Shown: positions 1 to 34,173 of the stretch, in pieces | Layout of the letters: each line of letters starts with the position of its first letter | Numbering within the stretch: the stretch's first letter is position 1 | From: Bacteroidota bacterium | GTDB taxonomy: Bacteria; Bacteroidota; Bacteroidia; Bacteroidales; UBA7960 | Assembly: GCA_018335675.1 (NCBI GenBank) | Contig: JAGXRQ010000050.1 | Coordinates: forward strand, 1-34,173 | Direction: 5' to 3' | DNA: 34,173 nucleotides | Position numbers and translations under genes: made by a program | The notes under the pieces: model-generated | Seen by the model: the letters and a program-made list of their open reading frames with translations, nothing else | Database searches by the model: none | What the model was told of the DNA's origin: nothing

Positions 1-18
1 ACTTAAAATCAAACAAAA

Positions 19-771
19 ATGGGCAAAATAAAAATTCTCATCGTAGAAGATGAAAGCATTGTGGCAAAAGATATTATGGGAAGTTTAAAAAATCTAGGAT
101 ATACTGTAACTGGTACTGTTAGTTCTGGACAAAAAGCTATTGAAGAGATTGAATCTGAAAAACCTGACCTGGTATTAATGGATATTATGCTTAAAGACAA
201 AATGTCAGGCATTGAAGCAGCTAATATTATTAAGGAAAGATTCGGATTACCTGTAATTTTCCTTACGGCTTACGCTGATGAAAATACAATTCAGAAAGCT
301 AAAATTATTGAGCCATATGGTTATATAATTAAGCCTTTTAAAGAAAAAGAACTTCAAACAACTATCGAGCTTGCTATTTTCAAACACGAAAAAGATGAGC
401 AGGTTAAAAAAGAAAGAGATCTATACCATTCTATTATAGAAAACAAACAAAATAAGGATAGTATCTTTGTTAGAGCAGATTATAGATTAAATAAAATCAA
501 CTTTGATGATATTTTTTACGTAGAAGCTCTTAAAGATTATGTAGTTATTAATACAAACGATAACAGCTATACTACGCATACAACAATGAAAGAAATGGTT
601 AGAATTCTTCCTTCTAAAGATTTTGTTAGAATTCATAGGTCTTTTATTGTTAATCTAAACAAAATCTTCAGTATTAAATATCCTGACCTTGTTATTGAAG
701 GTAAAATGAAAGTTCTTCCTATTGGTGGTCTTTATAGGAAAGAATTATACGGAAGATTGAATTTGATTTAG
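19..771 (+). CDS. LytTR-family response regulator
   Basis: Cytoplasmic two-component response regulator that should bind DNA when phosphorylated. Residues 5-120 form a CheY-like receiver: the acidic pair is E10-D11, the phospho-acceptor is D55 in LVLMDIML, and the conserved Thr/Lys follow in FLTAYAD and IKPFKEKE. Residues about 149-250 form a LytTR DNA-binding domain (FYVEALKDYVVINT, then FVRIHRSFIVNLNKI). Length, 250 aa, is normal for the family. The ATG at 19 is only 18 bases from the window edge, so its promoter and any cognate histidine kinase lie outside. It converges on rnr. LytTR regulators in Bacteroidota usually control a few nearby genes, but no target can be named from this sequence. 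Confidence 0.93.
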   Translation: MGKIKILIVEDESIVAKDIMGSLKNLGYTVTGTVSSGQKAIEEIESEKPDLVLMDIMLKDKMSGIEAANIIKERFGLPVIFLTAYADENTIQKAKIIEPYGYIIKPFKEKELQTTIELAIFKHEKDEQVKKERDLYHSIIENKQNKDSIFVRADYRLNKINFDDIFYVEALKDYVVINTNDNSYTTHTTMKEMVRILPSKDFVRIHRSFIVNLNKIFSIKYPDLVIEGKMKVLPIGGLYRKELYGRLNLI

Positions 772-783
772 TCAAAATATAAG

Positions 784-821
784 AAAAAAAAAGAGGTACT
801 TTATAGTACCTCTTTTTTTTT
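784..821. terminator. Bidirectional intrinsic terminator between the response regulator and rnr
   Basis: A 7-bp GC-containing stem (GAGGTAC at 793-799 with GTACCTC at 806-812) with a 6-base loop is flanked by a run of A on the left and a run of T on the right, so it reads as stem plus U-tract on both strands. It lies between two convergent stop codons, and the right-hand T run reaches the rnr stop codon. Confidence 0.9.
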
Positions 822-2964
822 ATACCAGTCCAAACTCTAAAACCTTATTGTAGATATCTGCTTTTTTGATAATTATATTAATAGAATCACCTAATTTATA
901 TCTAGTTTTTTTGTTGTGACCAATAACTTGGTAATTATCCTCATCTAAATAATAAAAATCATCATTAAGATCGTTTAGTTTTATTATTCCTTCGCATTTG
1001 CTTTCTTTCAATTCTATATAAATACCCCATTTGCTTACTCCAGAAATAACTCCTTCGAATTCTAATCCAACTTTACTACTTAAATATTCAATTTGTTTAT
1101 AAAAAATACTGTCTCTTTCTGCTTCCTGGGCTAGTTTTTCCATATCAGAAGAATGCTTACACTTTTCCTCGAATTGAGCAGAAGGAAATGAATTAGAGCC
1201 ATTAAGATAAGCAAACAACAATCTGTGAGCCATTAAATCCGGGTACCTTCTTATTGGAGACGTAAAATGTGAATAATAATCAAAAGCTAAACCATAGTGA
1301 CCAATATTATTAACTGAATATTCTGCTTTTGCCATTGTACGAATGGCTAAAGTAGAAATTAGATTTTCCTCTCCTTTTCCCTGTATATCCTCAAGAAGAT
1401 TATTTAAAGACTTTGAAATATCTAATCTTTTGTCAGTTTTAAGATTATAACCAAATTTTGCTACAAATTCTTTGAAAGATTGAAGCTTTTCAGGATTTGG
1501 AATATCGTGGATTCTATAAATAAATGTTTTTGGTGTTTTATTATTTTCTGGTTTTCCTATATACTCAGCTACAGTTTTATTAGCTAAAAGCATAAATTCT
1601 TCGATAAGTTTATGCGAATCATTATGCTCAACAACGTATGTTTCAATAGGCTTTGAGTCTTTATCAAGTCTGAACTTAATCTCTTTTTTTTCAAAACTGA
1701 TTGAACCGTTTTTGAATCTTTTTTCTCTGATATGTTTTGCTATATCATTTAATACTAATATTTCATTTTTAAAATCTCCTTTTCCTGAATCGATGATTTC
1801 CTGAACTTCTTCATAAGCAAACCTTCTATCTGAATTTATAATGGTTTTTCCAATCCAATAATTTAGAATTTTGTAATTCTTACTAATTGTAAAAACGACA
1901 GAAAATGTCAGCTTATCTTCTTTTGGTCTTAATGAACATAATCCATTAGACAATACTTCCGGAAGCATAGGTATAACACGGTCAACTAAATAAATAGATG
2001 TAGCTCTTGAATATGCTTCTTTATCAAGTAATGTGTCTGAAATTACGTAATGAGAAACATCTGCTATATGCACTCCAATTTCCCAATTACCCTTAGAATC
2101 CTCTTTAAGCGATATTGCATCATCAAAGTCTTTTGCATCAACAGGGTCGATAGTAAAAGTTGTTATTTTTCTAAAATCTTTTCTTTTTTTGATCTCTTCT
2201 GAAGCTATTATATCCGAGAGATTTTTAGCTTCATCTTCTATCTTAGAGGAAAATGTAGTGGGTAAACCATATTGCTCTAAGATTGCATTAATCTCCACTT
2301 CATTAACTCCCGGGTCACCTAGAACTTTAGTAATTCTTCCAAATGGATTTTTTGCATTCTCAGGCCATTCTGTTATTTCGGCAACTACTTTTTGTCCATC
2401 CTTTGCATTGTTGAAGTCATCTTTACTTATAAAAATATCCTGTGGCATAGATTTTATGTCTGGCAGAACAAATGCAAAATTTTTATTTGTTTTAAATGTA
2501 CCTACATAACTCTTGCTCTTTCTTTCTATAATCTCAATAATTTCTCCCTCCAGCTTCTGGTGTTTTCTTTTTGGAAATAGTCTTACTTTAACTTTATCGT
2601 TATGCAGAGCATTCTTGGTATTGTTTTGTTTTATAAGTATGTCTTCAAGAAAATCTTCGTTTATTATATACGCTTTTCCTGTTTGTTTCATATCAACAGT
2701 GCCTATAATGAAAGGCGCCATTTCCTTGAGTTTTGAAACATATTTCGGACTGATTTTAAATTTTCCTTTTGTTACTTCGATAATTACTTGTTGTGAACAC
2801 AATTTATACAGCACAGGAAGTATGAATTTTTTGTTTTCAATACCAAAATCACCTAATGCTTTAGCAATTTGCTTATAGTTTAGTTGAGCTTTATGGTTTT
2901 GAGAGAAAAGATTACAAATCTTTTCTATGAGGTAGCTGTTTATTTGTTTTTTATTTTTTGACAT
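820..2964 (-). CDS. rnr: Ribonuclease R (RNase II/R family 3'-5' exoribonuclease)
   Basis: Processive 3'-5' exoribonuclease that degrades structured RNA in the cytoplasm. At 714 aa it has the usual RNase R order: N-terminal winged-helix region (about 5-75), cold-shock domains (about 85-210), RNB catalytic domain with the metal-binding run DPVDAKDFDDA at 273-283 and HIADVSHYV at 299-307, then SHFTSPIRRYPDLMAHR further on, and a C-terminal S1 domain from about 635 (FEGVISGVSKWGIYIEL). The catalytic aspartates D273, D279, D281 and D282 are present. It is a single gene with its own terminator, divergent from the DUF4175 operon. The lysine-rich tail seen in enterobacterial RNase R is absent. Confidence 0.96.
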   Translation of the reverse strand: MSKNKKQINSYLIEKICNLFSQNHKAQLNYKQIAKALGDFGIENKKFILPVLYKLCSQQVIIEVTKGKFKISPKYVSKLKEMAPFIIGTVDMKQTGKAYIINEDFLEDILIKQNNTKNALHNDKVKVRLFPKRKHQKLEGEIIEIIERKSKSYVGTFKTNKNFAFVLPDIKSMPQDIFISKDDFNNAKDGQKVVAEITEWPENAKNPFGRITKVLGDPGVNEVEINAILEQYGLPTTFSSKIEDEAKNLSDIIASEEIKKRKDFRKITTFTIDPVDAKDFDDAISLKEDSKGNWEIGVHIADVSHYVISDTLLDKEAYSRATSIYLVDRVIPMLPEVLSNGLCSLRPKEDKLTFSVVFTISKNYKILNYWIGKTIINSDRRFAYEEVQEIIDSGKGDFKNEILVLNDIAKHIREKRFKNGSISFEKKEIKFRLDKDSKPIETYVVEHNDSHKLIEEFMLLANKTVAEYIGKPENNKTPKTFIYRIHDIPNPEKLQSFKEFVAKFGYNLKTDKRLDISKSLNNLLEDIQGKGEENLISTLAIRTMAKAEYSVNNIGHYGLAFDYYSHFTSPIRRYPDLMAHRLLFAYLNGSNSFPSAQFEEKCKHSSDMEKLAQEAERDSIFYKQIEYLSSKVGLEFEGVISGVSKWGIYIELKESKCEGIIKLNDLNDDFYYLDEDNYQVIGHNKKTRYKLGDSINIIIKKADIYNKVLEFGLV

Positions 2965-2983
2965 AATGTTAATTTAGAAAACT

Positions 2984-3017
2984 TTTGAATTTTTAATAGG
3001 GTGTGATAGTATCTTTG
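2984..3017 (+). promoter_or_regulatory. Bacteroidota-type promoter for the DUF4175-ybeY-mnmG operon
   Basis: TATCTTTG at 3010-3017 is an exact match to the Bacteroidota -7 element TAnnTTTG, and TTTG at 2984-2987 can serve as the -33 element with a 22-base spacer. Transcription would start near 3024, about 45 bases before the first gene. Short inverted repeats overlap the -7 element: ATAGTAT 3006-3012 with ATACTAT 3030-3036, and TATCTTT 3010-3016 with AAAGATA 3037-3043. These could be an operator or chance in AT-rich DNA. Confidence 0.6.
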
Positions 3018-3069
3018 TAATACATAATAATACTATAAAGATAAGAGTTTTATTATAAACAATAAAACG

Positions 3070-6000
3070 TTGCAAAACTATAGAACACTTTTAGGAAAAC
3101 TTGAAGAATTCATTAAACGATATTATTATAATAAAATAATATACGGCTTAATATTATTTGTCTTACTTGTAGGTGGACTGTATTTGTTTTTCAGTATTGT
3201 TGAATATTTTGGATACTTAAGTAAATATGTAAGAGCTTTTCTGTTGTTCTCTTTCATTATTATAAACCTCATAATACTCATAAAGTTTATTATTAATCCT
3301 ATTTTAGGATTATTCAAAATTAGAAGGTCTCTAACTTATTATGAAGCCGCTGATATTCTAGGAAAACATTTTAAAAATGAGATTGATGATAAAATTCTTA
3401 ATGCGCTACAACTTAATGAAATACTTCAAAATCAAAAATCAGATATTGTAATAGCCGGAATAGAACAAAAATCCAAGAAACTATTGTTTTATCAGTTTAA
3501 TACTGCTGTCAACCTAAAAAAGAATTATTCTTTTATTCCAATTGTTTCACTGCTTATTCTATTTTTGGCTTTTGGTATTTATTATGCTCCCACACTTTTT
3601 AAAGATCCTGCCGAGAGGATATTATATTATGATATAAAATACAGTAAACCGGCACCGTTTGAAATTTTCATTAAGAATTCTTCTCTTGAAACCTACATTA
3701 ATGAAAGCTTTTTGCTTGAAATAAATACATCAGGGTCGAAAATTCCTCAAGATGTGTTTATCGAAAGTGGTAACAGGAATTTTAGAATGGATAAAAAATC
3801 CAATAACTGCTTTTCCTATCTGTTTAGAAATCTTTCAAAAAATACAGAATTTTATTTTAATGGTGGCGGATACATTTTTGGTCCTTATACTATTAATGTT
3901 AAAGTAAAACCTGTTATAAAATCCTTCTCTGTCGCCCTTGATTATCCTAAATATACCGGTAAAAGCAATGAACAATTTTTAAATGCCGGAAATCTTCGAA
4001 TTCCTGAGGGAACAAATATAAAATGGAATTTTTTCACTGAATTTGTTGATAATATTGTTATAAATATTAACGACAATAGTTATAAAGCTGAAAATGTTAG
4101 AATAGGGCTTTATAATTTCGAAAAGACTATTAAAGAATCATTTAAGTACAACATATTGACTTACAGTAGCGAGGAACTACTTGGCGACTCTTTGGGTTTT
4201 TATATAGAAATGATTCCAGACCGTTTTCCTTTAATATCAGTAGAAGAGCAAAGAGACCAGGTATTAGTATCTCACACTTTCTTTCGTGGTATTATTAACG
4301 ATGATTATGGATTCTCTAATTTGAATTTCTTGTATAGAATCTTTAATCCTAAGTATAATCAATATTATAATGAATCATTTAACATAAAACCCATTAAGTT
4401 CGACCCAAATTCTTCTAATCAAACTTTTTATTATCATTTTTCATTATCCGACATAGATATTAGACCCGGAGAAATCGTCGAATATTTTTTTATTGTATGG
4501 GATAACGATGGAATAAATGGCCCAAAGAGTTCAAAAAGCAACTTGTTTACATTTAATTTGCCTTCATATGAGGATATGTTTGCAGAAACAGTAGCAAACG
4601 ATCAACAGGTTATGAAAGATTTACAAGAGAATAAATTGGATGTTAAGAAGGCATTCGAAGATCTTGATGCTTTAAAAAAGTCTATGCTGGAAACAGATAA
4701 AGTTACTTGGGAGCAAGAAAACATTTTAAAAGAAATTCTTGACAAAAAAGATGCTTTGGAAAAAGCGATTCAAGACATTAGCGATCTTAGTAAGCAGAAC
4801 GAAATGAAATCTAGCCAATTTGGAGAGGAGAACCAGAAAATTAAAGAAAAGCATGATGAGTTACAAAGACTTTTCAATGAAATCATGACTGATGAAATGA
4901 AAGAGTTATTTAAAAAGATTCAGGAAGAAATGGAAAAGTTGGGAAAGGAAGAATTGTTTGAAAAACTTGACCAAATGCAGTTTGAGATGAAAGATTTGGA
5001 GAGAAAATTGGACAGAATGCTTGAATTGTATAAGCAGCTTGAGTTGGAAAGAATTTTAAATGAGTCTATTAATACTGTTGAAAGGGCGCTTGAAGAACAA
5101 AACGATGCAATAGATAAGAACACAAACAATGCTAATTCTGAAGATGTTGTTAAAGAACAAGAAGAAGTAGAAGAGCTATTCGAAAGAGCGAAAGATTTAC
5201 TTAAAGATTTTGAAGAAAAGAATTCTCAATTATCTAAGCCTAACGAAACCGCCGATACAAAAGACATACAAAAAGAGATTGAAAAAAATATTGAAGATGC
5301 TTTAAAAGAGCTTCAGAATAACAAAAACAATAGGGCTAAGCCACATCAAAAAAACAGCAAGAATAATCTTCAAAATATGAAGAAGATGCTTGAAAAGATG
5401 CAAGACGATTTATTTATGGATTCAATGGCTGAAGACGCCAGGGCTATAAGGCAACTAATGGAGAATCTTCTGAAAACTAGTTTTAACCAGGAAGATCTTA
5501 TTGCGCAAATTAAGGATGTAAATTATAATGATCCTAAATATATTGTTTTTATTCAGCAACAAAGAAAAATAATGGAGGATCTTAAGTTTGTTGAAGATTC
5601 TTTAGTTGCTATTGCTAAAAGGCAGATTATGGTTAAAGATTTCATTACACGAGAAATAGCAGAGATTAATATGAATGTTAGTAAGGCTCTTGACGATCTG
5701 GTTGAGCGCAGACGCCATGCAGCTAATTCAAGACAGCAGTTTGCTATGATGCATATTAATAATCTGGTGTTGCTATTAAATGAAAGCTTACAGAATATGA
5801 TGTCGCAAATGGCAGGACAAGGTGACGACGGAAAACCTAGCAAACAAATGGGAGAGGGCGATAAACCTTCGATGCAAAACCTTCGTGAAATGCAAGAACA
5901 AATGAATAAAATGCTTGAACAGCTTCAACAAGGAATGCCTTCTAAACCCGGTGAAAGCGCTGAAGGGAAAATGTCTATGAGTGAAAGTCTCGCCAGAATG

Positions 6001-6402
6001 GCTGCAGAACAGCAGGCTATAAGGAATATGTTAAAGGAAATTGCCGACCAATTTAGTAAAGATGGATTAGGTAATGAAGATTTAAATAATATTATATCAG
6101 AAATGGAACGAACTGAAATGGATATCGTAAGAAAGAATATAAACCGACAAACAATATTAAGACAGGAGAGAATTCTTACGCGATTACTTGAACACGAGAA
6201 AGCTGAGATTGAAAGAGAAAAAGAAGAAAAAAGAAAAGGTACAACAGCAAAAAATTATGAAATAAGTAACCCGGAAGAAATTTTTGAGTATAATAGGAAA
6301 AGGAACAGAGAAATCGAAATGTTAAAAAGTTTGCCCCCTGGGTTTAAAACTTATTATAGAAACTTGATAGAAAATTATTTTTTAAATATTGATACTGAAT
6401 AA
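3070..6402 (+). CDS. DUF4175-like membrane protein with long coiled-coil C-terminus
   Basis: Function unknown. Three hydrophobic segments at about 23-47, 56-75 and 156-175 anchor the protein. A beta-rich region to about residue 490 is followed by about 600 residues of charged, Glu/Lys/Gln/Met-rich coiled coil (from MFAETVANDQQ near 502 onward), including Met-Gln-rich stretches near 870-990. This layout fits the DUF4175 proteins of Bacteroidota as I recall them, which are also found upstream of an ATPase, ybeY and mnmG. The start is a TTG at 3070; the first downstream ATG is more than 200 codons in and an in-frame stop lies at 3028, so TTG is the most plausible start. The next gene begins 2 bases after the stop, so the two are probably cotranslated. 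Confidence 0.8.
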   Translation: MQNYRTLLGKLEEFIKRYYYNKIIYGLILFVLLVGGLYLFFSIVEYFGYLSKYVRAFLLFSFIIINLIILIKFIINPILGLFKIRRSLTYYEAADILGKHFKNEIDDKILNALQLNEILQNQKSDIVIAGIEQKSKKLLFYQFNTAVNLKKNYSFIPIVSLLILFLAFGIYYAPTLFKDPAERILYYDIKYSKPAPFEIFIKNSSLETYINESFLLEINTSGSKIPQDVFIESGNRNFRMDKKSNNCFSYLFRNLSKNTEFYFNGGGYIFGPYTINVKVKPVIKSFSVALDYPKYTGKSNEQFLNAGNLRIPEGTNIKWNFFTEFVDNIVININDNSYKAENVRIGLYNFEKTIKESFKYNILTYSSEELLGDSLGFYIEMIPDRFPLISVEEQRDQVLVSHTFFRGIINDDYGFSNLNFLYRIFNPKYNQYYNESFNIKPIKFDPNSSNQTFYYHFSLSDIDIRPGEIVEYFFIVWDNDGINGPKSSKSNLFTFNLPSYEDMFAETVANDQQVMKDLQENKLDVKKAFEDLDALKKSMLETDKVTWEQENILKEILDKKDALEKAIQDISDLSKQNEMKSSQFGEENQKIKEKHDELQRLFNEIMTDEMKELFKKIQEEMEKLGKEELFEKLDQMQFEMKDLERKLDRMLELYKQLELERILNESINTVERALEEQNDAIDKNTNNANSEDVVKEQEEVEELFERAKDLLKDFEEKNSQLSKPNETADTKDIQKEIEKNIEDALKELQNNKNNRAKPHQKNSKNNLQNMKKMLEKMQDDLFMDSMAEDARAIRQLMENLLKTSFNQEDLIAQIKDVNYNDPKYIVFIQQQRKIMEDLKFVEDSLVAIAKRQIMVKDFITREIAEINMNVSKALDDLVERRRHAANSRQQFAMMHINNLVLLLNESLQNMMSQMAGQGDDGKPSKQMGEGDKPSMQNLREMQEQMNKMLEQLQQGMPSKPGESAEGKMSMSESLARMAAEQQAIRNMLKEIADQFSKDGLGNEDLNNIISEMERTEMDIVRKNINRQTILRQERILTRLLEHEKAEIEREKEEKRKGTTAKNYEISNPEEIFEYNRKRNREIEMLKSLPPGFKTYYRNLIENYFLNIDTE

Positions 6403-6404
6403 AC

Positions 6405-6902
6405 ATGGTTCAAAAGGAAAGAAAGCTTGTAGTAGCTGTTAATGAAATCGGGATACATAACATCGAGAGATTTGTTGAAGAGATCTGTGATGATTTTAAT
6501 ATTTTCAATTCCTATTTTGGAAATATTATGATGACTGTTTTAGAAGCTTCTGAAAATGCTTTCGTGTTTCTGGAAGAGAAAGAGGAAAGTAAAAAGGTGG
6601 AGATTAAATTTTGGTCTGAAAAAAACAAATTGGTTTTCCAAATTGCAGGAAAGAACGAAGTATATGTTAAGAAAGTGGATGTGGATAATATCACAGTAGA
6701 TAACTTAGACAATAAGGAGTTTCCCGAATCACACATGATTATAAAAATGTTAGCTGATGAAGTAAAAATTGATGAAAAATCTAACTCCATAACTATGGTA
6801 TTTTACATTAGCAGTATCAATTATAATACTAGCATTCAAAGAGAGAAATCAATTAATGAATATTTTGAAAAAGTAATAAAGAAAATAAAAGCACATGAAT
6901 AA
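6405..6902 (+). CDS. Small HATPase-like ATP-binding protein (anti-sigma-factor kinase type)
   Basis: 165 aa, cytoplasmic, no membrane segment. The stretch TVLEASENAFVFLEE (about 44-58) resembles the N-box of GHKL/HATPase_c proteins such as RsbW/SpoIIAB-type anti-sigma kinases, and a C-terminal beta strand TMVFYIS closes the fold. The glycine-rich G1/G2 loops are poorly kept, so ATP binding is a fold-level guess. The gene is sandwiched between the DUF4175-like gene (2-base gap) and ybeY (8-base overlap), so it is translated as part of this operon. A role with the membrane protein upstream is possible but unproven. Confidence 0.7.
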   Translation: MVQKERKLVVAVNEIGIHNIERFVEEICDDFNIFNSYFGNIMMTVLEASENAFVFLEEKEESKKVEIKFWSEKNKLVFQIAGKNEVYVKKVDVDNITVDNLDNKEFPESHMIIKMLADEVKIDEKSNSITMVFYISSINYNTSIQREKSINEYFEKVIKKIKAHE

Positions 6903-7329
6903 AACTTCCGGAAAAATTAATTTTTTCTTCGAAGATATTAAACAGATAAAACTTTCTAAAACTATTTTAAAAAAGTGGATCCGGCAGGTTATTGAAACTG
7001 AAGGGTCCACTTTCGGTTTTATAAATATTATTTTTTGTTCTGATGAATATCTTCTGGAAATGAACAAAAATTATCTGAAACACGATTATTATACAGATAT
7101 AATTACTTTTGATTATTCGGAAAACAGGGTTTTAAGTACTGATTTGTTTATTAGTGTTGAAAGAGTTTATGATAATAGCAAAAAAGTATCAGTAGATTTT
7201 AAAAAGGAGCTAAATCGAGTTATTATTCATGGAATTTTACATGTTTTAGGGTATAATGATAAAAGTCCTAAGCAAAAACAGCTCATGAGGGAAAAAGAAG
7301 ATACATATTTAGCGATTCTGGAAAATTAG
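6895..7329 (+). CDS. ybeY: Endoribonuclease YbeY, rRNA maturation
   Basis: Zinc-dependent endoribonuclease for 16S rRNA 3'-end processing and ribosome quality control. Its 144 aa match the family's length. The signature HGILHVLGYNDK carries H112 and H116; the third zinc ligand, usually a histidine six residues on (HGxLHxxGYDH), is here aspartate D122. The run TDIITFDYSE (about 67-76) matches the conserved TDVLSFP-like segment. The start overlaps the previous gene by 8 bases, implying translational coupling. It precedes mnmG, so the operon combines rRNA and tRNA maturation. Confidence 0.92.
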   Translation: MNKTSGKINFFFEDIKQIKLSKTILKKWIRQVIETEGSTFGFINIIFCSDEYLLEMNKNYLKHDYYTDIITFDYSENRVLSTDLFISVERVYDNSKKVSVDFKKELNRVIIHGILHVLGYNDKSPKQKQLMREKEDTYLAILEN

Positions 7330-7374
7330 ATTAAAAAGTGGATTTAAGTTGATTTAAAGTATAAAGTAATTTTA

Positions 7375-9252
7375 ATGCGAAAATATTTTGATATAATTGT
7401 AATTGGCGGAGGACATGCCGGATGTGAAGCTGCATCAGCTGCAGCTAGATTGGGTTCAAAAACTCTTATGATTACAATGATTCGTGAAAATATTGCCCAA
7501 ATGAGTTGCAATCCTGCAATGGGTGGTGTTGCTAAAGGACAAATTGTTAGAGAAATAGATGCATTAGGTGGATGTAGTGGAATAGTTACAGATCATACTA
7601 TGATTCAGTTCAGAATGCTGAATCGATCAAAAGGACCTGCAATGTGGAGTCCACGCGCCCAAAGTGACAGAATGTTGTTTTCTCAAAAATGGAGAGAGAT
7701 TCTTGAAAGTACTGAAAATTTATTTTTTTGGCAAGACAGTGTTGTTGATATAGAAAAGAACAATAATGGAAACATTTTGTTACACACTCTCAATAAAGTT
7801 ACTTTCGAAGCAAAAGCTGTAATTATTGCAAGTGGAACTTTTTTAAATGGTAAAATATATATTGGTCAGAATGATTATACAGGAGGAAGAATAGGAGAGG
7901 ATAGAGTAATTGGGTTAACTGAAAAGATTAAAACCTTCGGGATAGATTTTGATAGATTGAAAACAGGAACACCTGTAAGAGTAGATGGAAGAACAATCGA
8001 TTTCACAAAATTTATTGAACAAAAGGGTGATGAAAATCCGGGTAAATTTTCTTATACTAATACTCCAAAACTAATAAAACAAAGAAGTTGTTATATAGCG
8101 TACACTAATGATAAGATTCATGAAATATTGAGAAAGGGTTTTAAAGACTCTCCTTTATTTCAAGGACGAATTCAAGGTAGTGGACCAAGATACTGCCCCT
8201 CCATTGAAGATAAAATAGAAAGGTTTTCTGACAAAGATAGGCATCAGTTATTTATTGAACCAGAAGGGTGGAATAGTATTGATTATTACATTAACGGTTT
8301 TTCATCCAGTTTGCCACTTGAAATTCAGGTTGAAGCACTAACAAGTATTTCAGGATTTGAAAACGCTCAAATATTAAGACCGGGTTATGCTGTAGAATAT
8401 GATTTTTTCCCGCCAACTCAGTTGAATTATAGTCTTGAATCTAAAATATTTGAAGGATTATTTTTTGCTGGTCAAGTAAATGGTACTACAGGATATGAAG
8501 AAGCAGCCGCACAAGGACTAATGGCCGGAATTAATGCTCAAAGAAAAATCAACAACATTGAGCCATTAATATTACAAAGAGATGAGGCATATATAGGAGT
8601 GTTAATAGACGATTTGGTTACAAAAGGCACTAATGAACCATATAGAATGTTTACTTCACGAGCAGAATTTAGAATACTCCTCAGACAAGATAATGCCGAT
8701 AGTAGGCTAATGCCGATTGGACATAAAATTGGATTGATTTCCGACGAGAGGTTAAGTACTCTAAATGATAAAGAGGAAGCGATTTCTCAATTTAATGAAG
8801 TTATAAAAAAGAATAATTTTTTCCCCCAAGAAATTAATAATTACCTCGAAGCAAAAGGAACAAATTTAATTCAACAACCTACTCGCATATATAATATATT
8901 GCTTAGACCTCAGGTGCTTCTGGATGAAATTATTGAATTTAGCAATTCAATTAATGAATATACAGAGAAAATTAAAGACAAGGAATATTATAAAGACGTT
9001 GTGGAATGTGTTGAAATTTTAGTGAAATACCAAGGATATGTTGAAAAAGAAAAAGAGAATGCAGGAAAAATTCGGAAGTTTGAACATATTGAACTTAAAC
9101 CGGACTTTGATTATACGAAATTGAATGCTATTTCTTTTGAAGGAAGAGAGAAGCTTATGAAAATTAAGCCAAGAAACATAGGGCAAGCGTCTAGAATTAG
9201 CGGAGTGTCTCCGGCAGATATTTCTGTTTTACTTGTTTTTTTGGGGAGATAA
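7375..9252 (+). CDS. mnmG: tRNA uridine-5-carboxymethylaminomethyl modification enzyme MnmG (GidA)
   Basis: FAD-dependent partner of MnmE (TrmE) in making the cmnm5 group on U34 of tRNAs. 625 aa, full length. N-terminal FAD-binding motif GGGHAGCEAA at 11-20; SCNPAMGGVAKG at 44-55 with conserved C45; GTFLNGKIYIG; and GPRYCPSIEDKI carrying the second conserved cysteine. The C-terminal helical region ends with RISGVSPADISVLLVFL, as in the family. The ATG at 7375 follows a 45-base gap after ybeY with no clear terminator, so it is probably in the same operon. Two parS-like palindromes follow directly downstream. Confidence 0.97.
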   Translation: MRKYFDIIVIGGGHAGCEAASAAARLGSKTLMITMIRENIAQMSCNPAMGGVAKGQIVREIDALGGCSGIVTDHTMIQFRMLNRSKGPAMWSPRAQSDRMLFSQKWREILESTENLFFWQDSVVDIEKNNNGNILLHTLNKVTFEAKAVIIASGTFLNGKIYIGQNDYTGGRIGEDRVIGLTEKIKTFGIDFDRLKTGTPVRVDGRTIDFTKFIEQKGDENPGKFSYTNTPKLIKQRSCYIAYTNDKIHEILRKGFKDSPLFQGRIQGSGPRYCPSIEDKIERFSDKDRHQLFIEPEGWNSIDYYINGFSSSLPLEIQVEALTSISGFENAQILRPGYAVEYDFFPPTQLNYSLESKIFEGLFFAGQVNGTTGYEEAAAQGLMAGINAQRKINNIEPLILQRDEAYIGVLIDDLVTKGTNEPYRMFTSRAEFRILLRQDNADSRLMPIGHKIGLISDERLSTLNDKEEAISQFNEVIKKNNFFPQEINNYLEAKGTNLIQQPTRIYNILLRPQVLLDEIIEFSNSINEYTEKIKDKEYYKDVVECVEILVKYQGYVEKEKENAGKIRKFEHIELKPDFDYTKLNAISFEGREKLMKIKPRNIGQASRISGVSPADISVLLVFLGR

Positions 9253-9253
9253 G

Positions 9254-9281
9254 ATAAATTGTTCCACGTGGAACAATTTAT
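9254..9281. promoter_or_regulatory. parS: parS-like ParB-binding site, copy 1
   Basis: The core TGTTCCACGTGGAACA at 9260-9275 matches the bacterial parS consensus TGTTnCACGTGnAACA. In this copy the dyad extends to a perfect 28-bp palindrome (9254-9281). It lies 1 base past the mnmG stop codon. ParB clamps loaded at such sites direct chromosome segregation and SMC loading. The parA/parB genes are not in the window. Confidence 0.85.
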
Positions 9282-9302
9282 TATGTGAGTGTTTTTAATA
9301 AA

Positions 9303-9318
9303 TGTTCCACGTGGAACA
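9303..9318. promoter_or_regulatory. parS: parS-like ParB-binding site, copy 2
   Basis: A second exact TGTTCCACGTGGAACA, centred 43 bp from the first, close to four helical turns. Its symmetry does not extend beyond 16 bp. It overlaps a spurious upstream ATG of the methyltransferase frame: reading through it gives MFHVEQ, a peptide produced simply by translating parS. Confidence 0.85.
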
Positions 9319-9337
9319 ATTTATAAATGGAAATTAT

Positions 9338-10243
9338 ATGGAAACTTTAGAGAAGTGTCCTTCTTGTGGAAATAAAAACATAAACAACACTGAGATTAAG
9401 TGCAAGGATTTTCTGGTTTCCGGTGAAGAATTTGTAATTCAAAGATGTGATGACTGCGAATTGCTAATTACAAATCCTCGCCCAACACTTATAGAGTCTG
9501 GAAAATATTATAAGTCTTCTGAATATATCTCTCATACTGATTCAAAAAAGAATCTATTTGAAAAAACATATGGTTTTGTTAAAAACATTATGTTAAAAAG
9601 AAAAGTCAAGTTAGTAAAAAAGTTTTTTGATCACAGGGAAATTAGGTTGTTGGATTATGGATGTGGAACAGGTGATTTTTTAGTGAATTGTAAAAAACAC
9701 AAGTTTGATGTAATTGGAATTGAACCCGATGAGGATGCTAGAAGCAGAGCTAGAAAAAAACAAATTGAAGTATTTGAAAACCAAGAACAACTCAGCATAA
9801 ACAATATCGAAAAATTTAATGCTATTACACTTTGGCATGTAATAGAGCATATTCACGATTTAAAAATTGTTTTAGAAAGATTGTACAATGCAATTGAGGA
9901 AAATGGTTTGTTAATTATAGCTATTCCTGAGCACAAATCACTTGATGCACGTATTTATAAAGAGTTTTGGGCAGCATATGATGTTCCTCGACACCTTTAT
10001 CACTTTAACTCTAAGGCTTTAAACAATTGTCTATCAGGCCTTAAACTCGAATATATTTGCAAAAAACCCCTGTTTTTTGATAGTTTTTATGTATCTATTC
10101 TAAGCGAATCAAATAAAGGTAGGGGAAAAGTGATGTCTTTTCTTTTTGGAAGCGTTATAGGATTAATTTCAAATATTTATGCCTTTTTAAAAATCACTCC
10201 TTATTCGAGCCAAATTTATATTTTTCGCAAAAAAGCTTTATAG
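9338..10243 (+). CDS. Zinc-ribbon class I SAM-dependent methyltransferase
   Basis: About 301 aa. The N-terminus has two CxxC pairs (C7/C10 in CPSCG and C37/C40 in CDDC) suggesting a zinc ribbon. A Rossmann methyltransferase core follows with the SAM-binding loop LLDYGCGTGDF (about 104-114), acidic IGIEPDEDA, and ITLWHVIEHIHD as the post-II region. FWAAYDVPRHLYHF is a segment typical of this methyltransferase group. The substrate is unknown; relatives often sit in surface-glycan or lipid gene sets. I place the start at the ATG at 9338 because the earlier in-frame ATG at 9302 lies inside parS and would only add 12 residues encoded by the site. A C-terminal hydrophobic stretch (VMSFLFGSVIGLISNIYAFL) may bind membrane. 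Confidence 0.85.
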   Translation: METLEKCPSCGNKNINNTEIKCKDFLVSGEEFVIQRCDDCELLITNPRPTLIESGKYYKSSEYISHTDSKKNLFEKTYGFVKNIMLKRKVKLVKKFFDHREIRLLDYGCGTGDFLVNCKKHKFDVIGIEPDEDARSRARKKQIEVFENQEQLSINNIEKFNAITLWHVIEHIHDLKIVLERLYNAIEENGLLIIAIPEHKSLDARIYKEFWAAYDVPRHLYHFNSKALNNCLSGLKLEYICKKPLFFDSFYVSILSESNKGRGKVMSFLFGSVIGLISNIYAFLKITPYSSQIYIFRKKAL

Positions 10244-10277
10244 AGTCAAGAAATAAAGAAGGTTTACAATTTTTTGG

Positions 10278-10285
10278 TAAATTTG
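10278..10285 (+). promoter_or_regulatory. Possible -7 element for the NtrY-like kinase gene
   Basis: TAAATTTG matches TAnnTTTG exactly and lies 25 bases before the start codon in the 67-base gap after the methyltransferase. No convincing TTTG -33 element is seen at the right distance, so this is tentative. Confidence 0.4.
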
Positions 10286-10310
10286 GTAGTAATTAAAACT
10301 CACCAGAATT

Positions 10311-13300
10311 ATGCAAAAGAAATATCTTCTATTATTTGTAATTTCCATCCTTGCATTATTACTAGCAGAATTGTTGTTTTCTAACAGAATGATTTCATAT
10401 GATGCTAAGTCGGATGTTGAGGCGTTTCAAAACTCATTTCAAAAGAAAGAGAAAATAGCTAATGATTATCTACTTGAAACAAAAAATTTAATAAAAGACA
10501 AAGGCATAGAGTATTTAGAAGAAAAAGAATTTTTATTATATACTGAAGACTTTTTTCAAAAAAATGAAATTGCATTATTTATTGCCAATTCAAATGAATT
10601 ATTGTTTTGGTCTAATAACTACATTCCTGTTTCATTTAAAAACTTGCCAAATGAAATTTTCGGATTAGATATTAATAAAAACGGATATTACTTTTTTATA
10701 CAATCGGAAATTGAAGACATTACTCTTTGGGCCTATATTCTCCTGAAAAAAAATTATAAATATCAAAACCGCTTCCTTAAAAATAAATTTCAAAAGGATT
10801 TTACTCCTTCTATAGATTTTAAATTATCGTGTAATCCGGCATTAGGATTTCCTGTTTACAATAAGAACAAAAATTTTGCCTTTAGCCTAAGTGCTAATAA
10901 TTTGAATGAAAAAATAGAAAGCACATCTCTATGGAAATTGTCTTTGTTTTTAGCAATTTTAGGTTTTAGCCTTTTAGTATATACTTCCACTTTGCTGATT
11001 AGAAAAAGCAACCTCTTTGAGAAAAGAAAAAGCTTCTTCAAAGCATTTGCGATTCTGTTGGTTCTTGTTTTGGTCAGAGGAATTATGTTTTATTTTAAAA
11101 TTCCTGAAGTAGTTTATCAAAGTAAAATGTTTTCAGCAGGATTGTACGCAAGTAGCGCCTTTTTGCCTTCATTAGGCGACCTGCTCCTAAATGCATTGTT
11201 TTTTTCAGTATTCATATTATTTCTTTTTAATGAATTTGGAAACAAAATAAAGTTAGAGCTAAAAAATTATACGAATAAAATATTGGCAGTTGTTTCATTT
11301 TTCATAATCTTGATAATATTCAATTTTTCAATAATTTATATTGTAAATACTCTTGTTATAAATTCACAGCTTCAATTGAATGTAAACCTAATTAATGATG
11401 TTAGTATTTATAATATTATAGGATTGCTGGTAATTGGACTTTTGTTTTTCTCTTTATACTTTTTGTCGGTTTTTTTGCTTGGGGTAATTGTGAAAACCCT
11501 AGATAGCATTCGAGTGGTTTTACTTTTATATCTTATTTGTATTATTGTTTCAATTATTGTTTGGAAATTTTTATTAATAGATGTTTCATTTTATTGGATC
11601 CCTCTTTGTCTTATTCCATTTGTTATAATTTTCTATAAAGACAATGAGAATAATATTTCAAAGAATTTCTCAGCAATGGTTTTAACGTTATTCATTTTTT
11701 GCCTTACTATTACTCCGGCATTAATTCTTTTTAATAAAAATAAAGAAATTGAAAACCGAAAAACTCTGGCACTTACATTGTCTCTCGAACAAGATCCAAT
11801 TGCTGAATACTTGTTCAATGAGTTGGAGGATGAATTATTCTCAGATTATAAACTTATAAATCTCGTTGCAAGAGATCCCTACAACCTCCAAAATATTTTG
11901 GGCTATTTACAGAAAAGATACTTTAACGATTATTGGAATAAGTATGATCTTCAATTAACCGTTTGTGCACCTGGTGAAAAACTGATTATTCGGCCGTCTA
12001 ATATTGAAGTAAATTGTTCAAACTTCTTTAACGAGTACATTAATGAATTTGGAAAGCAAACGATAAGTAATAATCTGTTTTTTTTAGATAATAATACAGG
12101 AAGAAGCAGCTATATAGCTGTAGTTCCGGTGGAAGTTGTTTTCGCTAAAGCATGGGAGGTAAACAAATACTTTCTTTTCCTGGAGTTTGATTCAAAGTTT
12201 ATTCCCCGAGATCTTGGGTTCCCTGAATTATTAATAGATGAAGGAGTAGAATTTCCCGGGTACTTAAATATTTACTCTTATTCTGTTTATAAAAACGGGA
12301 CAATGAGTAACAAATTCGGACCGTTTTTCTATAGTATTAATTCTTCTGCGTATGGCAACTTTGAGGAAGAATTTACTGTTTTTGAAACTGATTCATTTAG
12401 TCATTTGCACTTTAATAAAGACGATGAAACTGAACTTATTGTTAGTAGTCCTCAAGATTCTGTTCTAGAATTAATAGCTCCATTTTCTTATTTGTTTATT
12501 TTATTCTTTGCTATTATATTTATTTTCTGGGTTTTATCAGGAAATGCAAAAGCAATTTTATTGCTAAGATTGAATTTTAAAAGCAGATTGCAAGCTTCAA
12601 TGGTCGGTATTGTGCTTGTTTCGCTGATATCGGTAGCTGCCGTTTCTGCATGGTTTATTTATAACATTTATTCAAATAAAAACATTGATATCATTAATGA
12701 AAAAGCTTATAGCGTATTAACCGAAATAGAGCACCAAATGATGCAAGCTCCGGTTTTAGAAAAAGAGTTTGAATTGTATCTTAATGATGTTTTATTGAAA
12801 TTATCAAATGTGTTTTTCACCGACATTAATGTGTATTCACCTGAAGGACAGCTTATTGGCTCATCAAGGAATAGGGTTTTTGAAGAAGGATTAATTTCTG
12901 AATTAATGAATCCTGAAGCATTTTTGCATTTAAAAGGACACAAACAAATCCTTTATGTTCATAATGAAAAAATAGGTGATTTGGAATATTTGTCGGCATA
13001 TTTGCCCGTAAGAACATCAAAGAACGAAATTCTCGCTTATATTAATCTTCCATATTTTGCAAAGCATGGAGAGTTAAGAAATGAAATCACTTATTTTCTT
13101 GTTGCTTTTGTTAATATTTATTTGCTGCTGCTAGTTTTAGCGATAGTTATCGCTATACTGATATCAGGATACGTTACAAGGCCTCTTCAAATGATTCGTA
13201 ATAGTATTTCAAGTATGAAGCTGGGCGATGAAAATAAAAAGATAGATTGGAACAGAAATGACGAAATAGGACAACTTGTACAAGAATATAATAGAATGAT

Positions 13301-14015
13301 AGATGAGCTTGTAGATAGTGCCGAATTGCTAGCTCAAAGTGAACGAGAATCGGCATGGAGAGAAATGGCAAAGCAGGTAGCTCATGAAATTAAGAATCCA
13401 CTAACACCAATGAAACTTAGTGTGCAGTATCTTGAGAAAGCATGGAAAGACAAAGTGCCTGATTGGGATGAAAGGCTTAAAAGATTTACTGTTACAATGA
13501 TTGAGCAAATTGACAGCTTATCGGAAATTGCTTCTGCATTTTCTGATTTTGCCAAAATGCCGGCAGGAAAATTTACGGAACTTGATCTTAATAAATTTGT
13601 TTATGAGGTAGTTGACCTTTATAAAGATTTTGAAAATGTTAAGATTATGATTAATGTCGATAATTCTGAAAAAATCGTTGTATTTGCTGATAAAAAACAA
13701 TTATTAAGAGTGTTTAATAACCTGATTAAGAACGCAATACAATCATACGACAAGAACAAAATTGCAATTATTGAATTAACAATATATTATCAAAATGAGT
13801 ATTGTTGTGTGGAAGTTAAAGACTATGGTCAGGGAATCAAAGATGACTTTAAAAAGAATATTTTTAGTCCCTATTTTACAACAAAAACAGGTGGACTAGG
13901 TCTTGGATTAGCTATGGTAAAAAACATAATAGAAGGGTTTGGGGGTAGTGTGGCATTTACAAGCACCTTCGGAGAAGGATCCACTTTTTTGGTTAAAATT
14001 CCACAGCTTAAATAA
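10311..14015 (+). CDS. Large NtrY-like sensor histidine kinase with HAMP domain
   Basis: 1234-aa inner-membrane sensor kinase. A first transmembrane helix (about 5-22) is followed by an extracytoplasmic domain to about 205, then a block of several membrane helices (about 205-475), a second large extracytoplasmic segment (about 475-718), helices near 720-740 and 765-787, a third extracytoplasmic segment and a last helix near 925-950. The cytoplasmic part holds HAMP (about 950-1000), HisKA with phospho-acceptor H1025 in VAHEIKNPLTPMKLS, and HATPase_c with N-box NNLIKNAIQS (1136-1145), VKDYGQGIK and GGLGLGLAMVKNII. The NPLTP after the H-box is typical of NtrB/NtrY kinases. No response regulator or NtrX-type sigma-54 activator is adjacent, so the partner is elsewhere. 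The signal sensed is unknown. Confidence 0.93.
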   Translation: MQKKYLLLFVISILALLLAELLFSNRMISYDAKSDVEAFQNSFQKKEKIANDYLLETKNLIKDKGIEYLEEKEFLLYTEDFFQKNEIALFIANSNELLFWSNNYIPVSFKNLPNEIFGLDINKNGYYFFIQSEIEDITLWAYILLKKNYKYQNRFLKNKFQKDFTPSIDFKLSCNPALGFPVYNKNKNFAFSLSANNLNEKIESTSLWKLSLFLAILGFSLLVYTSTLLIRKSNLFEKRKSFFKAFAILLVLVLVRGIMFYFKIPEVVYQSKMFSAGLYASSAFLPSLGDLLLNALFFSVFILFLFNEFGNKIKLELKNYTNKILAVVSFFIILIIFNFSIIYIVNTLVINSQLQLNVNLINDVSIYNIIGLLVIGLLFFSLYFLSVFLLGVIVKTLDSIRVVLLLYLICIIVSIIVWKFLLIDVSFYWIPLCLIPFVIIFYKDNENNISKNFSAMVLTLFIFCLTITPALILFNKNKEIENRKTLALTLSLEQDPIAEYLFNELEDELFSDYKLINLVARDPYNLQNILGYLQKRYFNDYWNKYDLQLTVCAPGEKLIIRPSNIEVNCSNFFNEYINEFGKQTISNNLFFLDNNTGRSSYIAVVPVEVVFAKAWEVNKYFLFLEFDSKFIPRDLGFPELLIDEGVEFPGYLNIYSYSVYKNGTMSNKFGPFFYSINSSAYGNFEEEFTVFETDSFSHLHFNKDDETELIVSSPQDSVLELIAPFSYLFILFFAIIFIFWVLSGNAKAILLLRLNFKSRLQASMVGIVLVSLISVAAVSAWFIYNIYSNKNIDIINEKAYSVLTEIEHQMMQAPVLEKEFELYLNDVLLKLSNVFFTDINVYSPEGQLIGSSRNRVFEEGLISELMNPEAFLHLKGHKQILYVHNEKIGDLEYLSAYLPVRTSKNEILAYINLPYFAKHGELRNEITYFLVAFVNIYLLLLVLAIVIAILISGYVTRPLQMIRNSISSMKLGDENKKIDWNRNDEIGQLVQEYNRMIDELVDSAELLAQSERESAWREMAKQVAHEIKNPLTPMKLSVQYLEKAWKDKVPDWDERLKRFTVTMIEQIDSLSEIASAFSDFAKMPAGKFTELDLNKFVYEVVDLYKDFENVKIMINVDNSEKIVVFADKKQLLRVFNNLIKNAIQSYDKNKIAIIELTIYYQNEYCCVEVKDYGQGIKDDFKKNIFSPYFTTKTGGLGLGLAMVKNIIEGFGGSVAFTSTFGEGSTFLVKIPQLK

Positions 14016-14052
14016 TTTTTTGTAAATTTATAAGTCTAAAAATCAAAAGCTT

Positions 14053-14367
14053 ATGAAAACATTTTTTCTAATTTTAGTCCTTTGTTTCATTAGTATTTCT
14101 TCGGCTTTTTCTCAGAAAGTATACGTTACTGATTGGAAAAGTGAAGCAGATTATAAAGTGTATATTACAGACTGGAAATCTGAAGCCAATGTAATTGCCT
14201 ATGTAACTGATTGGAAATCAGAAGCCAAGCCCAAGTCGGGAATTTGGTTCTTCACTGATTGGAAGTCTGAGGCTGATATTAAAATATACTATACCGACTG
14301 GAAAAGCGAAGCAGATCTGATAGTTTACTTTACAGATTGGAAAAGTGAAGCGAAATGGAGTAAATAA
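14053..14367 (+). CDS. Secreted six-repeat TDWKSEA protein (DUF6150 / 7(1)-knot-like)
   Basis: 104 aa. Residues 1-21 form a signal peptide (hydrophobic core FFLILVLCFISISSAFS, cleavage near Q21), so the 83-residue mature protein is exported. The mature chain is almost entirely six copies of TDWKSEA separated by short beta-prone segments (VYVTDWKSEAD, VYITDWKSEAN and so on) with a 13-residue period. I recall short proteins with TD..x..EA repeats annotated as DUF6150, one of which was reported to form a 7(1) 'septoil' knot; assignment here is by repeat resemblance only. Function unknown. It starts 37 bases after the kinase gene and ends 2 bases before the convergent buk gene. Confidence 0.8.
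   Translation: MKTFFLILVLCFISISSAFSQKVYVTDWKSEADYKVYITDWKSEANVIAYVTDWKSEAKPKSGIWFFTDWKSEADIKIYYTDWKSEADLIVYFTDWKSEAKWSK
14128..14352 (+). repeat. Six tandem TDWKSEA-encoding repeats
   Basis: The heptapeptide codons start at 14128, 14167, 14206, 14254, 14293 and 14332: intervals of 39, 39, 48, 39 and 39 bases. The amino acids are identical in all six copies, but the codons are not. Serine is AGT, TCT, TCA, TCT, AGC and AGT, mixing the two codon families. The repeats are therefore conserved at protein level and are not a recent DNA duplication. Confidence 0.95.
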
Positions 14368-14369
14368 AA

Positions 14370-15452
14370 CTACTCGTATATCAATATTTCAGCTTCATTA
14401 TTTAGCACCATGTTGCCATTCATAGCAAGTGCTTTCATTTCGTCTTCGCCCGGGTAAACGTAAATAGGGGCAATATAGCGAACTCTTTCTGATACTTTCT
14501 CAACGAAAGGTTTTCCATAAGCAATACCTCCTGTAAGTATAATCGCATCAACTTCGCCTTTAAGAACAGATGCCATTGCTCCAATTTCTTTTGCAACTTG
14601 ATAAGCCATTGCATCTTGAATCAATTGAGCTTTTTCATTACCGGCGCTGACCATTTTTTCAACTTCATACGCGTCGTTGGTTCCAAGGTAGGCTACATAA
14701 CCACCTTTACCTGTAATCATACTTTTTATTTCCTCGAGAGTATATTTTCCACTAAAACAAGCTTTTACCAAAGCCCCAACAGGAAGTGTTCCGCTTCTCT
14801 CAGGAGAAAAAGGACCTTCTCCATCAAGGGCCTGATTTACATCAATTACACGACCATGCTTATGTGCCCCCACGCTTATTCCACCACCTAGATGTGCAAT
14901 AATAAGATTAAGAGCTTCGTAAATCTGAGAAACTGATTTTGCATGCTGCCTAGCGATAGCTTTTTGGTTTAATGCATGAAAAACTGATATTCTTTCAAAC
15001 GCCGGATGTCCTGAAATTCTTGCGATAGGCTCGAGTTCATCAACAACAACAGGGTCAGCAATAAATGCTCTTGCACCTACAATAGAACTAGCAATATCTT
15101 TGGCTATTAGTCCACCAAGATTACTAGCATGCTGTCCCAAAACTCCTACTTTCAGATCTCTTACAAGCGCTTCATTAACCTCGTAAATACCTGACTTTAT
15201 GGGTTTTACCAACCCACCTCGTCCTACAATAATCTTTATATCGTCTAGGCAAATACCTGCACTTTCCAACTCTTTTAAAATGATTTCTTTACGAAACTCA
15301 TATTGATCTGTAATTTGAGAAAAACCAACCAATTCCTCAGAACTATGTTTTATGTTCTTTAGAAACAAGTCTTTAGTTTTTTTGAAGACAGCTATTTTAG
15401 TGGATGTTGATCCGGGGTTAATTGCTAATATCAGTCCTTCAGTTTCTTGCAT
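14370..15452 (-). CDS. buk: Butyrate kinase
   Basis: Converts butyryl phosphate and ADP to butyrate and ATP, the energy-yielding last step of butyrate fermentation; branched-chain acyl phosphates are possible substrates. 360 aa, ASKHA-fold acetate/butyrate kinase family: phosphate-1 loop INPGSTSTKIAVF near the N-terminus, then HASNLGG, HLGGGISVGAHKHGRVID and DGEGPFSPERSGTLP in the middle, and ILTGGIAYG near the C-terminus. It lies 24 bases after ptb and is presumably cotranscribed with it. Confidence 0.95.
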   Translation of the reverse strand: MQETEGLILAINPGSTSTKIAVFKKTKDLFLKNIKHSSEELVGFSQITDQYEFRKEIILKELESAGICLDDIKIIVGRGGLVKPIKSGIYEVNEALVRDLKVGVLGQHASNLGGLIAKDIASSIVGARAFIADPVVVDELEPIARISGHPAFERISVFHALNQKAIARQHAKSVSQIYEALNLIIAHLGGGISVGAHKHGRVIDVNQALDGEGPFSPERSGTLPVGALVKACFSGKYTLEEIKSMITGKGGYVAYLGTNDAYEVEKMVSAGNEKAQLIQDAMAYQVAKEIGAMASVLKGEVDAIILTGGIAYGKPFVEKVSERVRYIAPIYVYPGEDEMKALAMNGNMVLNNEAEILIYE

Positions 15453-15476
15453 CTTTTTTTTAAGTGATTATATTTG

Positions 15477-16370
15477 TTATACCGCAGCTGCCATTGCTAT
15501 ACTGTCTAATTTTGCTTGATCTGTATCTGCTCTTGATGTAAGAACTATAGGAGCCGCTGCACCAACAATCACTGCTGCAATTTTTGCCCCGGAAAAATAA
15601 ATGAAAGTTTTATAAATAGCATTTGCTGCATCAATATCATCTGCTACTAGAAGATCAGCATCACCTGCAACAGGACTTACAATACCTTTTTTCTTAGCAC
15701 TTTTTTCACTAACTGCATTATCGAAGGCCAAAGGACCATCAATTATACAATTCTTAATCTGACCCCTATCATTCATTTTTGTAATAATAGCAGCTTCAGT
15801 GCTTGATTTCATTTGAAAACTAACTGTTTCAGCAGCACTTAATAATGCAACTTTTGGTTTTTCAAGTCCCAATTTATTTAGAAAACCTACAGAATTGTTT
15901 ATTAAAGAAACTTTACCTGTAATATCAGGAGCAATATTCATTGCAGCATCTGTTAGTGCCAATATTTTATGATATGCCGGAATTTCAAATAATGCTAAAT
16001 GTGATAAAAGTTCTCCACTGCGTAAACCCCATTCCTTATTAAGAACCGCTCTTAGCAGGTTGGGTGTGCCCAAAGCCCCCTTCATTAAAATATCTGCCTT
16101 CTTTTCGCTTACCATTTTTACAGAAATAGCGGCTGCTTTATCAACATCTGGTTCATTAATTACTTCAAATGCACTTAGATCGTATGAACAAGACTTTTCA
16201 ATCTCGCGTATTTTTTTTTCATCACCGACTAAAATAACATCTATTATTCCGTTTTTCCATGCATTTAAAACAGCTGAAATTGCATCTTGATCATGAGCTG
16301 CTGCCATTACAAGCTTTTTCTTGGTGTTGGATTTGGCCAATTTGTGGAGATCCGATAAATTTTTAAGCAT
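15477..16370 (-). CDS. ptb: Phosphate butyryltransferase
   Basis: Exchanges CoA of butyryl-CoA for phosphate, giving the substrate of butyrate kinase. 297 aa, the size of Ptb rather than the longer Pta. Features of the phosphate acetyl/butyryltransferase fold are ILMKGALGTPNLLRAVL (about 94-110), LALTDAAMNIAPD (about 137-149), and GPLAFDNAVS near the middle of the C-terminal half. Paired with buk in the common ptb-buk order. A TAATTTTG promoter element lies about 40 bases upstream. Confidence 0.94.
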   Translation of the reverse strand: MLKNLSDLHKLAKSNTKKKLVMAAAHDQDAISAVLNAWKNGIIDVILVGDEKKIREIEKSCSYDLSAFEVINEPDVDKAAAISVKMVSEKKADILMKGALGTPNLLRAVLNKEWGLRSGELLSHLALFEIPAYHKILALTDAAMNIAPDITGKVSLINNSVGFLNKLGLEKPKVALLSAAETVSFQMKSSTEAAIITKMNDRGQIKNCIIDGPLAFDNAVSEKSAKKKGIVSPVAGDADLLVADDIDAANAIYKTFIYFSGAKIAAVIVGAAAPIVLTSRADTDQAKLDSIAMAAAV

Positions 16371-16408
16371 ATATTCAAAGGGGTTTTAAGGCTAGCAAAA
16401 ATTTTGCC

Positions 16409-16416
16409 CAAAATTA
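16409..16416 (-). promoter_or_regulatory. Possible -7 element of the ptb-buk promoter
   Basis: Read on the minus strand the sequence is TAATTTTG, an exact TAnnTTTG match, 38 bases before the ptb start codon. A matching -33 TTTG is not obvious. Confidence 0.4.
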
Positions 16417-16481
16417 CAAAAATTATGTTACGCTTATGTGCTGAATTTACTAATTAGAAAAAAAAGATGTATTCGTTTTGG

Positions 16482-16519
16482 AAAAAAAATAGAGGAACTA
16501 TAAACAATAGTTCCCCTCT
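16482..16519 (-). terminator. Intrinsic terminator of the hsp20 gene
   Basis: On the minus strand AGAGGGGAACTA (16508-16519) pairs with TAGTTCCTCT (16491-16500) around a 7-base loop, as a 7-bp plus 3-bp stem with a 2-base bulge. It is followed by a run of eight T (16482-16489). It begins 23 bases after the hsp20 stop codon. Confidence 0.8.
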
Positions 16520-16542
16520 TTTAATTACACTAAACCAAACAC

Positions 16543-16962
16543 TTATGAAATACTAATGTTTTTTTGAAGTTTGACTTTTTCTGCTTCAAGTTTTGGAATT
16601 ATAACTTTTAGAATTCCTTTTTCATAACTTGCTTCAATATTTTCTGAATTTGTTTCTTTTGGAATAACAAATGATCTTGTAAAAGGCTCTGGGTGAAACT
16701 CTTGTCTTATGTATGTCTCGTTATTTTCACTTTTTACCTCAAAGGAGATTTTTAAAACATTGTTTTCCAGTGATATACCAATGTCCTTTTTATCAACACC
16801 CGGAAATGCCAAGTAAATTTCATAGCTTTTCTCTTTTTCGAGAATGTTAGTTGCAGGAATGCTTCCACAGTTTTTGCCAAAAGATGTAGCATTCTCATTT
16901 TCAAAATAGTTATCAAAAAATCTGTTTATTAAAGGCCTTTGATTCCATCTGATTATAGTCAT
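16543..16962 (-). CDS. Small heat-shock protein (Hsp20 / alpha-crystallin family)
   Basis: ATP-independent holdase chaperone of the cytoplasm. 140 aa from the chosen ATG at 16962: a short N-terminal arm, then an alpha-crystallin domain (about 35-130) with YEIYLAFPGVDKKDIGISLE, FTRSFVIPKE and EKGILKVIIPK, the last being the family's GxLxVxxPK signature. An in-frame ATG at 17067 would add 35 residues, but a strong GGAGG Shine-Dalgarno sits 8 bases before the ATG at 16962, and the extra residues (hydrophobic, Arg-rich) do not look like the family. It is a single gene with its own terminator. Confidence 0.93.
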   Translation of the reverse strand: MTIIRWNQRPLINRFFDNYFENENATSFGKNCGSIPATNILEKEKSYEIYLAFPGVDKKDIGISLENNVLKISFEVKSENNETYIRQEFHPEPFTRSFVIPKETNSENIEASYEKGILKVIIPKLEAEKVKLQKNISIS

Positions 16963-17024
16963 AGTTTTGTCCTCCATTATTTTAAGTTTCTTATCTAATC
17001 TCAAAATGAATACCATAGCAAAAA

Positions 17025-17059
17025 ACCTGACAAGACCTGACAAACGCTGCCAATATGGC
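17025..17059 (-). promoter_or_regulatory. Candidate operator upstream of hsp20
   Basis: ACCTGACA occurs twice as a direct repeat with a 10-bp period (17025-17032 and 17035-17042 on the plus strand), next to an imperfect inverted repeat GCCA-N3-TGGC (17049-17059). It lies 63-97 bases upstream of the hsp20 start, so it could bind a stress regulator on one face of the helix. This is inferred from symmetry and spacing only. Confidence 0.4.
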
Positions 17060-17143
17060 TGAATCAAAAAGAAATGAAATTTTTAATAAATCATCAAAAA
17101 CTAAGAGATAATAACTATTTTCGCAACTGCAAAAACTATTTTC

Positions 17144-18232
17144 ATGCAACAACACAAAGTACTTTCTTTATTCGGTATTAAGAGAATAATATTCCCTATA
17201 ATTATTGGTTTGGGAGTAGCTGTTTATTTGTTTATAAGCAGTTTCGATGCAGATGCTTTTAACAATGTTAAATGGGTCGGACAATCGTATTTTTATATTA
17301 TTCTTGCGCTTTGTCTTATGGTAGTCAGAGACTTAGCATATATGTACAGAATTAGAGTTCTTACAGATGGGCAACTATCCTGGGGCAAAAGCTTTGAAGT
17401 AATTATGATGTGGGAGTTTGGTTCGGCTGTTACTCCTTCTATAATAGGCGGCTCTGCAGTAGCTTTATATATTCTTAAAAAAGAAGGAATTAATATGGGA
17501 AGAACAACTGCAATTGTATTTATCACCGCATTTTTGGATGAACTGTTTTATATTTTGATGGTCCCGGTAATTGTCCTAATAGTTGGCACTCAAAGTCTTT
17601 TCGTTTCTCAGGAAGGATCTTACGTACTTTATAATACAAAATTTGGAACTCAGGGAATTTTCTTAATAGGATACTTTTTGATAGTAATTCTCACAAGCAT
17701 TATAGTGATTGGAATCTTTATAAAACCTGAAGGTGTAAAAAAATTCCTAATAGGAGTTTGCTCTCTTCCTTACTTAAAGCGTTATAAAGAAAAAGCTGCT
17801 CAAACAGGTAACGAACTGATAATTACTTCAAAAGAGATGAAAGGCAAGCCTTTTTCTTTCTGGATAAAAGCATTTGCAGGAACTTTTTTTTCATGGACAG
17901 CCAGATATTGGGTGGTTAATTGTATCATTTTAGCCTTTGGCTTTTCTGGCGATCAGTTTTTGATTTATGCCCGCCAATTAATAATGTGGGTAATTCTTCT
18001 TATTAGCCCAACTCCCGGAGGAACAGGTTTGGCAGAAGTTGTTTTTAGCGGGTTCTTGGGTGATTTTATTTCTCCCGGCCTTGCTCCAGCGCTAAGCTTT
18101 TTGTGGAGAATCATATCTTACTATCCTTACTTGCTGATAGGTATAATTATTATGCCCCACTGGTTAAACAGAGTTAATAAGTATAAGCAGAATGATGAAA
18201 AATCAGAATATGATATGATAAAACCAATATAA
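17144..18232 (+). CDS. Lysylphosphatidylglycerol synthase-type (UPF0104) membrane protein
   Basis: 362-aa polytopic inner-membrane protein of the group matching the flippase half of MprF (LPG_synthase_TM / UPF0104). About eight hydrophobic helices are visible, the first near residues 12-32. Typical segments are FGSAVTPSIIGGSAVALYILKK (about 91-112), TAFLDELFYILMVP, and LISPTPGGTGLAEVVFSGFLG near residue 285, the last being the family's conserved PTPGG motif. No aminoacyl-transferase domain is attached, so it probably moves or retains a lipid or polyprenyl-linked substrate and does not synthesise LPG. The phospholipase-D-type gene follows by 86 bases and may act on the same membrane. Confidence 0.88.
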   Translation: MQQHKVLSLFGIKRIIFPIIIGLGVAVYLFISSFDADAFNNVKWVGQSYFYIILALCLMVVRDLAYMYRIRVLTDGQLSWGKSFEVIMMWEFGSAVTPSIIGGSAVALYILKKEGINMGRTTAIVFITAFLDELFYILMVPVIVLIVGTQSLFVSQEGSYVLYNTKFGTQGIFLIGYFLIVILTSIIVIGIFIKPEGVKKFLIGVCSLPYLKRYKEKAAQTGNELIITSKEMKGKPFSFWIKAFAGTFFSWTARYWVVNCIILAFGFSGDQFLIYARQLIMWVILLISPTPGGTGLAEVVFSGFLGDFISPGLAPALSFLWRIISYYPYLLIGIIIMPHWLNRVNKYKQNDEKSEYDMIKPI

Positions 18233-18265
18233 ATTGGGGCTAAATATTCCTTGATGTTTGCGAAA

Positions 18266-18298
18266 TTGCTTTTTTGAAGCGTTTTATTTATAACTTTG
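18266..18298 (+). promoter_or_regulatory. Probable promoter of the phospholipase-D-type gene
   Basis: TAACTTTG at 18291-18298 is an exact TAnnTTTG element, with TTG at 18266-18268 as a possible -33 at a 22-base spacing. It lies inside the upstream extension of the open frame, which argues that the protein starts downstream at 18319. Confidence 0.5.
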
Positions 18299-18318
18299 AA
18301 GCTGTTTTTGTAAGTCTT

Positions 18319-19398
18319 ATGAATAAACACATTGAAGAGCCGCTACAAATTAAAATGATGTCAGATCCGTTTAAATACTATTCTGCCATCATAAAAGACA
18401 TTCAGGAAGCTCAGAAGTATATCTATATTGAATTGTATCGTTTTACCAGCGATCCTATAGGTGTAAGATTCAGAGATAATCTTGTGAAAAAAGCAAAGGA
18501 GGGGGTAAAAGTTAAACTTCTTATCGACTCTTGGGCAGCTTCTTCTACATACAGTTTTTTCAGCGAGCTTGTTGAAGCAGGAGGGGAGTTGAAATTCTTC
18601 AAAAAGGTAAGATTAAGCTGGGATACTTTCACAAAAAACCACAGAAGAGACCACAGAAAGATTTTCGTGTTTGATGATCAGATTACCTATATAGGTTCGG
18701 GCAATATAGCAGGATATTCTCTAAACTGGAGAGAGTCTATGTTTAGGATAAAAGGAGGAATAGCAAAGAAATTCAAAGAGATAATAGATCAAAATTTCGA
18801 GATTTATAAAAAGTTCTTCTACGATAAGATTGAATACACAAAAAGCATAAAGTATAAGGAATACGAAATATTAAGGGATGTCCCTTCAATAATTTACCAG
18901 CCGATACAACGAAAACTATTATCCTTAATTAACGGAGCAAAAAAAGAAATCTTAATAGAAACTCCTTATTTTTTGCCGGGCAGCAACCTGAGAAAAGCAT
19001 TGATGGAAGCATCTTCAAGAGGTGTAAAAGTAAAAGTAGCCATCCCAAAAAAGTCTGATGTTGGAATAATGGATATTCTTTCAAGCAGATATTTCGGAGA
19101 GCTATCAAGGCAGATAAAAATTTATTTTTATCTGCCTCAGGCACTTCATGCAAAGATTTTTATGGTAGATAGAGAGGTGTTTGTTGTTGGTTCTGCAAAT
19201 TTTGATTATAGAAGTTTTAGATATCAGCATGAAATCTGTTTGCTAGGTAAAAATAAATCCTTGATTAGGCAGATAATAAATCACTCGAACGAAACCTTAA
19301 AAGACTCAGAGCCATTTGATTATAATACCTGGCTTAATCGTCCGATGATACAGAGGTTTTTCGAAAGGGTGCTTGTTCCTTTCAGGCATTTTTTCTAA
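18319..19398 (+). CDS. Phospholipase D-family protein, cardiolipin synthase-like
   Basis: Two HKD motifs define the PLD superfamily: H112-x-K114-x4-D119 in HRKIFVFDD, and H277-x-K279-x4-D284 in HAKIFMVDR, each followed by a G(S)xN segment (GSGNIAG, GSANFDYRS). This fits cardiolipin synthase B-type phosphatidyltransferases, which join two phosphatidylglycerols or use phosphatidylethanolamine. Length from the ATG at 18319 is 359 aa. The open frame could begin at a TTG at 18274, but a promoter element lies between. No N-terminal transmembrane helices are visible, unlike classical ClsA. The stop codon is 2 bases from the convergent NlpC/P60 gene. Confidence 0.9.
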   Translation: MNKHIEEPLQIKMMSDPFKYYSAIIKDIQEAQKYIYIELYRFTSDPIGVRFRDNLVKKAKEGVKVKLLIDSWAASSTYSFFSELVEAGGELKFFKKVRLSWDTFTKNHRRDHRKIFVFDDQITYIGSGNIAGYSLNWRESMFRIKGGIAKKFKEIIDQNFEIYKKFFYDKIEYTKSIKYKEYEILRDVPSIIYQPIQRKLLSLINGAKKEILIETPYFLPGSNLRKALMEASSRGVKVKVAIPKKSDVGIMDILSSRYFGELSRQIKIYFYLPQALHAKIFMVDREVFVVGSANFDYRSFRYQHEICLLGKNKSLIRQIINHSNETLKDSEPFDYNTWLNRPMIQRFFERVLVPFRHFF

Positions 19399-19400
19399 TA

Positions 19401-19979
19401 TTACCTTAAAACCCTTCCTCCAAAAGCAAACCTGTCGGCATAATATTTTTGGTCAAGATTATCAACAACTACGCCTCTTGAAGAACTAGCATGAGCAAAG
19501 TAGTTATTGCTGATGTATATACCAACATGTGAAATATTTCGGCCTGAAATTCTGAAAAAAACAAGATCAGCTTCTTTGAGACTTTGCTTATTGTTTATCC
19601 TTTGGCCATTTTTTACCTGATCAGAAGTGCTTCTATATAAGTCAATATTATACACAGCCTTAAATACTTCTTTAACAAATCCCGAACAATCAGCGCCACT
19701 TTTAGTGTTTCCTCCATGTTTATATGGTGTTCCAAGCCAGCCGATGATTTCAGCCAATAAGCTCTTATCTTCTTTTCCACTGAGATAATAACCAAGTTTT
19801 CTTGAATATTCAGCATAATCGCCGGAAGAAGTTTCTTTCAGATATAACTCAAAGTTTTCTGTTAATCTGTCTTTTTGATTTGTTTTTCTAGATGTTCGGC
19901 AACTATTAAAAGCAAATAAAAAGAAAACTATGGTTACCAACAAAAGCCTAAAAATGAATATTTCCTTTGCTAATCTCAT
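19401..19979 (-). CDS. NlpC/P60 family cell-wall peptidase, probable lipoprotein
   Basis: 192-aa cysteine peptidase expected to cut D-gamma-glutamyl-diaminopimelate bonds in peptidoglycan stem peptides. The N-terminus is hydrophobic (residues 12-24) and ends in FNSC with C27 as a likely lipidation site, so it is probably anchored in the periplasm or outer membrane; the lipobox is loose, as is common in Bacteroidota. The catalytic residues are C98 in GADCSGF, H151 in SHVGIYI and H163 in YFAHASS. TPYKHGGNTKSGADCSGF is the typical run before the nucleophile. A TATTTTTG element (minus strand, 19984-19991) is so close to the start codon that it would give a nearly leaderless transcript, so I do not call it a promoter. 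Confidence 0.93.
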   Translation of the reverse strand: MRLAKEIFIFRLLLVTIVFFLFAFNSCRTSRKTNQKDRLTENFELYLKETSSGDYAEYSRKLGYYLSGKEDKSLLAEIIGWLGTPYKHGGNTKSGADCSGFVKEVFKAVYNIDLYRSTSDQVKNGQRINNKQSLKEADLVFFRISGRNISHVGIYISNNYFAHASSSRGVVVDNLDQKYYADRFAFGGRVLR

Positions 19980-20136
19980 AGTGCAAAAATATGAAAAAAC
20001 ACGGTTTTAGATAATAGATAAAAACATAACGGTTTTATTTTACTAACAATTTTTCACTTCAGTAAAAATAATTCGGACGTAAACACAAAATTTCTCGTAA
20101 TTTTATCGCTATGTTTAATCTCAAAAATTAATAACT

Positions 20137-23100
20137 ATGAAAAAATTATTACTAATGCTGCTATTTGCAGCCATTTTTGTCTCTGTTAAATCTCAAAACA
20201 TTCTTGTATTAGATGAACCTTGTGGAGTATCTGACACTCCATATATTGAGGCATTAGAAAATTTAAATCTTACCTACCAGGCTGCAAATCTTGATAACAT
20301 TGTAACTTATTTAGAGTCAGGCACATGGGACTTGGTTATTTATTCAGAATATAGTAGTGGTATAAGTAATAGCATTATGGATGCTCTTAATGAACATCTT
20401 GAATCCGGAGGAAAATTAATATTCTCTTCTTGGGAGATTATTGAAGGACATATTTTGTTTGAGAAGGTGGGTGTTGAAATAATATCAAATTTTACTACTC
20501 CGTACAGTATGTATATATGGGCTCAAAGTAACCTTCTAAATACTCCTAATTCAATTTTGGAAATCCCTAATCCGTCCTTGGATCCTTGTCATTCTGATGG
20601 TTTCAGGCTTAATGCAATTAATGGAGCAACGGTTGTTGCCGGTTTTGTGTACGAAGATTTTACAGCAGATTATGGTGCAATTGTTATAAATGCAGAAGAA
20701 ACCTCAATTTTTATGGGACAAGTTCCATATATGTGGACTAGCGAAGACATTGTTCCATTATTGGAAAACCAAATTTTCTTTCTTTTGTTTAATAATATTT
20801 TGTCTTGGACTGGAGCAGAGGACAATGACTGGTTTAATCCTAACAACTGGGAAGACATAGACGGATTAAACGCCACTCCCAATGAGGAAACAAGCTGTAT
20901 AATTCCAAGTGTACCTTCTGGAAATCCGGACAATTTCCCTGTGATAAACCAACCCGGAGCTATTTGCTTTTTTCTCAAAATAGAAGAACAAGCAAACCTA
21001 AACATTAATCAAGGACAAGAATTAATGGTTTATAATTTTTTCTTTAATATGAGTAGCAATTCTACCGGCTTGGGAAAAGTTGTTTTAATTTCCGGTGGTG
21101 CAAAAGGAACAATAACCAACTTAGAAATTAACACTGAAACTTTTTGCTTTCTTTCAGGAACGACTAACATAGATAACCTAAATATATTTGCCGGTAATCT
21201 GAAACTAAACTTTACTGATTTAACAATCAATGAATCACTCACCGGTTTAACAAATAACATTTATTCAACCAAAAGAACAAAAATGAATTTGGGCTTTGAT
21301 TTTGATATCTCTGAAAATATCTCTGAATTATATTCCCTAATTGTTAATGGAAATGCGAATATGACATCTGACCTTAAGGTTTATTCAGATTTAATTATTG
21401 ACGGTAATATTGTGGTTAATAACAATACACTCTCGTTTGGGAGTTATTTTGAAGGGCAACTAGTAACCGACATTACTTCAAATTTGTTTATTTTCGACTC
21501 AGAACTTCATAATATCAAATCAAATACTGAATACAAAAAAGTTAAAACGAAATATAGTTCTCCAAGAACTAAAAACTGTGGTGCACCTAAAGATTTTGTA
21601 TTTATACCTAATACAAAAAACATAAAAGCAGCACCAGACTTTACTATTCCACCTATTACACTTAATAGTTTGAAAATCAAGAGAAATAGTGAAATAACTT
21701 TTGAACCAACGCAGTATATTTTCAATAATTTTGAAATTATTAAAGGAAATATTGTTGATAATATTGGCACTCAAATAGTTATTAATGAGAACTTTGTGAA
21801 TTATGGACAATTCTTACAACAGGGCACTTTGAAATTTTCAGGAGAAAATCAAAGCGAATTTTCAACATATTATTACGAAAATGCTACTGGTGGTCTGGAG
21901 AACCCGATTTACAATTCTCCTTATTATTATAACCAGGGTGGGTTTTTGTTTAAAGTAAATGAAGCAATAACATTAAAATCTTTCAAAATATTTGCAGAAA
22001 ATACCGGAAATATCAATGTTTCTGTTTATGATGAAGATTATGACATAACATTTTATGATGAAACATACTCTGTTTCCGAAATAGGCGAACAAAGATTAAA
22101 TATTGATAATTTCTATTTGGAACCAGGCATTTACTATTTATGGTGGTCTGGTGTGTCATTACAATTTGATTATGACGATGATGAAGCAAAAAGTTTCTTT
22201 CCAATAACTGTAGGAAACGATTACATTATTATTCTCAATGATGGATGGGATTGGCCCTACGAATATATGTCTCTTTATGATTGGGAATATGAAATTGAGC
22301 TTCAAGGAAATAATAATTTTGAATATGTTATAAATTCAAAGGAGAATAATGGAGTTTTGAATTTTGCTAATGAAATATTGATAGAAAATAGCTTTACACA
22401 TATTTCAGGAACGCTTACAGGCGAAGATATTAATTACGCTCCTGAAGCATTTTTAATGTATGCCAATACAGACGATGTTACCACAACCTCTATTGAGTTT
22501 TCAAATTGCAATAATCTTACTATTATGGGAGGTGGGAATGTTTTCCTCCACGAGGACAAAACAATTCTTAGTATGCTCGAACTTAACAATGGCGTTTTGA
22601 TACTTGACGATGTTGAATTGTTGCTAGGTCCTAATGTTGACATAATGGGTGGTGCAGGAAATTCTATGGTTGCAACTCATGGAACAGGAAAATTGTCAAG
22701 AATAACTCCTTCAAATGGAGAATATTTCTTCCCGATTGGAAATGTTGATGAAATGAATTCTTATGCTCCTGTTAGTATGAACATTTCAAATATGGTAAGA
22801 GTTTTTGAGCCAATCATAAGCGTTAGAACGGTAAATGAAAAACATCCTGAAAATGTTTCTGAAACTCATTTTCTTAATCGTTATTGGGTTGTTGAGGATA
22901 ATAATATGGCAAGTTATGATTGCGATATTCAATTTGATTTTAGTAATAGCGACTTACAAGGCTTATCTGTCTGGATGAATGCAGTTTCTTGGGATGCTGA
23001 TGCCGGAGAATGGGTTGTTTCGGGAATAGTTAATCCAACATCATTAAGTTATTCTGTTGCAGATGAGGAAATAAGCACTTTTTATACCGGAATTTCTAAG

Positions 23101-24591
23101 CAAACTCATTTAGTGGAAATTTTCGTTATTGATGGAATATCTGAGGAGGCCTTTGAAAATGCACAAGTAATAATTTACGACGGTGTAAATGAAATTATTC
23201 AATTTACAGATGAAAATGGTTATGTATTCTTCAATATAATTCCTGGGGTTTACAGCATCTCTGTTTTATCAGAGTGTTATGATGATGTTATTGTTTCAGA
23301 TATTGATATTTCTGAAGATTTTTCAAACACTTATGAATTATTCCTTACATTCTACCTGATTCCTGTTGCATTTGCCGGAGATGATGATGTTGTTTGCGGA
23401 AATGAGTATACTTTATCAGCAGTTGATCCTGATCCAATTACTGGAACATGGTCGGTGGTAAGTGGATCAGCAACAATAGAAAGTCCAAGCAGCCCAAGCA
23501 CATTAGTAACAGCTTCTGCATTTGGAGTTGTAACTTTCAAATGGACAGTTGTTGACGGCTATTGTGAGGACGAAGATGAAGTTTCAATTACATTTAAAGA
23601 AATTCCTGTTGCATTTGCCGGAGATGATAATGTTGCGTGCGGATATGAATATGTATTGTCAGCCTCTGATCCCGGTCCATTTATGGGAACATGGTCGGTG
23701 GTAAGTGGATCAGCAACAATAGAAAGTCCAAGCAGCCCAAGCACATTAGTAACAGCATCTGCCTATGGAGTTGTAACTTTCAAATGGACAGTTACTGAGG
23801 GTCTTTGTGATGACGAAGATGAGGTTTCAATTACATTTAAAGAAATTCCTGTTGCATTTGCCGGAGATGATGATATTGTTTGCGGAAATGAGTATACTTT
23901 ATCAGCAGTGGATCCTGGGCCACTTACTGGAACATGGTCAGTGGTAAGTGGATCGGCAACAATAGAAAGTCCAAGCAGCCCAAGCACATTAGTAACAGCT
24001 TCTGCCTTTGGAGTTGTAACTTTCAAATGGACAGTTGCTGATGGTATTTGTGAGGATGATGATGAGGTTTCAATTACATTTAAAGAAATTCCTGTTGCTG
24101 ATTTTGATTTTACTGCTAATAATTTGCAAGTTACTTTTACTAATACTTCTCAAAGCGCAAATTCATATATATGGGACTTTGGTGATGAATCAGATACTTC
24201 TGAAGAAGTAAACCCTGTTCACTCTTATGCACAAGCAGGCGGCTATACTGTGACTCTGACAGCCTCAAAAGATGGTTGTTCGGATGAGTATTCGGAATTA
24301 ATAAATGTTACTTATGTAAATATTGTGGATGTTTTACTAGAAAATATTACGATATATCCAAATCCTACAAATGGAAAGGTTATTATTGATTTCTTACCAA
24401 CATCTTCTACTTTAAATGTTAAGATGATAGAAGTAACTGACATTTATGGAAGAATTATAGAACAGCATCAATTTGTTGATTTTGCAGCTAATCAATTTGA
24501 AGTAGATCTTAATGGGTATGCAGCAAATGTATATATTTTGAAAGTTTATGTTGGTGAAAATATATTACAACATAAAATCATTAAGCGTTGA
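20137..24591 (+). CDS. Large T9SS-secreted surface protein with repeats and PKD domain
   Basis: 1484 aa. A signal peptide (1-19, LLLMLLFAAIFVSVKSQ) is followed by a segment with GATase/ThuA-like sequence (about 20-125: ILVLDEPCG, SGGKLIFSSWE), a long beta-rich region with WFNPNNWED typical of Bacteroidota secreted proteins, a carboxypeptidase-regulatory-like Ig domain (about 989-1072: ENAQVIIYDG, FTDENGYVFFNIIPGVYSI), three 81-residue repeats (1075-1317), a PKD domain (about 1318-1390: NSYIWDFGDES, VNPVHSYAQAGGYTVTLTA), and a C-terminal type A sorting domain beginning ITIYPNPTNGKVIIDF and ending KIIKR. It should cross the outer membrane through the type IX system and be anchored or released. 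An adhesin or matrix role is inferred; no enzymatic motif was seen. Confidence 0.93.
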   Translation: MKKLLLMLLFAAIFVSVKSQNILVLDEPCGVSDTPYIEALENLNLTYQAANLDNIVTYLESGTWDLVIYSEYSSGISNSIMDALNEHLESGGKLIFSSWEIIEGHILFEKVGVEIISNFTTPYSMYIWAQSNLLNTPNSILEIPNPSLDPCHSDGFRLNAINGATVVAGFVYEDFTADYGAIVINAEETSIFMGQVPYMWTSEDIVPLLENQIFFLLFNNILSWTGAEDNDWFNPNNWEDIDGLNATPNEETSCIIPSVPSGNPDNFPVINQPGAICFFLKIEEQANLNINQGQELMVYNFFFNMSSNSTGLGKVVLISGGAKGTITNLEINTETFCFLSGTTNIDNLNIFAGNLKLNFTDLTINESLTGLTNNIYSTKRTKMNLGFDFDISENISELYSLIVNGNANMTSDLKVYSDLIIDGNIVVNNNTLSFGSYFEGQLVTDITSNLFIFDSELHNIKSNTEYKKVKTKYSSPRTKNCGAPKDFVFIPNTKNIKAAPDFTIPPITLNSLKIKRNSEITFEPTQYIFNNFEIIKGNIVDNIGTQIVINENFVNYGQFLQQGTLKFSGENQSEFSTYYYENATGGLENPIYNSPYYYNQGGFLFKVNEAITLKSFKIFAENTGNINVSVYDEDYDITFYDETYSVSEIGEQRLNIDNFYLEPGIYYLWWSGVSLQFDYDDDEAKSFFPITVGNDYIIILNDGWDWPYEYMSLYDWEYEIELQGNNNFEYVINSKENNGVLNFANEILIENSFTHISGTLTGEDINYAPEAFLMYANTDDVTTTSIEFSNCNNLTIMGGGNVFLHEDKTILSMLELNNGVLILDDVELLLGPNVDIMGGAGNSMVATHGTGKLSRITPSNGEYFFPIGNVDEMNSYAPVSMNISNMVRVFEPIISVRTVNEKHPENVSETHFLNRYWVVEDNNMASYDCDIQFDFSNSDLQGLSVWMNAVSWDADAGEWVVSGIVNPTSLSYSVADEEISTFYTGISKQTHLVEIFVIDGISEEAFENAQVIIYDGVNEIIQFTDENGYVFFNIIPGVYSISVLSECYDDVIVSDIDISEDFSNTYELFLTFYLIPVAFAGDDDVVCGNEYTLSAVDPDPITGTWSVVSGSATIESPSSPSTLVTASAFGVVTFKWTVVDGYCEDEDEVSITFKEIPVAFAGDDNVACGYEYVLSASDPGPFMGTWSVVSGSATIESPSSPSTLVTASAYGVVTFKWTVTEGLCDDEDEVSITFKEIPVAFAGDDDIVCGNEYTLSAVDPGPLTGTWSVVSGSATIESPSSPSTLVTASAFGVVTFKWTVADGICEDDDEVSITFKEIPVADFDFTANNLQVTFTNTSQSANSYIWDFGDESDTSEEVNPVHSYAQAGGYTVTLTASKDGCSDEYSELINVTYVNIVDVLLENITIYPNPTNGKVIIDFLPTSSTLNVKMIEVTDIYGRIIEQHQFVDFAANQFEVDLNGYAANVYILKVYVGENILQHKIIKR
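23359..24087 (+). repeat. Three tandem 243-bp repeats inside the T9SS protein gene
   Basis: Units at 23359-23601, 23602-23844 and 23845-24087 each encode 81 residues starting IPVAFAGDD. Each contains GTWSVVSGSATIESPSSPS and ends with EVSITFKE. Copies 1 and 2 are identical over a 71-base run in mid-unit, where copy 3 differs by only two bases, whereas other parts vary. This pattern fits recent duplication or gene conversion. Confidence 0.95.
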
Positions 24592-24630
24592 TAGCTTAAA
24601 GTTTTTTAATTATTGATTGTGCTTTGTTAT

Positions 24631-24680
24631 AAGTTTTTTATGTATGTTTGACCGAGAAATCAAACATACATAAAAAACTT
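24631..24680. promoter_or_regulatory. Perfect 21-bp inverted repeat directly before the glutamine synthetase gene
   Basis: The arm at 24631-24651 is exactly complementary to the arm at 24660-24680, with an 8-base loop (CCGAGAAA). The right arm ends 4 bases before the ATG at 24685. If transcribed whole, it would form a long AU-rich hairpin over the ribosome-binding region. However, TATGTTTG (24643-24650), an exact TAnnTTTG match, lies within the left arm. If it is the -7 element, transcription starts in or near the loop and the repeat would act as an operator DNA site. There is no T-run after the stem, so it is not a typical terminator. Confidence 0.75.
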
Positions 24681-24684
24681 TGAC

Positions 24685-26187
24685 ATGAGTGACATATTTA
24701 AACTAAATCCGAATCCACTGGTTAAATATTTGCAAAAGCCTGCCAGTGAGTTTACTAAAGCAGATATTATTCGCTACATTGAAGATCACGAGATCGAAAT
24801 GCTTAATTTTCGCTATGTTGGCGGAGATGGTCGTTTGAAAACTTTGAACTTTATTATTCAAGGTAAAAATCATTTAGATAGCATACTTTGTACCGGTGAG
24901 CGTGTTGATGGAAGCAGTCTGTTCAATTTTCTAGAAGCAGGCTCTAGCGACCTTTATGTGGTGCCCCGCTTTAAAACAGCCTTTCTTAATCCTTTTTCAG
25001 AAATTCCTTGTATCGACATTCTTTGCTCATATTATGATAAAGAAGGAAAGCCCCTGTCAAGTTCTCCTGAAAATATTATGAGAAAAGCTCATCAGGCTCT
25101 GGTTGAAAAAACCGGGTATAGCCTTGAAGTTATGGGAGAGATAGAATATTACGTTATTAGTGAAAAGGATGATTTGTTTAAAGCAACAGATCAAAAAGGA
25201 TATCACGAATCTGAACCTTTTGTAAAGTGGGAAAAACTCCGCGTTGATGCTATGATGGCTATGGCTCAAACAGGTGCAAATATCAAGTATTCTCACTCTG
25301 AAGTAGGTAATTTTACAGATGATGAGCATGAATACGAACAAAATGAAATTGAATTTTTGCCGACCAATATTGAAGATGCTGCAGATCAGCTGATTATCGC
25401 GAAGTGGATTTTGAGGCATGTTGCATATCAGTATGGTGTAACCGTTAGTTTTGCTCCTAAGATTACTGCAGGTAAAGCAGGTAGCGGAATGCATTTTCAT
25501 ATGCGCCCTATGAAAGACGGCAAAAATGTGACCCTTGAAAATGGCAAAATCAGCGATGTTTCTAAAAAAGTTATTGCCGGTATTCTGGATTTAGCTCCCG
25601 CTCTTTCTGCCTTTGGAAACACTATTCCAACAAGTTATTTCAGGCTGGTTCCCCACCAGGAAGCACCAACAAATGTGTGCTGGGGTGAAAGAAACCGCTC
25701 AGCTTTGATTAGAGTTCCTCTGGGATGGGTAGGTGCTAGCGATATGGTTAAATGTGCAAATCCGCTAGAAGCTCCAACAAATAAAGATTTTAGCGATAAG
25801 CAAACTTTTGAGTTCCGCTGCCCCGATGGTTCAGCAGATATCTATCTTATGATTGCAGGTCTTTGTGTTGGCGCAAGACACGGCTTCGAAATGCCCAATG
25901 GACTTGAATTTGCTCAACAAACCTACATAGATGTCAATATTTTTGACGAAAAACATAAATCTAGACAAGAAAAATTGGCTCAATTGCCATTTTCTTGCAA
26001 AAAAGCTGCAGAGTATCTAAAAGAAAAAGCAGAAGTTTTTAAACAGCACGGAGTATTTACAGATAGCCTGATTGAAGGAACCGCGAAAAAACTTCTCGAC
26101 TTTAATGATGAAAATCTTAGAGAAAAGATTTCCTGCAATAAGGAAGAAACTATGAAGCTGGTTAGAAGGTATTTACACTGTGGTTAA
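24685..26187 (+). CDS. glnA: Glutamine synthetase (GlnA-type)
   Basis: ATP-dependent amidation of glutamate with ammonia; the main ammonium-assimilating enzyme, cytoplasmic and probably a dodecamer. 500 aa. Motifs follow GS order: a beta-grasp N-terminal part with LCTGERVDGSSLF, metal ligands E152/E154 in GEIEYYV, NEIEFLP with further glutamates, H270 in GSGMHFHM, R338 in NRSALIRVP, and FEFRCPDGSADIYL. It is shorter than GSIII (about 700 aa) and nearer GSI. The adenylylation-site tyrosine region of enteric GSI is not recognisable. A relative that ligates other amines cannot be excluded. The 21-bp inverted repeat before its ATG suggests specific regulation. Confidence 0.88.
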   Translation: MSDIFKLNPNPLVKYLQKPASEFTKADIIRYIEDHEIEMLNFRYVGGDGRLKTLNFIIQGKNHLDSILCTGERVDGSSLFNFLEAGSSDLYVVPRFKTAFLNPFSEIPCIDILCSYYDKEGKPLSSSPENIMRKAHQALVEKTGYSLEVMGEIEYYVISEKDDLFKATDQKGYHESEPFVKWEKLRVDAMMAMAQTGANIKYSHSEVGNFTDDEHEYEQNEIEFLPTNIEDAADQLIIAKWILRHVAYQYGVTVSFAPKITAGKAGSGMHFHMRPMKDGKNVTLENGKISDVSKKVIAGILDLAPALSAFGNTIPTSYFRLVPHQEAPTNVCWGERNRSALIRVPLGWVGASDMVKCANPLEAPTNKDFSDKQTFEFRCPDGSADIYLMIAGLCVGARHGFEMPNGLEFAQQTYIDVNIFDEKHKSRQEKLAQLPFSCKKAAEYLKEKAEVFKQHGVFTDSLIEGTAKKLLDFNDENLREKISCNKEETMKLVRRYLHCG

Positions 26188-26221
26188 TTAGCAAACGTGC
26201 TTAAGCCACAATTGACTTGAT

Positions 26222-27184
26222 TTATTTTATTTTCTCCCATTTTACATGCTGGGGTTTTCTTGGCCAAAAAAAGAAAAACCCCAGCATTGTTGTTATATCA
26301 CGCAGGAAATAATATGGTATTCTTGCAAAAAACTCATAAAAGGGTCGGTTTTTCTGTATTGCTGATTTTAAAAATGTTGCAACTAAATATCCCAACAATA
26401 CATACATATTGTCGGAAGCAAAGGAAAGTATTAGACAGAATATCAGGCATATAAGTGTGTATTCCCTACCAATAATTATTGGCCACATATATTTATCAAA
26501 AAAATGCCTTCTGTAAAGCAAAGGTCTGGCATACAGCTGAGTACGATTGAAAATCATTTTCCACAATCGCCTGGGGTGATGATATAAAATTGTATAATGT
26601 GTCGATACTATCTCCTCCAGGTATTTAATTCTTACTCCGCTGTTTTTAAGCCTTAATGTAAGGTCGTAATCTTCACCTCCGGGTTTTTTATATCTTTCAT
26701 CAAAACCACTTACAGAATCAAAAGTTTTCTTATCAATTACAAACCATCCTGTTGCAGTTTTGAAAGCACTGTTTGTTAAATCATATCTTTTTTTGAAAGT
26801 CTTACCGGTTTTTTTATCAAAATAACTATTATTATGAGGTCCGGTAAAAAAAACACCGCTTTTGTTATGATATTCCTCAATTGCTTTTTTCAAGAAATCG
26901 GGGTTAATTACGTTGTCTCCATCAATAAAAAACAATAAATCGTAACAAGCATTTTTGGCCCCTAAATTCCTGCCTGAAGCCGGACTCTGGCCTTTGTAAA
27001 TGTTGTAAATTGATACTTCCGGAAACTTCTTAACCAGATCTATTGTGTTGTCTGAAGAATTTGAATCAACATAAATTATCTCATATTTATCAATATCAGC
27101 ATAATGAATAGAGTCATATACGCCTTTAATACATTTTTCAATGTGGCTGCTTTCGTTTTTTCCGATAATTATGAAGGATACCAT
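26222..27184 (-). CDS. GT2 family glycosyltransferase with C-terminal membrane segments
   Basis: 320 aa. GT-A fold: nucleotide-binding VSFIIIGKNESSHIEKCI at the start, YVDSNSSDNT near 39-47, and the metal-binding motif D88-G-D90 in FFIDGDNV. GGEDYDLTLRLKNSG is the acceptor-side ED motif region. Two hydrophobic stretches follow (about 240-275), suggesting membrane association. It is the last gene of the minus-strand glycan cluster, 6 bases after the preceding gene. The sugar and acceptor are not predictable from sequence. Confidence 0.88.
   Translation of the reverse strand: MVSFIIIGKNESSHIEKCIKGVYDSIHYADIDKYEIIYVDSNSSDNTIDLVKKFPEVSIYNIYKGQSPASGRNLGAKNACYDLLFFIDGDNVINPDFLKKAIEEYHNKSGVFFTGPHNNSYFDKKTGKTFKKRYDLTNSAFKTATGWFVIDKKTFDSVSGFDERYKKPGGEDYDLTLRLKNSGVRIKYLEEIVSTHYTILYHHPRRLWKMIFNRTQLYARPLLYRRHFFDKYMWPIIIGREYTLICLIFCLILSFASDNMYVLLGYLVATFLKSAIQKNRPFYEFFARIPYYFLRDITTMLGFFFFWPRKPQHVKWEKIK
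26246..26287. other. 13-bp hairpin inside the 3' end of the terminal glycosyltransferase gene
   Basis: ATGCTGGGGTTTT (26246-26258) is perfectly complementary to AAAACCCCAGCAT (26275-26287), and the stem can extend 3 bp past a one-base bulge. It lies 58-100 bases after the glutamine synthetase stop codon and within the last codons of the convergent gene. There is no T-run on either side. It could stall polymerase or protect the 3' end of the glycan transcript, or it may reflect the encoded GFFFFWPRKPQH. Confidence 0.55.
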
Positions 27185-27190
27185 AAAGAA

Positions 27191-28129
27191 TTAATATCGT
27201 TTGCCGAATCTCTTTTTCTTGTAATCGGCGATTGCCAAAGTTATTGATTTTATAACACTTGGCAACCTCTTTTTGTTTAATGAATGCAGCACAGCCGATA
27301 AAATGTAAATGCCGATTTTTTTATATCGTAAAAGACTAAAATAGAACTTATTGGAAGTGTTGTTTAAATATGTTTTTGTGAAAAGAGCAAAATTTCTTAT
27401 GGTATAATATGTGTAAAAAACAGACCAGTTTATGTTTGTCGCTGTTTTTATATGATGAACAATAATATCAGGAAAAACAATAGAAGGAAATTTTTTTAGC
27501 CAACCTCTCATACATAAATCGGCCTCTTCATAATAGATGTAGTATTTTTCATCTATCAAACCGGTTGCTTTAAGCAAACCTGTATTCACCATCATAAAGC
27601 ATCCACTAACAAAATCTACATATCGAAAATCTGTTTCAGGGTAATTTAAGGCTGTTTTATTGCGCAACTTGTTGAAATACTTTCCTTTAAGTGATTGTTT
27701 TTTAAAAAGAATCTGACCGTCGTTAACTAATAATTGATCTTTTCCTTCCAATATTTTAACTCCAAAGGCGAAAATGCTTTTATCAGAAAAACCACGAATT
27801 CTTTTCACTAAATGGCTGATAGTGTCGCTGTTAACCAGCAGGGTGTCGTTGTCTAGTGTTAATATATAATCAGCGTTTTGATTTATGGCCGATTTAAATC
27901 CAATATTGCGGGCGTTGGCTAATCCGATATTTTCATTGTTTTTAATAATGTTAATCTGAGGATAGTTGTTGGTGATAAATTCTATTGAACCATCATTTGA
28001 GCCATTATCTATAATTTCAATTTTTAAATTTTCGTAGTCTTGCGTAATTAAAAGCGGTATGCATTTCTTAAGCAACTCCAATCCGTTCATATTTAGAACC
28101 TGTGCAATGATATATGGCTGCTTATTCAT
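27191..28129 (-). CDS. GT2 family glycosyltransferase (rhamnosyltransferase-like)
   Basis: 312 aa. GT-A domain with IIDNGSNDGSIEF (about 39-51), NENIGLANARNIGF (about 65-78), and metal motif D93-N-D95 in LTLDNDTLL. YYEEADLCMRGWLKKFP is the characteristic downstream segment of WbbL-type transferases, many of which add rhamnose to lipid-linked glycans; rhamnose is a guess here. The start codon overlaps the stop of the GT4 gene as ATGA (28126-28129), so translation is coupled. Confidence 0.88.
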   Translation of the reverse strand: MNKQPYIIAQVLNMNGLELLKKCIPLLITQDYENLKIEIIDNGSNDGSIEFITNNYPQINIIKNNENIGLANARNIGFKSAINQNADYILTLDNDTLLVNSDTISHLVKRIRGFSDKSIFAFGVKILEGKDQLLVNDGQILFKKQSLKGKYFNKLRNKTALNYPETDFRYVDFVSGCFMMVNTGLLKATGLIDEKYYIYYEEADLCMRGWLKKFPSIVFPDIIVHHIKTATNINWSVFYTYYTIRNFALFTKTYLNNTSNKFYFSLLRYKKIGIYILSAVLHSLNKKRLPSVIKSITLAIADYKKKRFGKRY

Positions 28130-29325
28130 TGTTTAAGTAATTGATTATAAACCTCTTTAAGATATTCTGCAAAAGCATCGATTGTATGGTTATTAACTAC
28201 AAAATCTCTTCCTGCCTTTGCAAGTTTATTGCAAATTTCAGGATTATCAATCAGGTATTCAATTTTTGAAGCAAGTTCTTTGGCGTTGAAATCAGTTTTG
28301 ATTGAAAATTCCGGACTGGCAAATCCGGCAGAGCTCTTTATGTCTGTTGTAATCAGAGCATTTTCGCATGAAAGAGCTTCAAGCGTTGATTGCTCCGGAA
28401 AACTTCCAAAAGAAGCTAAACTACAGAAAACTTTACTTTTTGAAAAGACCTCAAATGGATTATCAGTAAATCCGAAAACCATCTTATTTTCCAAACCACT
28501 TGCGTTTAAAAATCTGACAACCTGTTTTTTAAGATTTCCATTTCCGTATATTTCAAATGATATATCATCTCTTTTGGATAGGATAATTTTTGCTGCTGCT
28601 AGAAATAGCAGTGGATTTTTATACTTGTCTAATCTTGCTAAAAAAACCACCTTGTTTTCTTTATTTGCATAAATAGACTTTGAATAATCTGTAAATGAAC
28701 ATGGTGCAATAAAGTGTTTTTTGTTTTCCGGAAAAACATTATTGTTTTTCAAAACAGATAAATATGGTTCACATTGAAGCTCAACAGCATCGGCAATATT
28801 TATTGAAGCAGGTAGGTAGCTCGGATTATTTCTATAAAAACGATTTTTTAAGAAACGGCCTACAGGCTCAACATACGAAAGTAAAAACTTTATATCAGGG
28901 TTTCTTTTTTTTATATGGGCGCATTCTGTAATACCCTCCCAAAATGCATGAATTAGTTGAATATCATATTTGACGATGATATTATTCAGCTTTGAAGAAT
29001 ATCTTTTAAGCAAGTAGGGATAAGCAAAAAATGAAATTATTTTATAATTGGTTACCAGGCTTTTGGCTTTTAAATGGAGTTTGCCTAACAAAGAAGTAGA
29101 ATCTGACAAAGGATTTAATACTATTACATTAGAATGATTTGCCAGTGTTGGAAATTGTTTAATAAGGGCATTATACTTTTCTCTGGAAAGTATAAGATAC
29201 AAATTTTGTATCAACTTATTATCAGTTGCATACATAAAGAAATTGGTGAAGCGTTTTTCCGCCCCACCAATTCCAGTGCCCCCAAGGGCAACAATTGCAA
29301 TATTTTTACGGAGCTGTTCTAACAC
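28126..29325 (-). CDS. GT4 family glycosyltransferase
   Basis: 399 aa, GT-B fold. The N-terminal glycine-rich ALGGTGIGGAEKRFTNF matches the acceptor-side loop of GT4. The C-terminal Rossmann half holds VVFLARLDKYKNPLLFL and the retaining-enzyme donor motif around SFPEQSTLEALSCENALI with the EX7E-type glutamates. The start codon is GTG at 29325, because no ATG precedes the conserved glycine loop. It overlaps the end of the SUMF1-like gene by 20 bases in another frame, implying coupled expression despite their different predicted locations. Confidence 0.9.
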   Translation of the reverse strand: MLEQLRKNIAIVALGGTGIGGAEKRFTNFFMYATDNKLIQNLYLILSREKYNALIKQFPTLANHSNVIVLNPLSDSTSLLGKLHLKAKSLVTNYKIISFFAYPYLLKRYSSKLNNIIVKYDIQLIHAFWEGITECAHIKKRNPDIKFLLSYVEPVGRFLKNRFYRNNPSYLPASINIADAVELQCEPYLSVLKNNNVFPENKKHFIAPCSFTDYSKSIYANKENKVVFLARLDKYKNPLLFLAAAKIILSKRDDISFEIYGNGNLKKQVVRFLNASGLENKMVFGFTDNPFEVFSKSKVFCSLASFGSFPEQSTLEALSCENALITTDIKSSAGFASPEFSIKTDFNAKELASKIEYLIDNPEICNKLAKAGRDFVVNNHTIDAFAEYLKEVYNQLLKQ

Positions 29326-30985
29326 CTCTACCGCCGTTTTGCCAGGAGTCTAGCCTGAAATTTCTTAGATTGTTTATATCTTGTCTTTCAGAAATTCTTA
29401 TGCTTCTAACATTTAGATTAAATGCTCCACCTCTGAAGCCAATTCTGATAGGCCAATTCCCTGCAACAGTATTTGGGTCGCCGGTTGCGTTAAGATTTCC
29501 ACTGCCATGCATTCCTGTATAAGAGCGACTTGCCATTGAAGTTCCATTGCTTACAGAAACAGCCATTTCCACAAGGTTTCCACTTAGCTCCATAACGCCG
29601 TAATACGAGGCTCCTGATGTAAGTCTGTTAGAGCTCGAAGTTGCAAAAATGCCACTACGATATGGACCATTGGCTATAAATGTTGGTAACATGAAAGCTG
29701 CATTAGCATTTGAAGGATTAATTATATACTCGTTGATTCTATTTACATTTCCTTGATTATTTATTGGATTAGCTACTCTAATAGCATCGGTATATAATCC
29801 GCCTCCTGCCCAAATATCTAGGCCAGCGGGTTGTCCGGCGCCTCTGGCTGCCTTTTCAAACTCCAGCTCTGTCATAGGGCGAAGTCCTGCCCAGTAAAGG
29901 TAAGCTTGAAGATCTGTATATATGGTTGTAGCATTAGCTCCTAGAAAATTGCAAGGCAAATGTTGTCCGTCGTCAGCCTCATTGGCTATACCATTACCAT
30001 TAACATCGCAATAAAAGAACAGACGCTCAGTTGTTCCAATACCATCTGTATGCACTCTTATTCCGTTTCTGTAGCTTTCTCCGGCGCCACTAATACGAAC
30101 AGTTGTCGTATTAGTCATTACATAAACGTTGGTAATACTTGAGCCCGACACATCAGTAAATGTTCGTCTGTTTTGTTGAGTTCTGGTAAGAGTGTTTAGG
30201 AAATCAACATATTGCTTTTGAGTAATTTCGTTTTTCATAATGTAAAAAGCATTGTATCCCTTAGGATATGCAGCCGGAAGGGTTTGTGTAGTTGAAGAAT
30301 CGAAATCATCTAAATTGCCATGTGTTGAATTGCTATTATTGTGATTCCCTAAATTTCCATCTGCAGCTGCTCCTGATCCGCCCAGAGTAATAACATCCTC
30401 ATTGTTTACCAAATATGGAGTTGTGAATGTTCCGTCGGTCATTATGCGATGAAATTGCTTTCTTACTTCTGCAGTGGAGCCATCATTCCCAAGATAAAAA
30501 CTTCCCTGAGGAATATAAACCATTTCTATTGCAAAAACTCTTATTTCAATATCAGTAAAATCTGTCACACTATCAAACCCATAGTCCCATCTTAATGCTA
30601 CATCTTGCCAATTATTTGTGCCACTTCCGTTTTCACTTCTGAAAAGAAATGCACCTTTTCTGTCGGAAGGAATAGAAACAGCAGCTCCAACAGGTACAGT
30701 ATGCCCCGCAAGACGCATAGTGCCATGCTTCCATAGATTATCAGTGCTCTTAAATTTAATAAATACCCATGCAGCATCATAGTTGTATGGCTCTGCATTG
30801 CCAACACCTGCAATATCACATCTCCAACTATTGTCCCAGCTTATACTGAATTCAAGATCAACAGTTTCTGCAACTGTATTTATGTTTTTTAAAACAGGAA
30901 GTTTAGTAAACTTAATATCATTTGCAAATAATATAATCGGCAAACTGAATAATAACAAGAATACTAGTTTTAAAGATTTTTTCAT
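29306..30985 (-). CDS. Exported SUMF1 / formylglycine-generating-enzyme-fold protein, probably non-catalytic
   Basis: About 559 aa from the ATG at 30985; an in-frame ATG at 31006 would add 7 residues. The N-terminus is a clear signal peptide (KKSLKLVFLLLFSLPIILFAN). A beta-rich domain (about 20-165) precedes the SUMF1/FGE-sulfatase module, which opens with EMVYIPQGSFYLGND and continues with YIMKNEITQKQYVDFLNTL, LRPMTELEFEKAARG, GVMELSGNLVEMAVS and GFRGGAFNL. The paired active-site cysteines of sulfatase-activating FGE are missing: the C-terminal third has no cysteine, and the terminus reads GGRGVRT where family members usually have GFRCVRT. A binding or structural role outside the cytoplasm is more likely than oxidation of sulfatases. 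It sits inside a sulfotransferase/glycosyltransferase operon. Confidence 0.87.
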   Translation of the reverse strand: MKKSLKLVFLLLFSLPIILFANDIKFTKLPVLKNINTVAETVDLEFSISWDNSWRCDIAGVGNAEPYNYDAAWVFIKFKSTDNLWKHGTMRLAGHTVPVGAAVSIPSDRKGAFLFRSENGSGTNNWQDVALRWDYGFDSVTDFTDIEIRVFAIEMVYIPQGSFYLGNDGSTAEVRKQFHRIMTDGTFTTPYLVNNEDVITLGGSGAAADGNLGNHNNSNSTHGNLDDFDSSTTQTLPAAYPKGYNAFYIMKNEITQKQYVDFLNTLTRTQQNRRTFTDVSGSSITNVYVMTNTTTVRISGAGESYRNGIRVHTDGIGTTERLFFYCDVNGNGIANEADDGQHLPCNFLGANATTIYTDLQAYLYWAGLRPMTELEFEKAARGAGQPAGLDIWAGGGLYTDAIRVANPINNQGNVNRINEYIINPSNANAAFMLPTFIANGPYRSGIFATSSSNRLTSGASYYGVMELSGNLVEMAVSVSNGTSMASRSYTGMHGSGNLNATGDPNTVAGNWPIRIGFRGGAFNLNVRSIRISERQDINNLRNFRLDSWQNGGRGVRTAP

Positions 30986-31036
30986 ATCAGTAAAATTATG
31001 TTTCATATGTGGTTAAACGTGTTTCTAATTCATTCA

Positions 31037-31072
31037 CAAATATAATAAAAATTGTTGCCTCTAAAATACAAA
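31037..31072 (-). promoter_or_regulatory. Possible internal promoter before the SUMF1-like gene
   Basis: In the 89-base gap between the GT2 gene and the SUMF1-like gene, the minus strand reads TATATTTG (31037-31044), an exact -7 match, with TTTG at 31069-31072. The 24-base spacer is longer than usual. This would allow the last four genes to be expressed apart from the first four. Confidence 0.4.
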
Positions 31073-31095
31073 TGCAGATATTTATGCTGCATCTA

Positions 31096-31968
31096 TTATT
31101 TTCTTTTGCTACAGAATAGCAAATAATAAATTCCACTCAAAGCAGAATAGCTTATCATTTTATGTGAGAACAAATAATTAAAAAATCCTGAAATTTTTGG
31201 AAGTCCCTTTGGAATAGGTTTTTTGGGATAAATAAAGCTAAGAATAACAAGTTTTTTTAAAATATAAAATCTACTTCTTCCTTCAAATTGTAGTCTTTGG
31301 ACAAATCCAATTCCAGTTCTTTTTCTTTTTTTCAACAATCCCCAAAACCCTCTGCTTGGGTGCTTAACAACAGCCTGTTTAGAAAAAACCAATTTGCATC
31401 CATCGTTCACCGCTTTGTTTGTCCAGTAGGAGTCTCCGCCCGAAATCCATTCCGGAAATAATCCAAGTTTTTCAAACAACAATTTATTAACAAACAAATT
31501 TGCAGTAATGCCTGTGTTGTTACCTATATTAAATTCTTGCTGCAAATGAAACCTGCTGTCGAACGTATGAAAAAAAGAATTCTTTTTTATTAAAAACTCA
31601 ATATTGCCTCCAACCAAATCAGCATTCTTATCTATAATACAATTAATTCCAGCACACAACCAATCAGAATTCGGAATACAATCTGAATCTATAAATGCAA
31701 TAACATTTCCTTTTGAGATAGTTATGCCTTTGTTTCTCGCTGCATAAGAGCTTTTAAACTTATCTTCATTTAGTAAGACAACATTATACTCTTTTATTTT
31801 TTCAGGAATTTTGTCAGACAAATTATCAATAACAATTATTTCAGTCTTGTTTTTCGGATAATCCTGCTCTTTTAGAGCATTCAAACAAATAAAAAGATTT
31901 TCATAATCATTATACACAGGTATAATGACTGAAATATATGGCAGATTGCTATCTAATCCCTCTTTCAA
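31096..31968 (-). CDS. GT2 family glycosyltransferase
   Basis: 290 aa. Opens with ISVIIPVYNDYENLFICL (about 12-29), the GT2 nucleotide-binding strand. IVIDNLSDK, then YAARNKGITISKGNVIAFIDSDCIPN (75-100) carries the metal motif D94-S-D96, and WISGGDSYWTNKAVNDGCKLVFS is the downstream acidic segment. FSKQAVVKHPSRGFWGLLKKRKR is typical of GT2 enzymes that act on lipid-linked sugars. It begins 2 bases after the sulfotransferase gene, in one transcript. Specificity unknown. Confidence 0.88.
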   Translation of the reverse strand: MKEGLDSNLPYISVIIPVYNDYENLFICLNALKEQDYPKNKTEIIVIDNLSDKIPEKIKEYNVVLLNEDKFKSSYAARNKGITISKGNVIAFIDSDCIPNSDWLCAGINCIIDKNADLVGGNIEFLIKKNSFFHTFDSRFHLQQEFNIGNNTGITANLFVNKLLFEKLGLFPEWISGGDSYWTNKAVNDGCKLVFSKQAVVKHPSRGFWGLLKKRKRTGIGFVQRLQFEGRSRFYILKKLVILSFIYPKKPIPKGLPKISGFFNYLFSHKMISYSALSGIYYLLFCSKRK

Positions 31969-31970
31969 TT

Positions 31971-32735
31971 TTAAATGTATTTGTAATGTTTTAATAGGCT
32001 AACCACCTCATTATCTGACATTATTTCATCAATCAATTCTTTTTTAGCCGACATCCATTTTCCCACAGAAGTATTATTAATGGCTTCAACTTTTCCCCAC
32101 CAGGCTATATGTTCCACTATATTTGTCTTCTTGTTGAAATCAGAAAGGCTTATATCATTAACATCAATAAAAGCCAGAATTTTTTTTATTTCATATTCAA
32201 AGTTTTGAACAAAATCCTCATATCTAATTGTTAAAACACTCTCATTGTTTTCAAAATTCTTTGCTGCATTAACATCTTTTACCCATCTCTTTGAGCTAAT
32301 GTAATTTTCGCCATATATTGGATGTGAACTTAAAACAACGTCTCTGCAATCTCTAACAATGTTTATTATTTTTACCCTATTATTGAAATCCTCAAGTATT
32401 TCTTTAATATAATGAACATGCCGAGGTGTTTTCTCACACCATGTTTTTTTTCCTTTCGGAATATCTTGTTTTATTAAAAGAACAAAAACCTTGGTTAAAA
32501 TTTTTACAGAGTTTAAAAGCTTAAGCTTTTTCCGTTTTGTTCGCAGGTATATTTTTGTTTCTTTCGGAATTGAAAATATTTGAGGATGAGCGCCTAATAC
32601 CGCTTGAAGAATTGTAGTTCCGGAGCGCCCGCAGCCAACAATGAATATGGGTTCGCCTGAAAACCGTGTAACTCTTATCAGTGATATCAACCTTAACTCT
32701 CTGAAAAGACGCAATATTTTTTTAAAAATTTTCAA
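31971..32735 (-). CDS. Sulfotransferase family protein (PAPS-dependent), first of two types
   Basis: 254 aa. The 5'-phosphosulfate-binding loop is GCGRSGTT (34-41); the 3'-phosphate-binding motif is R128-D129 in NIVRDCRDVVLSSHP with S136. WCEKTPRHVHYIKEI (about 99-113) is the conserved segment between them. These features define PAPS-dependent sulfotransferases that move sulfonate from 3'-phosphoadenosine-5'-phosphosulfate to hydroxyl groups of sugars or lipids. It differs from its neighbour in the loop (GRSGTT versus MKAGTT), so the two are separate subfamilies, not a recent duplication. The surrounding glycosyltransferases suggest a glycan acceptor. Confidence 0.88.
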   Translation of the reverse strand: MKIFKKILRLFRELRLISLIRVTRFSGEPIFIVGCGRSGTTILQAVLGAHPQIFSIPKETKIYLRTKRKKLKLLNSVKILTKVFVLLIKQDIPKGKKTWCEKTPRHVHYIKEILEDFNNRVKIINIVRDCRDVVLSSHPIYGENYISSKRWVKDVNAAKNFENNESVLTIRYEDFVQNFEYEIKKILAFIDVNDISLSDFNKKTNIVEHIAWWGKVEAINNTSVGKWMSAKKELIDEIMSDNEVVSLLKHYKYI

Positions 32736-32752
32736 TTAAAATAATTTACAGA

Positions 32753-33562
32753 TTAAATACTCCAGTTTTTGTAGTTTTCAGTTGCTATAATTCTGAATTT
32801 GTTAATGTCAGACTTTAAATATGCTTTTATGTCAATTAATTGTTGCTCTTCAATAATAGGGTTTTCAATGGGTTTATTTGTGGTCATGATTGCTGGTAAA
32901 ACCGACATTAATAATTTCTTAATGCGCTCTGAATGAACAAGATTGTCTAATAATGATTTTGCTTTTTTGTCAGTAGATATATGATATCTTTGGTTTATGT
33001 TTTTTATGTTAACATTGCACGAAACACCAAGGAAATTGAAAATTCTATAAAGAACATCTTCTGTGCAAGCTAATAATTCTTCAGACTCAACAAACATTAT
33101 TTTATTTAACTCAAAGTATTTCAGGTATTCTTCGATTTGATAAAAGTACATTGAAGTTTTTAGATATATAGAGTCAGGTACAACCGCCTCTGCAAATGAT
33201 TTCTTTTCCCTACCTTGAGCTACATTGTGAATATAGTGTGAAATGGCTCTTTCTATAGGATCTCTAACAATGTAGATAAGCTTAACTTTTGGAATATCTT
33301 TATATATTCGAGCAGGAACACCCTCATATCTGTGCCTTTTTGAATAATTTGTGCTCGCCTCTCCATATGCTACAGCATCATTTTTTTTGAAAAGAGATGA
33401 ATACCTTGCTATTCCTTTTTTATATTCCTCACCCCCAAGGAAATAATTTGGTTCTTTTTCGGCAGACATACATATTTCGGGGTGACTATCAAGATAATGA
33501 TATAAGCTGGTTGTACCTGCTTTCATTGCTCCAATAACTAAAAAAGTTGGTAGTATAATCAT
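32753..33562 (-). CDS. Sulfotransferase (heparan-sulfate N/O-sulfotransferase-like)
   Basis: 269 aa. PAPS 5'-phosphosulfate loop IGAMKAGTTSLYHYLDSHP (10-28) with K14 as the likely catalytic lysine; KEPNYF at 36-41; and the 3'-phosphate-binding R100-D101-P102 in IYIVRDPIERAISHY, with S108. This set is the hallmark of the Sulfotransfer_1 family that includes heparan-sulfate and bacterial exopolysaccharide sulfotransferases. The start codon lies 3 bases after the ABC gene and the stop 17 bases before the second sulfotransferase, indicating cotranscription. Target hydroxyl unknown. Confidence 0.9.
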   Translation of the reverse strand: MIILPTFLVIGAMKAGTTSLYHYLDSHPEICMSAEKEPNYFLGGEEYKKGIARYSSLFKKNDAVAYGEASTNYSKRHRYEGVPARIYKDIPKVKLIYIVRDPIERAISHYIHNVAQGREKKSFAEAVVPDSIYLKTSMYFYQIEEYLKYFELNKIMFVESEELLACTEDVLYRIFNFLGVSCNVNIKNINQRYHISTDKKAKSLLDNLVHSERIKKLLMSVLPAIMTTNKPIENPIIEEQQLIDIKAYLKSDINKFRIIATENYKNWSI

Positions 33563-33565
33563 CTT

Positions 33566-34173
33566 TTAAATACTAAGCGTTACAAAGTCAGTAATATTTA
33601 TTGTTTTATGCGAAACGTAAATAATTGTTATACCATCAATTTTTCTAATGTTATGTAGTATTTCATTTTCTGTTTCAGCATCTACTTCAGATAGGGCTTC
33701 GTCAAGTATAAGCAGTTCAGGTTGTTGATATAATGCTCTGGCTAATCCTATTCTTTGGCGCTGCCCTCCTGAAATTTTTATCCCTCTTTCACCAATTTTT
33801 GAATGAAGACCCAAAGGAAGTGATTCAACAAAACTCTCGAGACATGATAATTGTATAGCTTCTTCACAAAGACTTAGATTTATATCAGAGGTGTTTTCTC
33901 CGGGAGCAATATTTTTAATTATGCTGGAATCAAAGAAAAATACATTTTGAGGCACATATCCAATTTTCTTTTGCCATAGGTTTAGATTTTCATACATGTT
34001 TTTCCCATCTATTAGTATTGTACCACTTTGAGGTTTTAAAATCCCGCAAATTATTTCTAATAGTGTGGTTTTGCCAATTCCCGACTTTCCTTCCAGCAAA
34101 TAGAAACCACCTTTCTTTATTTCAATGTTTTTATCTTTTAGTACATAGCTTTTTTTATCGGGATATTTGAAAC
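33566..34173 (-). CDS. ABC transporter ATPase domain (5' end beyond the window)
   Basis: Partial gene, C-terminal part only; the frame stays open to the right edge, where it reads KDKNIEIKKGGFYLLEGKSG. Nucleotide-binding domain motifs in order: Walker A GKSGIGKTT, Q-loop YVPQNVFFFD, ABC signature ISGGQRQR, Walker B LLILDEALSEVD, and the H-loop histidine in VSHKT. The NPFFFD/SIIKNIAPGE pattern resembles MsbA/PglK-type exporter domains with a fused membrane part, which would lie upstream outside the window. It is the first visible gene of the cluster, so it probably flips or exports the lipid-linked glycan. Confidence 0.9.
   Translation of the reverse strand, partial: FKYPDKKSYVLKDKNIEIKKGGFYLLEGKSGIGKTTLLEIICGILKPQSGTILIDGKNMYENLNLWQKKIGYVPQNVFFFDSSIIKNIAPGENTSDINLSLCEEAIQLSCLESFVESLPLGLHSKIGERGIKISGGQRQRIGLARALYQQPELLILDEALSEVDAETENEILHNIRKIDGITIIYVSHKTINITDFVTLSI

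Follow-up and report, generated by a model that had tools for sequence, protein, structure and literature searches.

The block of eight genes at 26222-34173 of the window (the whole stretch of 34,173 nucleotides that was analysed) probably serves to build a short glycan on a carrier lipid, to sulfate it and to flip it through the inner membrane. On the cytoplasmic side, four glycosyltransferases, three of type GT2 and one of type GT4, would join the sugars, and two PAPS sulfotransferases (ST1 and ST2), acting on what we infer to be glycan acceptors, would add sulfate with PAPS from CysD-CysN-CysC encoded on another contig; a PglK-like ABC protein would then flip the sulfated lipid-linked oligosaccharide, its presumed substrate, to the periplasm, and a putative ligase would place the oligosaccharide on lipid, LPS or protein. 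The tight same-strand layout, the family assignments, the PglK match and the clusters of two other genomes (G004 and G096) favour this explanation; the lack, among the eight genes, of any for nucleotide sugars, an initiating transferase, a polymerase or a ligase (Pfam), the location of the PAPS genes outside the cluster, the TPST-like solved relatives of ST2 and the rarity of the cluster stand against it.

The original prediction was a sulfated lipid-linked or cell-surface polymer. Its core, a sulfated and membrane-exported glycan, is supported by the PAPS motifs, the PAPS genes and the PglK-like exporter, but the term polymer is not: neither a polymerase or ligase nor the Wzx/Wzy, Wza/Wzc and KpsMT families were detected by Pfam among the eight proteins; Wza- and Wzc-like genes are encoded on the same contig, at a distance of about 24 kb from the block. 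Few bacterial loci for sulfated glycans have been characterised, and the present one is compact and bounded on both sides; its two dissimilar sulfotransferases, ST1 being of the heparan-sulfate type, are possible enzymes for glycan sulfation.

Layout and context of the gene block

All eight ORFs are encoded on the minus strand (ORF listing and Pfam; Table 1), as had been claimed, and the ABC exporter domain and the four glycosyltransferases named in advance were recovered by Pfam. Read from left to right, the junctions measure +6, -4, -20, +89, +2, +17 and +3 bp (from the ORF coordinates; minus for overlap), hence the gaps and overlaps of a few bases first described do not hold for all junctions. 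The 89-bp gap is the longest of the block and lies upstream of the FGE-fold gene; it contains a match to TTTG-N24-TAnnTTTG, a pattern that was widened to reach it and whose matches in the window are at chance level (5 found, 4.2 expected). Scans for promoters and terminators also gave counts near chance (39 vs 36.1, and 7 vs 4.5).

Table 1. Predicted features of the gene block (window coordinates)
Feature	Coordinates	Strand	Domain evidence
GT2a, GT2 glycosyltransferase, 320 aa	26222..27184	-	PF00535, E 4.5e-19
GT2b, GT2 glycosyltransferase, rhamnosyltransferase-like, 312 aa	27191..28129	-	PF00535, E 2.2e-15
GT4 glycosyltransferase, 399 aa, start codon uncertain	28126..29325	-	PF00534, E 6e-20
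Exported two-domain protein, N-terminal beta-sandwich and C-terminal FGE/SUMF1 fold, 566 aa	29306..31006	-	PF03781 (FGE-sulfatase), E 1.4e-9
GT2c, GT2 glycosyltransferase, 290 aa, TTG start as called	31096..31968	-	PF00535, E 6.9e-23
ST2, PAPS sulfotransferase (Sulfotransfer_3/1), TPST-like profile, 254 aa, TTG start as called	31971..32735	-	PF13469, E 3.2e-24
ST1, PAPS sulfotransferase (Sulfotransfer_1/3), heparan-sulfate 3-OST/NDST type, 269 aa	32753..33562	-	PF00685, E 5.3e-17
ABC exporter, C-terminal part, PglK/ABCB type	33566..34173 (runs off window)	-	Pfam ABC_tran, 33566-34171

Both ends of the block are defined, since glnA flanks it on the left and, beyond the ABC gene, rplM-rpsI-rpsB-tsf (names assigned by eye) follows on the opposite strand. 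Extension of the sequence to the right, as had been proposed, yielded the rest of the ABC gene (complete at 33566-35263 of the contig, 565 aa) but not the cysDNC genes also sought there; no PAPS synthesis gene is located between glnA and rplM. A search of the cluster proteins against PHROGs gave one weak match (ST2, function unknown) and otherwise none.

Sulfotransferase, glycosyltransferase and exporter genes occur together in this one cluster, the combination taken to mark a bacterial sulfated-polysaccharide cluster. As far as the available parts of the publications describe them, the sulfated capsule and exopolysaccharide clusters of Vibrio sp. KMM 8419 (PMC11641403), Synechocystis (synechan, xss; PMC13125312) and Pontiella (PMC7356697) likewise combine glycosyltransferases with one or more sulfotransferases and the donor PAPS, and the first two also include export genes. 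The present cluster differs from these in that a single-polypeptide PglK-like flippase takes the place of Wzx/Wzy or of ABC export of the KpsMT type, that it includes the gene of an exported FGE-fold protein, and that cysDNC lies outside it; in-cluster PAPS synthesis genes are called a hallmark of such clusters in the accessible portion of PMC11641403. Broadly comparable sulfation clusters are known from bacteria, and the exported FGE-fold protein is the sole odd member here. The present gene set is undescribed among the literature matches listed on sulfotransferase clusters, SUMF1/FGE proteins and tyrosine sulfotransferases, and no paper joining a sulfotransferase with PglK was found, in literature searches whose coverage of subscription journals is thin.

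For the glycosyltransferases, GT2b matched TIGR01556 at E 6.9e-18, which is under the curated cut-off of that model, and the C-terminus of GT2a, as read by eye from its sequence, is probably membrane-bound. Five genomes of the order encode homologues of GT2a within clusters that were classed by eye as of the exopolysaccharide type, and one of the five has a sulfotransferase-like gene.

Sulfotransferases, PAPS supply and export

The two PAPS sulfotransferases are clearly different, as predicted, and so are their nearest solved structures. Those of ST1 are the bacterial sulfotransferase 3rnl and the heparan-sulfate 3-O/N-sulfotransferases (3-OST-5, E 3.1e-16). ST1 can be aligned with the 3-OST and NDST structures along some 180 residues and shares their key residues; it differs from these enzymes in being bacterial and presumably cytosolic, with a putative acceptor. 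In an alignment of ST1 with one homologue each from seven of the eight other genomes with ST1 homologues, K14, G16, T17, E37, R100 and S108 are invariant (8 sequences), and E37 is aligned on a Glu of 3-OST-5, at the position which we take to be the active-site Glu of 3-OST. For ST2, R37-S-G-T-T41, E59, R128 and S136 are invariant in 8 aligned sequences, with E59 not placed on the Glu of TPST in the profile alignment. Both sulfotransferases hence keep the P-loop and the 3'-phosphate motifs in these alignments; the Arg/Ser pair of each is presumably the 3'-phosphate site of PAPS, and the P-loop its 5'-phosphosulfate loop. The profile PF03567 gave no matches here, nor in the controls.

The genes cysC, cysD and cysN for PAPS are present elsewhere in the genome, on another contig, where cysC adjoins the CysD-like and CysN-like genes at one locus. 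No PAPS/APS reductase was found in a genome search with PF01507 (sole other match weak, E 3.9e-4), and PF00884 sulfatases gave 0 matches in this genome (98% complete; 10 of 14 control genomes positive), both by six-frame searches that may miss weak, split matches. For example, the six-frame search with PF03781 did not list the window's own FGE-fold protein, though hmmscan finds it. Since no reductase was found, PAPS is evidently used for sulfation, and with the PAPS genes present and neither reductase nor sulfatase found, sulfation could be followed directly through the use of 35S-PAPS.

The complete ABC protein comprises ABC_membrane and ABC_tran domains only (Pfam). It is similar to PglK (WlaB), the lipid-linked oligosaccharide flippase of Campylobacter jejuni, over residues 5-559, i.e. 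over its full length (E 5.8e-68), as expected for a half-size exporter of the PglK flippase type; matches to eukaryotic ABCB transporters are equal to or slightly better than that to PglK, and two ABCB4 sequences slightly outscore it. Unlike at the PglK locus, neither a pgl oligosaccharyltransferase gene nor pgl sugar genes lie alongside, and sulfotransferases are found instead.

The best solved relatives of ST2 in the profile comparison are TPST1 and TPST2, protein-tyrosine sulfotransferases (E 2.4e-14), and would allow ST2 to sulfate tyrosine in a protein, or a secreted peptide, in the manner of RaxST, with the ABC protein exporting the product. We regard this as unlikely. The Rax exporter is an ABC transporter of the peptidase-containing kind, whereas no peptidase domain was detected by Pfam in the ABC protein here; furthermore, ST2 is surrounded by four glycosyltransferases, and the Sulfotransfer_3 family also includes NodH, a glycolipid sulfotransferase, according to the part of PMC11625862 that was available. 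Sulfation of a glycan by both enzymes is the reading that we prefer.

The exported FGE-fold protein

The predicted SUMF1-fold protein with a signal peptide is present; its signal peptide was read by eye and coincides with an N-terminal helix in the predicted model. Its description as cysteine-less was wrong, as there are three Cys (at 63, 333 and 352); none occurs from 353 to 566, presumably the region near the C-terminus where the catalytic Cys pair of FGE would lie. The AF2 model (pLDDT 80, pTM 0.87) matches CalU17, FGE, EgtB, PvdO and PorK (VIA, Z 18.2 to 16.9), and its superposition on FGE (6muj; Z 17.9, rmsd 3.3, 233 aligned) identifies the FGE fold. The N-terminal domain, modelled alone (pLDDT 92), reached Z scores of up to 6.3 with adhesin beta-sandwiches, below the tool's guide of 8, and therefore no fold is claimed for it. 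The alignment of the family comprised the window protein and 53 of the 76 full-length relatives listed (the best 60 by score minus seven, mostly near-duplicates).

Most likely, the protein is non-catalytic, with a structural or binding function in the cell envelope, and has been kept with the cluster. The Pfam family name and the fold might point to an active enzyme that offsets sulfation, either a formylglycine-generating (sulfatase-maturing) or a copper/iron one; this is highly improbable, and a formylglycine-enzyme or sulfatase-maturation role was ruled out, because the cysteines at the catalytic positions are missing and PF00884 sulfatases were not found. PorK/GldK of the type IX secretion system has the same fold, also with both catalytic cysteines missing, and a structural role is given for PorK (available part of PMC12421860). 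Unlike PorK/GldK, the present protein is encoded outside a gldK-N operon, has its own N-terminal beta-sandwich domain, and carries no lipobox Cys by eye; a separate GldK-like copy is located on another contig (names by eye).

A glycan-handling role, as originally proposed for the SUMF1-fold protein, was not supported, as the family lies mostly outside glycan loci among 78 GTDB loci. The chances are about even that the protein stands outside the glycan pathway altogether, as a chance member from a broad family of exported proteins associated with type IX secretion or surface structure, perhaps transcribed from a promoter of its own. A sulfotransferase is nearby in one of the 78 loci, which is that of G004; an exported YxGGxGxG protein adjoins the family gene in 35 of 77, and 8 of 10 hand-picked partners match the T9SS sorting tail (E <= 0.01; 7 above Pfam's cut-off). 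The 89-bp gap and the structural role of the same fold in PorK point in the same direction. Against such a bystander, the ABC, GT4 and GT2a neighbours recur in the same order in G004, and no YxGGxGxG protein adjoins the FGE-fold gene (by eye) either here or there. We consider it rather unlikely that the non-catalytic two-domain protein is dedicated to the sulfated surface glycan as its receptor, assembly or anchoring factor, with sulfated-glycan synthesis and a type-IX-secretion-linked surface family forming one system in some Bacteroidales; if the protein did act on the glycan, a glycan-linked role would be added to a fold already repurposed in PorK.

Two other roles were considered for the protein. 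The FGE/C-type-lectin fold is a usual target of diversity-generating retroelements, but such a role was rejected here: there is no direct repeat of at least 40 bp in 24000-34173, and no reverse transcriptase was seen by eye among the listed window ORFs. A role as abundant O-glycosylated acceptor was not supported either, with codon adaptation at only the 61st percentile of 133 ORFs; what we take to be the Bacteroidota O-glycosylation motif occurs once (1.8 in shuffles), and 0 times in the G004 counterpart.

Related clusters and their distribution

The proposed search for the same gene order in other Bacteroidota was positive for G004, a genome of the same family and another genus, in which the order ABC, FGE-fold protein, GT4 and GT2a is kept (33.6%, 43.5%, 28.1% and 48.6% identity, respectively). 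This sole homologous cluster found also has a sulfotransferase gene within it (Sulfotransfer_3, E 6.7e-20), though a different one and not an orthologue; the absence of sulfotransferases from the homologous clusters of all relatives, which would have spoken against a sulfated product, was thus not observed. In G096, of another family, an ST2 homologue, a sulfotransferase, an ABC and a GT4 gene form a unit (Pfam), and the same layout is seen in G296 of the same genus (by similarity to the G096 proteins; GT4 by eye).

The cluster is rare. Homologues of ST1 and of ST2 were each found in 9 of 98 genomes, its own included, and within its own family in 2 and 1 of 47 genomes, respectively. Besides G004, rplM was matched in 30 other genomes of the family. 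In 26 of these the sequence flanking rplM was compared by phmmer, and no ABC, FGE-fold or sulfotransferase gene was found on this side of the operon; several of the compared stretches are short, the shortest measuring about 1 kb. The G004 cluster is located after tsf and the present one adjoins rplM, so that two genomes have such a cluster beside the ribosomal operon, each at a different end of it.

Gene content and surroundings of the block

The window covers bases 1-34173 of a contig of 102,115 bp, and eight minus-strand ORFs extend from 26222 to the right edge of the window. In order of transcription they encode an ABC exporter, the PAPS sulfotransferases ST1 and ST2, the glycosyltransferase GT2c, an exported protein of SUMF1/FGE fold (FGE-fold protein), and the glycosyltransferases GT4, GT2b and GT2a; the junctions (ORF coordinates) are +3, +17, +2, +89, -20, -4 and +6 bp, and all eight family assignments are backed by Pfam. 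The block is flanked by glnA (+) on the left and, outside the window, by rplM-rpsI-rpsB-tsf-pyrH-frr (+) on the right (gene names by eye). The best reading is a sulfated lipid-linked glycan cluster, which we regard as fairly probable. Clusters of this general kind are already known, and the FGE-fold passenger is the noteworthy part of this example.

Extension to the right, as suggested in the original prediction, recovered the full ABC gene (565 aa). Its product comprises one membrane and one ATPase domain in Pfam, with no peptidase domain found there, and matches PglK across residues 5-559 (E 5.8e-68), with scores close to that of PglK for eukaryotic ABCB transporters and slightly above it for two ABCB4 sequences. 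The natural reading would be a flippase whose predicted substrate is a lipid-linked oligosaccharide.

Some 24 kb away from the ABC gene, this contig also carries Wza-like and Wzc-like polysaccharide export genes, after which comes a very large ORF. The neighbour of glnA inside the window encodes an exported protein of 1484 aa in which Pfam recognises PKD domains together with a T9SS sorting tail.

Coordinates of features (window positions, or fetched loci L with genome and contig; G000, own genome)
Feature	Coordinates	Strand	Remarks
ST1	32753-33562	minus	aligns with heparan-sulfate 3-O-sulfotransferases and NDST
ST2	31971-32735	minus	Sulfotransfer_3 family
PKD/T9SS protein	20137-24591		
Wza-like, Wzc-like	L033:11331-14558 (G000:C50:59330-62557)		
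cysC, CysD-like, CysN-like	L034:6863-9659 (G000:C18)		adjacent to each other
Third sulfotransferase with neighbouring genes	L035:8448-12104 (G000:C17)		
YxGGxGxG partners (examples)	L147:9430-10122; L156:5227-5907		

Sulfotransferases and sulfate activation

In ST1, K14, G16, T17, E37, R100 and S108 are invariant in 8/8 aligned sequences and match their counterparts in 3-OST-5 in the alignment; we take them to be the 5'-phosphosulfate loop, the active-site Glu and the 3'-phosphate site. The ST2 profile (8 sequences) best matches protein-tyrosine sulfotransferases and keeps R-S-G-T-T, R128 and S136, but E59, invariant in the eight, falls off the Glu of TPST in the profile alignment. Since Sulfotransfer_3 also holds the glycolipid enzyme NodH, as given in an excerpt of PMC11625862, the fold of ST2 leaves its acceptor undecided. 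Homologues of each occur in 9 of 98 genomes, own included (inside the own family, 2/47 for ST1 and 1/47 for ST2), and those of ST2 in 8 of 393 genomes across the order at E 1e-15, own included.

Of the cysD/N/C genes for PAPS, sought beyond the block in the original prediction, the genome has cysC (APS kinase) and genes for CysD-like and CysN-like proteins, but on another contig. The sole other PF01507 match is weak and partial, so that no PAPS or APS reductase was found in this genome (98% complete, an estimated figure), and sulfation may be the one use of the predicted sulfate activation. The search for PF00884 sulfatases in the same genome gave none. A third sulfotransferase, elsewhere in the genome, lies beside B12-binding/radical-SAM and BtrH_N/DUF4872 proteins, a setting that resembles a pathway for a small molecule or a lipid.

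Related clusters and the FGE-fold protein

The gene order recurs in part in G004 (same family, other genus), which keeps ABC, FGE-fold, GT4 and GT2a in that order (33.6, 43.5, 28.1 and 48.6% identity); three opposite-strand genes between the FGE-fold gene and GT4 encode a different sulfotransferase (Sulfotransfer_3) and proteins with weak matches to GNAT (E 0.0071) and polysaccharide deacetylase (E 3.8e-4), both below the Pfam cut-offs. The frame is thus conserved and the sulfotransferase is not. Both clusters adjoin the rplM-tsf operon, at opposite ends. A compact unit of ST2 homologue, sulfotransferase, ABC and GT4 is found in G096 (another family; 5-kb contig) and in G296 of the same genus as G096, with no FGE-fold gene on the available stretches (L101, L122).

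The FGE-fold protein has a signal-peptide-like N-terminus, no lipobox cysteine by eye, and a beta-sandwich (~28-160) followed by the FGE fold (AF2 pLDDT 80, pTM 0.87). The model aligns with CalU17 (Z 18.2, rmsd 3.5, 229 aligned), FGE (17.9), PvdO (17.5) and PorK (16.9), rows up to 1 Z apart being treated as ties. Fold and signal-like start are as predicted, but the protein is not cysteine-less: Cys occurs at 63, 333 and 352 only. Cys333 and Cys352 may be structural, as they recur in 35 and 33 of 54 aligned family rows. The protein is best seen as non-catalytic, by analogy with PorK, for which this is argued in an excerpt of PMC12421860.

Counting the own genome, 15 of 98 genomes have a homologue of the FGE-fold protein. 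Among 78 GTDB loci (L128-L205; from the best 80 of 492 candidates), a sulfotransferase is near the gene in one (L133, taken as the G004 contig), and ABC and GT matches coincide only there and in L170, whose ABC resembles a soluble ABC-F protein by eye; many loci are short contigs and the neighbour profiles were made from our own sequences, so neighbours may have been missed. The survey weighs against a special link between this FGE-fold family and sulfated glycans.

An exported protein starting (Q)YxGGxGxG(D) adjoins the gene in 35 of 77 loci (from the same best 80 of 492), a descriptive count because the pattern was picked after examples had been viewed; the start occurs in 0/424 ORFs of control loci. 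The titles of the records with such a pair name Bacteroidetes/Bacteroidales, Ignavibacteriae, Omnitrophota and Chloroflexi, among others, and 8 of 10 picked partners match the T9SS sorting tail (seven above cut-off).
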